64,000 nucleotides of DNA from Paenibacillus sacheonensis (GTDB taxonomy: Bacteria; Bacillota; Bacilli; Paenibacillales; Paenibacillaceae). Within the stretch, counting starts at the first letter, position 1. Every line of letters begins with the position of its first letter. This document shows, piece after piece, positions 1 to 64,000 of the stretch. The stretch covers positions 62,001 through 126,000 of the forward strand of contig NZ_JAAAMU010000016.1 in NCBI RefSeq assembly GCF_009909195.1. The letters run 5' to 3'. The notes under the pieces were generated by a model that saw nothing but the letters and a program-made list of their open reading frames with translations, searched no databases and was not told where the DNA came from. Position numbers and translations under genes: made by a program.

Positions 1-315
1 GGCATCGGTTACGGCTTCCGCGCTCATCATCGCATCCATGACCCCCGCGTTATTGACGAGAATGTCCAGCTTGCCGAAGCTCTCGACCGCCGTGTCGATC
101 ATGCGCGCGACGTCTTCTTCGTTCGTGACGTTGACGGTGACGCCTTTGGCACTGCCGCCGGCCGAGGCGATCTCCTGCACGACCGTATCTACGGCCGAGG
201 CATTGATGTCGGCGACGACAACGCTTGCCCCTTCGCTTGCGAACAATAAGGCCATGGATTTGCCCATGCCTGATGCGGCTCCTGTGATGACTGCGCTTTT
301 CCCTTGCAATTTCAT
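1..315 (-). CDS. SDR family NAD(P)-dependent oxidoreductase (C-terminus cut by window edge)
   Basis: Short-chain dehydrogenase/reductase, cytosolic, substrate unknown. Only the first 105 or so residues are in the window and the catalytic YxxxK lies beyond it. The Rossmann glycine motif TGAASGMG is at residues 11-18, an Asp at residue 36 ends beta-2 (favours NAD over NADP in this family), and the structural NNAG motif is at residues 88-91. The ATG at 313-315 is preceded by an AGGAGG site, so the start is firm. It is divergent from the TetR-type gene at 480, which makes it a likely target of that regulator (inference). Confidence 0.93.
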   Translation of the reverse strand, partial: MKLQGKSAVITGAASGMGKSMALLFASEGASVVVADINASAVDTVVQEIASAGGSAKGVTVNVTNEEDVARMIDTAVESFGKLDILVNNAGVMDAMMSAEAVTDA

Positions 316-479
316 CTTCGTTCATCCTCCTGTCGATTGGTCGAATGGTGCGTTCATTGTGGCAATAGGGTCCAGACGCTTATAATAATAGCAATCCGTT
401 AACCGAATAGATGACATTTTCCCCGAAAATGTAGTCTCTCGACGAAGTTGGCGAACATGCGCAAGGGTGGGAACCAGGT

Positions 480-1091
480 ATGACCAAAGTCGTTCATGAA
501 TCGGATGCACGGACCGCCCGTTCGCGGAGTCAATTGAAATCGGCGCTGCTCGAGCTGCTGGGCGAGAAGCCGTTCAGCCAGATCCGAACCAAAGAAATCG
601 CCGGGCGCGCCCGTATCCATAGAGTCACCTTCTACGATCATTATGCGGCGAAGGAGGATTTGCTCGAAGAATTGATCGATGACGTACTGACGGAATATGC
701 GGACATCATCGAAAGCACGCCGAGCAATCTGATCGCCCAATGGCCGCCGATGCTGCTCGTCAAAACGATTCGGCAGTCGATCCGCCATATCGGCAAGCAC
801 GCGGAGTTTTATCGGATCCTGCTGCTGACCAACGGCGTGCCCGACCTGACGAACCGGCTGCACGATCAGATGAGCCGTTCGCTTCACGTATCGCTCGGTC
901 GAATGAGCACGAAGCATGCCGATATCGACTACGACCTGTTCATCGACTGGATCATCGGCGGCGCGATCGCGATCTATAAGCATTGGCTGCAAAGCGGCAT
1001 GAAGCAGACCGAAGAAGACATCGCGAAGCAGATGCTCCGCATCACGCTGGCCGCGGGCCAGGTATTTAACCCGCGACGAGTCATCTTGTGA
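480..1091 (+). CDS. TetR/AcrR family transcriptional regulator
   Basis: One-component repressor-type regulator of 203 residues, the normal family length. The N-terminal helix-turn-helix spans about residues 12-60 and includes the typical helix 3-4 segment with VTFYDHYAAKEDLL. The C-terminal ligand-binding half is all-helical and poorly conserved, as usual, with a WIIGGAIAIYKHWL helix seen in the DhaS/YcdC-like branch. It is transcribed away from the SDR gene; the 164-bp gap contains a TATAAT hexamer (381-386) with a weak TTGTGG 18 bp upstream. By context it probably controls the SDR gene and itself; the ligand is unknown. Confidence 0.88.
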   Translation: MTKVVHESDARTARSRSQLKSALLELLGEKPFSQIRTKEIAGRARIHRVTFYDHYAAKEDLLEELIDDVLTEYADIIESTPSNLIAQWPPMLLVKTIRQSIRHIGKHAEFYRILLLTNGVPDLTNRLHDQMSRSLHVSLGRMSTKHADIDYDLFIDWIIGGAIAIYKHWLQSGMKQTEEDIAKQMLRITLAAGQVFNPRRVIL

Positions 1092-1239
1092 ATAGGGAAG
1101 AGGAGGCATTCGTCGACCTTCTCCCCTATAAATAACGCTGCATCCGCCATCCTCTCCGTGAGTCATAACTCGCCGCCTGGCGCAGTCCAAGCACCTCATG
1201 CTTTCCCGCGCGAAGGCCGCACTCGGCGCGTTACCCCAA

Positions 1240-1284
1240 AAGAGCCGCCCGGGCGTCGAACAATCCGACGCCGAGGCGGCTCTT
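1240..1284 (-). terminator. Intrinsic terminator of the FAH-family gene
   Basis: Inverted repeat AAGAGCCGCC / GGCGGCTCTT (1240-1249 and 1275-1284) with an inner stem GGCGTCG / CGACGCC. It lies just past the stop codon of the minus-strand FAH gene and is followed by a short T-run on that strand. Confidence 0.7.
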
Positions 1285-1290
1285 CACCAT

Positions 1291-1926
1291 TTAAATCAAA
1301 TCCACATAAAGCGGTCCGAACGTCTCTTCCTTGCCGCCGGCGGCAAGCTTCAGCTCCAGCGCGTCGCCGTCCGCCAGCGGTCCGACGCCCGCAGGCGTGC
1401 CGGTGTAGATAATATCGCCGGCGCCGAGTCCCATGCGCGTGCCGATGAAGTCGATCAGCTGCTGCAGGGAGAAGATCATGTCCCGCGGCGAGCCGGATTG
1501 CACGGTCTCGTCATTCTTGAGGAGACTGAAGACGATCTCCCCGAATGCCGCCTCGCCCCCGAACGGCTGAAACGGCCCCAATACGGCTGAGCCTACGAAG
1601 CCTTTGGCCAGCAGCCATGGATGACGCTTCTCCTTCAATTGCGACTGCACGTCTCGGGCGGTCAGATCGATGCCGAGCGCGATGCCGTCGACCAGTTCGT
1701 CCACGGTCATGCCGGCCTTATAAGTCTTCCCGATGCGGGCGACAATCTCCAGCTCGTAGTGGATTTCTCCGATCGAGCCGGGCAGCGCCAGCTTGCCGCT
1801 TGCCGGATGCAGCGCGTGCGTAGGCTTGGAGAAGATCATCGGCTCCTCCGGCACGTCGTTGCCGAGCTCCTTCGCGTGCAGCGCATAATTGCGGCCGACG
1901 CAGTAAATGTTGCGAATTTCTTCCAT
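1291..1926 (-). CDS. Fumarylacetoacetate hydrolase family protein
   Basis: Member of the FAH/HpcE fold family: metal-dependent hydrolases, decarboxylases or isomerases acting on 2,4-diketo acids. At 211 residues it is a short, single-domain form. Visible features are [13 protein letters not shown] at the N-terminus, the metal-binding ExE at Glu58/Glu60 (HYELE) and the acidic ligand of the LGIDLTARD motif near Asp87, and the C-terminal [14 protein letters not shown] segment that closes the active site. The ATG (1924-1926) has an AGGAG site 10 nt upstream. It is monocistronic, with its own terminator. The substrate cannot be told from sequence; acylpyruvate or oxaloacetate are the usual ones for this class. 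Confidence 0.9.
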
Positions 1927-2117
1927 GATTCATATGCTCCTTCGCTTACGAGGTCTGTTTTTCCATCATGCCCTAATGATAGCACGAGAGGGGGGCAAAC
2001 TTCATATCCGATCGTCGGCACCTTAAAAAAGCAAACCTCATCCCTTGATTTCGCGCATTGTTGAAAACCGGTTGGTACATGATAATAAGCGTATATTAAC
2101 CCAAGGGGGATTTAAAG

Positions 2118-3488
2118 ATGGTTAAAAAGTCCACAAAAACGGCCGCAATCGCTCTGACCGCGGCAACACTGCTGCTAGGCGCGACGGCATGCGGCAGCAA
2201 AAACAACGATAACAACACGAATACCGGCAATGCAGGCACGAACGCCGGTACGAACGCAGGCACCAACGCAGGCACGAACGCAGGCGCCAGCGACGAGAAA
2301 GTGACGATCAATTTCCAAAACATCTACCCGGATCCGGCGACCCCTTCATACAAAATGCTTCACGCGATCGTGGACCAATACCAAAAAGATCACCCGAACG
2401 TGAAGATCGAGCTCGAATCGATGAATACGGACCAACAAAAGTTGAAATTGAAGACGCAAGCGGCTTCCAACACAGTGCCGGACATCACGATCGTTAACCC
2501 GTCCGCTCAATTGCAGCCTTACCTCAAGGTGCTTGCTCCGCTGAACGACATGATCGATAAGAACGGCCTCAAAGACACGTTCCAAAAAGGCCTGCTCGAC
2601 TACTACAGCGCTGACGGCAACACGTACGCCTTGCCTGACGGCAATAACATCGAAGTTGTCTACTACAATAAAGACCTGTTCGCGCAAGCGGGCATCACGG
2701 CTCCTCCGACGACGTTCGATGAATTCTTGGCGGACGTGAAAGCATTGCGCGCGAAAAACATCACGCCGATCGCCGAAGGCGAGAAAGACTCCTGGACGGG
2801 TTCGTTCCTGTTCATGAACATCCTGCTTCGCACGAACAACGGCCCAGGCTTCCTGAAAGACGTCAATGACGGCAAGAAAACGTTCAAAGATCCAGCGTTC
2901 ATCGAAGCCGTAACGGCCATGCAAGATCTGATCCAAGCGAAAGCCTTCGAAGAAGGCGCAACGTCCATCGATTACAATACGGGCGGCAACATCTTCAAGA
3001 CAGGCAAAGCGGCTATGATGATCATGGGTACTTGGGAAACCGGCGCGGTCGACTCTTCGGCTGTAGGTCCTAAAGTAGGCGTATTCAAATTCCCGACGGT
3101 CAACGGCAAAGGCGATCCGGACGAATTCATGCTGGCGCCAGGATCCGCATTCGCGGTCTCCGCGAACAGCAAGCACCTGCAAGCAACGAAGGATTTCCTG
3201 AACTACTTCATGACGGAAATGCCGAAGAAACAATTCGAACTGAAGAACGCAGTCGGCAGCGGCCAAATCATCACAGGCGACTTCAAAGCAGCCGGCTACT
3301 CGCAACTGGCGCAAGACGTGCTTGAAATGTTCAAAAGCCAAAAAGGCGGCGACATCGCGTTCGATAACACGATGAAACCGGCCATCGCGCAAGCTCACCT
3401 CAGCAGCATCCAGAACATGTTCGTCCAAAAGGTTGATCCGGCTGCCGTAGCTGCCGAGCACCAATCCGCATTCGACGCAAACAAGTAA
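2118..3488 (+). CDS. Carbohydrate ABC transporter substrate-binding lipoprotein (CUT1, family 1)
   Basis: Extracellular sugar-binding receptor of an ABC importer, membrane-anchored as a lipoprotein. The signal peptide ends in lipobox GATAC with Cys25; a low-complexity linker of GTNA repeats (residues about 35-57, encoded by 12-bp direct repeats at 2227-2285) follows, then a SBP_bac_1 fold. The 456-residue length is normal. An AAGGGGG site precedes the ATG. It heads a run of binding protein, permease, permease, histidine kinase and response regulator, so the two-component pair probably senses the same sugar. The sugar itself cannot be assigned. Confidence 0.93.
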   Translation: MVKKSTKTAAIALTAATLLLGATACGSKNNDNNTNTGNAGTNAGTNAGTNAGTNAGASDEKVTINFQNIYPDPATPSYKMLHAIVDQYQKDHPNVKIELESMNTDQQKLKLKTQAASNTVPDITIVNPSAQLQPYLKVLAPLNDMIDKNGLKDTFQKGLLDYYSADGNTYALPDGNNIEVVYYNKDLFAQAGITAPPTTFDEFLADVKALRAKNITPIAEGEKDSWTGSFLFMNILLRTNNGPGFLKDVNDGKKTFKDPAFIEAVTAMQDLIQAKAFEEGATSIDYNTGGNIFKTGKAAMMIMGTWETGAVDSSAVGPKVGVFKFPTVNGKGDPDEFMLAPGSAFAVSANSKHLQATKDFLNYFMTEMPKKQFELKNAVGSGQIITGDFKAAGYSQLAQDVLEMFKSQKGGDIAFDNTMKPAIAQAHLSSIQNMFVQKVDPAAVAAEHQSAFDANK

Positions 3489-3516
3489 GAATCGTCTGAA
3501 ACGCACCGTAGTCGGT

Positions 3517-3602
3517 GGCGGGCAAGTCGCTTCGGCGGCTCAGCCCGCCGATTGACTTTGTTCGACGAAGCAGCATCGCGGCGGGCTATACTAAGCCGCG
3601 AT
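3517..3602 (+). other. Two stem-loops between binding-protein and permease genes
   Basis: Two hairpins, GGCGGGC/GCCCGCC (3517-3523 with 3543-3549) and ATCGCGGC/GCCGCGAT (3575-3582 with 3595-3602), sit between the binding-protein stop and the permease start. Neither is followed by a T-run. Similar intercistronic stems in sugar ABC operons protect or attenuate the mRNA so that the binding protein is made in excess; that role is inferred here. Confidence 0.5.
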
Positions 3603-3642
3603 CGTTGCTTCATACTTTTTCATGAATCAGGAGGCAACCCCA

Positions 3643-4533
3643 GTGAATGTTTTAAAAGTACCGGCCCGCACAATCGCTGTATTCGTCCTGCCGTGTCTAC
3701 TTATTTACATCGGTCTCGTGTTTGTTCCCATTATCGTATCCGTTTACGACAGCACGTTGAATTGGGACGGCATCAATACGGCGAAGCACATCGGGATCGA
3801 TAACTTTAAGACGATGTTCGCGCACGATGCGAATTTCTGGCCAGCCGTCCGCCATACTTTGATGTACGCCGTCTTCTCCATGCTTGAAATTCCGATTTGC
3901 TTGTTTGTCGCGGCACTGATGAACCGCTACGTCAAGAAGGCAAACACGCTCGTATCCATCTATTTCGTCCCTGTTATTTTATCCACCGTTATCATCGGCC
4001 AATTGTGGAAAACGGTCTATAATCCGGCTGAAATGGGCGGTATGCTCAATGGCATTCTGAATTCGATCGGTCTTGACAGCTGGACGCGCAGCTGGCTCAC
4101 GGAGCCGAAAATCGCGATGTATTGCTTGTATGTCGTATCGTTGTGGCAGTATTTCGGTTATCACCTGCTTATTCAATTCACGGGCGTTCAGAACATCCCG
4201 CAAGAAGTATACGAGGCGGCCAAGATCGACGGCGCCGAAGGCTTCAAATCCGACTGGTACATCACGTATCCGATGGCGGTTCCGATCTTCAAAATTTCTA
4301 TCGTACTCGCGTTTATCGGCTCTTTGCAGTCGTTCGACCTCGTATGGGTCATGACTGGCGGCGGTCCCGCGCACGCGACGGACACGATTGCGACGCTCAT
4401 GTACACGAGCTCCTTCTCGTCTAATCAATACGGGTACGGAAGCGCGATCGCGACGTTCCTCGTTGTTATGTGTCTGGTTGTTACGGTCATTATCAACGCC
4501 GTGTTCAAAAAAGTCGAAGCGAAGTACAGCTAG
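3643..4533 (+). CDS. Carbohydrate ABC transporter permease (MalF-type)
   Basis: Integral membrane subunit of the sugar importer, 296 residues with six predicted transmembrane segments. The cytoplasmic EAA loop that contacts the ATPase is visible as YEAAKIDGAEGFKSDW. I chose the GTG at 3643 because an AGGAGG site (3629-3634) sits 8 nt upstream; the in-frame ATG at 3622 overlaps that site. No ATPase is encoded nearby, as is usual for CUT1 systems of Gram-positives that share MsmX/MsmK-type ATPases. Partner of the next gene. Confidence 0.92.
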   Translation: MNVLKVPARTIAVFVLPCLLIYIGLVFVPIIVSVYDSTLNWDGINTAKHIGIDNFKTMFAHDANFWPAVRHTLMYAVFSMLEIPICLFVAALMNRYVKKANTLVSIYFVPVILSTVIIGQLWKTVYNPAEMGGMLNGILNSIGLDSWTRSWLTEPKIAMYCLYVVSLWQYFGYHLLIQFTGVQNIPQEVYEAAKIDGAEGFKSDWYITYPMAVPIFKISIVLAFIGSLQSFDLVWVMTGGGPAHATDTIATLMYTSSFSSNQYGYGSAIATFLVVMCLVVTVIINAVFKKVEAKYS

Positions 4534-4550
4534 AAGGGAGAACGGCAATC

Positions 4551-5375
4551 ATGAAGGCAATTTCAAAATGGGTCGTGTACCTGCTTCTGGCGATCCTCGT
4601 TATTACGCAAATTTATCCATTGTTCTGGCTCGTTCTATACTCGCTTAAAACGAACGATCAGATTCTCGGCGGCAGCTTCTTCTCGATGCCGACGACGCCG
4701 CAATGGGCTAACTATAAAGCCGCCTACACGAGCGGACATTACTTGCAATATCTCGGCAACAGCGTGCTTGTCACTTGCGTGACGCTGCTGTGCGTCATCG
4801 TATTCAGTTCCATGGTCGCGTACGCGATTTCGCGCTTCAAATGGAAGTACGGCCCGGTCGTCACGCTTATCTTCTTGATGGGCATGATGATTCCGATGTC
4901 GGCGACCTTGCTGCCGCTGATGGTCATCTTCAAAAACATTCATATCCTGGATACCCGTTGGGCGCTCATCCTGCCGTATATCGCCTTCTCGACGCCGATC
5001 TCGGTCTTCATCCTGAGCGGCTTCATGCGCGGCATTCCGGCCGAAATCGAAGAGTCTGCCTTCATGGACGGCGCCAGCGTGTACCGGATCTTCCGCAGCA
5101 TTATCCTGCCGGTATCGGTGCCGCCGATCATGACGGTCATCATCCTGACCTTCATTACGATATGGAACGAATATATCATGGCCGCGACCTTCATCTCGTC
5201 GGAGAAGTTGAAAACTCTCCCGTTCGGCATCTATACGTTTGTCAGCCAGTACAACGTCAACTACGGCGCAATCGGCGCATTCCTTATCCTCGGCGCGCTG
5301 CCTGTCCTGCTCGTGTACTTCATTCTTTCCGAACGAATTACGAAAGGTATGGTCGCGGGAGCGGTTAAAGGTTAA
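4551..5375 (+). CDS. Carbohydrate ABC transporter permease (MalG-type)
   Basis: Second membrane subunit of the importer, 274 residues, six predicted transmembrane helices, EAA loop EESAFMDGASVYRIF followed by ILPVSVP. The ATG at 4551 has an AAGGGAG site and is 17 nt past the previous stop, so the two permeases are cotranscribed and probably translated in similar amounts. An upstream in-frame extension to 4470 overlaps the preceding gene and has no ribosome site. Confidence 0.92.
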   Translation: MKAISKWVVYLLLAILVITQIYPLFWLVLYSLKTNDQILGGSFFSMPTTPQWANYKAAYTSGHYLQYLGNSVLVTCVTLLCVIVFSSMVAYAISRFKWKYGPVVTLIFLMGMMIPMSATLLPLMVIFKNIHILDTRWALILPYIAFSTPISVFILSGFMRGIPAEIEESAFMDGASVYRIFRSIILPVSVPPIMTVIILTFITIWNEYIMAATFISSEKLKTLPFGIYTFVSQYNVNYGAIGAFLILGALPVLLVYFILSERITKGMVAGAVKG

Positions 5376-5424
5376 ACTTAAAGGGTTATGTACAGAGTGA
5401 AGCATAAAGGGTTAGCAAGAAGCA

Positions 5425-7284
5425 ATGCTGCCTCGGAAAGGCGGTAAAGGCGTGACGCGCGGTTTTCATTCCATCCAATATCGACTGTTCGTGCTTTTCC
5501 TGGTGAGCATGTCCGCGATCGTGCTTACGGTCAGCGTCTTATACTACAATCGAACGACGGTGCAATTTCATGAGAAGATCAGCAGCCTCTCGAAGCAGAA
5601 CGTATCGCAGACGGCGGGCCTGTTCGATCTTCTTCTGAAAGGGTATGACAGCTTATCCAAATCCGTCACCGGCAATACCGACCTTACCCGCATATTGAGC
5701 AATCCTCAAATCGACAGCCCCGCTGTCGATTATTTTAATGAGCAGGCGATTACCAATATATTGGGCACCGCTTTTTTGTCGCAGGAAGACATCATCGGCA
5801 TTCATGTGCTGACGGAAAAAGGGAAAGTCTATAATTACGGGAATTATGCCAATGTCATTAATCCGGATTACAAGACGACCGGCTGGTATGGCATGATTGC
5901 GGCTTCGACCGGCGACATGCAGTGGCTCGGCGTGTTCGATCACTCGATCATCGACCAAGTCGATGACCGCGACGTGTTCGCGTTCGGGCGTCCGATCTAC
6001 GATCTCAACAATCATCAACCGATCGGCGTGGCTTTGTTCGAGACGGACCCGCAGGCGATCACCGCCGCAATGGACAATTTGAAGCTCGGCGCGCACAGCG
6101 AGGTTTTCCTGATGAACAGCAAGGGAGATATCATATCCACGACGGCGTACCATTGGGATCCCGCTTGGCTGTCGAGCCTGCCGCGTCCGAAGAACGGCGT
6201 GCCGGTCGTCGAGGAGCATGACAAACAGCTGGTCGTCGCCTCGCAGCTGCCGTTCGCGGATTGGACGGTGCTCAGCGTGACGCCGAACCGGGACCTGAAC
6301 GTGGAGCTGACGGAGACGAAGCGATTCCTGATCATCGTCGGCGCCATTCTCGTCGTGGTCTCGGTGCTGCTTGCGACGATCTTCTCGCGCACGCTCTCGT
6401 CGCCGCTGAAGCGGCTGATCTCGGAGATGAAGCAGGTCGAAATCGGAAATTTCCGCGGCTCGCTTAACGTGACCTCCTATCGGGAAATCAACATCTTGGT
6501 CGCGTCCTTCAATCAGATGGTTAACCATATCGCGGAGCTGATCGAGCGCGTGAAGGTCTCCTCGATCAGCGAGAAGAACGCGGAGCTGCAGGCGCTGCAA
6601 TCGCAGGTCAATCCGCATTTTCTGTACAACACGCTCGATATGATTTATTGGATGCTCGACGAGAAAGGGCATGATCGTCTCGGCGAGGTCGTGCTCTCGC
6701 TGTCCCGGTTGTTCCGCTACAGCAGCCACTGGGTGGACGGCGCCGCCGTCACGCTGCGTCAAGAGACGGAGCAGATCCAGCATTACTTGAACATCATCGT
6801 CACGCGCCTGGAGGGAAGGTTGACGGTCCACGTGGACGTCGGCGAGCCGTGGATGAGCATCCCGCTGCCCAAGATGACGCTGCAGCCCGTCATCGAGAAC
6901 GCCGTGAAGCACGGCCTGGAGCCGATTGTCGATCGTCCCGGCGTGCTGCGCGTCTACACGGAAGAGGAGGAACGTCAGCTGCGCATCCTGGTCGAAGATA
7001 ACGGTATCGGCATGGATGCGGGGACGCTGCAGGCGCTGAACGAAAGCCTGGAACGCGCGAAGGACGATACGGCCTCGGACGTGAACGAAGAGTCGGAACG
7101 CCGGGAGGGGGGCATCGGTCTCGTCAACTTGCAGCGGCGTATCCAGCATATGTTCGGCGAAGCGTACGGGATCGAATTAAGAAGCGAGCCTAACCGGGGG
7201 ACGACGGCGATCATTACGATTCCGCTCCTGCCCCAGAAGGAAGGAGGCGCTGCACTTGGCAGTGAATATCCTCATCGCGGATGA
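5425..7284 (+). CDS. Sensor histidine kinase, YesM family (Cache-HAMP-His_kinase-HATPase)
   Basis: Membrane sensor kinase of 619 residues. Order: transmembrane helix near 15-37, large extracellular Cache-type sensor (about 40-295), second helix (about 300-322), HAMP, then the YesM-type phosphoacceptor region with SQVNPHFLYN (His398) and an HATPase domain with VIENAVKHG, EDNGIGMD and GGIGLVNLQ boxes. The ATG at 5425 has only a weak ribosome site; GTG 5452, 7 nt after GGAAAGGCGG, is a credible alternative start. It follows the sugar permeases and overlaps the response regulator, so it likely controls this importer. Confidence 0.92.
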   Translation: MLPRKGGKGVTRGFHSIQYRLFVLFLVSMSAIVLTVSVLYYNRTTVQFHEKISSLSKQNVSQTAGLFDLLLKGYDSLSKSVTGNTDLTRILSNPQIDSPAVDYFNEQAITNILGTAFLSQEDIIGIHVLTEKGKVYNYGNYANVINPDYKTTGWYGMIAASTGDMQWLGVFDHSIIDQVDDRDVFAFGRPIYDLNNHQPIGVALFETDPQAITAAMDNLKLGAHSEVFLMNSKGDIISTTAYHWDPAWLSSLPRPKNGVPVVEEHDKQLVVASQLPFADWTVLSVTPNRDLNVELTETKRFLIIVGAILVVVSVLLATIFSRTLSSPLKRLISEMKQVEIGNFRGSLNVTSYREINILVASFNQMVNHIAELIERVKVSSISEKNAELQALQSQVNPHFLYNTLDMIYWMLDEKGHDRLGEVVLSLSRLFRYSSHWVDGAAVTLRQETEQIQHYLNIIVTRLEGRLTVHVDVGEPWMSIPLPKMTLQPVIENAVKHGLEPIVDRPGVLRVYTEEEERQLRILVEDNGIGMDAGTLQALNESLERAKDDTASDVNEESERREGGIGLVNLQRRIQHMFGEAYGIELRSEPNRGTTAIITIPLLPQKEGGAALGSEYPHRG

Positions 7285-8437
7285 CGAAAGCGTCATTCGG
7301 GAAGGTGTAAAACGAACCATCAACCGGGCTTTTCCCGACTATATCATTCATCTGGCCGGCTCTGCGGAAGAGGCGGTCGGTATCATAGACGCGCAGCCCG
7401 TCGATATCGTGCTGACGGATATTTTAATGCCCGGCATCAACGGACTGGAATTCATGAAGATGTCGCGGCGTAAATATCCGCATGTGAAATGGGTCGTGAT
7501 CTCGGCGCATTCCGAGTTCTCGTATGCCCAGGAGGCGGTGCGGCTCGGCGCGCGCGACTATCTCTTGAAGCCGATCGGGAAGCAGCGGCTCGTCGAGCTG
7601 ATGGAGCAGCTTGCCGAGGAGACCAAGACGGAGACGGAGCTGTCTCGCGAGGGCGATCTCTTGAAGCGGAATCTGAAATATCTCCGCGAGGCGGTCTTCC
7701 AGCGGCTTGCTTCGGGGCTGGATATCGGGAATATCGATATTGCGCCCGTATTCGAGGCTTATCCGGAATTCCATCTCGTGATGACGCATATCGAAGAGGC
7801 CGTCAAATCGGTTCATCTCGAGCATTTCATCATCGAGAACGTCCTGTCGGAGCTGGTGGACCGGCATGGCGAGGGGTTCGTCGTCAATTTCGACCGGCAG
7901 AGCCTGCTGGCCATCGTCCATTTCAAGGACGCGGCCGAGGAAGAGGCGATGCTGGCGGAGCTGCGGACGCATCTCGGCCATTATTTGAAGCTGCCGTTCC
8001 GGATCTCGCACTCCGGCAACATAACGGACGTTCACGACATTGCCTCGGAAGTGAAGCGGCTCCGCCAGGCCTCCTCCGTTCCCGGCTTGGAGCGCGGCGA
8101 AGGCAGCGATCGCGCGATCGAGGTCGCCCTGCAGTATTTGAAGGCGCATTACAACGAGGAGCTGTCGCTGGAGAAGGTGGCGTCCGTCGTGTTTCTCAAT
8201 CCCATCTACTTCAGCCAGCTGTTCAAGCAGAAGACGGGGCAGGGGTACAAGGACTACGTCATCAGCCTGCGCATCGAGCAGGCGAAGGAGCTGCTGCGGC
8301 AGCACGGCCTGAAGCTTGCGGATATCGCGGAGCGGATCGGCTACGGCGACGTGCGCCACTTCACGCAGGTGTTCCGCAAGAAGACGAATGTGACGCCTAC
8401 GGAGTATCGTCAGATGATCTTCGCGGAGCGGGGGTAA
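7256..8437 (+). CDS. AraC-type response regulator, YesN family
   Basis: Transcription factor of 393 residues: receiver domain at 1-120 with acidic pocket Asp9/Asp10, phosphoacceptor Asp55 (VLTDILMP) and Lys in DYLLKPI; a variable linker domain; two AraC helix-turn-helix motifs in the last 100 residues (EKVASVVFLNPIYFSQLFKQ and ADIAERIGYGDVRHFTQVF). I accept the TTG start at 7256 because AAGGAGG lies 8 nt upstream. It overlaps the kinase gene by 29 bp, showing translational coupling. Expected to activate the importer genes upstream in response to kinase signalling. Confidence 0.93.
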   Translation: MAVNILIADDESVIREGVKRTINRAFPDYIIHLAGSAEEAVGIIDAQPVDIVLTDILMPGINGLEFMKMSRRKYPHVKWVVISAHSEFSYAQEAVRLGARDYLLKPIGKQRLVELMEQLAEETKTETELSREGDLLKRNLKYLREAVFQRLASGLDIGNIDIAPVFEAYPEFHLVMTHIEEAVKSVHLEHFIIENVLSELVDRHGEGFVVNFDRQSLLAIVHFKDAAEEEAMLAELRTHLGHYLKLPFRISHSGNITDVHDIASEVKRLRQASSVPGLERGEGSDRAIEVALQYLKAHYNEELSLEKVASVVFLNPIYFSQLFKQKTGQGYKDYVISLRIEQAKELLRQHGLKLADIAERIGYGDVRHFTQVFRKKTNVTPTEYRQMIFAERG

Positions 8438-8463
8438 GGGGAGGTTCCCCCCTGTGACCCCCT

Positions 8464-8590
8464 CTTTTCACTTCAACCTTTCAACCTGCAAACCTTTAAA
8501 GCTTAAACTTGCAAACCTTTAAACCTACAAACCTTTAAACCTACAAACCTTTAAAGCTTCAAGCTCTTAAACCTTCAAATCTTCAGGCTC
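8464..8590. repeat. AT-rich low-complexity direct repeats
   Basis: Imperfect short direct repeats of about 16 bp built on AAACCTTTAAACCTAC, at least four copies in a row, followed by a CCCCCTT-GCCT-AAGGGGG hairpin (about 8621-8638). There is no coding signal. It borders the 191-bp array. Confidence 0.75.
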
Positions 8591-8639
8591 ATGTCAAGGG
8601 CGTTTCACAACCCCCTAAATCCCCCTTGCCTAAGGGGGA

Positions 8640-9572
8640 CCCCAGGGACGCCGTCCCTGGACCCGGATGTGGCGCGCCTGCAGCGGGGCCGTCTTCGAAC
8701 ATTCGTTTGAGGAGGGCTCGTTTTCGTCTGCCTGGGCAGACACACTTTACGTGCGGCGTGCTTTCTTTACTTGGTGCCTGATGTTGGTAGGTCGCGCACG
8801 TGCCGTGCGCGACCTACCCCTTGCCTGAGACCCCAGGGACTCCGTCCCTGGACCCGGGTTTGGCGCGCCTGCAGCGGGGCTGTCTTCGAACTTGCGTTTG
8901 AGGAGGGCTCGTTTTCGTTTGCTTGGGCAGACACACTTTACGTTTGGCTTGCTTCCTCTACTTGGTGCCTGATGTTGGTAGGTCTCGCACGTGCCGTGCG
9001 CGACCTACCCCTTGCCTGAGACCCCAGGGACTCCGTCCCTGGACCCGGGATGTGGCGTGCCTGCAGCGGGGCCTCTTCGAACTTGCGTTTGAGGAGGGCT
9101 CGTTTTCGTCTGCTTGGGCAGACACACTTTACGTTTGGCTTGCTTCCTCTACTTGGTGCCTGATGTGGTAGGTCGCGCACGTGCCGTGCGCGACCTACCC
9201 CTTGCCTAAGACCCCAGAGACTCCGTCCCTGACCCGGGTTTGGCGCGCCTGCTGCGGGGGCCGTCTTCGAACTTGCGTTTGAGGAGGGCTCGTTTTCGTC
9301 TGCTTGGGCAGACACACTTTACGTTTGGCTTGCTTCCTCTACTTGGTGCCTGATGTTGGTAGGTCGCGCACGTGCCGTGCGGGACCTACCCCTTGCCTAA
9401 GACCCCAGGGACTCCGTCCCTGGACCCGGGTTTGGCGTGCCTGCAGCGGGGCCTCTTCGAACTTGCGTTTGAGGAGGGCTCGTTTTCGTCTGCTTGGGCA
9501 GACACACTTTACGTTTGGCTTGCTTCCTCTACTTGGTGCCTGATGTTGGTAGGTCGCGCACGTGCCGTGCGC
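8640..9572. repeat. Five tandem copies of a 190-191-bp intergenic repeat
   Basis: Units begin with CCCCAGGGA at 8640, 8831, 9022, 9212 and 9403, a constant period of 190-191 bp, with only scattered substitutions between copies. Each unit holds three inverted repeats: CCAGGGAC-TCC-GTCCCTGG, GTCTGC-TTGG-GCAGAC, and AGGTCGCGCAC-GTGCC-GTGCGCGACCT. The last copy breaks off inside its final palindrome at about 9572. Open frames across the array exist in several registers on both strands, lack ribosome sites and merely repeat the unit, so I do not call genes. Confidence 0.93.
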
Positions 9573-9628
9573 TGCTTCCTGTGAATCAAAGTACGCCTGG
9601 TTTAGGTCTTCTTTTGTACCAACTAGGA

Positions 9629-9683
9629 TTGACACCGAGGAAATTATTGACTATCATCGTATTTGTTTGATAATGATTATCAA
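9629..9683 (+). promoter_or_regulatory. Promoter with Fur box upstream of siderophore-binding protein gene
   Basis: A promoter TTGACA (9629-9634) with 17-bp spacer and TATCAT (9652-9657) is followed by TTGATAATGATTATCAA (9667-9683), a perfect 7-1-7-type Fur box placed at the likely transcription start. A second hexamer pair, TTGACT (9647) and GATAAT (9669), overlaps. Fur with Fe(II) would repress the gene, matching its product. Confidence 0.88.
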
Positions 9684-9788
9684 TATCAATATAAATTAAT
9701 GGTGAGAGAAATGTCTTTCATCTGATGCCGACCGGGCATTGGGCTGTTGGAGGACATCTGATCGATACCAGGGGGAGAAACGACTGTC

Positions 9789-10808
9789 ATGAGAAAGAAA
9801 TTTATAAGTAGTGCGCTCATTCTTGTATTTACGCTGATTGTGAGTGCGTGCGGCAGCAATTCTAATGAGTCCGATGCCAACCCGAGCGCTAGCGCGAACG
9901 CTGCTGCCGACTCGAACGCCGGCACCGCTAATGAAGCCGGCACTGAAATGAACTCCGAATCCAATACCGAGGCCGGCACCAACCCCGGCGATTCTTCCGG
10001 CACTATTACGTATCAGTCGGAGAACGGTCCTGTCGTAGTACCGGCCAACCCGCAGCGCGTAGTCGCGCTTGCCGGATTTTCCGGACACTTACATACGCTG
10101 GGCATTCCGATCGTGGCGGTGGATGAGTGGTCCAAACAGAATCCGAACTTCGCCGTTTATTTGGGCGATACGCCGGAAGTGAACGATGAGGATCTGGAGA
10201 AGATCATCGAGCTGAAGCCGGATCTCATTATCGCCGCTGGCGACGTGAAGAATGATGACAAGTTGAAACAGATCGCGCCGACGATCACCTACACCTACGG
10301 GAAAGTCGCTTACCTGGATCAATTCCTGGAAATCGGCAAGCTGGTGAACAAGGAAGCGGAGGCGCAAGCATGGATTGACGATTTCAAGAAGCGCGCCCAA
10401 GCGGCCGGAGAGAAGATCCGGACCAAGATCGGCGCGGACGCAACCGTGACGGTCATGGAGAGCTACGAGAAGCAGTTGTATGTTTATGGCGATCATTACA
10501 CGCGGGGCACGGAAATTTTGTATCAAGAGATGAAGCTGAATATGCCCGATAAAGTCAAACAGCAAGCGCAAAAGGAAGGCTACTATGCGCTGTCGACCGA
10601 ATTGCTGCCGCAGTATGCAGGCGATTATATCGTCTTCAGTAAAGATCTCGCGCAAGACAACTCCTTCCAAGAAACGACGATGTACAAAAATTTGACGGCC
10701 GTGAAGAACAAGCATGTATTCGAGGTGGATACGAACCGTGCGTACTTCGATGATCCGGTCACGTTGGATTACCTGCTTGATTTCATCGTGAAGAGCTTCT
10801 TGGGTTAA
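9789..10808 (+). CDS. Iron-siderophore ABC transporter substrate-binding lipoprotein
   Basis: Receptor for ferric siderophore uptake, lipid-anchored outside the membrane. The signal peptide ends in LIVSAC with Cys21; a long Asn/Ala/Glu/Gly-rich linker (about 22-72) follows, then a Peripla_BP_2 (FhuD/BtuF-like) fold with PQRVVALAG at its start and LEKIIELKPDLIIAAG, typical of the family. The 339-residue length fits. An AGGGGGAG site precedes the ATG. No permease or ATPase gene lies beside it, so it is an orphan receptor that must use permeases encoded elsewhere. Fur control is indicated by the box upstream. The siderophore type is not predictable; the hydroxamate-binding FhuD/YxeB branch is the closest in feel. 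Confidence 0.93.
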   Translation: MRKKFISSALILVFTLIVSACGSNSNESDANPSASANAAADSNAGTANEAGTEMNSESNTEAGTNPGDSSGTITYQSENGPVVVPANPQRVVALAGFSGHLHTLGIPIVAVDEWSKQNPNFAVYLGDTPEVNDEDLEKIIELKPDLIIAAGDVKNDDKLKQIAPTITYTYGKVAYLDQFLEIGKLVNKEAEAQAWIDDFKKRAQAAGEKIRTKIGADATVTVMESYEKQLYVYGDHYTRGTEILYQEMKLNMPDKVKQQAQKEGYYALSTELLPQYAGDYIVFSKDLAQDNSFQETTMYKNLTAVKNKHVFEVDTNRAYFDDPVTLDYLLDFIVKSFLG

Positions 10809-10823
10809 TTCCTTCGGCAAGGC

Positions 10824-10863
10824 AGGACCTCCTCGAACATTCGTTTGAGGGCGGTCCTTTTTT
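10824..10863 (+). terminator. Intrinsic terminator of the siderophore-binding gene
   Basis: AGGACC ... GGTCC with inner stem around CTCGAAC-ATTC-GTTTGAG, then six T residues. Eighteen bases of the stem-loop (10833-10850) are identical to a segment of the first 191-bp repeat unit at 8695-8712. Confidence 0.9.
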
Positions 10864-11038
10864 GGTTTGTGCCGCTTCCTTCGCGCGGTCCAGGGGGGGG
10901 CATACTCGGGGTTTATGGCGTGCGTCATAACGCCTAGGATTTGGTTATTATTGCGAAATTATGTTCTCGCGACCTATAGCCAAGCCAAGCGGAAGTGCGT
11001 TAGCGTGGTAGTGAATGGAAATTAAAGGAGGCAATGTA

Positions 11039-12055
11039 ATGAAGAAAAAGATGCTGGCCGCTCTGCTCGTATCCGCGGCGGCGCTCGTGGCGGTGACCGG
11101 CTGCGGGAGCAAGAACGATAACGCTTCCGGCTCGGGCGCCAAACGCTACTCCATCGCGATCTCGCAGTACGTGGAGCATCCGTCGCTCGATGCGACGCGC
11201 GAAGGCTTCCTCGCGGCGCTGAAGGACGCGGGCATCGTAGAAGGCGATAACCTCAAGGTCGATATGAACAAAGCGCAGGCAGATGCCGGCAACAACCTCT
11301 CGATTGCCCAAAAGATCGCATCCGAGGATTATGATCTCGTGCTGGGCATTGCAACGCCGTCAGCGCTCGCCCTCGTGCAGGAGGAGAAGGAAAAGCCGGT
11401 GCTGTTCGCGGCCGTCACGGATCCGCTGAAGGACAAGATCGTCGACAGCCTGGACAAGCCGGGCGGCAACGTATCCGGCGCTTCCGATACGAATCCGGCG
11501 GCAATTACGCAATTGATGGATTTTATCGCGGGCAGCTTCGCGGACGTGAAGACCGTCGGCATGGTCATTAACGAAGGCGAATCGAACGCGGTCATCATGG
11601 CGGACTATGCGGAGAAGGCGCTCGCGGCGCATGGGATCAAGCTTATCAAGGCGCCCGTGACGGGAACCTCCGAGGTCAGCCAGGCGGCGGAATCGCTTGT
11701 CGGACGGGCGGATGCGCTGTATATCGCGCTCGATAATTCGGTCGTCAGCAGCGTGGATGCCATCATTAAAGTGGCGAACGACAACAAGATTCCGTTCTTC
11801 TCGAGCGATCGGGATACGGTGGAAGCGGGTGCTTTTGCAACCGTCGGCTTCAAATACTACGACCATGGCTATCAAGTCGGCCAAATGGCGGTCGATATTC
11901 TGAAGAACGGCAAGAAACCGGCGGATATGAAAGTAACGATCCCGGACAAGCTGGACCTGATTCTCAATTTGAAGGCTGCGCAAGCGCAGGGCATTACGGT
12001 AACGGACGAGATGAAGGGCGAAGTGAAGGATCAATCGGCCAACATTATCGAGTAA
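11039..12055 (+). CDS. ABC transporter substrate-binding lipoprotein, TrpX/PF04392 family
   Basis: Lipoprotein receptor of 338 residues with lipobox AVTGC (Cys22). The fold is the ABC_sub_bind (PF04392) type: paired Rossmann-like lobes with AISQYVEHPSLDATREGFLAALKDAG near the N-terminus and the DALYIALDNSVVSSVDAI segment. Members include the tryptophan-binding TrpX of streptococci, but many others have unknown ligands. The ATG at 11039 lies 7 nt after AAAGGAGG; the longer frame from 11015 would overlap that site. First gene of a three-gene importer. Confidence 0.9.
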   Translation: MKKKMLAALLVSAAALVAVTGCGSKNDNASGSGAKRYSIAISQYVEHPSLDATREGFLAALKDAGIVEGDNLKVDMNKAQADAGNNLSIAQKIASEDYDLVLGIATPSALALVQEEKEKPVLFAAVTDPLKDKIVDSLDKPGGNVSGASDTNPAAITQLMDFIAGSFADVKTVGMVINEGESNAVIMADYAEKALAAHGIKLIKAPVTGTSEVSQAAESLVGRADALYIALDNSVVSSVDAIIKVANDNKIPFFSSDRDTVEAGAFATVGFKYYDHGYQVGQMAVDILKNGKKPADMKVTIPDKLDLILNLKAAQAQGITVTDEMKGEVKDQSANIIE

Positions 12056-12123
12056 CCACAACTAACCACGATCGGGGCAGGCGTTAGCAGCGCCCGCTCT
12101 ATTTCGACAAGGAGGCTGGGCCG

Positions 12124-13047
12124 ATGCTGGAGGCACTAACGGGAGCGGTAGAGCTGGGCCTGCTGTATGCCTTGATGGCGCTCGGCGTCTATATCACGTT
12201 CCGTATTCTGGATTTTCCCGATTTGACCGTCGACGGCAGCTACACCACCGGCGGCGCGGTTGCCGCGATCATGATCACGCACGGGTACAGCCCGATTATC
12301 GCGACGCTGTGCGCGTTCGTCTGCGGCTTGGCCGCGGGAGCATGCACGGGACTGCTGCACGCGAAAGGCAAAATCAACGGACTGCTTGCCGGTATTCTGA
12401 TGATGATCGCGCTGTATTCGATTAATTTGCGCTTGATGGGAAGGCCGAATATTTCGCTCCTTCGCACGGATACGTTGTTCTCCGCCATCTCGGATAACCG
12501 CGCCGCGTTCATCCCGGTGCTCATTGCCGTGGTGCTCGCTGCGAAGCTGCTGTTGGACGCGTTTCTGCATACCGATCTGGGCCTTGCGCTCCGCGCGACC
12601 GGCGACAATGCCCGCATGATCCGCAGCCTGGGCGCCAATACCGATACGGCCAAAATCCTCGGCGTCAGCCTCTCCAACGGGCTCGTCGCCCTATCGGGGG
12701 CGCTCATCGCGCAGGAAGGCGGCTTCGCCGATATTGCCAGCGGGGTCGGCACGATCGTGCTGGGCCTGGCTTCCGTTATCGTCGGCGAAGCGATATTCGG
12801 CTTCCGTACGGTCTTCCAAGCTACGCTGGCGGTCGTCCTGGGCTCCGTCGCCTATCGCTTGATCTATGCGCTGGCGCTCCGTATCGATCTGCTGGATGCG
12901 TCGGATCTGAAAATCATGACGGCGCTGATCGTCATCGCGGCCTTGGTGATCCCGACCGTCAGGCGTTCCATGAGGCAGAAGGCTCTGGCCCGCAGGCGAA
13001 CCGAAGAACTGCTCGGCGCGGCAGTCCGTCAAGGAGGTCGAACGTAA
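12124..13047 (+). CDS. ABC transporter permease, TrpY-like (BPD_transp_2)
   Basis: Membrane subunit of 307 residues with eight or nine hydrophobic segments, of the LivH/RbsC-related family. The segment ITFRILDFPDLTVDGSY is characteristic of the permeases that go with TrpX-type receptors. An AAGGAGG site precedes the ATG. Its stop codon overlaps the ATG of the ATPase gene by one base (TAATG), so the two are translationally coupled. Confidence 0.9.
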   Translation: MLEALTGAVELGLLYALMALGVYITFRILDFPDLTVDGSYTTGGAVAAIMITHGYSPIIATLCAFVCGLAAGACTGLLHAKGKINGLLAGILMMIALYSINLRLMGRPNISLLRTDTLFSAISDNRAAFIPVLIAVVLAAKLLLDAFLHTDLGLALRATGDNARMIRSLGANTDTAKILGVSLSNGLVALSGALIAQEGGFADIASGVGTIVLGLASVIVGEAIFGFRTVFQATLAVVLGSVAYRLIYALALRIDLLDASDLKIMTALIVIAALVIPTVRRSMRQKALARRRTEELLGAAVRQGGRT

Positions 13048-13841
13048 TGCTGGAAATCGACCACGCATCGAAGCTGTTCAACCCGGGGACGCCGGACGAG
13101 AAAGTCGCGCTCATGAACGTTCGGCTGAAGCTGAACCCCGGCGATTTCGTGACGGTCATCGGCAGCAACGGCGCGGGAAAATCGACGCTGATGAACATCA
13201 TCTCCGGCGTCATGAAGCCGGATATCGGCGAGGTGCGCATCGGCGGCAACGCGATTCAGGAGCTGCCGGAGCATGCGCGCAGCCGCTGGATCGGACGGGT
13301 GTTTCAAGATCCGATGGCCGGCACGGCACCGACGATGTCGATCGAGGAGAACTTGGCGATGGCGTACAGGCGGGGCGAGAAGCGCGGGCTCGGCCGGGGC
13401 GTGAACGCTTCCCGCCGCAAGCTGTTCCGCGAGCAGCTGAGCCGCCTCGGCATCGGCCTGGAAGAGCGGCTCGGCGCCAAGGCCGGCCTGTTGTCCGGCG
13501 GCGAACGGCAGGCGCTCAGCCTGCTGATGGCAACGTTCACGCAGCCGCGAATTCTGCTGCTGGACGAGCATACGGCGGCGCTCGACCCGGCCCGCGCGGC
13601 GCTCATTACGTCGCTGACGGAAGAAATCGTCCGCGAGACGAAGCTGACGACGCTGATGGTCACGCACAACATGGAGCAGGCGATCCGCTTGGGCAATCGC
13701 TTGATCATGATGGATAAGGGACGCATCATCCTGGACGTTCCGGAGTCGCGCAAGAGCAGCCTTACCGTGCCGCAGCTGCTCGGCGAGTTCGAGCGAATCA
13801 GCGGCAGTGCGCTGTCGGACGACCGGATCGTCCTGGGCTAA
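13047..13841 (+). CDS. ABC transporter ATP-binding protein, TrpZ-like
   Basis: Cytoplasmic ATPase of 264 residues. Walker A GSNGAGKST, Q-loop region VFQDP, signature LSGGERQALSL, Walker B LLLDEHTAALDP and switch His in VTHNMEQA are all intact, so it should hydrolyse ATP. It completes the receptor-permease-ATPase importer begun at 11039. Tryptophan or a related amino acid is a possible cargo by analogy to streptococcal TrpXYZ, but no trp gene or T-box was found in this window to support that. Confidence 0.92.
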   Translation: MLEIDHASKLFNPGTPDEKVALMNVRLKLNPGDFVTVIGSNGAGKSTLMNIISGVMKPDIGEVRIGGNAIQELPEHARSRWIGRVFQDPMAGTAPTMSIEENLAMAYRRGEKRGLGRGVNASRRKLFREQLSRLGIGLEERLGAKAGLLSGGERQALSLLMATFTQPRILLLDEHTAALDPARAALITSLTEEIVRETKLTTLMVTHNMEQAIRLGNRLIMMDKGRIILDVPESRKSSLTVPQLLGEFERISGSALSDDRIVLG

Positions 13842-14022
13842 GCGCCGAAGACAAGCGAAGAAGAGGGTCGGAGATAGCGGTAGTAGAAGAGATCCAACAG
13901 CAGATGGCTTGTAGTAGAAGAATCGAACAGCAGCCGACAATTGCGCAAGACGACGAGCAGTAGGAGATACGCACAGAGGTCAGCTGGGCGGGGCAGAAGA
14001 AGTTTGCGTAGTAAAAGACGAG
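13842..14022. repeat. Purine-rich intergenic stretch with short direct repeats
   Basis: No coding signal. GTAGTAGAAGA occurs at 13880 and 13911 (period 31, each followed by a related ATC-AACAGCAG segment) and a looser third copy near 14009. Ordinary degenerate spacer with local duplication. Confidence 0.5.
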
Positions 14023-14067
14023 CAGGAGACGGCAGGAGAAGGCATTAGGCCGTCTCCTGTTTCTTTT
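14023..14067 (+). terminator. Intrinsic terminator of the TrpXYZ-like operon
   Basis: Perfect 11-bp inverted repeat CAGGAGACGGC / GCCGTCTCCTG (14023-14033 and 14049-14059) followed by TTTCTTTTATTT. It lies 180 bp downstream of the ATPase stop. Confidence 0.85.
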
Positions 14068-14343
14068 ATTTGGGTTCCGAGGGCTGGGATTCGTATGCTT
14101 TGGGCCGCGGTTTAAAAGAAGTCCGCAAATCCGATCGACACGGTTTTAACGAATTTTCGTATGCTTTGGCTGACTTATCGGCCCAATTCCAGAATCAGAT
14201 CCGCCTCTGATTCCGGCACAGTTTTCGAAGCCGATTCCGGAGCCTGTTTCGGAGCGGCTTTCGGCGGCGCGGTCGGCCGGTCCCTTTGCAACAGGTTCGC
14301 CCGTAATGGTATGGTGTAAGAAGGTAATTATAGGAGGAAGAAC

Positions 14344-15603
14344 ATGGCGAACGAATCGAAGAAAAATAAACAATTTGCCAATCTGTCGCTTGGCGGGATG
14401 GCTGCCGGCTTCGCCGCGACTCTTCCGTTCGGCGGCGGCGGTCTCGGTCTGCTGCATGCCGGCTTCGAGGCTGGCGTCATCGGCGGGCTCGCGGACTGGT
14501 TTGCCGTGACGGCGCTGTTCCGGCATCCGCTCGGCATTCCGATTCCGCACACGGCGCTGCTGCCCCGCAACCGCAAGAAAATGACGGAGGGCATCGTGCG
14601 CGTGCTGGAAGACCGGCTGCTTGCCAAGGAGAGCATGCTCGAGAAGCTGAGGCAATTCGAGCTGATGGAGCAGCTGCTGCCGGCAGTCCGGAACGCGGTG
14701 CATTCGGCGGTGCACAGCGAGCGCCTGCCCGATCTCCTGGAAGGAGCAGTCCGCAGCGTGGACGCGGAACGGATCGTGCCGCTGCTGGCCGGCGAGATTC
14801 GAGGCGCCGTGCAGCGGATCGACCTGGAAGCGGCGCTGAGAGCCTTCCTGCGCAAAGCGGAGGCCGACGGCACGGACGAGCGGATGCTCGATCTGCTGCT
14901 GGAGCGCGCGGAGTCGTGGATCGCGACAGAAGGCATGCGCCGCGAGCTCGGCAGCGCGGTCATGACGCTGATCAAAGGATTGAATCTGGGCGGCCTGATG
15001 TCGTTCGCGGTGAACGCGTTCATCGGCTATCTGGAGGAAGACAAATTGGGGACGATGCTGCAGTCGTTCGTCCTCTCCAAGATTCACGAGCTGAAGATTC
15101 CGGATACGCAGCGTCGCATCATCGTCATGGGCAAGCTGCGCGAGGCGCTGGATATCCTGATCACGAGATTGGCGGAATCGGGTCAACTGGACGCCATGCG
15201 CGACGAGATGCTGAATGCCTTCGATCTCGACGGCGAGCTGCATAAGCTGTTCGAGCGCCTGCGGGAGCAAGGGATCGCCTTCCTGCACGCGGAAGATTTC
15301 GCCGGGAAGACATGGCCGTTTCTCGACGGCCTGCTGAAGCGGGTGGAAGAGAACGAAGCGCTGATCCATGATGCCGAACAATGGCTCAAAGGGCAGGCCG
15401 CTTCGTTGATCGAGCGCAACCATGTGCGGATCGGCTCCTTCGTGAGAGAGAACCTGGACCGCCTCGACAACGACCAGCTGGTCGAGCTGATCGAAGACAA
15501 GGTCGGGCAGGATTTGCAGTGGATCCGGGTCAATGGCGCGGTCTGCGGTTTCTTGATCGGGGTCGTGCTGCGCGGGATAGAGATGGCGACGGGGAACGGA
15601 TAG
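14344..15603 (+). CDS. DUF445 family membrane protein
   Basis: Conserved bacterial family (PF04286) with no established biochemical role; E. coli YjiN is a member. The N-terminus carries a glycine-rich hydrophobic segment (about 14-45) with the family's GGLADWFAVTALFRHPLG motif, the long middle is amphipathic helix rich in Glu/Arg/Leu, and a final hydrophobic helix (about 395-415) anchors the other end. The 419-residue length is typical. An AGGAGGAAG site precedes the ATG. It stands alone between two terminators. Confidence 0.9.
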   Translation: MANESKKNKQFANLSLGGMAAGFAATLPFGGGGLGLLHAGFEAGVIGGLADWFAVTALFRHPLGIPIPHTALLPRNRKKMTEGIVRVLEDRLLAKESMLEKLRQFELMEQLLPAVRNAVHSAVHSERLPDLLEGAVRSVDAERIVPLLAGEIRGAVQRIDLEAALRAFLRKAEADGTDERMLDLLLERAESWIATEGMRRELGSAVMTLIKGLNLGGLMSFAVNAFIGYLEEDKLGTMLQSFVLSKIHELKIPDTQRRIIVMGKLREALDILITRLAESGQLDAMRDEMLNAFDLDGELHKLFERLREQGIAFLHAEDFAGKTWPFLDGLLKRVEENEALIHDAEQWLKGQAASLIERNHVRIGSFVRENLDRLDNDQLVELIEDKVGQDLQWIRVNGAVCGFLIGVVLRGIEMATGNG

Positions 15604-15628
15604 CAAGAGGCACTGGCATGCGAGATTC

Positions 15629-15717
15629 GGCGGGGCTCCAAGCTGACGATTGCTGCGGGTTTTGGCTTAGCCAACCGCGCAAACCAATCGCCTTGGCCCC
15701 GCCGTTTGCCGTTTTTA
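15629..15717 (+). terminator. Possible terminator of the DUF445 gene
   Basis: Long hairpin with outer arms CGGCGGGGC-TCCAAG near 15627-15640 and CTTGGCCCCGCCG ending near 15709, followed by TTTGCCGTTTTTA. The loop is large, so efficiency is uncertain. Confidence 0.5.
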
Positions 15718-15830
15718 CAAAAAACGTTCATTTAGCGAGATAGCGGGAGATTGCTGGCGCCCGCCGCCATTGTAAGCGTTATATCCGACTCGCTTGGCTG
15801 TACAGGCGACCGAATTACCAGTGATATTCC

Positions 15831-15859
15831 TTTACAAAAAGCGGTGGCAGGCGTAACAT
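15831..15859 (+). promoter_or_regulatory. Candidate promoter of the c-di-AMP riboswitch transcript
   Basis: TTTACA (15831-15836), 17-bp spacer, TAACAT (15854-15859). The predicted start near 15866 is just upstream of the conserved riboswitch core, the right distance for a short leader. Confidence 0.5.
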
Positions 15860-15887
15860 ACGATTCGTGCTAAAACAAACCATGTGA

Positions 15888-16095
15888 CATCTACGCTGAA
15901 TTTCCGAAGTAGGAAAACGGGGGAACCAATGACAGCTCGAGCATGCGAAGCCTTGCTTCGCCGCTTGCCGTCTGGGGTGAATCCCGAGCAAGGCCGCTGC
16001 GGCAGCCGTGCTCGGGTAGGGCAGCTCTTAGGGCCCGAATCCGACAGCTAACCTCGTAAGCGACCTGAGAGAGGCGACGAATATGCGTGCGACAG
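15888..16095 (+). ncRNA. Cyclic di-AMP riboswitch (ydaO/yuaA class)
   Basis: All the invariant blocks of the ydaO-yuaA class are present in order: GCTGAAT, GGGGGAACC (about 15919-15927), GGGGTGAATCC (about 15973), and CGAATCCGACAGCTAACC with CTCGTAAGCG (about 16037-16064), closed by complementary ACGC/GCGT ends. A species-specific GC-rich hairpin is inserted between blocks. This class binds two c-di-AMP molecules and usually switches genes off when the nucleotide is high; its usual targets are potassium uptake and wall-remodelling genes. It lies upstream of the double-KdpD sensor gene on the same strand. Confidence 0.95.
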
Positions 16096-16116
16096 GACAC
16101 TTCATTATAAGATGTG

Positions 16117-16177
16117 CCAGGAAGCCGCGAGAGGCGTTCCTCTGAACAGAGGCCGTTTTTCGTTGGCTTCTTTTTTG
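16117..16177 (+). terminator. Riboswitch expression platform: terminator stem
   Basis: GAAGCC (16121-16126) pairs with GGCTTC (16165-16170) followed by six T residues; an inner CCTCTG-AAC-AGAGG hairpin precedes a GTTTTT run. Placed between the riboswitch core and the coding start, it fits transcription termination upon c-di-AMP binding. Confidence 0.75.
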
Positions 16178-16256
16178 ATGCTCGTATTCATCCGGGGCAT
16201 AAGTTTCGGGAAAACATGTAAATTTATAGGTATAGGCAGGAAAGGGGCTTGTTGTT

Positions 16257-18593
16257 ATGGCCGGCTACCGGCGTAAAACTCCGGAAGAGTTGCTGTTATC
16301 CATTTCTAAAATCCACCGCGGACGTCTCAAGATCTATATCGGCGCCGTCAGCGGTTCCGGGAAAACGTATCATATGCTGCGCGAGGGCCAAGCGCTCAAG
16401 CAGCAGGGGATCGAGGTGGTCGTATGCGCGGTTTCGACGATGCGCCGCCCGGAAACCGTCGAGCAGCTTGCGGATCTTGAACGTATTCCGAGCATCCATT
16501 GGATGAAGGGCGACGTGGAGAAGAAGGATTTGAATTTGGATGCGATCGTGGCGCGCAATCCGGAAGTGCTGCTGGTCGATTCGCTGGCGCATGAGAACAG
16601 GCCGGATGCGAAGTTTCCGACGCGGCGCGAAGATATCCGTTATTTGCTCAGCCTCGGCATCAGCGTCATCACGACGGTTAACGTTTACGAGCTGGAAGGC
16701 GTGACGGAGCAGGCTCAGAAGCTGACCGGCATTGCGCCGGAATGCACCGTATCCGCCGATCTGCTGGAGCTGGCGGACGAGGTGCGGCTGATCGACGCGT
16801 CGCCGGAGACCATTCTCAGCAGGCTAAGCGAAGGCCGGCTGAACAACGTCAAGGATCCGGAGCTGTTGAAACGCGGCAACGTCGGTAAGCTGCGCGAGCT
16901 GGCCCTTCGCCTGGTTGCGGAAGGCGTGAACGAGACGCTGGAGAAATACCGCGAGGAACAAGGGTTCATCGGACCCTCCGGCGTCTCCGAGCGTATCCTG
17001 GTCGCCGCGCAGTATCACATCAACGGTTCCATCTATATTCGGCGCGGGCAGCAGATCGCGAAGCGCCTCGGAGGCGACCTGCAGGTCGTCGTCTTCAACG
17101 ATACGAGCCAGGAGCAGACCAAGGAGCGCGAGGCGTTCAAGAAATCGATCCTGAAGCTGGTCGAGAAGGTAGGGGCCGGCTTCCGCGAGATTGCCGTCTC
17201 TGGCCGCAAGCAGGTACCGCGCGCGATGATTCGTTATGCGATGCTGATTAATGCGACGCGCATCGTCATGGGCCATTCCAAGCAGACCCGTTCGGAAGAG
17301 CTGCGCCACGGCTCCATCGCCCACAGCCTGCTGAAGCAGACGCGCAATATCGACGTGTTCTTCATGGCCGACCGCGCGGAGCATGAGGGCGAGCGGGTGC
17401 TGCCGACGAAGCGCCACGTGCAGAAGCCGCCGTCCGAGCCGTACCGCCGCCTGAGCGAGCAGGAGGTCGAGAAGAAGATCGAGCGCATCCGGCGGGGCAC
17501 GTTCAAGGTATACGTCGGGGCAGCGCCCGGCGCCGGCAAGACGTATATGATGCTGCGCGAGGGCAATGATTTGCTCCGCAAGGACATCGATGTCGTCATC
17601 GGCTATGTCGATGCGCACGGAAGACCCGATACGGAAGCCCAAATCGGCCGCTTGACGTCCGTTCCCCGCATGACGATCGGGGAGAACGGCGCCGAGGAAA
17701 TGGACGTCGCGGCGATCATCGCGCGCAATCCGGAGGTCGCGCTGATCGACGAGCTGGCGCATGCCAACGTGCCGGGCAGCCGCAACAAGCACCGCTACGA
17801 AGATATCCGCGAGCTGCTGGACGCGGGCATCTCGGTCATCTCGACGATGAACGTCCAGCATTTGGAAAGCTTGAAGGACGCCGTGGAACAAATCACGGGA
17901 ACGACGATCACGGAGACCGTGCCGGATCAATTCCTTCGCCTCGCGGACGAGATGGAGCTGATCGACGTGGCGCCAAGCGCGCTGCAGGAGCGGGTGCGGG
18001 ACGGTCAGATTTGCAGGGCCGAGGATGTGGAAGGCGAGCTTGCCGGCATCTTCAAGACCGGCAACCTGATCGCGCTGCGCGAGCTGGCGCTTCGGGAAAT
18101 CGCCGACGACGTGGATGAACGCCTGGAGTCGTGGGAGCGCAACGGCTCGCTGCGCGGACCTTGGAGACGCCACGAGTCGATCTTCGTCGGCGTCACGACG
18201 AGCAAGAACGCGGAGCGGCTTATCCGCCGCGGTTTCCGTATCGCGTACCGTCTGAAAGCAGACTGGCATGTGCATTACGTGCGTCCCGAAGGGGAGCGTT
18301 CGGCTGCCTGCGATCAGCGGATCGAGGAGATCAAGGCGCTGGTCGCCCGGCTTGGCGGCACGTTCGAGGCCGAGAGCGGCGTGGCGGCGAATCGGATTCC
18401 GGATGCGCTACTGGCGAAGGCGAACGAGCTGAAGAGCACGCAGATGATTCTGGGGCAGTCGGGTCGCGGCTTCTGGAGCCGGCTGAAGCAGAAACCGGTC
18501 ATCGATACGGTCTTGCGGGAAGGCCGGCATATGGATGTCCTGGTCGTGGCGGACTTTAATCCGAACATGGCCCTTGGGGAAGAGGAAGAATAG
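16257..18593 (+). CDS. Double KdpD sensor protein (KdpD-N/USP duplicated, no kinase)
   Basis: A 778-residue soluble protein composed of two copies of the KdpD cytoplasmic sensor unit. Copy 1: KdpD-N ATPase-like domain (about 20-230, Walker A GAVSGSGKT) plus universal-stress-protein (USP) domain (about 245-370). Copy 2: KdpD-N (about 415-620, Walker A GAAPGAGKT, Walker B-like ALIDELAHAN) plus USP domain (about 635-765). The transmembrane, GAF, DHp and HATPase parts of a full KdpD are absent, and no KdpE or KdpFABC gene is nearby. In copy 1 the Walker B-like segment reads LLVDSLAHEN, with Ser in place of Glu. The ATG follows AAAGGGG. The gene lies under a c-di-AMP riboswitch; the USP domain of S. 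aureus KdpD itself binds c-di-AMP. A role as potassium/c-di-AMP sensor or accessory to a separate kinase is inferred. Confidence 0.9.
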   Translation: MAGYRRKTPEELLLSISKIHRGRLKIYIGAVSGSGKTYHMLREGQALKQQGIEVVVCAVSTMRRPETVEQLADLERIPSIHWMKGDVEKKDLNLDAIVARNPEVLLVDSLAHENRPDAKFPTRREDIRYLLSLGISVITTVNVYELEGVTEQAQKLTGIAPECTVSADLLELADEVRLIDASPETILSRLSEGRLNNVKDPELLKRGNVGKLRELALRLVAEGVNETLEKYREEQGFIGPSGVSERILVAAQYHINGSIYIRRGQQIAKRLGGDLQVVVFNDTSQEQTKEREAFKKSILKLVEKVGAGFREIAVSGRKQVPRAMIRYAMLINATRIVMGHSKQTRSEELRHGSIAHSLLKQTRNIDVFFMADRAEHEGERVLPTKRHVQKPPSEPYRRLSEQEVEKKIERIRRGTFKVYVGAAPGAGKTYMMLREGNDLLRKDIDVVIGYVDAHGRPDTEAQIGRLTSVPRMTIGENGAEEMDVAAIIARNPEVALIDELAHANVPGSRNKHRYEDIRELLDAGISVISTMNVQHLESLKDAVEQITGTTITETVPDQFLRLADEMELIDVAPSALQERVRDGQICRAEDVEGELAGIFKTGNLIALRELALREIADDVDERLESWERNGSLRGPWRRHESIFVGVTTSKNAERLIRRGFRIAYRLKADWHVHYVRPEGERSAACDQRIEEIKALVARLGGTFEAESGVAANRIPDALLAKANELKSTQMILGQSGRGFWSRLKQKPVIDTVLREGRHMDVLVVADFNPNMALGEEEE

Positions 18594-18614
18594 AATAGAT
18601 CGGGGTTCGGACAT

Positions 18615-18661
18615 ACATGTCCGGTTCAGCAGCGGCAACGCGTTGGACCGGGCTTTTTTTG
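18615..18661 (+). terminator. Terminator of the double-KdpD gene
   Basis: Stem CCGGTTCAGC / GCGTTGGACCGG (with G-T pairs) followed by GCTTTTTTT, preceded by a small GGACAT-AC-ATGTCC hairpin. Confidence 0.75.
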
Positions 18662-18672
18662 TGTTATAAATG

Positions 18673-18690
18673 TTATGTTATCTAACATAA
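18673..18690 (+). promoter_or_regulatory. Palindromic operator candidate before the amino acid importer
   Basis: TTATGTTATCTAACATAA is a perfect 8-bp inverted repeat with a 2-bp centre, located 80 bp before the binding-protein start. It has no T-run, so it is more likely a protein site than a terminator. The regulator is unknown. Confidence 0.45.
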
Positions 18691-18770
18691 ATATTACAAA
18701 AGGATTGTATAACCGAACAATTCTTGATAGGATTGGATTGAAATTCGGATTCTATCGAGGGGGACGCGAA

Positions 18771-19655
18771 ATGAACAGAAGATTGGCGTTAGGTATTGTG
18801 ACAATTCTATCGGCTGCCCTGCTTGCCGGTTGCGGGGCGAAGAAGGTCGCCGATAATAACGAAGGCGCTGCGGCGGGCAGCGGGAACAGTGGAAATACTG
18901 CAGCGGGCAGCGAGAACGGCGTCGCCGGCGGAAACGCCGCCGAAGAGAAGACGTATCAGTTTGCCAGCGATGCCAGCTATGCACCGATGGAGTTTCTGGA
19001 TAAGGATGAGTTAAAGGGCTTCGATATCGACTTTCTCGCAGCGGTGATGAAGGAAGCCGGCCTTAAGTATGAGATCCGGAACGTCGCATGGGACGCGATG
19101 CTGGAGAGCGTCAAGCAAGGCACCGAGTTCCAAGCCGGGGTATCCAGCATATCGATCACTCCGGAACGGGGAGAAACCTATGATTTTTCCATGCCTTATT
19201 TCGAATCCAAGAACGTCATCATGGTCAAGGAAGGCAGCGACATCACGAGCGGGCTGGACCTGAAGGATAAGAAGGTCGCGCTGCAGGGCGGAACGACGGC
19301 GGATATTCTCATGACGAAGATCATGGGCGAAGGCAATACGGACTTGAAGAAGTTCGACAGCAACGCCGTCGCCCTGCTGGAGCTGGGCCAAGGCGGCGCG
19401 GATGCCGTCGTCGCGGATATCGCCATCGTGCGGGACTACATCAAGAACAATCCAGGCAAGAAATACAAGGAAGTCATGGACGACGTCAACTTCAATCCGG
19501 AGTATTACGGGCTTGCTTATCCGAAGGGCAGCGAGCTGAAGGCGCGGCTAGACCCGGCGATCAAGGCGGTTATCGAGAACGGCACGTACGCGGATATCTA
19601 CAAGAAATGGTTTGATGAAGCACCGGACACGACGCATTTGCTGGAAACGAAATGA
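18771..19655 (+). CDS. Amino acid ABC transporter substrate-binding lipoprotein (family 3)
   Basis: Receptor of a polar or basic amino acid importer, 294 residues. Lipobox LLAGC, Gly/Asn/Ala-rich linker, then SBP_bac_3 fold starting at YQFASDASYAPMEF with GFDIDFLAAVMKE and the ligand-site segments SSISITPERGETYDFSMPYF. The ATG at 18771 has a GAGGGGGA site; an upstream extension to 18675 lacks one. It is followed directly by permease and ATPase genes. The ligand (arginine, glutamine and cystine types look alike) cannot be fixed by eye. Confidence 0.92.
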   Translation: MNRRLALGIVTILSAALLAGCGAKKVADNNEGAAAGSGNSGNTAAGSENGVAGGNAAEEKTYQFASDASYAPMEFLDKDELKGFDIDFLAAVMKEAGLKYEIRNVAWDAMLESVKQGTEFQAGVSSISITPERGETYDFSMPYFESKNVIMVKEGSDITSGLDLKDKKVALQGGTTADILMTKIMGEGNTDLKKFDSNAVALLELGQGGADAVVADIAIVRDYIKNNPGKKYKEVMDDVNFNPEYYGLAYPKGSELKARLDPAIKAVIENGTYADIYKKWFDEAPDTTHLLETK

Positions 19656-19744
19656 TAAAGCGACGGCGGGGCATGCGTAATCGGGAACGTTGCGCGTGCC
19701 TTTGCTGTTCTTGCAGCCGAGCGAATGCGAAAGGGCGAGTGGAC

Positions 19745-20395
19745 ATGGACTTTAGATTCGATATTGTACGGGATTATTTGCCGCTGCTGCTGCGGGGCAC
19801 GGTATACACGGTTTGCATTTCGCTGGCGTCGATCGCGCTCGGTTCGATACTTGGGCTTGGCGTCGGCTTGGGTAAAATGTCGCGGTACTGGTTCCTGCGC
19901 TGGCCGATGCACGCATACATTAATTTTTTCCGCGGGACGCCGCTGCTTGTCCAAATTTATATGGTGCATTTCGGACTTATTCCGCTCCTCTACGGCAAGA
20001 CGGACGCGATCGCGGCGGCGGTGACCGCGTTGTCGCTCAATGCGGCGGCTTATACCGCGGAGATCTACCGGGCCGGCATTCAGTCCATCGACAAAGGACA
20101 GACGGAAGCGGCGCTGTCGATCGGCATGACGCCATGGCAGGCGATGCGGAGCGTCGTGCTCCCGCAAGCGGTGAGAAGGATGATTCCGGCGTTCGGCAAC
20201 GAGTTTATCGTGCTGCTGAAGGATTCCTCGCTGGTCGCGCTGATCGCGGCGCCCGAAATCATGTACTGGAGCAGCGCGATGAAGAATCAGTACATCCGGG
20301 TATGGGAGCCGTATTTGACGGCGGCGCTGATCTATTTTATTTTGACGTACACGCTCAATAAGCTGCTGGTTCTGCTGGAAAGGAAGGTGGCCTGA
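19745..20395 (+). CDS. Amino acid ABC transporter permease (HisM/GlnP type)
   Basis: Membrane subunit of 216 residues with five predicted helices, HEQRO/HisMQ family. The EAA loop reads [25 protein letters not shown] and the [19 protein letters not shown] segment is diagnostic. The start is uncertain: ATG 19745 gives the usual family N-terminus ([13 protein letters not shown]) but a weak ribosome site; ATG 19652, overlapping the preceding stop, would add 31 atypical residues. Confidence 0.9.
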
Positions 20396-20397
20396 TC

Positions 20398-21141
20398 ATG
20401 GCGTCGGCACATAGGCCCATCATTCAAGTGACGAACGTGTCGAAGCGGTTCGGCAAACACGAGGTGCTGTCGGACATATCGCTCGACGTCGCGCCGCGCG
20501 AGGTGCTCGTCGTCATCGGACCTTCCGGATCCGGCAAGTCCACCTTGCTGCGCTGTCTCAACTTACTGGAGCAGCCGAGCGGCGGAGAGATCGTCATCGA
20601 CGGCAAGCCGCTGCTGGCGAAGGAGACGAATATCGTCGCCGTCCGCGCGGAGCTCGGCATGGTGTTCCAGCAATTCAACCTTTTCCCGCATCTGAAGGTG
20701 CTGGACAACATCACGCTGGGACCGGTGCGCGTCCGCAAATGGCCGGCGGCAAAGGCGCGCGACAAGGCGCTGGAGCTGCTGCGCAAGGTCGGCTTGGAGG
20801 ACAAAGCCGGCGCTTATCCGGCGTCGCTCTCCGGCGGTCAAGCACAGCGTGTCGCGATCGCCCGCGCGCTCGCCATGGAGCCGAAGATCATGCTCTTCGA
20901 CGAGCCGACGTCAGCGCTCGATCCCGAGATGGTCGGCGAGGTGCTGGCCGTCATGAAACGGCTGGCGAAGGAAGGGATGACGATGGTCGTCGTCACCCAT
21001 GAGATGGGCTTCGCCCGCGAGGTCGGCGACCGGGTCCTCTTCATGGAGCAGGGCCGCATCATCGAACAGGGGGAGCCGAAGGCGCTGTTCGAGCGTCCGC
21101 AGCAAGAGCGGACGCGGGCTTTTCTGTCCAAGGTGCTGTAA
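20398..21141 (+). CDS. Amino acid ABC transporter ATP-binding protein (GlnQ/HisP type)
   Basis: ATPase of 247 residues: Walker [11 protein letters not shown]-loop [11 protein letters not shown] (typical of polar amino acid importers), signature LSGGQAQRV, Walker [15 protein letters not shown], switch His in VVTHEMGFA. It starts 2 nt after the permease stop, with GGAAAGGTGG upstream. It completes the three-gene amino acid importer. Confidence 0.95.
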
Positions 21142-21194
21142 CGGCGGTCGTGGAGTTTATGGCAAGCTGAGTGAATCTTTCCCTCTAATCAAAC

Positions 21195-21234
21195 AAAACG
21201 CTGGGAGTCCGATTGCGGACCTCCCAGCGTTTTT
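21195..21234. terminator. Bidirectional terminator between convergent genes
   Basis: AAAACGCTGGGAG ... CTCCCAGCGTTTTT with an inner TCCG/CGGA pairing; T-runs on both strands. It serves the amino acid importer (+) and the aminopeptidase gene (-). Confidence 0.92.
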
Positions 21235-21295
21235 GCTTGTCTGACGTAATTCGTTTCAATGGAGCATGAACCGGCGACCGGCGACGCGGCCTGAT

Positions 21296-22531
21296 TTAGA
21301 TGGCCCAGTTGCCGCCGCGCATAAGCGGTTCGGCCGAACCGTCGGCGCGGATGCCGTCGATGTCGAGCTCGGCGGAACCGATCATGAAGTCGACGTGAAC
21401 GAGGCTGGTGTTAAGGCCTGCGGCGATTTGCTGCTCTTCGTTCATTTCTTTGCCGCCCTCGATGCAGAAGGCGTACGCTTTGCCGATCGCAAGATGGCAG
21501 GAGGCGTTCTCGTCGAACAGCGTATTGTAGAAGATGACGTTCGTATCCGAAATCGGCGAACGGTGCGGCACGAGCGCGACTTCGCCCAAGAACGCGGCGC
21601 CTTCGTCGGTGCCGATGAGGTTCTTCAGCACCTCCAGCCCTTCTTCCGCTTGAATGTCGACCACCTTGCCGTCCTTGAATGTGAGGACGAAGTCCTTGAT
21701 CAGATTGCCGCCGTAGCTGAGCGGCTTCGTGCTGGTGACGGTGCCGTTCACGCCGCCGCGAAGCGGAGCGGTGAACACTTCTTCCGTCGGCATGTTGGCG
21801 ACGAAGATATCGCCTTTGGCGTTCTCGCTGCCCGCGCTGATCCAAATATGGCCGGGCGCAAGCTCCAGCGTCAGGTCCGTGCCCGGGCCCGTGTAGCGGA
21901 GCGCGAAGTACTTCTTCTCGTTCAGGAAGGCGGCCTTCGTATCGAGCGTCTCGATATGCGTCTTCCAAGCGGCTACCGGATCCGGCTCGTTGATGCGCGT
22001 CGCCGCGAAGATCGCATCCCACAGCGCATCCTCCTGCTGCTCGGCCGCAACGTCCGGGAACACTTTGGCTGCCCAGTCCTGCGAAGGCACGGCTACGATC
22101 GACCAGCTCACTTTGTCCGACATCGTGTATGTACGCCATGTCTTGAGCGCGATGCCGGCTGCCTTGTTGGCATTGGCGATCCGCTCCGGGTTGATGCCCT
22201 TCAGCAGATCGGGGTTGGCCGCGATGATGCTAAGGAAAGCCGCGTTGTCCTTGGCCATATCTTCCCAGCCCTGCGCGCGCCATTGCGGGTATTCCGTAAA
22301 GGCTTCGTCCGGAGCGAGCTCGTACTTGGTGCGGGTAACGACGTCGTCGTTCCACTCGACGTGCACGTTTTTGGCGCCGACTTCGTAAGCTTTCTTCACG
22401 ACCATGTGCACGAACGGCGCGGACGAGATGCCGGCCGTCACGACAAGCGTTTGTCCCGGCTGCACGTTCACGCCGACCTCGACGGCAAGCGCCGCGTAGC
22501 GTTCGAGCTTCGTTTGGAAATCATTTATCAT
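21296..22531 (-). CDS. Aminopeptidase, M29 (AmpS/aminopeptidase T) family
   Basis: Cytosolic dinuclear-metal aminopeptidase of 411 residues, the usual size. Typical M29 segments are visible: LGEVALVP (metal-binding Glu), NASCHLAIG (His), NTSLVHVDFMIG (His/Asp) and the C-terminal LDIDGIRADG. It releases N-terminal residues from peptides, which would suit peptide import elsewhere in the window. I start it at the ATG 22529-22531, 6 nt after TAAGGAG; the upstream in-frame GTG overlaps that site. Transcribed toward the bidirectional terminator. Confidence 0.93.
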   Translation of the reverse strand: MINDFQTKLERYAALAVEVGVNVQPGQTLVVTAGISSAPFVHMVVKKAYEVGAKNVHVEWNDDVVTRTKYELAPDEAFTEYPQWRAQGWEDMAKDNAAFLSIIAANPDLLKGINPERIANANKAAGIALKTWRTYTMSDKVSWSIVAVPSQDWAAKVFPDVAAEQQEDALWDAIFAATRINEPDPVAAWKTHIETLDTKAAFLNEKKYFALRYTGPGTDLTLELAPGHIWISAGSENAKGDIFVANMPTEEVFTAPLRGGVNGTVTSTKPLSYGGNLIKDFVLTFKDGKVVDIQAEEGLEVLKNLIGTDEGAAFLGEVALVPHRSPISDTNVIFYNTLFDENASCHLAIGKAYAFCIEGGKEMNEEQQIAAGLNTSLVHVDFMIGSAELDIDGIRADGSAEPLMRGGNWAI

Positions 22532-22917
22532 TGAAAACACTCCTTACGTTCATATAGCCCCATTTTAGCATAAAAGGTCTTCAAACCCTAAAGCGGGAAG
22601 GGGTCAGGAATGAAATTCCAGCAGAAGCGGAAGAAGGAAAATCCGCTTGCGCGGGGATGCTTGAACTTGAATCCAAGTAGTCGTAGATCAGGAAAATAGA
22701 CGAAGCTTCTTCGGAAAATTTTGCGAACATATTTTCGCATAAACTGCTGTACGCACGGTAGAAGTGCGCTATACTAGGAAATACTAGAAATACAACTGGG
22801 GCTTGGCAGGCGGAGAAGGAGAAGGCGAGGGAGAAGAAGCGGACGAAAGTAACGCGGACGCGCTTCGAGCAGCATGAGCCGTCTCGCTGCCGCCGACATG
22901 AAAGGAAGGATCGAGGA
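22532..22917. other. Intergenic region without a gene
   Basis: Divergent spacer between the aminopeptidase and the alkyltransferase-like gene. A TATACT hexamer (about 22769-22774) could be a -10 for the plus-strand gene, but no matching -35 is clear. Frames on either strand overlap the neighbours and lack ribosome sites. Confidence 0.4.
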
Positions 22918-23259
22918 TTGACGCCATTTACAGCAGACGTAGTGAACATCATTCGGGGCATACCGCCCGGCAGGGTCATGACCTACGGCGGAATCGCGGA
23001 ACGGGCGGGGAGCCCGCGCGCCGCGAGGCAGGTGGTGCGCATTCTCCACTCCATGAGCGGGAAGCACGATTTGCCGTGGCACCGCGTCATTAATGCCAAA
23101 GGCGAAATCGCCATCGGCAGCGACGAGGGGCGGTTCATGCAGCGCGCGCTCCTGGAAGAGGAGGGCGTCTACGTCAACCCGGCGGGCGTCGTCGATCTGG
23201 CGGAATTCCGGTTCGAGCCGGACCGGGACCTGCCTTACGGTAAGAATGTTGAAAGTTGA
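22918..23259 (+). CDS. Alkyltransferase-like protein (ATL, MGMT-related DNA repair)
   Basis: Small MGMT-fold protein of 113 residues. The active-site PCHRV of O6-alkylguanine transferases reads PWHRV here, with Trp54 in place of the reactive Cys, which defines the ATL group. ATLs bind O6-alkylguanine lesions without repairing them and hand them to nucleotide excision repair. Other DNA-handling parts are kept: PPGRVMTYG with Tyr23, the Arg finger region RAARQVVR, and EGV near the C-terminus. A TTG start at 22918 is used because AAAGGAAGG lies 8 nt upstream. Confidence 0.9.
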   Translation: MTPFTADVVNIIRGIPPGRVMTYGGIAERAGSPRAARQVVRILHSMSGKHDLPWHRVINAKGEIAIGSDEGRFMQRALLEEEGVYVNPAGVVDLAEFRFEPDRDLPYGKNVES

Positions 23260-23294
23260 ATGTTGGATGAAATGAAGGAAAGAAGGATGTATCG

Positions 23295-24215
23295 GTGCCC
23301 AGACTCGTCTATGCCGCGCTTCTCTGTTTGAGTCTTATCTGGGGCGGGTCGTTTTATTTCATCAAAATGCTGTTGCACGACTTCGGGCCGTGGTCCATCG
23401 CGTGCCTGCGCTCGACCTGCGGACTGCTCGTCGTGCTGCTCGTCATGCTTGCCTTGCGCAAGCCGTTCGGCTTTCGCGCGATTCCATGGTTAGCGATGTT
23501 CGCGATGGCAGTCATTAATACGGCGCTGCCCTGGACGCTCATCGCATTCAGCGAACAGCGGATTACGAGCGGAATGGCCTCGATTCTGAATGCGACCACG
23601 CCGGTATGGACGGTGCTCGTCGGCATGGCGTTTTTCCGCGGTCGGTCCGGCCGTATGCAGTGGGTCGGCCTCGGCGTCGCCATGATCGGTCTGCTCGTCC
23701 TGCTGGGGATCAGGCCCGGCGCGCTGCTGTCCGTGGACGGGATCGGATTTGCCGGCATGATGGCTGCGGCTTGCTGCTACGGCGTCGGCTCCCAGCTGTC
23801 CAAGCGGCTGTCCGTGCGCGGCTGTACGACGTATCAGATCACCTATGGGACGCTGCTCAGCAGTGCGGTACTATGCGGGGTCATGTCCTTAACGACGGAA
23901 TCGATCCCGTTCTCGCGCCTGACATCCATGTCCACGCTGCCGATGCTCGTCGGCCTGGGCGCGTTCGGTTCCGGCATTGCCTATTTGTTGTTCTATTACA
24001 TGGTGGAGAAAGGAAGCGCCGAGTTCGCCTCCATGGTCACGTATCTCGTGCCGTCGACGGCTTTGGTGTGGGGCTGCGTGCTTCTGAACGAGTCGATCCG
24101 ATGGAATATGCTTGCCGGGCTCGCCATTATTCTGGCCGGCGTCTTCCTGGCCGGACGCAAGGGGCCGGGCGGCGAACGGCTGCCGGCGCGAAGGAAAGGC
24201 GTTCCATCGAGTTAA
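23295..24215 (+). CDS. EamA/DMT superfamily transporter
   Basis: Drug/metabolite-type permease of 306 residues with ten predicted transmembrane helices arranged as two EamA repeats (about 10-140 and 150-290). Recognisable family segments are WGGSFYFIKMLL near the N-terminus, ALPWTLIAFSEQRITSGMASILNATTPVWT in the first repeat and the matching GSAEFASMVTYLVPSTALVWGCVLLNE in the second. GTG start after AGAAGGA. Cargo is unknown; exporters of amino acids or small metabolites are common in the family. It lies 35 bp after the ATL gene. Confidence 0.9.
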   Translation: MPRLVYAALLCLSLIWGGSFYFIKMLLHDFGPWSIACLRSTCGLLVVLLVMLALRKPFGFRAIPWLAMFAMAVINTALPWTLIAFSEQRITSGMASILNATTPVWTVLVGMAFFRGRSGRMQWVGLGVAMIGLLVLLGIRPGALLSVDGIGFAGMMAAACCYGVGSQLSKRLSVRGCTTYQITYGTLLSSAVLCGVMSLTTESIPFSRLTSMSTLPMLVGLGAFGSGIAYLLFYYMVEKGSAEFASMVTYLVPSTALVWGCVLLNESIRWNMLAGLAIILAGVFLAGRKGPGGERLPARRKGVPSS

Positions 24216-24248
24216 GCCCTTGAGGGCAAAGGAAATGGGGGAAACGGC

Positions 24249-25991
24249 GTGTCATTCGTAACGCGGCTGCAATGGTTTTTCAAAACAAGATGGTTGCATT
24301 ATACGGCAGCGATCGTGCTCATGGCGACGGTCAACCTGCTTCAGACGATTCCGCCCAAAATGATCGGAAATACGATCGACGATATTCAAAAAGGCAGCTT
24401 GAACGCAGCGGAGCTTAGTCACAGCGTGCTGCTGCTGATCGGCTTGGCGCTCGGCATGTACGTGCTGGTGTACATATGGATTACGACGCTGTTCGGCAAC
24501 TCCGTGCTGCTGGAGAAGTTACTGCGGGGACGCTTCATGGCGCATCTGACCCGCATGAAGCCGAGCTTCTTCCAGCGCAACAGCACGGGGCAGCTCATGG
24601 CGCTCGCCACGAACGATATTCTGGCGATCGGCAATACGGCGGGCTACGGCGTCATGACGCTCGTCAATACGCTGGTCGGCGCCTCCGTCGTCATCATCAC
24701 GATGATCTCGCTGATCGATTACAGGCTGATGCTCGCCGCGCTGATTCCATTGCCGCTGCTGGCGGTCGTCATCAGCTACCTTGGCGGCAAGGTGAGAGTC
24801 CGGTTCCTCGCGGCGCAGGAAGCGTTCGGCAAAATGAATGAGCACGCGCTGGAGTCGATATCCGGAATCCGCGTGCTGCGTTCTTACGTCCAGGAGAAGC
24901 AGGACATCGCTGCCTTCGACGGCGTGACGACCGGCGTCATGGACCGGAACCGGGAAGTGTCGCTGCTGAACGCGCTCTTCCAGCCGCTCATTTCCCTTAT
25001 CGTTGGGATCAGCTATTCCATCGGCATCGGGTATGGCTCGTATTTGGTCTTTCATCACGAGATCTCGCTGGGGCAATTGATTTCGTTCAATATTTATTTG
25101 GGCATGCTCATATGGCCGATGATTTCGTTCGGGGAGTTCATTAACGTGCTGCAGCGCGGCAACGCTTCCGCCGACCGCGTGGAGAAGTCGCTTGTCCAAC
25201 AGCCGGATTTGGCTGACCCGGCCAATCCCGTCCATGTCGACGTGCCGGAGATGGTCGAGATGCGCGGACTTACGTTCACGTATCCGGCCGCCGAGCATCC
25301 GAGCCTGAAGGACGTCTCCTTCACGCTTGCGCGGGGCGGAACGCTTGGCGTCGTCGGGCGTACGGGCAGCGGGAAGAGCACGCTGCTCAAGCAGCTGCTG
25401 CGGCAATATCCGCTCGCGGAGAAGCAGCTGTTCATCGCGGGCGTCCCGGTGGAAGAGATCCTGCTTGACCGTGTCAAGCAATGGGTCGCGTACGTGCCGC
25501 AGGAGCATCTGCTGCTGTCCAAATCGATTCGCGACAATATCGCGCTCGGCAAGCCGGATGCGACGGACGAGGAGATTGCCAAGGCAGTGGAGATGGCATC
25601 CTTCGCCTCCGATGTCGCGCTCATGCCGGAAGGGCTGGGAACGATCGTCGGCGAGAACGGCGTCATGCTCTCCGGCGGGCAGAAGCAGCGGCTCGCGATC
25701 GCAAGGGCGCTCCTGCTGGATGCGGAAATTCTGGCGATGGACGATTCGCTGTCGGCCGTCGATGCCCGGACCGAGAGCCGGATTCTCCAGCATATCCGGC
25801 GGGAACGCGCGGGTAAAACCACCTTCATTACAACGCACCGCCTCTCTGCCGTCAGTCATGCGGACTGGATTCTCGTGCTTGACGAAGGCCGCGTTCTGGA
25901 AGAAGGGACGCATGAGCAGCTCATGCACTTCGGCGGCTGGTACCGGAAGCAATGGGACCGACAGCAGATGGAAGCCGGGCTGCAGGACTAA
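24249..25991 (+). CDS. ABC exporter half-transporter with degenerate site (YheI/BmrC-like)
   Basis: Fused membrane domain (six helices, about 15-310) and nucleotide-binding domain (about 330-575), 580 residues. Walker A GRTGSGKST and signature LSGGQKQRL are canonical, but the residue after Walker B is Asp (ILAMDDSLSAVD) instead of the catalytic Glu. This is the pattern of BmrC/YheI, whose partner supplies the competent site. GTG start with GGGGGAAAC upstream. It pairs with the next gene, 45 bp downstream, to form a heterodimeric multidrug or lipid exporter. Confidence 0.93.
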   Translation: MSFVTRLQWFFKTRWLHYTAAIVLMATVNLLQTIPPKMIGNTIDDIQKGSLNAAELSHSVLLLIGLALGMYVLVYIWITTLFGNSVLLEKLLRGRFMAHLTRMKPSFFQRNSTGQLMALATNDILAIGNTAGYGVMTLVNTLVGASVVIITMISLIDYRLMLAALIPLPLLAVVISYLGGKVRVRFLAAQEAFGKMNEHALESISGIRVLRSYVQEKQDIAAFDGVTTGVMDRNREVSLLNALFQPLISLIVGISYSIGIGYGSYLVFHHEISLGQLISFNIYLGMLIWPMISFGEFINVLQRGNASADRVEKSLVQQPDLADPANPVHVDVPEMVEMRGLTFTYPAAEHPSLKDVSFTLARGGTLGVVGRTGSGKSTLLKQLLRQYPLAEKQLFIAGVPVEEILLDRVKQWVAYVPQEHLLLSKSIRDNIALGKPDATDEEIAKAVEMASFASDVALMPEGLGTIVGENGVMLSGGQKQRLAIARALLLDAEILAMDDSLSAVDARTESRILQHIRRERAGKTTFITTHRLSAVSHADWILVLDEGRVLEEGTHEQLMHFGGWYRKQWDRQQMEAGLQD

Positions 25992-26036
25992 GCATTCTAT
26001 GCGCCCTTCGGGGTGACATCGTCAGGAGGTCGTCCG

Positions 26037-27863
26037 ATGAAATCAACCACGACGAGCAGGCTGAGCCGCTATGCGCTCGTCTACAAATACCGTATTATCG
26101 CAGCCATCCTCATTCTGTGCTGTGCCGTCGGCGCGGAGCTTGGCGGACCGTATATCGCCAAGACCATCATCGATAAGCATTTGTCCGCAGGCGAAGGGGA
26201 TATCGGCGCCGTTCTGCGGCTGCTGGGCTTGTATATGGGCCTGCTGCTGACGGCCAGCGTCTGCAACTTCAGTCAGTCGTATATGCTGCAAGCCACCGCG
26301 CTGCGCATTATCAAGAATATGCGGATGGATCTAATGAAGCATATTTCCCGCATACCCGTAAGGTATTTCGACAATACCCCGATCGGTCAGGTCGTCTCCC
26401 GCATCGCGAACGATACGGAAGCGATTCGCGATTTGTTCATGAGCTTCATGGCGACCTTCGTCGTGAGCATCGTGCAGCTGATCGGCATCTACACCGCGCT
26501 ATTCATCCTGGATGCCCGGCTGGCGCTGTTCACGCTGCTGCTTCCGCCGCTGTTCGTCGTCATCATGTACGTGCATCTGAAATTCTCCAAAATTTATATC
26601 ACGATCATGCGCGCCAGGCTGAGCGACATGAACGCGATGTTCAACGAGATGATCAATGTCATGCCGATCATTCAGGCGTTCCGCCGGGAGAAGGTGACGA
26701 TCGCCGAGTTCGAGACGCTGAATAACGACCGGTACGTCAATCAAGTGAAGCAGTTCCGGGTGTTCTCGCTGTCGTCGCGGAATATCGTGGGCACGATCGG
26801 CGGTTTGCTGACGGCCGGGGTCATCTGGTATTTCGGGAACGAGTCCCTTACGTCCGCGTCCATATCATTCGGCGTGTTCTATGCGTTCATCGATTATTTG
26901 GGCCGGATCTTCCAGCCGATCATCGGGTTCTTCGACCAGCTGATGAATGCGCAGCGGGCGTTCGTGTCCGCGGACAAAGTATTCGCGATCATGGATATCG
27001 AAGGCACGGAGGTGGAGGAAGCGGACGGTACCGCGCGTCCGGAAGGCGTCGTGAAGTTCGATAACGTAACCTTCGCGTACAAGGAAGGCGAGAACGTTCT
27101 GAAGGGCATCTCGTTCGAAGCCCGCAAGGGCGAGACGCTAGCGCTGGTCGGCCATACCGGCTCCGGCAAAAGCTCGATCATGAACCTGCTCCTCGGCTTC
27201 TACGAGCCGCAGCAGGGCATCATCTCGATCGACGGCCGGGATATCCGGACGTTCTCGAAGCAGTCGCTTCGCAAGCATATGGGTATCGTGCTGCAGGATC
27301 CGTTCCTGTTCGCGGGCGACATCATGTTCAATGTCAGCCTGTATAATAAAGACATTACGCCGGATCGCGTGAAGGGCGCGCTGCGCGAGGTCGGCGCAGC
27401 GTCGTTTATCGAGCAGCTGCCGAAAGGCTATAACGAGCCCGTCGTCGAGCGAGGAAGCACATTGTCTTCGGGGCAGCGGCAGCTCATCTCCTTTGCCCGG
27501 GCGCTCGCGTTCGATCCGTCCATTCTTATTCTGGACGAAGCGACGGCGAGCATCGACAGCGAGACGGAGGGGCTGATTCAGCAGGCGCTGAAGGTCGTCA
27601 GCGAAGGGCGGACGACGCTGGTCATCGCGCATCGGCTGTCGACGATCCGCGATGCCGACCAAATTCTAGTCCTTCATCGGGGCGAGATCGTCGAGCGCGG
27701 CAATCATCGCGAGCTGATGGCGCTAGGGGGAAGGTACTTTAAAATGTACCAGCTGCAGACGGGCGAAAGCGCGGCGATCCCGGCCAAGGCTGCGGTTCAA
27801 GATAGCGGGACGGCTTCAGGGAGCGGAACGTCGCAAACAGGCGGATCGCCTATCGTGATCTAG
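26037..27863 (+). CDS. ABC exporter half-transporter, competent site (YheH/BmrD-like)
   Basis: Partner half of the heterodimeric exporter, 608 residues. Six-helix membrane domain (about 15-320), then an NBD with Walker A GHTGSGKSS, signature LSSGQRQLIS (second Gly replaced by Ser) and Walker B ILILDEATASID with catalytic Glu. So this subunit carries the active Walker motifs while the previous one carries the consensus signature, as in BmrCD. The ATG at 26037 follows AGGAGG by 7 nt; the upstream GTG (26013) would overlap it. Confidence 0.94.
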   Translation: MKSTTTSRLSRYALVYKYRIIAAILILCCAVGAELGGPYIAKTIIDKHLSAGEGDIGAVLRLLGLYMGLLLTASVCNFSQSYMLQATALRIIKNMRMDLMKHISRIPVRYFDNTPIGQVVSRIANDTEAIRDLFMSFMATFVVSIVQLIGIYTALFILDARLALFTLLLPPLFVVIMYVHLKFSKIYITIMRARLSDMNAMFNEMINVMPIIQAFRREKVTIAEFETLNNDRYVNQVKQFRVFSLSSRNIVGTIGGLLTAGVIWYFGNESLTSASISFGVFYAFIDYLGRIFQPIIGFFDQLMNAQRAFVSADKVFAIMDIEGTEVEEADGTARPEGVVKFDNVTFAYKEGENVLKGISFEARKGETLALVGHTGSGKSSIMNLLLGFYEPQQGIISIDGRDIRTFSKQSLRKHMGIVLQDPFLFAGDIMFNVSLYNKDITPDRVKGALREVGAASFIEQLPKGYNEPVVERGSTLSSGQRQLISFARALAFDPSILILDEATASIDSETEGLIQQALKVVSEGRTTLVIAHRLSTIRDADQILVLHRGEIVERGNHRELMALGGRYFKMYQLQTGESAAIPAKAAVQDSGTASGSGTSQTGGSPIVI

Positions 27864-27945
27864 CATGCGACGGAAGCAAGTTCTATGCCGCAAGGCATCG
27901 CGCGGCAGCGAAGTTATCGGAGGGGAGCAGCAGCGAGGTATGGGG

Positions 27946-29013
27946 ATGAACGAGTGGGTGAAACCGGACGGCACGCTGAATGAAGCGTCGGTCGCAGGGC
28001 GGGAGACGCTGTATACGGGAATGAACGGACAGCGTGTGGAGCGTCTGTTTCTCGTGACGGGGGAGAGCGTGATCTTCAAGCCGCTGACCAATGACAGCCA
28101 GCTGGGCAGGGAAGCGTGGGTATACGAGCATGTTTTGCCGGGTTTTCCGCCTATCTACCCTCGGCTTCTCGCGTACTCGGGGACCAAGGGGAAGTCGTGG
28201 GGTCATGCGGGCATGCTGGCTGAAGAAGAAGCCGCCTCTTGCGCTGTCGATGCCGATGCGATGGAGGCGACAGACCGAAATGGTGGTGAAGGCGATGGCT
28301 GCTGGTGCCTGTTCGAGGATTTGGGCCCGCTCTCTCACGAATTCACCGTTCGGACGGCCGCGGCGTTAATGCCATCGGTCGCTCGGTGGCAGGCGCTGCC
28401 GACGGAGGGACTGCAGACTGCTCCGCTGCTTGGACCTAAGCCGATGATAGACGTGCTGCTTAGGGATGTCCTAAGGCAGGAAGAGGAGCTGCGGGCTGCG
28501 CTGGCAGAGATCGCATGCGGCCGCGAATCGCTGGCACGAGTGTTGGATCCTCTAAGGGACGGCGGCGGGCTGCCTGAAGGCTGGAAGCTCCAGGTTCTAT
28601 CTCACGGCGACCTTCATCTGGGCAACTATGCTTTGGTGAATGAGGAAGTCAAAGTGTTGGACTGGGAGCATGTCCACCTTAACAGTCCGTATTGGGATTT
28701 GTATCATGTGCTGGACCTGTCGCATCCGGTATTTCCGAAGGCGTTGGACGCCGTATCGAGGCAGTATCTATTGGATCTGTATGTACGGGAAGCAGACATA
28801 ATCGGCATGAAGGTCGAACCTGTCGGCTTTAAAAGGGAATATGCCCGGTTTGCGGCCGTGTTCTCGCTGTGGATGCTGCTTCTGATCGAGAAGGATCTGA
28901 AGGCGGCGGCTGCCGCTGCGGGATTGCCTGCCAAATGGTCGCCGGAGCAGCTGCGCAGGCAGCGGACGGAGACGATCGACAGCTTCGCCCAGTGTGCGGA
29001 GCTGCTGGGTTAG
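27946..29013 (+). CDS. Phosphotransferase family protein (APH/choline kinase fold)
   Basis: Protein-kinase-like fold enzyme of about 355 residues. The catalytic Brenner motif HGDLHLGN and the metal-binding Asp of VLDWEHVHLNSPYWDLYHVLDL are intact, so it should phosphorylate a small hydroxylated molecule; the substrate (aminoglycoside, sugar, choline, spore component) is unknown. The sequence resembles CotS/YtmP-like kinases only in these motifs. Start: GAGG is 7 nt before ATG 27946; ATG 27940 is the alternative, and the frame is open to 27865. Confidence 0.82.
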   Translation: MNEWVKPDGTLNEASVAGRETLYTGMNGQRVERLFLVTGESVIFKPLTNDSQLGREAWVYEHVLPGFPPIYPRLLAYSGTKGKSWGHAGMLAEEEAASCAVDADAMEATDRNGGEGDGCWCLFEDLGPLSHEFTVRTAAALMPSVARWQALPTEGLQTAPLLGPKPMIDVLLRDVLRQEEELRAALAEIACGRESLARVLDPLRDGGGLPEGWKLQVLSHGDLHLGNYALVNEEVKVLDWEHVHLNSPYWDLYHVLDLSHPVFPKALDAVSRQYLLDLYVREADIIGMKVEPVGFKREYARFAAVFSLWMLLLIEKDLKAAAAAAGLPAKWSPEQLRRQRTETIDSFAQCAELLG

Positions 29014-29122
29014 AACTACGGGAGGAGCGCCTGTCGGTGAATGGGGAATCTCAAAGAGAATGCGAGCGTTTGGCTGGACCGGCTGCTCTCTTAAATCGGC
29101 GGGCCGGGCTAGGCCTTCCCTC

Positions 29123-29174
29123 AAAAAAAAGCACGTTCATGACTGCCCGTGGCGGTCATGGACGTGCTTTTTTT
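29123..29174. terminator. Bidirectional terminator between convergent genes
   Basis: AAAAAAAAGCACG-TTCATGAC ... GTCATG-GACGTGCTTTTTTT, with T-runs on both strands; serves the phosphotransferase (+) and LLM oxidoreductase (-) genes. Confidence 0.93.
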
Positions 29175-29179
29175 GATTC

Positions 29180-30196
29180 TTAGACGGAAGCCTGCAAGCT
29201 GCCGGCTTCGGCAATGAGTGCAAACGACCGCATCCGTGCTTCATGATCGTAAATTTGGGAGGTCACGATGAGCTCGTCGGCCATCGTATCCCGGAGAATC
29301 TCCTGCAGGCGCGATTCGACCGCAGCCTTGCTGCCGGTGATGCCGAAGTTGAACTTGGATTCCAGCGCTTCCCGTTCGTGCGGCTGCCACAGATCATCCA
29401 TGTTGTCGACCGGCGGTCTCAGCTTGCCGGGGCGCCCGCGGATTAAGCTAAGGAATTGCTGCTGCTGGGAAGTCGCCAGCCGCTTCGCTTCTTCGTCCGT
29501 ATCGGCGGCTACAATGTTGACGCCGACCATGATATAAGGCTTGTCGAGCGCTTCCGAAGGGCGGAAGCTGCTGCGGTAGAGATGAATGGCGGGCATGAGA
29601 TATTCGGGCGCGAAATGGCTCGCGAACGAGAACGGCAGGCCAAGCTCGCCGGCCAGTTTGGCGCTGAAACCGCTGGAGCCGAGCAGCCAGATCGGCACGT
29701 TCAGCCCTTCGCCCGGCGTTGCGCGAACGGGACGATATTCATCGGCCGGCGGATTGAAATACGCGCGGAGCTCGGACAGCAGCTCGGGGAATTCCTGTCC
29801 GTGCGTCGCCAAGTCGCGGCGAAGCGCGCGAGCGGTCGTCTGGTCGGAGCCGGGCGCACGGCCGAGGCCGAGATCGATTCGGCCGGGGTACATCGACTCC
29901 AGCGTGCCGAACTGTTCGGCGATGACGAGCGGCGCATGGTTCGGCAGCATAATGCCGCCGGAGCCGACGCGAATCCGTTTCGTGCCGCCGGCTACGTAGC
30001 CGATGACGACGGACGTGGCGGAGCTGGCGATGCCCGCCATGTTGTGATGCTCCGCCAGCCAGTAGCGGTTATATCCCAAGCGTTCGGCGTGCTGGGCCAA
30101 TTCCAGCGTTTGGGGGAAAGACGCGGCAGGCGTCCCGCCTTCTACGACAGGCGCCAAATCCAAGACGGAAAGCGGAACGGAACGTTCAAGGGTCAT
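29180..30196 (-). CDS. LLM class flavin-dependent oxidoreductase (luciferase-like)
   Basis: Single-component luciferase-like monooxygenase of 338 residues using FMNH2 supplied by a separate reductase. Family marks: SVLDLAPV at the N-terminus, [10 protein letters not shown], the FMN-contact [18 protein letters not shown], and [17 protein letters not shown]. This is the YvbT/YhbW-like (MsnO8-type) subgroup, with no known physiological substrate. The ATG (30194-30196) has a TAGGAGG site 4-10 nt upstream. Directly upstream of that ribosome site begins a 71-bp repeat array, so the mRNA leader must run through or start within repeats. Confidence 0.92.
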
Positions 30197-30211
30197 GTTA
30201 AAACCTCCTAA

Positions 30212-30580
30212 AAGTTTTGCGGGCGAAGCCGCGAAGCCGGGAACACGGCGAAAAAAGCAAAACTGCATCGGAAGCATGAGCTAAGTTTTGCAGCGAAGCC
30301 GGGAAGCCGGGAACCCGGCGAAAAAAGCAAAACTGCATCGGAAACATGAGCTAAGTTTTGCAGGTAAAGCCGCGAAGCCGGGAACCCGGCGAGAAAAAGC
30401 AAAACTGCATCGGAAGCATAAGCTAAGTTTTGCGGGCGAAGCCGCGAAGCCGGGAACCGGCGAGAAAAGCAAAACTACATCGGAAGCATAAGCTAAGTTT
30501 TGCGGGCAAAGCCGCGAAGCCGGGAACCCGGCGAAAAAAAGCAAAACTGCATCGGAAGCATAAGCTAAGTTTTGCAGGTA
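30212..30580. repeat. Tandem array of about five 70-72-bp hairpin repeats
   Basis: AAGTTTTGC recurs at 30212, 30283, 30353, 30425, 30495 and 30567 (spacing 70-72). Each unit contains GTTTTGC paired at a distance with GCAAAAC and a central CCGGGAACCCGG palindrome; GCAAAACT and AGTTTTGC of neighbouring units can also pair, giving alternative folds. Frames through it encode only repeated peptides and are not called as genes. Confidence 0.92.
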
Positions 30581-30635
30581 AGCCGCTGAGCGCTAATAGC
30601 AGCCCGGATCGTGGGGAACCGAGCGATAAGGTGTT

Positions 30636-30701
30636 CATATGGTTACTCCTTCTATTATGAAGCAGTCACAATTTTATATCAAGCTGCTAACAATTAGTTA
30701 G
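30636..30701 (-). promoter_or_regulatory. Operator-like palindrome and orphan ribosome site/start upstream of array
   Basis: On the minus strand CTAACTAATTGTTAG (30687-30701) is a 5-bp inverted repeat of the MarR/HxlR-site type, followed by a TATAAA-like hexamer, then AGAAGGAG (about 30643-30651) and an ATG at 30636-30638. The frame from this ATG gives only about 15 unique codons before running into the repeat array. It looks like the control region and 5' end of a gene cut off from its body, or a short leader peptide. Confidence 0.4.
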
Positions 30702-30871
30702 TGTCGGACGGCGCTGCTGCTGATCCGCAAGAAGGATGCAAATCGAATGACCTGTACAGGGGTCAAGCAGGAGCCGTGAAGGAATATAAGGAACCATGAG
30801 GAGCTCAACAGGCTGTCATTATTGGCTTCGTGCAGCAATCAAGCCAAGCCGATGCAGTCTTCTTGGCAATG

Positions 30872-31054
30872 TTGTACGCTGTACACAAATTTCCGCTATT
30901 TATCGCTGACATATCGGGATTGTTGTACTTTGTACAAGAAATAAGCCATTTTATGGGCAAAGAAGACCAAACGAAAGCAGCATTATTGTATTCTGTACAT
31001 AAATCCGCGAAATTCATTGCTTACAGACAGGAATTTGTTGTATTGCGTACACAA
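30872..31054. repeat. Four spaced TTGTA-NNNN-GTACA units
   Basis: Near-palindromic cores TTGTACGCTGTACACAA (30872), TTGTACTTTGTACAAGA (30923), TTGTATTCTGTACATAA (30986) and TTGTATTGCGTACACAA (31038) recur every 51-63 bp, with partly conserved sequence between them. A plus-strand frame across them (30830-31246) has no ribosome site and a repetitive product. The same core occurs near 63145-63320. Confidence 0.75.
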
Positions 31055-31324
31055 TCCTGCTTTGCCAACGCGGCGATAATCCTTCACTGTTCGGACGACA
31101 CTCCCGCACGAACTCTCCCAAGCCACTCTTCAAATGCCACTATCGCACGCCACTCTCTCGAACCATTCGCCCAATCCACCTTCGCACGTCACTCCCTCGA
31201 GCCACGAGAGCCACTCTCGCTAGCCGCATGCGCACGCAGCACTTAGTAACTAGGGCCATATGCTTCATCTCCTAGTTTTGCTATAGTTAGGGAATGTTAA
31301 CCAACTCTCAGGGGGCGTTCAAGC

Positions 31325-33097
31325 TTGTCCATCCTTAAACGTTTGGCTTCCTTGTCGATCTTGCCTAAGCTCGTGCTCACCTTCCTTATTACCCTTACCC
31401 CGCTCTACATCATCGGCTGGCGAATGAACGAGGTCGGCTCCAGACACGTGCAAAAGGAAATCACGGATTCTCTCGTATCGCGAACCTCCCTCTATATGAA
31501 CATGCTGGAATTCGACCTGGACAGCGTGATCCGGCAGCTGCAGGAGTACGTCAACGACGACGATCTGCTGAAGCTCTCGTCCGCCTCCGAGTTCATGACC
31601 GAGATCGAGAAAATGCAGGCTCAGCTGCGCCTGAAAAATCGGCTCAATCAGCTGAAAAGCTCCAGTAAATTCGTTGAGAACGCAATCGCTTTCATCCCGC
31701 AGATGAACCGCGTCGTCTCGGCGAACGACAACGTCATCGGCAGTTTCGACCCGGAGGAATTCGAAGGGCTAAACAAGTCGACGAACCGGTTCGAAGCGCC
31801 TTTTCTGGTATGGAATAATCGGGTGTTCATCAGCCTGCCGAATCCCGATCCGGCCGTAGCCGGCGACCAGGAGCCGGTCTTTCTGCTGGCGGTGGAGATC
31901 TCCCGAAGCGAACTGGAACGGGCGCTGCAGGAATTCACGAACGAAGGCGGACGCACGGCGCTGGTCGGCGGCGAGCAGCCGTTTATCGTGACGGGCGGCG
32001 CGACGGCAGTCGACCAAGAACTCGTGCGGGATTTCAAGAAAGCAGGCGAGCATGCGGCGGAGGACCAGCTCCAAGCCGTCGACTGGAAAGGCGAATCGTA
32101 TCTGCTCGTCTCCAACCATTCGAATCGCCTCGACATGACGCTGCTCATGTACGTGCCCGAGAACAAGGTCAACGCCTCGCTGGAGGTGTACCGGTTCTGG
32201 TTCTATGTCCTATCTGTCGTGTCGGTCATCCTGGTGATTCTATTCTCCTACAGCATCTACTTGATCATTCATATGCCGCTCAAACGGCTGGTCCGTTCCT
32301 TCCGGCGCATCGAGCAGGGGCAGTTCGACCAGGAGATGCACTACCCGCTGCAGGATGAGTTCGGCTACCTCTACGGACAGTTCAACGGCATGGTGCGTCG
32401 ATTGGACGTGCTGGTGCACGAGGTTTATGAACAGCAGTATCGCGCGCGGCTGGCGGAGCTGCGGCATTTGCAGTCGCAGATCAATCCGCATTTTCTATAT
32501 AACAGCTACTTCATCCTGTACCGGATGGCCAAGCAGCGGGATCATGACAACGTCATCTATTTCACAAAGCATCTCGGCGAATATTTTCAGTACATCACGC
32601 GCGACGGATCCGACGAGGTTCCCTTGTCCAGCGAGGTCCATCATGCCCGCACCTATGCGGAAATTCAGTCGATCCGCTTCTCCGAGCGCATCGAGGTGGC
32701 CTTCGAGGACGTGCCGGAGAACGTCCGGGACTTCCCCGTGCCCAGGCTGATCGTGCAGCCGATCATCGAGAATGCCTATAATCACGGTCTCGAAAACAAG
32801 CGGCGGGGCGGGCTCATATCCGTCGGCTTCCGCATTCGGCAGAGCGCGATCGATATCGTCATCGAAGACAACGGCGACGACATGAGCGCGGACAAGCTGC
32901 GCCTCCTGCAGGCGAGCCTGCAGGACAAGGCGGAGCCTACGGAGCATACGGGGCTGCTCAACGTCCATCGGCGGATCATCATTCGCTACGGCGGCGGCGG
33001 ATTAAAGCTCGACCTTGGCGCGGAGCAGGGGTTGAAGGTAACGATAACCATTCCGAGAGAGGGAGGCGGGGCAGATGTATCGCTTATTGATCGTTGA
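31325..33097 (+). CDS. Sensor histidine kinase, YesM family
   Basis: Membrane sensor kinase of 590 residues. First helix about 12-32, extracellular sensor about 33-285, second helix about 288-312, HAMP, then SQINPHFLYN with His389 as phosphoacceptor and an HATPase domain starting VIENAYNHG. The G1 box reads EDNGDDMS: the usual second Gly of DNGxGM is Asp, a deviation from the gene at 5425, whose effect on ATP binding is unknown. TTG start, with CAGGGGG 8 nt upstream. It overlaps the next gene by 23 bp and precedes the second CUT1 importer. Confidence 0.9.
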   Translation: MSILKRLASLSILPKLVLTFLITLTPLYIIGWRMNEVGSRHVQKEITDSLVSRTSLYMNMLEFDLDSVIRQLQEYVNDDDLLKLSSASEFMTEIEKMQAQLRLKNRLNQLKSSSKFVENAIAFIPQMNRVVSANDNVIGSFDPEEFEGLNKSTNRFEAPFLVWNNRVFISLPNPDPAVAGDQEPVFLLAVEISRSELERALQEFTNEGGRTALVGGEQPFIVTGGATAVDQELVRDFKKAGEHAAEDQLQAVDWKGESYLLVSNHSNRLDMTLLMYVPENKVNASLEVYRFWFYVLSVVSVILVILFSYSIYLIIHMPLKRLVRSFRRIEQGQFDQEMHYPLQDEFGYLYGQFNGMVRRLDVLVHEVYEQQYRARLAELRHLQSQINPHFLYNSYFILYRMAKQRDHDNVIYFTKHLGEYFQYITRDGSDEVPLSSEVHHARTYAEIQSIRFSERIEVAFEDVPENVRDFPVPRLIVQPIIENAYNHGLENKRRGGLISVGFRIRQSAIDIVIEDNGDDMSADKLRLLQASLQDKAEPTEHTGLLNVHRRIIIRYGGGGLKLDLGAEQGLKVTITIPREGGGADVSLIDR

Positions 33098-34706
33098 CGA
33101 CGAGCGGTTCACGGTCGACGGCCTATACGAGATGATCGAGGAGATCGCGGACCTGGAGCTGGATCTGTACCGGGCGTATGCGCCGGAAGAAGCGCTGGAG
33201 TGGCTGGCGCGGACGAAGATCGACATCGTGCTGAGCGACGTGCGGATGCCTGGCATGACGGGCCTGGAACTGCAGAAGCGAATAGCCGCGCAGTGGCCGC
33301 GCTGCAAAATCATTTTCCTGACGGGCATTCATCAGCTTGAAACGGCGCAGCATGCCATTCGTTCCGGATCCATCGACTATATTCTCAAGACGGAGGGCGA
33401 CGAGGCCATTGAACGCAGTATCCGCAAAGCGGTCGCGGCGCTGGATGCGGAAACGGCAAGCGAAGGCTTTCTGTTGCAGGCCCGGCTGCGCATGAGCGAA
33501 GCCATGCCCCTGCTTCATCGCGATTGGCTGCAATCGGTGCTGGAGCTGCAAGCGCCGGCGGTGACGGACGAGAAGCTTGCGGAACTGCACATACCGCTCA
33601 AGAGCGGATCGCTCCTCATACCGCTCATCGGGCGGATCGACTGGCCGGAAGCAGCCGGTTACAGGGATCGGGCGCTGATGTATGCGGTGCAAAACATTGC
33701 GGCGGAATATTATGCCCCGCTCGCTTTCTTCTCCGTCAGCCTCGATATGCACCACTTCGTATGCCTGGTGCAGCCGCATGCGGAAGAGAACGGATCCGAC
33801 GCTGCAGAGGCGGAAGGCAGCGAGGCTTGGGCGCAAACGCAGAGCTTCGTGCAAGGAACGATGGAATCCATCCAGCATACGTGCGAGCGGCTGCTGAAGC
33901 TGAGCGTGTCGCTCGTATGCTGCGTGCAGCCGGTTGCGTGGACGGCGTTGTCCGGCGTCTACGAAAGCATGAAGAAGCGGCTTATCGTCGGACTGGGCTC
34001 CCGCGACCGCATGCTCCTGCTGTGGAATCCCGGCGAAGAAGGGGAGAAGCCGGCAGAGCCCCTGCCCATGCCGCCGCTGCGCGTGCTGAGCTCGAACCTG
34101 GAGCGTCTGCTGGAGGAAGGGAGCGAGGAAGAGTTCGAGGAAGCGGTGCGGCAGTACACGTCGCTTCCCGACCGTTATGCCGACTTTGCGATCGTCTATT
34201 ACGGCATCGCGAGCCTGCTGCTCGGCCAATTGACGCAGGGACAGAGCGAGTCCGGCGAAGAAGACATCGGCGCGATCGACTCGCTGATGAACCTGACCGC
34301 CCACCAAAGCCGGGAGGCGGCGCTTCAGTTGCTCCTGCGCACCGCAGCCGGCATCTACGCCAAGCGCAAATCGTTGCAGACGGAACGGACGCACCAGCTG
34401 ATCTCGAAGCTGCATCAATATATTCGCGCCCATCTCGGGGGCGACTTATCGCTTACGCGTCTATCCGAGATCGTATACTTGAACCCGGCGTATCTATCCG
34501 TTCTGTACAAGCAGCAGACGGGCGGGAATTTGTCGGAGTATATCGCGGAGGCGCGAATCGAGAAGGCGAAGGAGCTGCTGACGACGACGTCGCTGAAGAT
34601 TCACGAGATCGCCGAACAGATCGGCTTCGAGACGGCGGGGTATTTCAATCGGTTCTTTAAGAAAAGGCTGCATCTCACGCCGCAGGAATTCCGGTTCCGG
34701 GAATAG
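33075..34706 (+). CDS. AraC-type response regulator, YesN family
   Basis: Response regulator of 543 residues, longer than the 393-residue one at 7256 because of an extended middle domain (about 130-430) of unknown fold. Receiver: Asp8/Asp9 pocket, Asp55 phosphoacceptor (VLSDVRMPGMTG), Lys in DYILKTE. The last 100 residues hold two AraC helix-turn-helix motifs (TRLSEIVYLNPAYLSVLYKQ and HEIAEQIGFETAGYFNRFF). It overlaps the kinase gene and probably activates the importer starting at 34845. Confidence 0.92.
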   Translation: MYRLLIVDDERFTVDGLYEMIEEIADLELDLYRAYAPEEALEWLARTKIDIVLSDVRMPGMTGLELQKRIAAQWPRCKIIFLTGIHQLETAQHAIRSGSIDYILKTEGDEAIERSIRKAVAALDAETASEGFLLQARLRMSEAMPLLHRDWLQSVLELQAPAVTDEKLAELHIPLKSGSLLIPLIGRIDWPEAAGYRDRALMYAVQNIAAEYYAPLAFFSVSLDMHHFVCLVQPHAEENGSDAAEAEGSEAWAQTQSFVQGTMESIQHTCERLLKLSVSLVCCVQPVAWTALSGVYESMKKRLIVGLGSRDRMLLLWNPGEEGEKPAEPLPMPPLRVLSSNLERLLEEGSEEEFEEAVRQYTSLPDRYADFAIVYYGIASLLLGQLTQGQSESGEEDIGAIDSLMNLTAHQSREAALQLLLRTAAGIYAKRKSLQTERTHQLISKLHQYIRAHLGGDLSLTRLSEIVYLNPAYLSVLYKQQTGGNLSEYIAEARIEKAKELLTTTSLKIHEIAEQIGFETAGYFNRFFKKRLHLTPQEFRFRE

Positions 34707-34782
34707 CCCGGGCCGAGGCGGGCCCCCTCCGCCGGCACATTCTATACAAGAGAGTAGAAATCTATAGATTGTGCCATGGAGT

Positions 34783-34797
34783 TTGAAAGCGCTGTCT
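34783..34797 (+). promoter_or_regulatory. CcpA-binding cre site before the second CUT1 binding-protein gene
   Basis: TTGAAAGCGCTGTCT matches the cre consensus WTGNAANCGNWNNCW at every fixed position, 48 bp before the ATG. It predicts carbon catabolite control of the importer. The promoter itself is not clear. Confidence 0.65.
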
Positions 34798-34844
34798 TCT
34801 ACACTGGAAGGGAAGGAAGATCGTATCTAAAGGGGGATTCAAGA

Positions 34845-36599
34845 ATGCGAAAGACTGTAAAGTGGACGGCAGCGACCGCGATGGCGTCCTTGCTGATTCT
34901 TGCAACCGCTTGCGGCTCCAACAACAATGAACCCGACAAAGCTTCCAATGCAGGCAATAACGGCAAGGCACCGGCCAACAATGCGGCGAATACCGGCGAT
35001 AACGCGGCGAATACGCCGGCCAACGCGGCCAATTCGCCGGCGGAGGGCGATCCGTACCTCGGCAAGTACGATCCGCCGATCACGCTCACGAGCGTGCGGA
35101 TCATCAACGACACGATCAAATTCATGGAAGGCCAAACGATCGACAATAACATGTGGACCAAGGCCCTCGAGGAGAAACTCGGCATCAAGATCAAATACGA
35201 CTGGGTCGTCAGCGGCGACCAGCCGGGCGGACAAGGCGAGCAGAAGATGAACGTCTCGATCGCGTCCGGCGATTTGCCCGAAGTCATTCCGGTCAACGCG
35301 AAGCAGCTGCAGCAATTGCAGGACGCGGGCGAGCTGGAAGACATGACGGCCATCTACGACAAATACGCATCGCCGTTCCTGAAGGAAATCCTTAATCAGG
35401 ACGGTCCTGCCGCGATCTCGTCGGCAACCTTCGGGGGCAAGCTGATGGCGATTCCGAACACGGGCTCCTCCATGGACGGGGCCGCGATGATTTGGATTCG
35501 GACGGATTGGCTGAAGAAGCTGGGACTGGAGCCGCCGAAGACGATGGACGACGTGCTCAAGATCTCGGAAGCATTCACGACGCAGGATCCGGACGGCAAT
35601 AAGAAGAACGATTCGTACGGCATCGCGATGAACAAGGACTTGTACGGCGGTTTCGCCGATATTACCGGATTGCTGAACGGGTACCACGCGTATCCGAAGC
35701 AGTGGATCAAGGACGCGAGCGGCAATATCGTCTACGGCAGCATCCAGCCGGAGATGAAGACGGCGCTGGCTACGCTGCAGGAGATGTACAAGAAAGGCGA
35801 GATCGATAAAGAATTCGGCGTCAAGGACGGCGGCAAAGAAGCGGAGCTGACGTCATCCGGCAGGATCGGCATGGAATTCGGCCAAATGTGGAACCCGCTC
35901 TTCCCGCTCGTCGACAATAAGAAGAACGATCCGAACGCGCAATGGCAGTCGTTCCCGCTCGTCTCGAGCGACGATCAGGCGGTGACGCCGCAGGTTGGAT
36001 TCTCGACGGGACAATATTTCGCGGTGAAGAAGGGCGCCGAGCATCCGGAAGCCGTCGTCAAGGCGATGAACCTGTTCGTCGAGACCGGCTGGGGCGAGAC
36101 GACGACGCCGGAGAACTATGCGGCCTACTTCACGAGCGAAGGCTTCGAGAAGTTCAAAATGATGCCGTTCCAAGCATGGCCTTCGCGTAAAAACCTGGAT
36201 ATCTACCTCCATGTCACGGACGCGATCAAAACGAAGGATACGTCGAAGCTCAATGCCGAGGAGAAGGACAATTACGGCAAGATCGCTGCGTTCCTTGACG
36301 GCTCGAGCACGGATGCGCTCGGCTGGGCGTACGAACGGATTTTCGCGACGGAAGGCTCGTTCAAAGTCATCGACGGCTATGTAAGCAATAATCAGCTGAA
36401 AATGACGGAGTTCTACGGCGCGCCTACGCCGGCGATGGTCGAGAAGGACTCCAACCTGCAGAAGCGCGAGATCGAGACGTTCACGAAGATCATCATGGGC
36501 GACCCGATCGACAACTTCGATAAGTTCGTGACCGAATGGAAGAAGCTCGGCGGCGACCAAATCACGCAGGAAGTCAACGATTGGGCCAAAAACAAATAA
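34845..36599 (+). CDS. Oligosaccharide ABC transporter binding lipoprotein (LipO/LplA type)
   Basis: Extracellular receptor of 584 residues, the long type (500-600) that goes with LplB/YtcP-like permeases and binds oligosaccharides or polysaccharide fragments. Lipobox ILATAC with Cys23, Asn/Ala/Pro-rich linker (about 24-62), then SBP fold with KYDPPITLTSVRI at its start. The ATG at 34845 follows AAAGGGGG; the frame upstream to 34776 includes the cre site and is noncoding. First gene of a three-gene importer. Confidence 0.92.
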   Translation: MRKTVKWTAATAMASLLILATACGSNNNEPDKASNAGNNGKAPANNAANTGDNAANTPANAANSPAEGDPYLGKYDPPITLTSVRIINDTIKFMEGQTIDNNMWTKALEEKLGIKIKYDWVVSGDQPGGQGEQKMNVSIASGDLPEVIPVNAKQLQQLQDAGELEDMTAIYDKYASPFLKEILNQDGPAAISSATFGGKLMAIPNTGSSMDGAAMIWIRTDWLKKLGLEPPKTMDDVLKISEAFTTQDPDGNKKNDSYGIAMNKDLYGGFADITGLLNGYHAYPKQWIKDASGNIVYGSIQPEMKTALATLQEMYKKGEIDKEFGVKDGGKEAELTSSGRIGMEFGQMWNPLFPLVDNKKNDPNAQWQSFPLVSSDDQAVTPQVGFSTGQYFAVKKGAEHPEAVVKAMNLFVETGWGETTTPENYAAYFTSEGFEKFKMMPFQAWPSRKNLDIYLHVTDAIKTKDTSKLNAEEKDNYGKIAAFLDGSSTDALGWAYERIFATEGSFKVIDGYVSNNQLKMTEFYGAPTPAMVEKDSNLQKREIETFTKIIMGDPIDNFDKFVTEWKKLGGDQITQEVNDWAKNK

Positions 36600-36683
36600 A
36601 CGCGCGGCAGCGAGCGGCGGGGGAAGCGATGGCTTCCCCTGCCCTTGCCATACGAATGAAGCGGAGCAGGGAGGAACAACGCC

Positions 36684-37583
36684 ATGTCATGGAAGAAGAG
36701 GAGCGAGCGGCTCCCGCTGCACCTGATGATTTTGCCGGGACTCGTCCTCATCATCGTCTACTGTTACGGCCCGATGTTGGGGCTGGTCATCGCATTCGAG
36801 AAATTCGTGCCGGCGCGAGGCATCTTCCATTCCAAATGGGCGGGATTCGATAACTTTCGCTACGTGCTGGAAATGCCGGAATCGAGCCGGATCATCTATA
36901 ATACCGTCCTGATCGCGATCATGAAGATCGTCGTCGGCCTCGTGGCTCCGATCGTCACGGCGCTGCTGCTGAACGAGGTGCGCAAGGAAGCGTTCAAGCG
37001 CGGCATTCAGACCGTCATTTATTTGCCCCACTTTCTGTCGTGGATCATTCTGGGCGGCATCCTGATCGACATCCTGTCGCCGACGGACGGCATCGTCAAC
37101 CAAGTGCTGGGCTGGTTAGGCATCCAGCCGATCTATTTTCTCGGCGATAACGGGTGGTTCCGGTACGTGCTTGTCGCCACGGACACGTGGAAGGAATTCG
37201 GATTCAACACGATCGTGTATCTGGCCGCGCTGACAAGCATCAGTCCGACCTTGTACGAAGCGGCGATCATGGACGGCGCGGGACGCTGGAAGCAGACGCA
37301 GCACGTGACGCTGCCGGGCATGATGCCGATCATTATCCTGCTGACGACCCTTAGTCTTGGAAACGTGTTAAACGCCGGCTTCGACCAGGTGTTTAATTTA
37401 TATAGCCCGCAAGTGTACGAGACGGGGGACATCATCGATACGTTCGTCTATCGCATCGGCTTGGTCGACGCGCAGTTCGGCGTCGCGACGGCGGTGGGCA
37501 TTTTCAAATCGGTCGTTTCGCTGATCTTCATCTCCGTGTCCTACTACCTGGCCTACCGGTTCGCCAAGTACCGCATTTTCTAG
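36684..37583 (+). CDS. Oligosaccharide ABC transporter permease (LplB type)
   Basis: Membrane subunit of 299 residues, six predicted helices. N-terminal LMILPGLVLIIVYCYGPMLG and WAGFDNFRYVL are typical of the LplB/YteP group; the EAA loop is YEAAIMDGAGRWKQTQHVTLPGM. The ATG has a GGGAGG site. It follows the binding protein by 84 bp, and no ATPase gene is present. Confidence 0.93.
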   Translation: MSWKKRSERLPLHLMILPGLVLIIVYCYGPMLGLVIAFEKFVPARGIFHSKWAGFDNFRYVLEMPESSRIIYNTVLIAIMKIVVGLVAPIVTALLLNEVRKEAFKRGIQTVIYLPHFLSWIILGGILIDILSPTDGIVNQVLGWLGIQPIYFLGDNGWFRYVLVATDTWKEFGFNTIVYLAALTSISPTLYEAAIMDGAGRWKQTQHVTLPGMMPIIILLTTLSLGNVLNAGFDQVFNLYSPQVYETGDIIDTFVYRIGLVDAQFGVATAVGIFKSVVSLIFISVSYYLAYRFAKYRIF

Positions 37584-37601
37584 AGAAAGGAGTGAGCGGG
37601 A

Positions 37602-38486
37602 ATGCTGGAGCATTATACGTTTAGCCGACGGCTGTTTCTGGGCTTTAACTACGTTTTCCTCGCCTGCTTGGGAATCCTTTGCATTCTGCCGATCATCCAC
37701 GTGCTGGCGCTGTCCTTCAGCTCGAGCAATGCCGCTCAGGCGGGATACGTCAAGCTGTGGCCGGTTCAGTTCACGCTAAGCTCCTACGATTTCGTGACGC
37801 ATAAGGCCGCGTTCTGGAAATCCATTATCGTCACGCTGAAACGGGTCGGGATCGGCGTGCCGTTCAACATGCTGCTCACGGTGCTGGTCGCTTATCCGCT
37901 AGCCAAGGAAGTCGGCAAATTCCCGATGCGCACGTTCTACGCCTGGATCTTCGTCGTGACGATTCTGTTCGGCGGGGGACTGATTCCGCTCTATATGACG
38001 GTCAAATACACGGGCATCATGGACAGTTTGTGGGCGATGGTGCTGCCCGGCGCCGTGCCGGTGTTCAACGTCATCCTGCTGCTGAACTTCTTCCGCGGGC
38101 TGCCGAAGGAGCTCGAGGAAGCGGCGTTCATGGACGGCGCCGGCCATTGGACGACGCTGTGGCGGATCTTCCTGCCGCTCTCGCTGCCCGCGCTCGCCAC
38201 GATTACGCTGTTCGCGACGGTCGGCCACTGGAATTCCTGGTTCGACGGCATCATCTACATGAACTCGCCGGACCATTATCCGCTGCAGAGCTATCTGCAG
38301 ACCGTCGTCATCAACCGCGACCTGACGCTGATGTCCTCGTCGGACATGAAGTCGCTGACGGAGGTCAACGACCGAACCGCCAAAGCCGCGCAGATCTTCC
38401 TCGGAGCGCTGCCGATCCTGCTGGTGTACCCGTTCCTGCAGCGATTCTTCATGAAAGGGATCGTGCTCGGAAGCGTAAAAGAATAG
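37602..38486 (+). CDS. Oligosaccharide ABC transporter permease (LplC/YtcP type)
   Basis: Second membrane subunit, 294 residues, six predicted helices, EAA loop EEAAFMDGAGHWTTLWRIFLPLSLP and a long conserved periplasmic loop (YMNSPDHYPLQSYLQTVVIN) characteristic of YtcP/LplC. It starts 18 nt after the partner permease with AGAAAGGAG upstream. It ends the second importer operon. Confidence 0.94.
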   Translation: MLEHYTFSRRLFLGFNYVFLACLGILCILPIIHVLALSFSSSNAAQAGYVKLWPVQFTLSSYDFVTHKAAFWKSIIVTLKRVGIGVPFNMLLTVLVAYPLAKEVGKFPMRTFYAWIFVVTILFGGGLIPLYMTVKYTGIMDSLWAMVLPGAVPVFNVILLLNFFRGLPKELEEAAFMDGAGHWTTLWRIFLPLSLPALATITLFATVGHWNSWFDGIIYMNSPDHYPLQSYLQTVVINRDLTLMSSSDMKSLTEVNDRTAKAAQIFLGALPILLVYPFLQRFFMKGIVLGSVKE

Positions 38487-38750
38487 AGATGATTGCGTCA
38501 GAACCCGCGCGTAGAGCGAATCTATGCGCGGGTTGTTTGGCATGCGGCGAAGGTGGATTACGCTAGTAAGCGCGATCCTATCCGTTCTCGCTGCGGATGC
38601 AAATTATGGAAACTAATGCTACTAATCTACTGTCTTTTTATGCTAATCTATGAGGGAATATGTAGAAATTGCACTGACCTGCCGAATAAGATTCTATACA
38701 GGTTTTTCGATTGTTTTCCGATTCATTCTCAAGGGGGTGTCCGGGTACGG

Positions 38751-40697
38751 ATGAGAAAAGCTTTGAAAATCATGTTGGCGGGAATGGTCGTTATATCCGC
38801 TCTCCCGGTGCTGCAGGGAAAGACCGCCGAAGCGGCGGCAGCGCCTATATGCCCCGGCATGTCGGTGATGAGCGATCCGCTCGCGCTGAGCATGGAGGCC
38901 GGCAGCACGGTGATTTGGGACGGGGTAACCCCGGCTCTATTGGAAGCGAAGAAGAAATACGAGCAGCTGCTGAGCGAGCGGGGCTGGAAGATTACCTACA
39001 ATTCCGCCTATCGACCCTTTGAATATCAGCGGCATTTGAAAGAAATCGTGTCGGCCCCGCTGAATGCCTGCAAGAGCGGCGAAAAAGCGAAGCATGCCTT
39101 GGGGACGGAAGTCGCCGCCGCGAACTACGAGGCGCCGCATACGAAGGGTATCGCCTTCGATGCTTCCGTCACGGACGAGAAAGGAAATGCGCTCAACGGC
39201 ATGACCTTCGTGAGTCCCTTGCTCACGGAAGTCGCCGCGCGGGCCGGATTGGGATTTACGCTTCAGTCGACGGACGGCGTCCATCATGAACTGATGCTGG
39301 TAGTCGGCTCGAACCCGCCGGCACCGGGACAGCAAAGCCTGCCCGAGAAGAAGATCGGGACGGGCCTGGTCGTGACGACGAGCGGCAATCTGAATATCCG
39401 CAGCCAGGCGTCCGCCGTAGGGGCGATCGTCGGCAGCGCAAGCAGAGGTTCCTCCGTCAACGTCTACGGGATCGAGGGAGACTGGTATTTGATCCAAACC
39501 GGCAGCGTGGCTGGGTACGTGAGCAAGGACTACTTGAAGTACGTGCCGGCGACGCCGATATCCGATTCGCCGAAGGAGCCGAGTCTTCCAGCGGCGAAGA
39601 TCGGGACGGGCACCGTCGTGACGCAAAGCGCGAATCTGAACATTCGTAGCCAGCCATCGACGGACGGAACGGTCGTCGCCAGGGTCCGGACCGGCGTTTC
39701 GCTGGACGTCTACAAATCCGAGCAAGCTTGGTATTTGGTCAAAACCGGTGCCATCGTCGGTTACGCAAGCAAAGACTACGTGAAGTTCGTGCCGGCAGCG
39801 ACGGCGACGCCGAGCCCGCCGCCGACGAAGACGCCGCCGACGAAGACGCCGCCGGCGAAGACGCCGGAGTCTGGCGGGCAGACGCAGCCGGGCTTGCCGG
39901 ATGCGAAGATCGGGACAGGCCTGATCGTGACGCAAAGCGGGGCGATTAACGTCCGCAGCCAGGCGTCGGCCGGAGGGGCTGTCATCAGCAGCGTGAATAA
40001 AGGCGCGACGGTCGATGTCTACAAGATCGCGGGGGACTGGTATTTGATCCGCTCCGGCAGCGTGACCGGGTATGTAAGCAAAGCGTATGTGCGGGTGGTC
40101 ACGCTCGCCTCCGCGCCGCCCGCGTCGACCTCGGCGATCAAGCTTGCGAGCCAAGCGACCTTCGCCAAGATCTATCGCTTTACGATGGAGAAGGAAGGCT
40201 TGCTGACGAATAAGTCCTACGATTCCGGCGCCAAAACCAACCGCGGCATTACGCAAAGCGAATATTCGCAGTACCTCAAGAAGAAAGGACTGCGCGATAA
40301 AAGCGTGGCGCAGATCCAGGATGCCGAGGCCTACGACATTTACTACAATGCGTATTGGCTGGCTGTCGGGGCTGATCGCATGAGCGAGAAACTGGCCATT
40401 GTCATGTTCGACACGCTCGTGAACATGGGGTACGGCAGCAGCGGAGATACGGGCGGCGCCGTTAAGTTCCTGCAGCAAGCGCTTGGGGTAAAGGCGGACG
40501 GCGATTGGGGAGCGGCCACCGAATCGGCATTCCTGAAGCAGCCGCTCGAGAAGCATGATGCATTGGCGCGGCAGGTTCTCCAATCGAGGCTTGATTACCG
40601 CTACGCCCGCGTGAAGCAGGACATCGCGCAGCAGAAGTTTCTCGCAGGCTGGATAAACCGCGATTATGCGCTGCGGGCCTTCGTCGGCTTGAAATGA
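38751..40697 (+). CDS. Modular cell wall hydrolase: M15-like peptidase, 3x SH3b, GH108-like muramidase
   Basis: Secreted protein of 648 residues. Signal peptide to about residue 29 (AEA-AAA). Domain 1 (about 45-190) resembles VanY/M15 D,D-carboxypeptidases: APHTKGIAFDASV supplies the first His and Asp zinc ligands and GVHHEL the last His. Three bacterial SH3 domains follow (about 201-265, 283-347, 386-450), the last two separated by a PPTKT-repeat linker. The C-terminus is a GH108-type lysozyme domain (about 471-560, MEKEG with Glu482 as likely acid) plus a PG_binding_3 segment (VKFLQQALGVKADGDWG). The ATG follows AAGGGGG. Both a peptidase and a muramidase in one polypeptide suggests wall turnover or lysis. 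Confidence 0.87.
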   Translation: MRKALKIMLAGMVVISALPVLQGKTAEAAAAPICPGMSVMSDPLALSMEAGSTVIWDGVTPALLEAKKKYEQLLSERGWKITYNSAYRPFEYQRHLKEIVSAPLNACKSGEKAKHALGTEVAAANYEAPHTKGIAFDASVTDEKGNALNGMTFVSPLLTEVAARAGLGFTLQSTDGVHHELMLVVGSNPPAPGQQSLPEKKIGTGLVVTTSGNLNIRSQASAVGAIVGSASRGSSVNVYGIEGDWYLIQTGSVAGYVSKDYLKYVPATPISDSPKEPSLPAAKIGTGTVVTQSANLNIRSQPSTDGTVVARVRTGVSLDVYKSEQAWYLVKTGAIVGYASKDYVKFVPAATATPSPPPTKTPPTKTPPAKTPESGGQTQPGLPDAKIGTGLIVTQSGAINVRSQASAGGAVISSVNKGATVDVYKIAGDWYLIRSGSVTGYVSKAYVRVVTLASAPPASTSAIKLASQATFAKIYRFTMEKEGLLTNKSYDSGAKTNRGITQSEYSQYLKKKGLRDKSVAQIQDAEAYDIYYNAYWLAVGADRMSEKLAIVMFDTLVNMGYGSSGDTGGAVKFLQQALGVKADGDWGAATESAFLKQPLEKHDALARQVLQSRLDYRYARVKQDIAQQKFLAGWINRDYALRAFVGLK

Positions 40698-40748
40698 AGG
40701 AAAATGCGTTGGTCGGTTTGAAGTGAAGGAAAGCACGTCGAACGGAAA

Positions 40749-40788
40749 GAGCTGCCCGTAAGCCTTGTGGCTTTCGGGCAGCTCTTTT
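40749..40788 (+). terminator. Terminator of the cell wall hydrolase gene
   Basis: GAGCTGCCCG-T-AAGCC / GGCTT-T-CGGGCAGCTC followed by TTTT. An almost identical hairpin recurs at 41246. Confidence 0.9.
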
Positions 40789-40937
40789 CAAATTGTAGAG
40801 AAACCCGCGTTTATGAAACGGCTGGTTCTCTCTTTATTTTTAAGTCTAAATTAGGGCGACGTAAACGACTGCGGCGGGGGCATCGGCTTGCAGCGGAAGC
40901 AGTCGATCGTTCAACGTGTGTTTGGGCACATCCCTAA

Positions 40938-41127
40938 CTTCTAACGATTGTCAGCGGTGCTAATCCCCCAAAAAAACGGCTAAATAAACGCTAACGCTTC
41001 TGACAGACGTTATTAGGCGTATAGAGGCTGATTTCACGGAAAAATCGTTCAATAAGCTTCCTGGCAACCGTTAGCGATATAAAGTGCGCATTTTGAGCCG
41101 ATTAGCGCTCCGTACAATCGTTAGCTG
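40938..41127. repeat. Degenerate GTTAGC-type intergenic repeat
   Basis: CTAACGATTGTCAG (40938), CTAACGCTTCTGACAG (about 40989), GGCAACCGTTAGCG (about 41064) and CAATCGTTAGC (about 41116) are related cores in direct and inverted orientation at roughly 50-70-bp spacing. No coding signal; frames here lack ribosome sites. Confidence 0.6.
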
Positions 41128-41245
41128 CAGAGCTGCAGGTGCTTTAAGGTTTAGGATCATTCTCGCAAGCAGGGTTTTAATGGCTTTCATCGGCGATCTG
41201 CATCCCGATAGAGTACCGGGATTTTTGGCATTCTCGACAATCTGA

Positions 41246-41291
41246 GAGCTGCCCGGAAGCCGCATGGCTTTCGGGCAGCTCATTTATTTTG
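41246..41291 (+). terminator. Second copy of the GAGCTGCCCG hairpin
   Basis: GAGCTGCCCG-G-AAGCC-GCAT-GGCTT-T-CGGGCAGCTC followed by ATTTATTTT on the plus strand. It lies just past the stop of the minus-strand transferase gene; the T-rich tail is on the plus side, so it may be a duplicated terminator rather than that gene's own. Confidence 0.6.
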
Positions 41292-41315
41292 TCCGACTCC
41301 CGTCCGCCGCTGCCA

Positions 41316-42281
41316 TCATACATGCAGCAGCAGCAGGATAATCGAAGACAGGCTCAAGCATCCGTTGATCAGATAGAGAAACATGACGACCTGCTTCGGA
41401 CTGAGTCCCGCCCGCAGCAGACGGTAATGCGCTTGACTGGCATCGGCCTGGTAGATGGGCTTGCCCATGAAGAAGCGCTTCACGACGACGAACAGATTGT
41501 CGAAGATCGGCACGCCGAGCGCCAGGATCGGGATGAAGAGCGAGAGCACGGTCGCCTGCTTGAACGCGCCGTCGAGGGCGATGACGGCCAGGATGAATCC
41601 GAGGAAGGTCGCGCCCGCATCGCCCATGAACACCTGAGCCGGCGGCTTGTTGTAGCGCAGGTACGCGATCGTGACGCCGCATAGAATGATCGCCATCAAC
41701 GCGGACTCGGACTGCCCCTTGGCGAGCGCGACGACGAAGAGCGTAACGGCGGATATCGCGGATAGTCCTCCGGCGAGCCCGTCCATGCCGTCGGAGAAAT
41801 TGATGACGGTCGTCACCCCGAAGATCCACAGAATCGTCAGGATGAACTGGAGCCATTCCGGTAAATTAACGAAGACGCCGCTAATGGGATTGTAGAAGCC
41901 GCTGAACGTGATGCCGGAGGCATAGACGATGACCGCGGCGGAAATTTGCACGAGAAACTTGGGCATGGTCGGAAAATCTTTGCCGCGCGTCTTGAACCAG
42001 TCGTCGACGGTACCGATGGCCAGCAGCAGCAGCGAGCCCAGGATGATCGCTCCCGTCTGCAGCGTAAACCCCTTCATCGCGAACAAATACGTCGCCATAA
42101 AGCCGGCGAAGATCGCGTAGCTGGCGGTCAGCGGAATCGGCTTGCGATGGATTTTGCGCTCGACGCCCTGCCGGGGCTTGTCCACGAAATCCAGGCGGAA
42201 CGCCAGTTTGCCGAGCGGCGGGATGAGAAGGTACACGATGAAGAAGGATACGATGAAAGCAATGGCGTACGAAATGATCAT
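41316..42281 (-). CDS. Glycosyl-4 (MraY/WecA/TagO-like) undecaprenyl-phosphate sugar-1-phosphate transferase
   Basis: Polytopic membrane enzyme of 321 residues with about ten helices, transferring a sugar-1-phosphate from a UDP-sugar to undecaprenyl phosphate to start teichoic acid or polysaccharide assembly. Motifs: TVDDW, NFSDGMDGLAGG (catalytic Asp), FMGDAGATFLGF, all conserved. The cytoplasmic HIHHRLL motif of the family is altered to SQAHYRLL, keeping one of three His. An AGGAG site lies 5 nt before the ATG (42279-42281). It is monocistronic. TagO or a minor-polymer paralogue are the main options. Confidence 0.9.
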   Translation of the reverse strand: MIISYAIAFIVSFFIVYLLIPPLGKLAFRLDFVDKPRQGVERKIHRKPIPLTASYAIFAGFMATYLFAMKGFTLQTGAIILGSLLLLAIGTVDDWFKTRGKDFPTMPKFLVQISAAVIVYASGITFSGFYNPISGVFVNLPEWLQFILTILWIFGVTTVINFSDGMDGLAGGLSAISAVTLFVVALAKGQSESALMAIILCGVTIAYLRYNKPPAQVFMGDAGATFLGFILAVIALDGAFKQATVLSLFIPILALGVPIFDNLFVVVKRFFMGKPIYQADASQAHYRLLRAGLSPKQVVMFLYLINGCLSLSSIILLLLHV

Positions 42282-42502
42282 CAGCTCCTGACATGATTTG
42301 GACGGTCCCCGTCGATGCTAAGGATGCGCTTTCCTGCCCGTCTTTATTCTATTGTTGAAGACGGGCCGACTCGGCGAAATGTTCCAATTTGTCGTCAAAT
42401 GTCGAATCTTTTGTGAACAACCTGATAAATGGCTGCCAGTTGTGGGATAATAACCACATTCGTTCCAAAAAGGGATGCTGCAGATTCACTTTAATTTCCT
42501 GA

Positions 42503-42536
42503 TTGTAATTCCGAGTAATCCAGTATACAATACTGG
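42503..42536 (+). promoter_or_regulatory. Promoter with overlapping palindromic operator for the oligopeptide importer
   Basis: TTGTAA (42503-42508), 17-bp spacer, TACAAT (42526-42531). The perfect palindrome CCAGTATACAATACTGG (42520-42536, 7-3-7) covers the -10 hexamer, so a bound repressor would block RNA polymerase. The regulator is not in the immediate neighbourhood. Confidence 0.7.
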
Positions 42537-42580
42537 GAGATTGATAGACAACGAAGAGAGACAAGAGAGGGAGATCCACC

Positions 42581-44218
42581 ATGCGTAGACGTAAAGGATT
42601 AGTAGGGGTAATCGTATTGCTGACATTGACACTGCTTCTAAGTGCCTGCGGCAACAACAACAACGGCAGCAATAATACAGGGGATTCTTCATCCGGGAAT
42701 GCGCCGGCGAACAACGATTCGCAGAATGCGGCGGACGGCCAACCGAAAGACGGCGGCAGCCTGATTATCGCAGTTGGCGCGGATCCAGTCGTTCTGAATC
42801 CGAATTACGCGGGCGACCGCGTCAGCCTGACGATCGACCAAGCGCTGTACGCGCCGCTGTTCCAAGTCGACAATGGCAAGAAAACCTTCTATCTGGCGGA
42901 CAGCCTGGAGCTCTCCGCGGATAAATTGACGTATACATTGAAATTGAAAGACGGATTGACTTGGCATGACGGCGAGAAGCTGACGGCCGACGACGTCGTG
43001 TTCACGATCGACAAGATTCTCGACGAGAAGCAGAACAGCTTCCTGCGCGGCAACTTCATCATTAACGGAAAACCGATCCAAGCCGTGAAAGTCGACGATC
43101 TGACCGTCGAGTTCAAGCTTCCGCAAGTGGCTCCGGCATTCGAAGCGACGCTCGTGCAAGTGTCCCCGATTCCGAAGCATATCTTCGAGAACGAAGCAGA
43201 CATCGAGAAAAGCACGAAGAACGCTGCCCCGGTCGGTTCCGGCGCGTTCAAGTTCAAAGAATACAAGACGGGCGAATACGTGACGCTGGATCGTTTCGAC
43301 AACTACTTCGGCGGCAAGCCGCATCTGGATTCCATCACGTACCGCATCGCGAAAGACACGAACGCGGCCAACCTGGCGCTTCAGAACGGCGAAATCAACG
43401 TCAAGTACCTTGATCCGCAGGACGTATCGACGATTCAAGCGACGAACAATTTCGATATCCAGCCTTACAGCGAAGGCCGGTTGTCCTACCTGCTCTTCAA
43501 CGAAAACAGCGACAGAGGCGCATTGGCCAAGAAGGAAGTTCGCCAAGCGCTGTCTTACGCGCTGAACCGCGAGGAATTGATTACGACGGCCTACGTCTCC
43601 GGCGATTATGCCGACCCGGCCAAATCGATCCTGGCTTCCGACAACCTGTACTTCGACAACGACGTGCCTAGCTTCGACAACGACGCGGCGAAAGCCAAGG
43701 AAATGCTGCAAGCGGCGGGCGCGAGCAACTTGAAGCTTCGCTTCATCACATCGAGCGGCAACAAAGCGCAGGAAGCAATCGCCCTGTACGTTCAGCAGAA
43801 GCTGAAAGAAGTCGGCGTAACCGTGGAAATCAACGCGCTCGACGCTTCCGCGTACGGCACGAAATTCTCGGACCTGAAGGCGACCGATTTCGAATTGGCA
43901 GCCGGCGGTTACATCATGGGTTACGACCCTGACGCGTACAGCATTCTCTACACGACTGGCGGAGACGCCAACTACTTCCACTACTCCAACAAAGAAGTGG
44001 ACGCGCTGTTCCAACAAGGCGCCGCCGAAGGCGATGCGACGAAGCGCGGCGAGATCTACAAGAAGCTGCAAGAGCTCGCGGCGGAAGACGCTCCGGTCTA
44101 TCCGATCGCGTACACGAAAACCATCGTAGCCATCGACAAGAAATACGGCGGCTTGGATCAAGCGATATTGAAACCGGTCGTTATCTTCGAAGATCCATCC
44201 AAACTTTACGTGAAATAA
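42581..44218 (+). CDS. Peptide ABC transporter substrate-binding lipoprotein (SBP_bac_5)
   Basis: Oligo/dipeptide receptor of 545 residues, standard for OppA/DppA. Lipobox LLLSAC with Cys23, Asn/Ser/Gly linker, then PKDGGSLIIAVGADPVVLNP opening the family 5 fold; YTLKLKDGLTWHDGEKLTADDVVFTI and the NREELITTAYVSGDYADPAKS segment are typical. AGGGAGA precedes the ATG. It is separated from the permease genes by a strong terminator, so the receptor is probably made in large excess over the membrane parts. Confidence 0.95.
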   Translation: MRRRKGLVGVIVLLTLTLLLSACGNNNNGSNNTGDSSSGNAPANNDSQNAADGQPKDGGSLIIAVGADPVVLNPNYAGDRVSLTIDQALYAPLFQVDNGKKTFYLADSLELSADKLTYTLKLKDGLTWHDGEKLTADDVVFTIDKILDEKQNSFLRGNFIINGKPIQAVKVDDLTVEFKLPQVAPAFEATLVQVSPIPKHIFENEADIEKSTKNAAPVGSGAFKFKEYKTGEYVTLDRFDNYFGGKPHLDSITYRIAKDTNAANLALQNGEINVKYLDPQDVSTIQATNNFDIQPYSEGRLSYLLFNENSDRGALAKKEVRQALSYALNREELITTAYVSGDYADPAKSILASDNLYFDNDVPSFDNDAAKAKEMLQAAGASNLKLRFITSSGNKAQEAIALYVQQKLKEVGVTVEINALDASAYGTKFSDLKATDFELAAGGYIMGYDPDAYSILYTTGGDANYFHYSNKEVDALFQQGAAEGDATKRGEIYKKLQELAAEDAPVYPIAYTKTIVAIDKKYGGLDQAILKPVVIFEDPSKLYVK

Positions 44219-44230
44219 GGATGAGCGAGA

Positions 44231-44260
44231 AAATAAGCTGGACCATCCAGCTTATTTTTT
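44231..44260 (+). terminator. Internal terminator between receptor and permease genes
   Basis: AAATAAGCTGG-ACCA-TCCAGCTTATTTTTTT: 10-bp stem with a seven-T tail, 13 nt after the receptor stop. Partial readthrough would set the receptor-to-permease ratio. Confidence 0.92.
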
Positions 44261-44378
44261 TGCCGTATTATTCGCCTTATTATTCGGCCCCGCGGGGCTG
44301 GCAGCAAGAATAAGCGTACGACCCGCGCGCACGTCGAGGACGCGCGGCGCGGAAGAACGCAGCTAGGAGAACAAGCCA

Positions 44379-45329
44379 ATGAGACGACTGATTATCCGAA
44401 GACTCCTGCAAACCATCCCGATGATTTTCTTTGTTTCGCTGGTCTGTTTCGCGCTCGTCAAGGCGGCGCCGGGCGATCCGGTGAAGACGTTCCTGCCACC
44501 GAACATCCACCAGGCCGACATCGAACGCATCCGGCATAACCTCGGCTTGGATCAACCGGCTTACGTGCAGTACGCCAAATGGCTGAAAGAAAGCCTGTCC
44601 GGCAATTTGGGCTACTCGCTCGTCAATCACATGCCGGTGACGAAACAAATCCTAGACCGGCTTCCGGCGACGGCGGGACTCATGGGCGCGGCGATCGCGC
44701 TCGCGGTGCTGCTGGCGATTCCGCTCGGCCTTGCGGCGGGCTCGAACCGGAACAAATGGGTGGACAAGCTCGTGAACCTGTTCGCGTACATCGGCATTTC
44801 GGTCCCGCTGTTTTGGCTCGCCATTTTATTCGTTTATTTCTTCTCCATCAAGATGCACTGGCTGCCGAGCTTGGGCATGCACACGATCGGCAAGAAAGGC
44901 GCGATCGACGTCATCAAGCACGGCATCCTGCCCTGCTCGGTCTTGGCGATCAGCTTCTTGTCGTCGTACGTGCGTTACATTCGTTCCGGCACGATCAGCC
45001 AGTTGAAAGAAGATTACGTGCAAATTCAATACGCGTTCGGGTCCGGGAAGCGGACGATCTTGTTCCGCCATGTGATGAAGCATGTCCTGCTGCCGATCAT
45101 CACGCTGCTCGGGATGTCCATGGGCGAGCTGGTGACGGGGGCGATCGTAACGGAGACCGTGTTCTCCTGGCCGGGCATCGGTTCGCTGGGCATGACGGCG
45201 GTGCGGGGCCTGGATTATCCCGTCATCCTGGGGATTACGCTGTTCTCCTCGCTCCTGCTGATCATCGGCAACCTGCTCGCGGACATCCTGTACGGCTTTG
45301 CCGATCCAAGAATCAAAACAACGAGGTGA
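44379..45329 (+). CDS. Peptide ABC transporter permease (DppB/OppB type)
   Basis: Membrane subunit of 316 residues, six helices. The N-terminal RRLLQTIPMIFFVSLVCFALVKAAPGDP and the C-terminal VTGAIVTETVFSWPGIG are diagnostic of DppB. An AGGAGAA site precedes the ATG. It directly precedes the DppC gene, which starts 4 nt after its stop. Confidence 0.95.
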   Translation: MRRLIIRRLLQTIPMIFFVSLVCFALVKAAPGDPVKTFLPPNIHQADIERIRHNLGLDQPAYVQYAKWLKESLSGNLGYSLVNHMPVTKQILDRLPATAGLMGAAIALAVLLAIPLGLAAGSNRNKWVDKLVNLFAYIGISVPLFWLAILFVYFFSIKMHWLPSLGMHTIGKKGAIDVIKHGILPCSVLAISFLSSYVRYIRSGTISQLKEDYVQIQYAFGSGKRTILFRHVMKHVLLPIITLLGMSMGELVTGAIVTETVFSWPGIGSLGMTAVRGLDYPVILGITLFSSLLLIIGNLLADILYGFADPRIKTTR

Positions 45330-45333
45330 GCAC

Positions 45334-46179
45334 ATGAATCGGAGCAAATGGCGCAATGTCGGCGCGGAGCTGATGGCGAACAAGGCGGGGATCGTCGCGA
45401 TCCTTGTGCTCGTCGTGTTTGCTTTGGCGGCGGCCTTCGCGTTCCTGTCGTCCAAGGACCCGAACGAGATGAACGTAATGGAGAAGCTGAGGCATCCCGG
45501 CGCGGCGCATTGGTTCGGGACGGACGATTACGGAAGGGATTATTTCGCGCGCGCGCTGTACGGCGGGCGCGTATCGCTGACGGTCGGATTCCTGGCGATG
45601 ATTCTGTCGACGGGCATCGGCGTGACGATCGGCGTGATCAGCGGGTATTTCGGCGGCTTGATCGACAGCCTGCTCATGCGTTTCGTTGAAATCATCATGT
45701 CTATTCCGTCCTTCTTGATCCTGCTGCTGCTCAGCATCTACCTGAAGCCGAGCATCGGCAACCTGATCGTAATCATATCGCTTCTGATGTGGATGAATAT
45801 CTCGCGAATCGTTCGCGCGGAGACGATGTCCCTCAAGGAGCGGGAATACGTCCTCTACGCCAAGGCGTCGGGACAAAGCTCGTTCGGCATTATCGGCCGG
45901 CATATCCTGCCGAACCTGGTGTCCGTCATTATCGTCAGCGCGACGAACAACGTCGCATCGGCGATCATGATGGAGTCGTCGCTGAGCTTCCTCGGCTTCG
46001 GCGTGCAAGCGCCGAACGCCACGTGGGGCAGCATGCTGAACGGCGCGCAAGGCTTAATGTTTTCATCGCCGTACTTGGCGATTTTCCCGGGTTTGTTGAT
46101 TTTCTTGACGGTACTTAGCTTTAACGTGCTGGGCGACATCCTGAGAGTCGGCTTCGAACCGAAGCTCGGCAAACGCTGA
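45334..46179 (+). CDS. Peptide ABC transporter permease (DppC/OppC type)
   Basis: Second membrane subunit of 281 residues, six helices, with HWFGTDDYGRDYFARALYG and SFLGFGVQAPNATWGSML, both family hallmarks. The ATG at 45334 is used, with ACGAGGTGA upstream; the in-frame extension to 45298 lies inside the previous gene. Part of the same transcript as the two ATPases downstream. Confidence 0.95.
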   Translation: MNRSKWRNVGAELMANKAGIVAILVLVVFALAAAFAFLSSKDPNEMNVMEKLRHPGAAHWFGTDDYGRDYFARALYGGRVSLTVGFLAMILSTGIGVTIGVISGYFGGLIDSLLMRFVEIIMSIPSFLILLLLSIYLKPSIGNLIVIISLLMWMNISRIVRAETMSLKEREYVLYAKASGQSSFGIIGRHILPNLVSVIIVSATNNVASAIMMESSLSFLGFGVQAPNATWGSMLNGAQGLMFSSPYLAIFPGLLIFLTVLSFNVLGDILRVGFEPKLGKR

Positions 46180-46215
46180 CGCGCGGCGACCGATGGGCAA
46201 AGGAGTGATGGGACG

Positions 46216-47238
46216 ATGACAGAACAACTGCTGACGGTCGATAATTTGAGAGTATCCTTCCATACCCGGGCGGGCGAGAACCAGGCCGTTCGGAGCGTGA
46301 GCTTCCGCGTCGGCGCCGGCGATACCTTGGGCATCGTAGGCGAATCGGGAAGCGGCAAGAGCGTCACGGCCAAGGCGATCATGGATCTGATCGCCGCGCC
46401 GGGCGAAGTGCTGGGCGGCGAGATCCGTTTCCGGGGCGAGAGCCTGCGCGGGCTGCCGCAGAAGAAATGGCGCCAGCTCCGGGGCAACCGGATCGCGATG
46501 GTCTTTCAAGATCCGATGACGTCGCTCAATCCGGTCAAGACGATCGGGTATCAGATCGCGGAGGTGCTTCGCAGGCACAAAGGGTTAGGCAAGGAAGCCG
46601 CCCTCAAGGAATCGGTCAACATGCTGCGCAAGGTCGGGATCAACGAGCCTGAGCGCCGCGTGCATCAATATCCGCATGAATTCAGCGGCGGCATGCGCCA
46701 GCGCGTCATGATCGCGATGGCGCTCTCGTGCGATCCGGAGCTGCTCATCGCGGACGAGCCGACGACGGCGCTCGACGTGACGATCCAGGCGCAGCTGCTC
46801 GATCTGCTCACGCAGCTGAAGCAGCAGTCCGACACCGCGATCGTGCTCATCACGCATGATCTCGGCGTCGTCGCCAAGGTATGCACCCGCGTCGTCGTCA
46901 TGTACGCCGGCATGGTCATGGAAGAGGGCACAGTCGAGGATATCTTCTATCGGACGGGCCACCCGTACACGCAAGGACTGCTTCGGTCCCTGCCGCAGCG
47001 AGGAGGCGCGAACCGCGAACGGCTCGTGCCGATCGAGGGGTCGCCGCCGGATCTGATCGATCCGGAGCCCGGCTGCCCGTTCAGGGAACGGTGTCCGTAT
47101 GCATTCGAGAAGTGCGGGGAGCTTCCGCCCATGCTCGAGACCGAAGGAGACGGGCACCGCTCGTTGTGCTGGCTGCTGGAAGGCGGCAAACGGACGCTTG
47201 CGCAGGCGCTGGAGGAAAGGGGCGAAGCGGCGCGATGA
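46216..47238 (+). CDS. Peptide ABC transporter ATP-binding protein (DppD/OppD type)
   Basis: ATPase of 340 residues. Walker [11 protein letters not shown]-loop [11 protein letters not shown], signature [15 protein letters not shown], Walker [15 protein letters not shown], switch His ITHDLG. The C-terminal oligopeptide-transporter extension with [14 protein letters not shown] carries the conserved cysteines that hold an iron-sulfur cluster in characterised DppD. Its stop overlaps the start of the next gene (ATGA). Confidence 0.95.
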
Positions 47239-48197
47239 GCGACATCTTAATGAACGATGCGATCAGCAGTAAAGGCGCGGCTTCGGGCGCCAAGAACGAC
47301 GTGCTGGTGGACGTGCGGAATTTGAAGAAGCATTTTACGAAGGGCACGGATATTTGGGGACGATCCAAGGACGTCCTGAAGGCGGTCGACGGCGTCAGCT
47401 TCCAGATTCGCCGGGGCGAAACGTTCGGCCTCGTCGGCGAATCCGGCAGCGGCAAGTCCACGGTCGGCCGCTGTCTCATCCGGCTGTACGACTACACGGC
47501 AGGCGAGGTGCTGTTCGACGGGACGGATATCTCGAAGCTCGGGGACAAGCAATTGAAGCCGTACCGCAGGCGTATTCAGACGATTTTCCAAGATCCGTAT
47601 TCATCGCTTAATCCCGGCATGAACGTGCTGGATCTGATCGGCGAGCCGATGAACATTCACGGCTTGCACAAGAGCGGCGAGGAAAGGAAGGAAAGCGTCG
47701 GCGCCCTGCTCGAGCGGGTAGGGCTGAAACGCGAGCATATGTACAGGTACGCGCATGAATTCAGCGGCGGCCAGCGGCAGCGGATTTCGATTGCGCGCGC
47801 GCTGTCCGTGCGGCCCGACTTCGTCGTCTGCGACGAACCGATCTCGGCGCTCGACGTCTCCGTGCAGGCGCAGGTCATCAACATGCTCGAGGATCTGCAG
47901 GCCGAATTCGGACTGACCTATCTATTCATCGCCCATGATCTGTCGATGGTGCGCCATATCTCCGACCGGATCGGCGTCATGTACGGCGGCCGTCTCGTGG
48001 AAGTGGCGGACAGCGACGAGCTGTACGAGAACCCGCTGCATCCGTATACGAAGGCGCTGTTGTCGTCGATTCCGATTCCCGATCCGCGCGCGGCCCGCAC
48101 GAGCAGTCCGCTGATCTATGATCCGCGAGGCGCTGCGGCCGGCGGGGATCAAGAGCTGAAAGAAGTCAGTCCGGGCCATTATGTAGCCGGTTATTGA
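47235..48197 (+). CDS. Peptide ABC transporter ATP-binding protein (DppF/OppF type)
   Basis: Second ATPase of 320 residues, forming a heterodimer with the previous product. Walker [23 protein letters not shown], signature [15 protein letters not shown], Walker [13 protein letters not shown]. The N-terminus has the usual KHFTKG segment. The start is the ATG at 47235 that overlaps the stop of the DppD-type gene (ATGA), showing coupling; the same frame is open for 118 codons upstream but that is chance. It closes the five-gene peptide importer. Confidence 0.95.
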
Positions 48198-48253
48198 TCT
48201 TCTTGTATGTAGGGATCAACCAAAGCTAACAGACCGATAAGGAGGAACCGTCA

Positions 48254-48688
48254 ATGGAAGATAAGGTCAAACTGTCCCAATGGGACGCGCTGCTGCTCGA
48301 AGGATTGCGCAGACTCGGCTGGTCCGACGACGAAGTGGTTCGGAGAGTGAAGGAACGCGACGAACTGCCTGCCGATGACAGTATATACGAATTCGATTAC
48401 GGCCAGCTGGCGGATTTCGCCGCGGCTAACCCGGAGACTTTCGAGGCCGCCGTCCGTGGCGGTTACGGCATCAAATACAACACCGTTCGCGGCATTCGTT
48501 CCTGGATCAACGTCGCCTTCGCGCAGGAACCTGAGCTGGTGCTGGAAGCGGGCAATGAAGCTGTCGTCGCTTCGCTGACGCCTGCCGAGCATGAGCGGCT
48601 GCTGTCCGTATTGTCGTTTGGATGGGCGGTACGCGAGGAGAATCCCGGCAAAGCCGGATTGTACCGGATCGAACCAATCCAGCGTTAA
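48254..48688 (+). CDS. Hypothetical protein, 144 residues
   Basis: I do not recognise the family. It is an acidic, soluble protein without signal peptide or membrane segment: LSQWDALLLEGLRRLGWSDDEVVRRVKE at the N-terminus looks helical, and the middle (GGYGIKYNTVRGIRSW) is conserved-looking and basic. An AAGGAGG site 7 nt before the ATG and codon use like the neighbours support it as real. It lies 56 bp after the peptide importer and could be read from the same transcript. Confidence 0.75.
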   Translation: MEDKVKLSQWDALLLEGLRRLGWSDDEVVRRVKERDELPADDSIYEFDYGQLADFAAANPETFEAAVRGGYGIKYNTVRGIRSWINVAFAQEPELVLEAGNEAVVASLTPAEHERLLSVLSFGWAVREENPGKAGLYRIEPIQR

Positions 48689-48759
48689 GGCGGGTTGACG
48701 GGCCTCTCTTTGGCGCTCCGACTGGGCTAATCATGGGTAGCATGCGATACAAACTAACA

Positions 48760-48794
48760 AGGGGCGGTCCACTCGCGGGCGGCCCCTTTTTTTG
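48760..48794 (+). terminator. Intrinsic terminator
   Basis: GGGGC ... GCCCC stem with a CGGTCC/GGGC inner region and seven T residues; follows the 144-residue hypothetical gene by about 70 bp. Confidence 0.82.
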
Positions 48795-48911
48795 CATATC
48801 GGCCGTTATCTACAAAACCTACATGGAATGCGCAGCGCGGGATGCTTCCAAGATATGCTACTATTATCAGTAAGGACGTTTTTAAGATTCGGACCCTATG
48901 GAGGCGGACAC

Positions 48912-49514
48912 GTGGAAACGGCGGAGCTCGAGAAGCAGATGGCGTTCTTGGTTGAAATCGACAAGCTGAAGACGATTCGGCGCAAAACGAAAATCATGCA
49001 CGGAGACCGGCTCGAAAACGACGCCGAACATTCGTGGCATTTGGCCATGATGGCGTTGATCCTGCAGAAGGAAGCGAATGCGCATATCGACCTGTTGAAA
49101 GTGATCAAAATGCTGCTTGTCCATGACATCGTAGAAATCGATGCCGGCGATACGTTCGCCTACGACACGAAGGGGCAGGAAGACAAATCGGCTCGGGAGC
49201 AGCGTGCAGCCGCGCGGATCTTCGGCCTCCTGCCGATAGAGCAGGAAGGGGAGCTGCTCGGGCTGTGGCGGGAGTTCGAGGCCAAGGAGACTGCGGAGGC
49301 TTGTTTCGCGGCATCGCTCGACCGCCTGCAGCCGCTCATTCACAATCACCATAACGATGGCGATACATGGCTGCGGTACAAGATTACCGAAGAGATGGTG
49401 CTGAAGCGCAATCGGGAGATCGCGAGCGGCTCGGAGAACTTGTGGGGTTATGCGCAGGAGCTCATTGGCCGCTCGGCGAAGCGGGGCATTTTGCGGCAAT
49501 CGTACGAGGAATGA
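48912..49514 (+). CDS. HD domain phosphohydrolase (HD_3, YfbR-like)
   Basis: Metal-dependent phosphohydrolase of 200 residues. The HD signature appears as NDAEHSWHLAMM (His), VHDIVEIDAGD (His-Asp) and a later Asp in AASLDRLQPL. Members of this HD_3 group include 5'-deoxynucleotidases such as YfbR, which suggests a role in nucleotide pool clean-up (inference). GTG 48912 is chosen, with GGAGGCGG upstream; the frame is open to 48792 but the extra residues overlap the terminator. Confidence 0.85.
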   Translation: METAELEKQMAFLVEIDKLKTIRRKTKIMHGDRLENDAEHSWHLAMMALILQKEANAHIDLLKVIKMLLVHDIVEIDAGDTFAYDTKGQEDKSAREQRAAARIFGLLPIEQEGELLGLWREFEAKETAEACFAASLDRLQPLIHNHHNDGDTWLRYKITEEMVLKRNREIASGSENLWGYAQELIGRSAKRGILRQSYEE

Positions 49515-49623
49515 ATCGAAGCCGGCCGCGCCGCTGGGTAAAGAAAGGGGTGGACCGTCGTCGGCCTTGCCCGCTGCAGGTTGACGCGGCCCAAATAATC
49601 GCATGGGAGGAGAAGGAACCGGA

Positions 49624-50139
49624 ATGGATATTACGCTCGAGCCGCTCGGCGGCGAAGCGCTGAAGACGCTGTGGAAGTCCGCGTTCGAAGCGCATCGTTT
49701 GCACCGCCCCGAATCGTATTATGACGAGTGCCTGGCCGAAAACGCCGCCGGAACGCGCATTACGCTGCTTGCGTTGGCCGATGGCCAAGTGGTCGGCTGC
49801 GCACATTTGAAATATACGTCCTCGTATCCGTATTTCAAGGACAAGCATATTCCGGAGATCAGCGATATGAACGTATTCCCGGAGTACCGGAAACGGGGGA
49901 CGGCCAACAAGCTGATGGATGAATTCGAACGAATCGTCGGGCTGGATCATAATCGGATCGGCATTGGCGTCGGTTTGTACAAGGATTATGGCGCCGCGCA
50001 GCGAATTTATTGTCAACGAGGCTACGTTCCGGACGGGAACGGCGTCATGTATCGCGACATCGAAGTCGTGCCGGGCCAGACGGTGCGCATGGACGACGAG
50101 CTGGTGCTTTATTTCGTAAAGGAGCTGGATTACGACTGA
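49624..50139 (+). CDS. GNAT family N-acetyltransferase
   Basis: Acetyl-CoA-dependent acyltransferase of 171 residues. Motif A is visible as DMNVFPEYRKRGTANKLMDEFE with the pyrophosphate-binding RKRGTA loop, and motif B as YGAAQRIYCQRGYVPDG. The substrate is unknown. ATG 49624 is preceded by AGAAGGAACC and further up GGAGG; the ATG at 49603 overlaps the latter. It follows the HD gene by 109 bp. Confidence 0.9.
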   Translation: MDITLEPLGGEALKTLWKSAFEAHRLHRPESYYDECLAENAAGTRITLLALADGQVVGCAHLKYTSSYPYFKDKHIPEISDMNVFPEYRKRGTANKLMDEFERIVGLDHNRIGIGVGLYKDYGAAQRIYCQRGYVPDGNGVMYRDIEVVPGQTVRMDDELVLYFVKELDYD

Positions 50140-50229
50140 GACCTGCAGGCTGGCATGGCCGCCGATCGGGATTTCGATAGCTGCGCATGAACGAAAATCA
50201 CCGTGACGAACATCGAGAGGAGCTGCCGA

Positions 50230-50682
50230 ATGAAGCATCCAAAATTAGTGATCGCCGCGTTATCCGTCGTCGTCGTCATTCTGGGCATCGTCTTGTTCAA
50301 CGATATCCGGGCGCGGAGCGACAGCGACGAACGATTGCGTTTCGTACAGCAAATGGCCGACAATTCCTTTCGCTACCAGCTGGGGGAAGCGGCCTCGAGC
50401 TTCGGCAAGGACATGGACGAGGATGAGGCAAGCTTCCATCAGTGCGTGGCTGCCGTATCCGCGGCTGCCGCGCTGGCCAAGCTGACTTCATTCGAGAAGC
50501 AAAACGACGGCATCGACGTCGTGCTCGACGGCTTCGGGAAAAACCTGCTCAATCCATCCAATCGGGCGGCGGTACTCGGCAAAGCGCCGGAGCTCCGGGA
50601 ACTATTCGCGAAGTTGAATCAGAACCCGGCCGACAAGGAAACGACGAACAAGCTCGCTGAATTCGGGGACACGCTTCGCTAG
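50230..50682 (+). CDS. Hypothetical membrane-anchored protein
   Basis: 150 residues with one N-terminal hydrophobic helix (about 5-24, LVIAALSVVVVILGIVLF) and a soluble helical remainder presumably outside the cell. Family not recognised. The ATG has GAGAGGAG upstream; the frame extends to GTG 50203. A terminator follows 30 bp after its stop. Confidence 0.72.
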   Translation: MKHPKLVIAALSVVVVILGIVLFNDIRARSDSDERLRFVQQMADNSFRYQLGEAASSFGKDMDEDEASFHQCVAAVSAAAALAKLTSFEKQNDGIDVVLDGFGKNLLNPSNRAAVLGKAPELRELFAKLNQNPADKETTNKLAEFGDTLR

Positions 50683-50711
50683 CAGGCATCCGTACTATCG
50701 TTGTAATCGTG

Positions 50712-50748
50712 GAGGGGGAGGCCGGGGGCGGCTTCCTCCCTCTTTTTT
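50712..50748 (+). terminator. Intrinsic terminator
   Basis: GGAGGGGGAGGC ... GGCTTCCTCCCTC followed by TTTTTT; ends the transcript of the 150-residue hypothetical gene. Confidence 0.88.
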
Positions 50749-50835
50749 AGGCGTCGGAACTGCTTGTCGCAGGCGATGAGTGGGCTTCCTTTCTGCCTAT
50801 AAATCTGCTTTTTCGTATCGCTGAGCTCATTTGGC

Positions 50836-50870
50836 TTGGACAATGCCATATAGCATGATATATTAATATA
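50836..50870 (+). promoter_or_regulatory. Promoter of the GntR/LacI-type regulator gene
   Basis: TTGGAC (50836-50841), 17-bp spacer, TATATT (50859-50864). The palindrome TATATTAATATA overlaps the -10 and could be an autoregulatory site. Confidence 0.6.
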
Positions 50871-50937
50871 CATTCAAATGGAACGTAAGGAAGACTTCAG
50901 CGCGGCCGGCGGGCTGCCTGAATGATCGGAGGTAGTC

Positions 50938-52101
50938 ATGACGAACGAGTCCCCATCAAAGCCGATGTATGAACGTATATTCGAAACGCTTCGCGACGAG
51001 ATCAACGAGCGGAAATACGAGGCAGGCGACCGCGTTCCTTCGGAGAAGGAGCTGGGCGACGAGCACGGGGTCAGCCGGATCACGAGCAAGAAGGCGCTCG
51101 AGCTGCTGGCGAACGAAGGGTATATTATCCGGCAGCCTGGGCGGGGGTCGTTCGTGGCGGATGCAGCCGTGAAGGGGGCAGCCGCGAGAGCCGCCGGCTC
51201 GCATCCGATACGCCATAAGCCGCGGAGCGCGGAGGGCAAGCTGCTGATCGGCCTGGTCATTACGGATTTTGCCGACAGCTACGGCACGGCCTTGATCTAC
51301 GGCATGGAGGAGGCCTCCCGCCTCAACGACGCTTATCTGGTGCTTCGCCGATCGTTCGGCAACCCTGCCAACGAGGCGGAAGCGATTCAAGGCCTGCTGG
51401 AGCTGGGCGTCGATGGGCTTATTATTTTCCCGGCGCAGGGAGAGTATTTTAACGCTGAAATCCTGAAGCTCGTCATTACGAAATTTCCGTTCATCCTCAT
51501 CGATCGGCATCTGAAAGGCGTGGCAGCGGGCTCCATCAGCACGGATAACGTCGGCGCCGCAAAGGAAGGAACGAATTATCTGTTCGGGCTCGGTCATACG
51601 TCGATCGGCTTCCTGACGCCGCCGCCTGCGGATACGACCGCGATCGAGGAGCGGATCGAAGGCTTCATCCAGGCGCACGCGGAGAGGGGCATCAAGGTCG
51701 AGCGCGAGCTGTGGATCGAGACCATCGCTTCCTCGCTGCCGAAGGCCAACGCGGAGGAGAACAGGAAGCGGGACATCGCCGCAATCAAGGCGCATCTGAC
51801 GAAGTATCCGCAGATTACGGCGCTCTTCGCGACGGAATACGATATCGCGCAATTGGCCATCAGGGCGGCAAGCGAGCTGGGATTATCCGTCCCGGAGGAT
51901 CTCTCGATCCTGTGCTTCGACAGCCCGGAACACGACGGGACTTTCCCGCTCACGCACATGAAGCAGGATCAGCAAGGCTTGGGCAAGCTTGCCTTCGAGA
52001 ACGTATTGAAGCTTCGGGAAGGCGAGTCGCTTCCGATCAAGACGCTGCTGGAAGCGACCTTGGTCGTCGGCGATTCGACGGGGCCGATGAAGCGGCGTTA
52101 G
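50938..52101 (+). CDS. GntR-LacI hybrid transcriptional regulator (AraR type)
   Basis: Regulator of 387 residues combining a GntR winged helix (about 8-77, VPSEKELGDEHGVSRITSKKALELLANEGYIIRQPGRGSFV) with a LacI/periplasmic-binding-like effector domain (about 100-380, LLIGLVITDFADSYGTALIYGMEE, FPFILIDRHLKG, ALFATEYDIAQLAIRA). This is the AraR architecture, in which a sugar releases the repressor from DNA. The ATG follows GATCGGAGG. It precedes a GH76 mannanase-like gene, which it probably controls; a mannose- or arabinose-type effector is inferred. Confidence 0.92.
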   Translation: MTNESPSKPMYERIFETLRDEINERKYEAGDRVPSEKELGDEHGVSRITSKKALELLANEGYIIRQPGRGSFVADAAVKGAAARAAGSHPIRHKPRSAEGKLLIGLVITDFADSYGTALIYGMEEASRLNDAYLVLRRSFGNPANEAEAIQGLLELGVDGLIIFPAQGEYFNAEILKLVITKFPFILIDRHLKGVAAGSISTDNVGAAKEGTNYLFGLGHTSIGFLTPPPADTTAIEERIEGFIQAHAERGIKVERELWIETIASSLPKANAEENRKRDIAAIKAHLTKYPQITALFATEYDIAQLAIRAASELGLSVPEDLSILCFDSPEHDGTFPLTHMKQDQQGLGKLAFENVLKLREGESLPIKTLLEATLVVGDSTGPMKRR

Positions 52102-52223
52102 GGTGGCGGTGGCGAAGTGAATGCCGTATTCCCAATAATTCAGACTCTATTTAATCAAGACCCCGTATAAACAAGACCGAATCATAGTCTAGATCGAAAC
52201 ACATTCAAGACCGAAACACATTC

Positions 52224-52260
52224 AAGGCCTCCGGCAGTCTCGCCCCGGAGGTCTTCTTTT
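52224..52260 (+). terminator. Terminator of the GntR-LacI regulator gene
   Basis: GGCCTCCGG-CAGTCTCGCC-CCGGAGGTC followed by TTCTTTT. Two copies of CGAAACACATTCAAG (period 17) lie just upstream. Confidence 0.82.
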
Positions 52261-52278
52261 GCTTCTATACCAATTAAT

Positions 52279-52348
52279 TTGTTAGTATAACAATATATTT
52301 AAATGTTATAAGTTATATATTGACATACCAGTTTCATGCCCATAAACT
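52279..52348 (+). promoter_or_regulatory. Operator and promoter of the GH76-like gene
   Basis: TTGTTAGTATAACAA (52279-52293) is a perfect 6-3-6 palindrome of the kind bound by GntR-type domains. A near-consensus promoter follows: TTGACA (52320-52325), 17 bp, TAAACT (52343-52348). The operator lies 27 bp above the -35; AT-rich partial repeats between them may be a second half-site. Confidence 0.6.
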
Positions 52349-52407
52349 GTGATTGAAAGCGACGACGATCGAACGGTCGGTAAAACGTACATAGGAGAGT
52401 GGCAGCC

Positions 52408-53541
52408 ATGATGTGGGCGAATCGCGCCGAAGAAGCGCAGCAAGCTTTAGCGGATCTGTACTGGAATCCTTCCATCCGGCTGTATGACATCGAGATTCCT
52501 TGCCCGGACGGGGCATGCAACACGATTTTTCATTATTGGTGGATGGCGCATGCCGTAGATGCGCTCGTCGACGGTTATGACCGGACGCGGAATCCGCGAT
52601 ATGCGGCGACGCTTGCCGATCTTCACGAGGGACTGCTCGTCCGTAATGGAGGGGCATTCCCGAACGAACTGTACGATGACATGGAGTGGATGGCGATCGC
52701 TTGGCTGCGTGCCTACGAGGCGATTGGCGTCGAGGCGTACAAAGCAACCGCGCTGCTGCTGTGGGAGGACATCCAAACCGGCTGGAACGATCACATGGGC
52801 GGAGGCATTGCCTGGCAGAAATCGCAGCCGGATTACAAGAATACGCCGGCCAACGCGCCGGCAGCCATACTGGCCGCCAGGCTCTACAAGGCATTCGGTC
52901 GTCCGGAGGACCTCGCCTGGGCGCAGCGGATCTACGGCTGGATGAAGGTGAATCTCGTTAATCCCGAGAATGGCTTCGTCTGGGACGGCATGAACCGGAC
53001 CGGCGACGGCTCCATCGACAAGGACTGGAAGTTTACGTACTGCCAGGGCGTCTATATCGGCGCCGGCGTGGAGCTGTTTCGCTTGACGGGCGACAGCGTC
53101 TACCTGACCGACGCGAAGCGCACCGCGGCTGCTGCTGCGGCGGAATTGGCCGACCCGGCAAGCGGCCTGCTGCAGGACGAGGGAGACGGCGATGGCGGTC
53201 TGTTCAAGGGCATCCTCGTCCGCTATCTCGGCGAACTGGCACGCGCCGAGTCCGGCGGCACGGCTGCCGCCGTTACGGATACGGCCGCCGGCACGGATTC
53301 GAGCGCCGGATCCGGTGCGGACGCAATCACGCTGCTTGCGCTTAATGCGACGGCGTTGTGGGCGCAGGGCCGCGACCCGGAGCGCTGCGTCTTCGGCACG
53401 AATTGGGGCTCCGCGCCTGCCGAGCGCGTGACGCTCAGCGCGCAGCTGAGCGGCATCATGCTGCTCGAGCAGCTCGCGCTGCTGGAGCGCCGGGTCCCCG
53501 AGACCCCGCTCGGCGAAGCGCCAGAGCGTGAGGCGGTCTGA
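52408..53541 (+). CDS. Glycoside hydrolase family 76-like protein (alpha-1,6-mannanase type)
   Basis: Predicted alpha/alpha-barrel enzyme of 377 residues. The GH76 catalytic Asp pair is visible in ELYDDMEWMAIAWLRAYE and the family motif FTYCQGVYIGAGVELFRLTGD in the second half. GH76 enzymes cut alpha-1,6-mannan backbones of yeast and some bacterial polymers. No signal peptide is present, so it would act inside the cell on imported oligosaccharides, unusual for a depolymerase. An Ala/Gly/Ser/Thr-rich insertion (about 270-305) is present. ATG 52408 follows AGGAGA by 10 nt. Confidence 0.85.
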   Translation: MMWANRAEEAQQALADLYWNPSIRLYDIEIPCPDGACNTIFHYWWMAHAVDALVDGYDRTRNPRYAATLADLHEGLLVRNGGAFPNELYDDMEWMAIAWLRAYEAIGVEAYKATALLLWEDIQTGWNDHMGGGIAWQKSQPDYKNTPANAPAAILAARLYKAFGRPEDLAWAQRIYGWMKVNLVNPENGFVWDGMNRTGDGSIDKDWKFTYCQGVYIGAGVELFRLTGDSVYLTDAKRTAAAAAAELADPASGLLQDEGDGDGGLFKGILVRYLGELARAESGGTAAAVTDTAAGTDSSAGSGADAITLLALNATALWAQGRDPERCVFGTNWGSAPAERVTLSAQLSGIMLLEQLALLERRVPETPLGEAPEREAV

Positions 53542-53676
53542 GCCGTTTAGCATCGGAAATGGATAAGGGGCCCTGAGGGCAGATCATGGCCGCCCCTACC
53601 TCGTTCATTGCTTTACAATATGTATAGTTAATCTAATAAATAAAGTTATAATAATTAATCCCATTTAATACCATAT

Positions 53677-53706
53677 GAAAAAGCAGCTCCGGAAGCTGCT
53701 TTTTCT
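53677..53706. terminator. Intrinsic terminator
   Basis: AAAAAGCAGCTCC-GGAAGCTGCTTTTT, short stem with A- and T-runs on the two sides; lies 135 bp after the GH76-like stop. Confidence 0.82.
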
Positions 53707-53815
53707 TTTGCGCATACTCGCGGAATATGTCAGAATGTAGGAATGACGCCAAGCCGCGAACGGAAATAAGGAAGCGCTTTCCAAACCCGCGGCGTAAGAA
53801 GGAGCATAGACTGCC

Positions 53816-54304
53816 ATGATCATAAATGAACAAATTAAAGCATCCGAAGTACGGCTTACGGGCATTGACGGCGAGGATCTCGGCATCGTATCCCGAAGCG
53901 AAGCGCTTGCGCTGGCCAAGCGGCACGACGTCGACCTGGTCTGCCTCTCGCTGATGAGCAGCCCGCCCCCGTGCCGGCTGGTCAGCCGGAGTGCGGCCAA
54001 GCAGGACAGGAACGCGCAGAAGCGGGAAGAGAAGCGCAAGGCGCAGACGCCGAAAGAGAAGGAGATTCGGCTGACGCCGCATATCGAGGATCATGACTAC
54101 GACACGAAGCTGCGGCAGATCGAGAAGCTGCTGCAATCCGGTCACGCCGCCCTGCTGACGGTGCGCGCGCAGAGCAAGGAGAGCCAGCAGGCGAAGGCGC
54201 TGCTTGAGCGGCTGGTGTCCGACCTCAAGGGAAAAGGAAGTAAGGAAACGGGCATCCAGGTCAGCGGCAAAGGGGCTGCCGTCAAAATCATTCCGTCGGA
54301 ATAA
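53816..54304 (+). CDS. Divergent translation initiation factor IF-3 paralogue
   Basis: 162-residue protein with both IF-3 halves in order. N-terminal domain (1-65): IINEQIKASEVRLTGIDGE, LGIVSRSEALALA and PPPCRL match IF3-N. A charged linker (about 66-85) follows, then the C-terminal domain with KEIRLTPHIEDHDYDTKL. The usual VRFRGRE segment of IF3-C, which contacts the 30S platform, is replaced by VRAQSKES, so initiation-factor activity is doubtful. It lacks the rpmI-rplT neighbours of true infC and uses a normal ATG instead of the rare infC start codon. Probably a second, specialised ribosome-binding protein. Confidence 0.8.
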   Translation: MIINEQIKASEVRLTGIDGEDLGIVSRSEALALAKRHDVDLVCLSLMSSPPPCRLVSRSAAKQDRNAQKREEKRKAQTPKEKEIRLTPHIEDHDYDTKLRQIEKLLQSGHAALLTVRAQSKESQQAKALLERLVSDLKGKGSKETGIQVSGKGAAVKIIPSE

Positions 54305-54452
54305 AGCGGGTGCAAGAGAGAGACGCGGGCTAGACGAGCTATCGCGCGTGCACATCGGTTGCGGGCATATGGAGCAGAGTTGAGCGCAGAGGCGTGAGTT
54401 GGAAGTATTCCTTATAAAGGAATACTTTCCTTTTCATGCCTTGGCGGATTCG

Positions 54453-54499
54453 TTGACTTTGGGTAATGACTGGCATAAACTATAAACCTATCAGATAGG
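54453..54499 (+). promoter_or_regulatory. Promoter and operator of the FadR-type regulator gene
   Basis: TTGACT (54453-54458), 17 bp, TAAACT (54476-54481), then the palindrome CCTATCAGATAGG (54487-54499) covering the likely start, with an extra half-site TTGATAGG after it. The same 13-mer with one change recurs before the ABC operon at 55257, so this is the regulator's own site (autoregulation). Confidence 0.82.
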
Positions 54500-54528
54500 T
54501 TGATAGGTAAGGAGGGACATGTTGACCC

Positions 54529-55206
54529 ATGGGGAAAATTCAAAAGATCTTGGTACACGAGCAGGTCTCGCAAGAAATTCAGAACTATATTCAAGAGAAA
54601 GAACTGTCCGAGGGCGACAAGCTGCCTTCCGTCGAAGAAATGACGCAGATGTTCGGCGTCGGCCGTTCTTCGCTGCGGGAAGCGCTGCGCTATTTGGAAG
54701 CGATGGATATCATCCAGGTAGAGAATGGCAAGGGGATTTTCGTCCGCGACGTGAATACGTATCGCTTTATGGGAAAAGTTAAGATCGAGCAGGAACGCAA
54801 CTTTTTGCTTCATACGCTCGAGGTTCGAAGAGCGCTCGAGGGACAGATTATCCGACTGGCGTCCAAACGAATCACCGATAAGCAGATCGCGGAACTCGAA
54901 GTATGCCTGGAGGAATACCGCAAGCTGAAGGAAGCCGGCAAGGACACGTCCAAGACCGATCTGGCGTTCCATCAGTCGATCATAAAGGCGGCGGGCAATC
55001 CGGTACTGGAGACGGTTATGGACTCTTTCGCCGGTCTTTACGAGAAGTTTTTTAACGATCCGCTGGGCAACAAGCAGCTGTTCGACGAGACGTATCCCTT
55101 TCACATCACGATGTTCGATGCGATCAAAGCGCATGATACGGAGAATGCCATGGAAGAGTTTTACAAGATGATGGACTGTATCGAAGCCAAAATTAAAAGC
55201 GTCTAG
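54529..55206 (+). CDS. FadR-subfamily GntR transcriptional regulator (FCD domain)
   Basis: Regulator of 225 residues: GntR winged helix (about 8-78, DKLPSVEEMTQMFGVGRSSLREALRYLEAMDIIQV) and an all-helical FCD effector domain (about 85-220) with the metal/ligand residues in TDLAFHQSIIKAAGN and YPFHITMFDAI. FCD regulators respond to small organic acids or amino acid-like ligands. ATG 54529 follows AAGGAGGGA. It lies 100 bp upstream of, and codirectional with, the ABC transporter/PLP operon whose promoter carries the same operator. Confidence 0.93.
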   Translation: MGKIQKILVHEQVSQEIQNYIQEKELSEGDKLPSVEEMTQMFGVGRSSLREALRYLEAMDIIQVENGKGIFVRDVNTYRFMGKVKIEQERNFLLHTLEVRRALEGQIIRLASKRITDKQIAELEVCLEEYRKLKEAGKDTSKTDLAFHQSIIKAAGNPVLETVMDSFAGLYEKFFNDPLGNKQLFDETYPFHITMFDAIKAHDTENAMEEFYKMMDCIEAKIKSV

Positions 55207-55223
55207 AAGCGGCGTTTTTTATA

Positions 55224-55269
55224 TTGACAGCCGATAGCGCTTTCAATATAATCAAACCTATCAGACAGG
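55224..55269 (+). promoter_or_regulatory. Consensus promoter with cre site and FadR-type operator
   Basis: TTGACA (55224-55229), 17 bp, TATAAT (55247-55252): both hexamers are perfect. The spacer holds a cre-like site (55232-55245, reverse strand TGAAAGCGCTATCG, one mismatch) and CCTATCAGACAGG (55257-55269) covers the start point. A very strong promoter held down by two repressors. Confidence 0.9.
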
Positions 55270-55306
55270 ATGACTGTATGATACATCCAGACAGGGGGAA
55301 AGAAAT

Positions 55307-56623
55307 ATGACAACGCGCAATAAGGTTTCGGCTTTGGTGTTATGCGGTGCGCTGACTGCCGGATTACTGGCGGGCTGCGGCAGCAAGAATGACTCGACGA
55401 ACGAAGGTAATGGCGGCGGACAAGTGACGCTTCGAATGATCGAAAGCTTGACCAGTCCAGCACGGACAGAACTGCTTAAAGCTTCCATTGAGAAGTTTGA
55501 GACTGCAAACCCCAACATTAAGGTGGACCTGATTTCGCCCCCTTTCGACCAAGCGGACAACAAGATTCGTACGATGCTCGGAGCCAAGGAAGACCTGGAC
55601 GTCATCGAAGCACGTGATCTTAACGTCTCTGAATATGTGAATAACGGGTTTATCGACCCCCTTAATACGTTTGCCGACTCCTGGTCGGATTATGCTTCGG
55701 TTAGCGCAATCGCGAAATCGCTCGGCTCCGTCGGCGACAAACTGTATTTCGTGCCGAACGGCCTCTACGAGCGCCAACTGTTCTACCGCGCGGACTGGTT
55801 CAAGGAACTGGGCTTGACGCCGCCGAAGACGTGGGAAGAACTGTATGAAACGGGCAAGAAACTGACGGATCCGTCCAAAAACCGTTTCGGCTTCTCCTTC
55901 CGCGGAGCATCGGGTTCCAACGGCACGACCGACGCGATCACGCTGGCTTACAACGGCGACAACGTCAACCTGGAAGATTCGATGTTCACGAAGGACGGCA
56001 AGAGCATCTACTCCACGCCGGAAGGCAAACAAGCGATGGAGCTGTACCTCAAGCTGTACAAAGACACTTCCCCGCCGGATTCCGTGAACTGGGGCTTCCA
56101 AGAGCAAGTGCAGGCATTCACGTCCGGCGTAACGGGCATGCTGCTGCAGGATCCGGACGTTATCCAATCGCTGACGGAGAAGATGGCCGAAGGCACGTGG
56201 GCGACGGCTCCGCTGCAAGCCGGTCCCGGCGGCAAAGCGCTGCTCGCCGCAGGCGGCGCAGGCTGGGCCATTCCTTCCGATTCCAAGCATAAAGAAGAAG
56301 CTTGGAAGCTGATCTCGTTCCTCTCGAGCCCGGCGGAGAACACGGAGTTCTCGAAGAAATTCGGTCTTATTCCGATCCACACGTCCGCTACGGAAGACGA
56401 ATTCTTCAAATCCGGTCCGTACAAGACGCTGCTCGACATGAGCAACGATTCGGCGCATTTCGTGAACTTCAAACCGCCGTTCCAATATCCTGGCAACGGA
56501 CAATGGGGTCAGCTGGTGCAGGATTCGGGTCAATCGCTGCTGCTCGGCCAAACGTCTTTGGACGATACCCTGAAGAAATGGGCCGATTTCTGGGACAAGC
56601 AGAAAGCGGAACTGAAGAAGTAA
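55307..56623 (+). CDS. Sugar ABC transporter substrate-binding lipoprotein (family 1)
   Basis: Receptor of 438 residues. Lipobox LLAGC, short linker (unlike the long Asn-rich linkers of other receptors here), then SBP_bac_1 fold with VTLRMIESLTSPARTELLKASIEKFE, DVIEARDLNVSEYVNNGFIDPL and the WAIPSDSKHKEEAWKLISFL segment. GGGGGAAAG precedes the ATG. First gene of a four-gene operon with two permeases and a PLP enzyme. The ligand may be a sugar or a sugar-amino compound, given the last gene (inference). Confidence 0.92.
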   Translation: MTTRNKVSALVLCGALTAGLLAGCGSKNDSTNEGNGGGQVTLRMIESLTSPARTELLKASIEKFETANPNIKVDLISPPFDQADNKIRTMLGAKEDLDVIEARDLNVSEYVNNGFIDPLNTFADSWSDYASVSAIAKSLGSVGDKLYFVPNGLYERQLFYRADWFKELGLTPPKTWEELYETGKKLTDPSKNRFGFSFRGASGSNGTTDAITLAYNGDNVNLEDSMFTKDGKSIYSTPEGKQAMELYLKLYKDTSPPDSVNWGFQEQVQAFTSGVTGMLLQDPDVIQSLTEKMAEGTWATAPLQAGPGGKALLAAGGAGWAIPSDSKHKEEAWKLISFLSSPAENTEFSKKFGLIPIHTSATEDEFFKSGPYKTLLDMSNDSAHFVNFKPPFQYPGNGQWGQLVQDSGQSLLLGQTSLDDTLKKWADFWDKQKAELKK

Positions 56624-56695
56624 AACGTGAGTCAATGATTAAGGAGGGCGGCGCTGGCCGCCCTTACTACATTCAAGAAGCAAGGCGGTGCATGT

Positions 56696-57577
56696 ATGAA
56701 CAACAAGAAGGTTTTTATTCTATCGGGGTTGCTCCCCGCCTTGGCGCTAATTCTGGCGTTCACGTATTATCCGTTTCTGAAAGGGATCATCATGGCTTTT
56801 CAGGATTACAAGCTGTTCGATCTCCGGAATGTCCATTTCGTCGGTCTGGATAACTTCAAGGCTGCTTTCAAGGATCCGAAATTTTTCACCGCGCTGAAAA
56901 ACAGCGGCTACTGGGTGTTCTGCTCGCTTATTCTTCAATTCGTCTTCGGTCTCGCGCTTGCGCTGCTCCTGAGAAAGCCGTTCAGAGGCAGAGGTATTTT
57001 CCAAGGCTTCGCGTTCTATTCATGGGCGCTGTCGGGCTTCCTGATCGGGATGATCTGGAAGTGGATGTTCAATTCGCAAATCGGCGTCATCAACGATCTT
57101 CTGCTGCGCTTGCACATCATCGACGAACGGATCGGCTTTCTGTCGAATCCGAAGTGGGCGATGATGTCCGTCATTATTGCCAACGTGTGGTACGGCATCG
57201 CGTTCTTCGCGATCATGCTGCTGGCGGCCCTGCAATCCGTGCCTGCCGATCTGTACGAAGCAGCCGACATGGACGGGGCGACGGGCATTCGCAAGCTGTG
57301 GAACGTGACGCTTCCCTATATTCTGCCGACGATCATCGCCACGACGCTTCTGCGGGCGATCTGGATCTTCAACGATCCGAGTCTTATCTATGGATTAACG
57401 AACGGCGGTCCGGCCGGCAGCACGCATATCCTGTCTTCCCTGATGCTGGACAAGATCATCTATGCCGGGGATTACGGCGCAGCTTCCGCGATCGGGGTCA
57501 TCATGATCGCCCTGCTGCTCTTGTATACGATTTTCTTCCTGACCGTCACCAAGGCGGAGAAAGTGGGTGACTTCTAA
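56696..57577 (+). CDS. Sugar ABC transporter permease (MalF/UgpA type)
   Basis: Membrane subunit of 293 residues, six predicted helices, EAA loop YEAADMDGATGIRKLWNVTLPYI. N-terminal LSGLLPALALILAFTYYPFLKG is typical. The ATG follows GCAAGGCGG. Its stop overlaps the start of the next permease by one base (TAATG). Confidence 0.94.
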   Translation: MNNKKVFILSGLLPALALILAFTYYPFLKGIIMAFQDYKLFDLRNVHFVGLDNFKAAFKDPKFFTALKNSGYWVFCSLILQFVFGLALALLLRKPFRGRGIFQGFAFYSWALSGFLIGMIWKWMFNSQIGVINDLLLRLHIIDERIGFLSNPKWAMMSVIIANVWYGIAFFAIMLLAALQSVPADLYEAADMDGATGIRKLWNVTLPYILPTIIATTLLRAIWIFNDPSLIYGLTNGGPAGSTHILSSLMLDKIIYAGDYGAASAIGVIMIALLLLYTIFFLTVTKAEKVGDF

Positions 57578-58404
57578 TGAAGCAGCGTTTAGGAACGGGG
57601 TTCAAAGTTTTGTTTTTGGGCATCTACCTGATCGTTATGGTGTTCCCGCTTTATTGGATCGTCATCACGTCGCTGAAGCCGCAGAAGGATATCTTCACCT
57701 TCCCGCTGCGTTACTGGCCGAAGCAGTTCACCATGGACAATTACGTGAATATTTTCAAAATCTCGAAATTCCATATTTATATCGGCAACAGCTTGATCGT
57801 GTCCATCGCGGCGGCTTTTATCGTCATTATTATTTCCGTGCTTAGCGCTTATGTGCTGGCTCGCTACAAGTTCCGCGGTCACGGGCAGGTCATGCTGGCG
57901 TTCTTCTTGACGCAGATGCTGCCGGGCTTCATCTCGCTCGCGCCGCTGTATCTGATGATGAGCCATATGGACCTGCTGAACACGCGGTACTCGCTCGTCC
58001 TGATGTACACCGTCGGGCTGATTCCGTTCTCGACGATCATGCTGCGCGGATTCTTCCAACGGATCCCGGGAAGCCTGGAAGAAGCGGCGATGATCGACGG
58101 GTGTTCGCGCTGGTCGGCATTGCTGCGGGTCATCATTCCCGTCATGCTGCCGGGCATCGCGTCGACGTTCATTTTCGCCTTCGTGCAGAACTGGAACGAG
58201 CTGTTCCTGGCCGTCATGTTCATCGATGACGAATCGATGAAGACGCTGCCCGTCGCGATGAATTCGTTCATTCTGAAATTCGACGTGGACTGGGGCGCGA
58301 TGTCGGCGGGAGCGGTCCTGTCCATCATTCCGACCATTTTCATCTTCGCGATAGCGCAGCGCTTCATCGTGGAAGGATTGACGCAAGGAGCAGAAAAAGG
58401 ATGA
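57577..58404 (+). CDS. Sugar ABC transporter permease (MalG/UgpE type)
   Basis: Second membrane subunit, 275 residues, six predicted helices, EAA loop EEAAMIDGCSRWSALLRVIIPVMLPG. Coupled to the previous gene by TAATG and to the next by ATGA overlap, so the permeases and the PLP enzyme are translated as a unit. No ATPase gene is present; a shared MsmX-type ATPase is assumed. Confidence 0.94.
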   Translation: MKQRLGTGFKVLFLGIYLIVMVFPLYWIVITSLKPQKDIFTFPLRYWPKQFTMDNYVNIFKISKFHIYIGNSLIVSIAAAFIVIIISVLSAYVLARYKFRGHGQVMLAFFLTQMLPGFISLAPLYLMMSHMDLLNTRYSLVLMYTVGLIPFSTIMLRGFFQRIPGSLEEAAMIDGCSRWSALLRVIIPVMLPGIASTFIFAFVQNWNELFLAVMFIDDESMKTLPVAMNSFILKFDVDWGAMSAGAVLSIIPTIFIFAIAQRFIVEGLTQGAEKG

Positions 58405-59603
58405 GCCAGCCAAACAACAAGAATCAACAGAACAGCAAAGTGCCGCTCGAGGAGCGATTTACCCAAACCGCGTACGATGCCTTGGACACCAGGCATCACG
58501 GCGCGATTCACGTGCCGATCTATCAGAACAGCCTGTTCGCGTTCGAAACGTACGAGGCTTTCGAACATGCATTCAAGGATCTGATGCACAACCATATTTA
58601 TTCCCGGGGCAATAATCCGACCGTCTCGTATTTGGAGCAGAAGCTTGCGGAATTGGAAGGAGCCGAAGAGGCCAAGTGCTTCGCCTCCGGCATGGGCGCG
58701 ATCTCCGCGTCCATCCTGTCCTGCGTCGGGCAGGGCGATCATACCGTATGCGTCGATCAAGCCTACGGGCCGACGAAGGAGCTGCTCTCCTTATATATGA
58801 GCCGCTTCGGCGTGGAGACGACGTTCGTCGACGGCAGGTTCATCGATAACATCCGCGAGGCGGCTCGTCCGAACACGAAGCTGATCTACCTGGAAAGCCC
58901 GACGACGATGTACTTCGAGCTGCAGGATTTGCAGGCGTGCGCGGCATACGCGCGGAGCATCGGCGCCCGGACGATCATCGACGGGACTTGGGCGACGCCG
59001 CTGTACCAGAATCCGCTGGCGCTGGGCGTCGATCTCGTCGTGCATTCCATTACCAAATACATCGGCGGCCACAGCGACTGCGTCGGCGGCGTCGTGCTCG
59101 GCTCCCGCGAGCTGGTCGGGCGGATCGGCAATCAGGAGTACATGCTGCTCGGAGCGATCATGACGCCTCAGACCGCCGCGCTGGTGTCCAAGGGACTGCG
59201 GACGCTGCCTCTGCGCATGGAACGTCATGAATCAAGCGGTCTTGCCGTCGCGGAGCATGTTCGCACGCTGCCGTTCGTGCGCCGCGTCAACCATCCCGGC
59301 CTGCCGTCCCATCCGCAGCATGACCTGGCCGTCAGCCAAATGTCCGGCAGCAGCAGCCTGTTCTCGTTCGTTGCGGACGCGCCGCTCCAGACGATGAAGG
59401 CTTGGGCCGACGAGCTGAAATATTTCAAGATCGGCGTCAGCTGGGGCGGATTCGAGAGTCTCGTCACCGTTAATCCGGTAAGCGAGCATTCCGAAGACGG
59501 CTGCATCGTTCGGTTGTATGTCGGACTCGAGAGCCCGCAGGATTTGATCGCGGATATCAATCGGGCAGCAGCGGCGCTCTCGCTGAACGTGGTTTCTACC
59601 TAG
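58401..59603 (+). CDS. Cys/Met metabolism PLP-dependent enzyme (cystathionine gamma-synthase/lyase fold)
   Basis: Enzyme of 400 residues in the trans-sulfuration family, catalysing elimination or replacement at the beta or gamma carbon of amino acids. Visible: HVPIYQNSLFAFETYE, the PLP-phosphate motif YSRGNNPT, FASGMGAISASI, LIYLESPTT, and SITKYIGGHSD with Lys219 as the Schiff-base lysine. Its start codon lies within the preceding permease gene (ATGA), so it belongs to the transporter operon. That link implies its substrate is imported by the transporter. Specificity (lyase, synthase, methionine gamma-lyase) cannot be told. Confidence 0.92.
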   Translation: MSQPNNKNQQNSKVPLEERFTQTAYDALDTRHHGAIHVPIYQNSLFAFETYEAFEHAFKDLMHNHIYSRGNNPTVSYLEQKLAELEGAEEAKCFASGMGAISASILSCVGQGDHTVCVDQAYGPTKELLSLYMSRFGVETTFVDGRFIDNIREAARPNTKLIYLESPTTMYFELQDLQACAAYARSIGARTIIDGTWATPLYQNPLALGVDLVVHSITKYIGGHSDCVGGVVLGSRELVGRIGNQEYMLLGAIMTPQTAALVSKGLRTLPLRMERHESSGLAVAEHVRTLPFVRRVNHPGLPSHPQHDLAVSQMSGSSSLFSFVADAPLQTMKAWADELKYFKIGVSWGGFESLVTVNPVSEHSEDGCIVRLYVGLESPQDLIADINRAAAALSLNVVST

Positions 59604-59605
59604 CG

Positions 59606-59662
59606 CGCAGCAAACCGCCCTCCGCAAGCCAAAAGGCTTGAAGCGGAGGGCGGTTTGCTGCG
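59606..59662. terminator. Long perfect hairpin between convergent genes
   Basis: 20-bp perfect inverted repeat CGCAGCAAACCGCCCTCCGC with its complement at 59643-59662, and an inner AAGCC-AAAA-GGCTT stem. There is no T-run on either side, so factor-aided termination or mRNA 3'-end protection is likely for the PLP gene (+) and the small gene at 59665 (-). Confidence 0.75.
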
Positions 59663-59664
59663 TA

Positions 59665-59934
59665 TTAATAGGAATGCCGGTCGTGACGCTGCCGCAGCTC
59701 GGTCGAATCGGTTTGACGGTCGGGTTCGTCCGTCTCGTTCAGATCGTCCATGGCGTCGCTGCTCTCATGGCCGTCAAATGTATGCTGGACCTTATCGACG
59801 ATTTCGCCGACCGCATCGCTGACCATATCGATCGGTCCGAAGCTCTCGTGGTCTTTCGGCGTATTGATGCCGGCCGCGGTGTTCGAGGTCTCGTTGTACA
59901 TTTCGTCGTAGCCGTCCTTGTTTTTCTTCTTCAT
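59665..59934 (-). CDS. Hypothetical small acidic protein, 89 residues
   Basis: Hydrophilic protein starting MKKKNKDGYDEMYNE, rich in Asp, Glu, Asn, Ser and Thr with a single amphipathic stretch (DMVSDAVGEIVDKVQHTF). No domain recognised; composition resembles small stress or spore-associated proteins but that is only an impression. The ATG (59932-59934) has AAAGGCGG upstream. An in-frame extension to 59985 overlaps that site. Confidence 0.65.
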   Translation of the reverse strand: MKKKNKDGYDEMYNETSNTAAGINTPKDHESFGPIDMVSDAVGEIVDKVQHTFDGHESSDAMDDLNETDEPDRQTDSTELRQRHDRHSY

Positions 59935-60245
59935 GGTTACACCGCCTTTCTGCACCAGTTCGCTTGGATAACAGTGCCAATGCATCGTTTATATATTACC
60001 CCGCAGGCACGAATTACACTCAGCCGGGTTCGCCCGGCCGATTCGGTTATCCGTTATGTCCGTCGATTGGCAGCGCTATCAATCGTTCTTGAACTTCTGC
60101 CGAACTTCGGGCATATCCGGACGAGAAAGCGCGTATGTTTTACCCACGTCCCTCGTTTTGCAAACGGATACGTGGGATTTTGGCCTTATGCATGCGGCTA
60201 TGGTATAATCACAGGCAATTCTATTACCGATATCCGGAGGCGATT
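59935..60245. promoter_or_regulatory. Divergent intergenic region with a plus-strand promoter
   Basis: Contains TATAAT (60204-60209, extended as GGTATAAT) with TTGGCC 18 bp upstream, a plausible promoter for the gene at 60246. Nothing else recognised; a frame from 60135 lacks a ribosome site. Confidence 0.5.
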
Positions 60246-60752
60246 ATGCTCAGTTTCGATCAGAAGCTTGCGATTTTGGAGTCCTTTCCCGAGCTTAGCC
60301 GGAAGGACGTGTCGCTTGGCCGCGTCAATTATCAGTACGAGGGAAGTCTGTACGATAAGAAGAACGTTGCCTTCCACCTGCATCCCAACGGCAATGGATT
60401 CGTCTATGCCGGCAGCTTGAGCGGTTACGATACGGACGACAAGGGATTCGTGAATATTCGCGATTACGATGAGGCGGCGCTGCGCGAACTCGTAACGGAA
60501 TCCATTCGGCTGCTGTCCGTCCGCGAGCCGGAGCCGGTTGCCGCGTCGAAGAAGGCGTCCTCTTCCGCTGCGGGCGTCAGCAAAGGTAAAGGCAATGTAT
60601 CGGTGTGGCACGGCGCCGACAAACAGACGCTGACCTTGAAGCACGAGGATGATCTGTGGTACGTGTATGCAGGGCCTAACCTGGAGATGGTGCTCGAAAC
60701 GTACGAGGAAGCGGAGCAATATTTGCACGAGGAAGGATTCTTCCTCGTATAA
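60246..60752 (+). CDS. Hypothetical protein, 168 residues
   Basis: Soluble protein with two similar beta-rich halves separated by an Ala/Ser/Lys linker (about 100-117): residues 20-75 contain VSLGRVNYQYEGSLYDKKNVAFHLHPNGNGFVYAG and residues 120-165 contain DLWYVYAGPNLEMVLETYEEAEQYL. Family not recognised. ATG 60246 follows CGGAGGCG. Has its own promoter and terminator. Confidence 0.75.
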   Translation: MLSFDQKLAILESFPELSRKDVSLGRVNYQYEGSLYDKKNVAFHLHPNGNGFVYAGSLSGYDTDDKGFVNIRDYDEAALRELVTESIRLLSVREPEPVAASKKASSSAAGVSKGKGNVSVWHGADKQTLTLKHEDDLWYVYAGPNLEMVLETYEEAEQYLHEEGFFLV

Positions 60753-60773
60753 AGAAGCCGTGAGACTCGCCAA

Positions 60774-60817
60774 AGCCCGATTCCCCGTTCGATGACGGAC
60801 GAGGGGACCGGGCTTTT
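60774..60817 (+). terminator. Intrinsic terminator
   Basis: AGCCCGATTCCCC ... GGGGACCGGGCTTTTT, 11-bp interrupted stem with five T residues; follows the 168-residue hypothetical gene. Confidence 0.88.
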
Positions 60818-60973
60818 TGCTGCGCGCGCAGCTGGTCGGTCAACGTGCCCCTGTAGACGTGTCCGGGCCTCGTTCTTGTGTGATTTTGAACCCCATATCG
60901 CATGGCCTGGCTGCTGTCGAGGACGGAATCCCGCGGTATAATGAGGGTATTCCCAAGCTGGAGAGAGGATGTC

Positions 60974-61777
60974 ATGCACACCATGGACGCCAAACAAATC
61001 GATTTTTTCAACACCTTCGGATTTATTAAATTCCCTGCGCTGCTAAAGGAGGATATCGGCTGGATTCAAGACGAATTCGAGCAGGTGTTTCCGATGTTTC
61101 CGAAGCAAAAGCATGACGGAAGCAAGCGCACGATGATCGTGCCGTTCATCGACCAGAGGGAGAAGCTGAGCGGCCTCCTGGACCATCCCGCGATCCGCGA
61201 TATTTTGGTCAGCCTACTTGGCAGCGATTACAACTATATGGGCAGCGACGGCAATTATTATTCCGGCGACACGCCGTGGCATCCGGATGGCCGGGAGCGG
61301 AGCCGCCAGCATATCAAGATCGCCTTCTACCTCGATCCCTTGACCGCGGAGAACGGCGCGCTTCGGGTTATTCCCGGCAGTCATCGGTTCGGGGACCGGT
61401 TCGGCGAAGACGTAATGGCCAAGGTGCAGCAGAGCCAGCAAGCATGGGGGATCCCGGGCAGCGAGGTGCCTGCGGTTGCGCTCGACGTCGTTCCCGGCGA
61501 CGTGCTCGTGTTCAAGCACGAAACCTTCCACTCGTCGTGGGGCGGAAGCGGATACCGGCGAATGTTCACCATCAACGCTTCGGAACGGTTTCAAGGCGAA
61601 CGGGCGCTTAGCGAGCTGCAGTCGCTCTGCCTGATGCATTATCATTACTCGCGCGACCATTACTATGGCCGGGCGATGCGGGAAAGTGCCGGTCCCGAGC
61701 GGTTGAAGAACCTGGAGCAGGTCATGTCGCTGGAAGCCGATTGGGCGGATCTGACGAAGCATTTGCCGGTTCTATGA
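60974..61777 (+). CDS. Phytanoyl-CoA dioxygenase (PhyH) family protein
   Basis: Fe(II)/2-oxoglutarate-dependent dioxygenase of 267 residues. The HxD metal motif is HPDGRERSRQHIKIAFYLD, the distal His lies in LVFKHETFHSSWGGSG and the 2-oxoglutarate-binding Arg in YRRMFTIN. Substrates in this family range from phytanoyl-CoA to ectoine and small natural products; none can be assigned. ATG 60974 follows GAGAGAGGA; ATG 60983 is possible. A TATAAT at about 60935 may be its -10. Its stop codon overlaps the next start (ATGA). Confidence 0.9.
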   Translation: MHTMDAKQIDFFNTFGFIKFPALLKEDIGWIQDEFEQVFPMFPKQKHDGSKRTMIVPFIDQREKLSGLLDHPAIRDILVSLLGSDYNYMGSDGNYYSGDTPWHPDGRERSRQHIKIAFYLDPLTAENGALRVIPGSHRFGDRFGEDVMAKVQQSQQAWGIPGSEVPAVALDVVPGDVLVFKHETFHSSWGGSGYRRMFTINASERFQGERALSELQSLCLMHYHYSRDHYYGRAMRESAGPERLKNLEQVMSLEADWADLTKHLPVL

Positions 61778-62619
61778 CAGCGGGAACGAACGAAGGGGTA
61801 GCCGAATCGGAGCTGCGGCAGGACGGTTATTTTCCGCCGCATGTCGTGCTGGCGCATCAATTCGTCGCAAGCGAGAGCTGGCGCATGCCCGAGCGGATTC
61901 TCAAATATCATCAGTTTCAATACATGACGGAGGGCGAAGGCTGCATTCAGGTCGAAGACCGCGTCTACGACGTCAAGCAGGGCGACCTCGTCTATATCCC
62001 TCCGCATGTGCCGCATGCGTCATGGAAACGTCCGGCGTCTCCGTTCGCCTGCATCTCGGTATCCTTCCACTTCGGCGACGCGCAGGAGCCCCCGTTGGCT
62101 TATATGGGAAGGACCGTTCTATTCGCCGGGGTTGCCGAACTGCCCGTTCACCGGCGGCTGCGCAGGCTCGTCGCTTTCAAGCATCAGCCCGGCCTGGCAT
62201 CCATCATGGAATGTCAGGCGGAGCTGCTTGGCGTGCTGGCCGAGCTCTCCCGGCTCGATGCCGAAGGCGATGCGGGGAACCATGAGCGCAAGCGCAATGC
62301 GGGAGCGGTGCTGCAAATCAAAAATCACTTGCTGGAGCATTATCGGGAACCGCTGCGCTTGGTAGACCTCGAGAAGCTGACCGGCTTCTCGCCGAATTAC
62401 GTCATTCGTCTCTTCAAAGACGCGACGGGCATGACGCCGTTTCAATACGTGCGCTGGGCGCGGCTGCAGAAAGCGCTGGAGCTGGCCTTTCACACGCCGA
62501 TGACCGTCGGGGAGATCGCTGCCCACGTCGGGTACGCGGACGTTCACGCCTTCGGCAAAATGTTCAAGAAGAGCATGGGGAGCACGCTCAGCGCGTATCG
62601 GGACGGCATGTTTCTGTAG
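61774..62619 (+). CDS. AraC family transcriptional regulator with cupin domain
   Basis: Regulator of 281 residues: N-terminal cupin-type sensor (about 35-105, QYMTEGEGCIQVEDRVYDVKQGDLVYIPP) and two C-terminal helix-turn-helix motifs (about 180-278, VDLEKLTGFSPNYVIRLFKDATG and GEIAAHVGYADVHAFGKMFKK). The start ATG overlaps the PhyH stop (ATGA), so the pair is an operon and this regulator likely controls it in response to a small molecule, often a sugar or polyol in this subgroup. Confidence 0.92.
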   Translation: MTAGTNEGVAESELRQDGYFPPHVVLAHQFVASESWRMPERILKYHQFQYMTEGEGCIQVEDRVYDVKQGDLVYIPPHVPHASWKRPASPFACISVSFHFGDAQEPPLAYMGRTVLFAGVAELPVHRRLRRLVAFKHQPGLASIMECQAELLGVLAELSRLDAEGDAGNHERKRNAGAVLQIKNHLLEHYREPLRLVDLEKLTGFSPNYVIRLFKDATGMTPFQYVRWARLQKALELAFHTPMTVGEIAAHVGYADVHAFGKMFKKSMGSTLSAYRDGMFL

Positions 62620-62737
62620 CGCGGGGCGGTGGCGTTGTAGGAGGGGGCGTCGGCCGGGGAGGACGGGTCGGGGTGTCCGGTTGGAAAGCTGGTTAAAGGT
62701 CGGCCTTCAAGGCGCGCTGCGTGCCTTGAAAGCCAGC

Positions 62738-63030
62738 AAAAAGCTGCCCGAGAGGCAGCTTTTCTCGGCTTATATGGCCTGTGCGGCATTAAATGCTGAC
62801 TGACAGTCATCTATCTGCTTGCTTCGCGAGCGGATGTAACGAAAAAGCTCCTGTTAGGCAGCTTTTTCGTCTAACCGGGGCTGCACGGCACTAAAAGCTG
62901 CCTGCAAGTCAGCAACCTGCGCGCTGCGCAAGCGGAAGCAGCAAAAAAGCGGCAGCTGTTTCGTCTAACCGGGGCTGCACGGCGAAAAAATGGATTGAAA
63001 GTCAGCAATCGCCCGCTGTACGGGAAAAGC
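62738..63030. repeat. Three diverged copies of a 103-bp repeat with terminator-like hairpin
   Basis: Units start near 62738, 62841 and 62942. The conserved part is AAAAAGCTGCC ... GGCAGCTTTT followed by GGGGCTGCACGGC and AGTCAGCAA-type blocks; the third copy has lost most of its hairpin. A fourth copy lies at 63456-63548. The first hairpin may also terminate the AraC-type gene. Confidence 0.7.
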
Positions 63031-63144
63031 AAAATGCTCGCGAGCATGACACCTTCTAACGTGCCCTCATAACCCTCGAGCAAGACACCTTTTAACGCAA
63101 GCTCATCCCTCAAGCCTGACTAGCCCGACCGGGAAGCTGGAATT

Positions 63145-63325
63145 TTGTATTACGTACAACTTTCCCGGCCGTTTTGCCCTCTTGTTCATTGCATTTATGC
63201 CTTTTATGCAACTTTGAGAGCCAAAACTGCCCCTAAAGCCCGTCTATGAACCGGAATTTGTGTATGATGTGCAACAACAGGAGCCTATTCTCCCTTTATT
63301 GGTACTAAAATATGCATTATTTACA
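63145..63325. repeat. Second cluster of TTGTA-NNNN-GTACA-like units
   Basis: TTGTATTACGTACAACT (63145) is a good match to the cores at 30872-31054; degenerate copies follow near 63198, 63258 (TTGTGTATGATGTGCAACA) and 63311, again at 50-60-bp steps. No coding signal. Confidence 0.5.
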
Positions 63326-63455
63326 ACATGAGCAAGTTACGCTGCCTGCCCTGATCATTTAGGTATTGTTGGTAGTACCTTTGAGGGAACGCTTCAAGCG
63401 CAGCGAATCCATATCCCAATTTATGACTTGAGGCAGCTTGCAAAGTCCGCCTGGG

Positions 63456-63548
63456 GCTTGCGCGGCACGAAAAGCTGCCCGCAATTCAGCACTCTGCGGG
63501 CTGCGCGAGCGGAAGCAGCAAAAAAGCTGCCCATGAGGCAGCTTTTTG
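63456..63548. repeat. Isolated copy of the 103-bp hairpin repeat
   Basis: GCTTGCGCGGCACGAAAAGC, GCGAGCGGAAGCAGC and AAAAAAGCTGCC-CATGA-GGCAGCTTTTT (63520-63547) match the units at 62738-63030. The hairpin could terminate the minus-strand PspA gene. Confidence 0.7.
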
Positions 63549-63636
63549 ACTCCGTACGAGGCCGAGCAGATCGGCAGCTTTCTGCTGTTCTTCGCTCAAC
63601 GAGCTGCGCGAGCTTGAACGATGCCGAGGGAAATGC

Positions 63637-64000
63637 TTACTGTTCGTCGGTCGGCAGCTTCTTGCGCAGCTGCTCCAGCTGTTCGTCGACGAGCGAACCT
63701 TTGGACGCGTTCGGCGCGCTGGCGTAAGAACCGTTGTACCCGTACGGCGTGTAGGGGTTCCGGGAAGCTTGGATGCCGGCTTCCCACTGCGCGATTTTCT
63801 CTTCCATGCGCTGGAATCCGCGGGAGGCATTGCCGCCCTCCAGGACCGAGCGTCCCGTGCTGAAGCTCGGCATCGCCGTGCGGGATTGCGCGGCGGCTTG
63901 CTGCATGCGCTGGATGAGCTCATCCCGTTTCTGGATCAGCTGCGGCAGCTCGGCCTTGGCTGTCTCCAGCCGAAGCGTGAGTTCGCCGATTTGGCGCTTC
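63637..64000 (-). CDS. PspA/IM30 (LiaH-like) family protein, C-terminal part
   Basis: Last 121 codons of a phage-shock-protein A family member; the start lies beyond the window. The visible part is the typical alpha-helical coiled coil (LRLETAKAELPQLIQKRDELI, AQSRTAMPSF, FQRMEEKIAQWEAGIQA) and ends in a Tyr/Pro/Asn-rich tail (NPYTPYGYNGSY) plus a final helix. These proteins bind the inner face of the membrane and protect it under envelope stress. Confidence 0.85.
   Translation of the reverse strand, partial: KRQIGELTLRLETAKAELPQLIQKRDELIQRMQQAAAQSRTAMPSFSTGRSVLEGGNASRGFQRMEEKIAQWEAGIQASRNPYTPYGYNGSYASAPNASKGSLVDEQLEQLRKKLPTDEQ

Follow-up and report, generated by a model that had tools for sequence, protein, structure and literature searches.

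In the window (the whole 64-kb stretch of Paenibacillus sacheonensis DNA analyzed here), a c-di-AMP riboswitch precedes a gene for a doubled KdpD-USP-KdpD-USP protein that is not accompanied by kdp pump genes, and in this orphan the pattern of constraint is reversed relative to its kdp-linked paralogue, with the pseudokinase half being the more conserved. Our preferred reading, held tentatively, is that the orphan may be a c-di-AMP-repressed, trans-acting, and largely non-catalytic modulator of Kdp derived from a former riboswitch-kdp operon. An action on Kdp is suggested by the protein family, by co-occurrence, and by ancestry, and its sign and partner are putative.

Table 1. Features of the riboswitch-controlled orphan locus (positions are those of the window)
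Feature	Position	Strand	Evidence or remark
Promoter-like site TTTACA-17-TAACAT	15831..15859	+	Consensus scan, 9/12 matches
c-di-AMP (ydaO/yuaA) riboswitch aptamer	15884..16078	+	RF00379, 91.8 bits, E = 3e-20
Intrinsic terminator of the leader, long hairpin then T-run	16119..16176	+	Fold z -4.0
Orphan doubled KdpD-USP-KdpD-USP protein, 778 aa	16257..18593	+	ORF, Pfam, structure model
KdpD1, aa 20-235, pseudokinase-like	16314..16961	+	Walker A GAVSGSGKT kept; Walker B Asp-Ser
USP1, aa 244-372	16986..17372	+	c-di-AMP signature 1/5; QYHxNG-like motif
KdpD2, aa 412-626	17490..18134	+	Walker A, Asp498-Glu499, Arg579 kept; 15/90 near-invariant columns changed
USP2, aa 640-766	18174..18554	+	c-di-AMP signature 3/5 (G, T for S, S, A for N, Y)
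Terminator-like hairpin with T-run, 3' of the gene	18619..18661	+	Fold z -4.0

The RNA element is a real c-di-AMP riboswitch of a known class: the covariance model RF00379 matched over its full length (1-134), above the gathering score of 38, and this was the sole Rfam match at gathering level in the window. Binding of c-di-AMP by the RNA is predicted from membership in this family. The initial annotation had proposed this very search, and its placement of the element held apart from the start, which lies 4 nt before the position it gave (15888); its description of aptamer core, terminator platform, and gene as contiguous on one strand was likewise confirmed (Table 1). An expression platform is thus present between aptamer and gene, and the 112-nt terminator fold (-43.2 kcal/mol) was matched by 0/200 shuffles. 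The sequence GGCTTCTTTTT and its hairpin occur in 9/9 aligned orphan leaders, with fold z values of -1.1 to -3.6 in the eight relatives (weakest in L024, z -1.1, and L019, z -1.6), while the window terminator is clear. Upstream, one promoter-like site was found against 0.3 expected from shuffles, and both of its hexamers are invariant in the nine leaders. Sequence downstream of the aptamer is able to base-pair with the 5' arm of the terminator in all nine (-16.5 to -19.5 kcal/mol); as an antiterminator this pairing was rejected because shuffled sequences did equally well in 21 to 202 of 500 cases. The hairpin behind the gene was not picked up by a short-loop terminator scan; given this terminator-like structure of its own, the transcript is probably monocistronic.

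The direction of the switch is predicted from family precedent and the terminator. In the kdp riboswitch of Bacillus thuringiensis, ligand binding is reported to end transcription (PMC6488665), and by analogy the orphan would be made at low c-di-AMP, while high c-di-AMP (and K+) would cause transcription to end early.

The encoded protein belongs to a known family. PF02702, the KdpD sensor domain, matched two stretches (483 bits versus a curated cut-off of 26.1), and USP gave one weaker Pfam match (40 bits), although both USP folds are visible in the predicted structure model. Hence, the two USP domains named in the initial annotation stand, but the two KdpD domains had been missed. No Pfam match to DUF4118/TM, GAF, HisKA, or HATPase was obtained at E 0.001 in the 778 aa, so that the protein is not a full KdpD histidine kinase, and it is probably soluble.

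Alignment to E. coli KdpD from NC_000913.3 was used to map the kinase residues. KdpD1 keeps Walker A, the Walker B Asp, and the equivalent of Arg190, whereas the Walker B Glu, which E. coli KdpD is reported to require for phosphorylation (PMC11018627), is replaced by Ser. With Asp-Ser instead of Asp-Glu, KdpD1 falls outside the residue set of a KdpB serine kinase (ASK), and this kinase half is apparently dead. KdpD2 carries all three of these ASK elements (Walker A GKT, D498-E499, and R579 as the Arg190 equivalent). Across 140 unique doubled proteins, the Walker B Glu is present in KdpD1 of 3 and in KdpD2 of 138; judged by these residues, a dead KdpD1 joined to a live KdpD2 is the rule of the doubled family. 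The position of the adenine-binding Trp39 is Tyr in both halves of the window protein, in KdpD2 of 140/140 unique doubled proteins, and in the solved Pseudomonas syringae domain 2r8r. A protein search gave 1585 matches, and most of the 120 listed are named Paenibacillus or Cohnella; proteins labelled Heyndrickxia, Effusibacillus, and Brevibacillus also show the doubled form among the matches listed. A plasmid search returned 440 records, all below 60% identity, and the 40 places listed span about 1.1-1.2 kb, a length that suggests single KdpD modules to which both halves aligned.

The same genome (7.44 Mb in 46 contigs, with the window on contig C8) contains four RF00379 matches. The other three precede a G5/3D-domain protein, an NlpC/P60 protein, and a LysM-3D protein, which leaves the window gene as the sole target of the four with a link to K+. 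The initial annotation had reported no Kdp pump, KdpE, or kinase domain nearby, which is correct for the pump insofar as kdpA is absent from C8, but the pump is present elsewhere in the genome: the genome's only KdpA lies on contig C11, in a cluster of kdpA, kdpB, a 188-aa ORF in the place of kdpC, a doubled KdpD, a histidine kinase, and a KdpE-like regulator. The kinase domains there (DUF4118/GAF/HisKA/HATPase) form a separate protein. The linked doubled KdpD (L009:9599-11971) shares the architecture of the window protein (61% identity), yet differs in its place within this kdpABC-doubled KdpD-HK-KdpE cluster, in having no riboswitch over the 2.4 kb ahead of kdpA, and in having lost 0/90 of the KdpD2 columns considered below. 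A scan of those 2.4 kb gave no RF00379 match at E 1, and a degenerate riboswitch ahead of this operon was accordingly rejected. With no kdpFABC behind it, the window riboswitch does not belong to a riboswitch-controlled kdp operon.

This arrangement recurs among relatives. A locus search yielded 20 loci, 18 of them from Paenibacillaceae: eight are orphans with a riboswitch directly upstream, nine are kdp-linked with two riboswitches before kdp on the same strand and no histidine kinase or KdpE match within the locus, and one (L023) is kdp-linked, has both kinase and KdpE, and lacks a riboswitch within the locus. A survey of 22 congeneric genomes, which include the eight orphan genomes of that set, identified an orphan doubled KdpD in 13. 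All 13 have a riboswitch 172-283 nt upstream (86-109 bits), indicating that the arrangement is not due to chance; none has kdpA within 8 kb upstream, and every one encodes kdpA and a kdp-linked doubled KdpD elsewhere. Overall, kdpA is accompanied by a linked doubled KdpD in 21/22 genomes, and in 13 of these 21 a riboswitch lies within 1.7 kb before kdpA; the sole genome without kdpA (G027) had no doubled KdpD at E 1e-40. A histidine kinase is present in 15/22 genomes and adjoins the linked doubled KdpD in 13/13 orphan genomes versus 2/8 kdp genomes without an orphan (Fisher p 0.0005, a value inflated by shared ancestry, as genus counts are not phylogenetically independent). The six kdp genomes lacking the kinase all have a riboswitch before kdpA (6/6), and the two exceptions, G023 and G030, carry the kinase but lack both an orphan and a riboswitch ahead of kdpA. 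KdpE was found beside the doubled KdpD in 10/10 kdp-HK loci tested.

Phylogenetic analysis of 56 doubled proteins recovered the orphans as a single clade (100/100) with Cohnella-type copies and P0017 as its neighbors, while the linked copies from the same genomes formed a separate group of the kdp-HK type (93/95). The genomic context of the Cohnella-type/P0017 copies was checked in two cases, L020 (Cohnella) and G035 (probably the genome of P0017), and both were riboswitch-kdp operons in which two riboswitches and kdpA are followed by a doubled KdpD. The most likely ancestor of the orphan is therefore the sensor gene of a riboswitch-kdpFABC operon, from which the neighboring pump genes have since disappeared. 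We infer that the orphan is the remnant of this operon in genomes with another kdp operon, of the KdpD/KdpE type. This origin, together with a relaxation in KdpD2, might suggest a functionless relic of the lost operon. We consider a relic highly improbable, given that the frames are open, that the riboswitch is retained in 13/13 genomes at 86-109 bits with a leader conserved in nine aligned sequences, that dN/dS stays far under 1 for each of the four domains across ten tested pairs, and that KdpD1 is more conserved in the orphans than in the linked paralogue.

To compare constraint on the two halves, orphan and linked copies from nine genomes were analyzed (36 pairs each; the pairwise dN values are not independent). 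Mean dN in the orphans was 0.063 for KdpD1, 0.103 for USP1, 0.153 for KdpD2, and 0.184 for USP2, and in the linked copies 0.110, 0.176, 0.091, and 0.269, respectively. KdpD2 exceeded KdpD1 in 36/36 orphan pairs versus 6/36 linked pairs. Variable columns gave the same picture (orphans: 57/215 in KdpD1 versus 92/214 in KdpD2, Fisher p 0.0004; linked copies: 76/216 versus 60/215, Fisher p 0.12), with a ratio of ratios of 2.04 (95% 1.39-3.06). In the nearest pair (G000/G008), the orphan KdpD2 evolved no faster than the linked one (0.055 versus 0.052), and the contrast between orphan and linked copies comes from KdpD1. Columns were also scored as near-invariant where conserved in at least 98% of 126 other doubled proteins (90 in KdpD2, 44 in KdpD1). 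Each of 15 orphans has lost 9-15 of the 90 KdpD2 columns, with 15 lost in the window protein, versus 0-1 in the nine kdp-linked copies; losses among the 44 KdpD1 columns of the orphans number 0-1. The changes in the window KdpD2 include the P-loop (V426A), the ETHGR stretch, and N540K. N540K is found in 15/15 orphans, R552 is replaced in 15/15, and the catalytic Glu499 is replaced in two (L015, N; P0003, D). Nonetheless, Walker A, D498, E499, and R579 are intact in KdpD2 of the window protein and dN/dS against L021 is low there (0.055/0.63), so this domain is not simply decaying: by these measures, the orphan KdpD2 is changed, not abandoned. The shift in selection points to a pseudokinase-type regulator.

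These data bear on two kinase-based alternatives. The orphan could act as a second, unlinked KdpB serine kinase, made together with the pump at low c-di-AMP, that would phosphorylate the TGES serine of KdpB when K+ returns and so switch the pump off, with KdpD1 as an allosteric partner only. Such activity is reported for KdpD of E. coli and Deinococcus geothermalis (PMC11018627), the genome's own KdpB carries the same ESAITGESAPVI stretch as that of E. coli with the target serine present, and KdpD2 retains Walker A, Asp-Glu, and the Arg190 equivalent. An inhibitor kinase made only at low c-di-AMP is conceivable because the presumed ancestral gene, in the order riboswitches, kdpFABC, doubled KdpD, was made together with the pump. 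However, the near-invariant KdpD2 residues lost in all 15 orphans and nearly all retained in the linked copies, the loss of the catalytic Glu in 2/15, the movement of constraint to the pseudokinase half, and the linked doubled KdpD already present in each orphan genome make this rather unlikely, if still a serious contender. Alternatively, KdpD2 might have changed its substrate and serve as a riboswitch-controlled serine kinase on a protein other than KdpB. The KdpD2 changes shared by all 15 orphans (N540K and the replacement of R552) would fit, as would the retention of GK(T/S), the Walker B Asp, and the Arg at low dN/dS. We nevertheless regard a new substrate as distinctly improbable, since the two orphans without the catalytic Glu speak against it too, the strongest constraint lies on KdpD1 instead of KdpD2, no candidate substrate emerged, and kdpA also occurs in 13/13 orphan genomes.

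The initial annotation had further suggested that c-di-AMP could act twice on this protein, at transcription and at its USP domains. The riboswitch itself was confirmed as RF00379, but the protein half found no support, and this interpretation was borne out in part. The published Staphylococcus aureus KdpD signature, (A/G/C)XSXSX2N and Y/F271, covers positions 242, 244, 246, 249, and 271, at which USP2 of the window protein has G, T, S, A, and Y, and USP1 has A, Q, H, G, and V. The fold is shared with the c-di-AMP-bound S. aureus KdpD USP (7ji4; PMC8214093), although the signature is incomplete in both domains, and c-di-AMP binding by the window protein is hence not predicted; weak binding by USP2 is possible. 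Searched individually against the PDB, neither USP1 nor USP2 found a KdpD USP. With a 65-sequence profile, USP2 aligned gap-free with 7ji4 through the binding motif, and USP1 had 1mjh (E 0.0068) as its top USP hit; 7ji4 ranked first among the USP matches for USP1 in the structure comparison and for USP2 in the profile search. A protein that is both repressed through the riboswitch and switched by ligand at its USP domains would be consistent with this KdpD-type fold, with the three signature residues and the Thr for Ser244 in USP2, and with the truncated KdpD of Bacillus anthracis, which reportedly binds c-di-AMP and whose operon has a riboswitch (PMC11302148). Set against this, Asn249, reported as needed for c-di-AMP in S. 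aureus KdpD, is replaced by Ala or Ser in 149/149 aligned USP2s, Gln takes the place of Ser244 in 148/149 aligned USP1s, the full five-residue signature occurs in 0/140 unique doubled proteins, and a Mycobacterium tuberculosis USP with one of the five residues shows about 0.7% of the S. aureus affinity (PMC8214093). Double action is thus possible but not supported, and we consider it unlikely.

In the preferred reading of the orphan as a largely non-catalytic modulator, it would act in trans on a Kdp system whose genes lie at another locus (kdpABC, doubled KdpD, histidine kinase, and KdpE), its conserved pseudokinase/USP half binding a Kdp partner and favoring K+ uptake at low c-di-AMP. The shift of constraint off the kinase domain favors a non-catalytic role, and the sign of the switch favors one that promotes uptake. 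It may do so by steadying KdpE~P on DNA, as the isolated N-terminus of E. coli KdpD does; alternatively, it may compete for KdpB with the serine kinase already linked to kdp. KdpD/1-395 alone is reported to cause constitutive kdpFABC expression via KdpE~P (PMC2714519, citing Heermann 2003). Overexpression of truncated KdpD in c-di-AMP-rich B. anthracis raised kdpABC transcripts, and deletion of the gene was also reported to promote kdpB/C (PMC11302148); in B. thuringiensis, which is described as having no KdpE, deletion left kdp transcripts unchanged (PMC6488665). More tentatively still, the riboswitch may govern a dedicated pseudokinase regulator whose dead first half is the part most under selection and which would shield or promote Kdp in trans at low c-di-AMP, re-attaching c-di-AMP control to a pump that has moved to KdpD/KdpE two-component control.

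The riboswitch class and the protein family are both known, and the arrangement was not found described in the openly accessible literature searched: no title or abstract among the literature matches listed mentioned a doubled KdpD or a riboswitch before an unlinked kdpD, and a word search of PMC11018627 found none of six related words. The closest parallel is the ydaO riboswitch-kdpFABC-kdpD(truncated) operon of B. thuringiensis and B. anthracis, which also combines, in a K+ context, a c-di-AMP riboswitch with a downstream KdpD lacking the histidine kinase half (PMC6488665, PMC11302148). There, however, the riboswitch precedes kdpFABC, kdpD follows, and no KdpE is described (PMC6488665, PMC11302148), whereas the window riboswitch drives only an unlinked doubled KdpD and kdp has its own kinase and KdpE; the B. 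thuringiensis protein is 365 aa (PMC6488665), as opposed to a doubled 778 aa. The short KdpD/Usp serine kinase of D. geothermalis likewise lacks histidine kinase domains and is a single module stimulated by c-di-AMP in vitro (PMC11018627). Unlike it, the window protein is doubled, with a first kinase that is dead by sequence, an unlinked pump, and an incomplete c-di-AMP signature. E. coli KdpD/1-395 is also a KdpD-USP piece without the histidine kinase part that acts on kdp expression, but it is an artificial construct with a single module (PMC2714519).

If the preferred reading is true, a second messenger keeps its hold on K+ uptake after the pump operon has changed its regulator, with the riboswitch retained on a stand-alone sensor module. 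The two paralogues form a natural pair in one genome, the linked copy with a conserved kinase domain and the orphan with a conserved pseudokinase half, so that the roles of short KdpD proteins, still unsettled, become open to direct testing. In addition, riboswitches and kdp operons with a histidine kinase co-occur in the same genomes of this genus, and at the same kdp operon in 7/15 cases, where the riboswitch lies 0.9-1.7 kb before kdpA and its control of kdp is putative; this co-occurrence bears on the mutual exclusivity reported in PMC6488665.

Riboswitch and kdp histidine kinase have been reported as mutually exclusive in a B. thuringiensis riboswitch-kdpFABC paper (PMC6488665), and seven kdp operons of relatives (G020, G022, G024, G025, G032, G033 and G036) bear on that statement. 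Each combines a riboswitch (41-96 bits), located 0.9-1.7 kb upstream of kdpA, with a histidine kinase downstream of the doubled KdpD; KdpE was checked in five of the seven. Two same-strand c-di-AMP riboswitches preceded kdpFABC in 9/9 loci (L020, L022, L025-L030 and L032), with a third on the opposite strand in L020 and L022. Small ORFs lying between riboswitch and kdpA at three loci (listed below) had no match in a Pfam search. In the orphan-bearing relative G019, kdpA (G019:C1:1777921-1779562) reads as two adjoining pieces in different frames.

Features located in the window and at kdp loci of relatives
Feature	Location	Strand	Description
AT-rich repeats	window 8467-8586		8 nt each; ahead of the tandem units
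Tandem array	window 8638-9642		5 units of ~190 nt, GC-rich hairpin core
ORF, ~140 aa	L053:4057-4476		riboswitch 5', kdpA 3'
ORF, ~140 aa	L058:4243-4695		riboswitch 5', kdpA 3'
ORF, ~140 aa	L060:11413-11838	(-)	riboswitch 5', kdpA 3'

In the window protein, aa 252-257 of the first USP domain (USP1) form a QYHxNG-like motif, shared by relatives, in the place taken by SxS in c-di-AMP-binding USPs, and the position of S. aureus KdpD Ser244 is Gln in 148 of 149 aligned USP1 halves. Hence, USP1 with this motif may have another ligand or contact. Elsewhere in the window, the AT-rich repeats and the tandem array are flanked by two ORFs, of which the first ends at 8437/8457 and the second starts at 9789.
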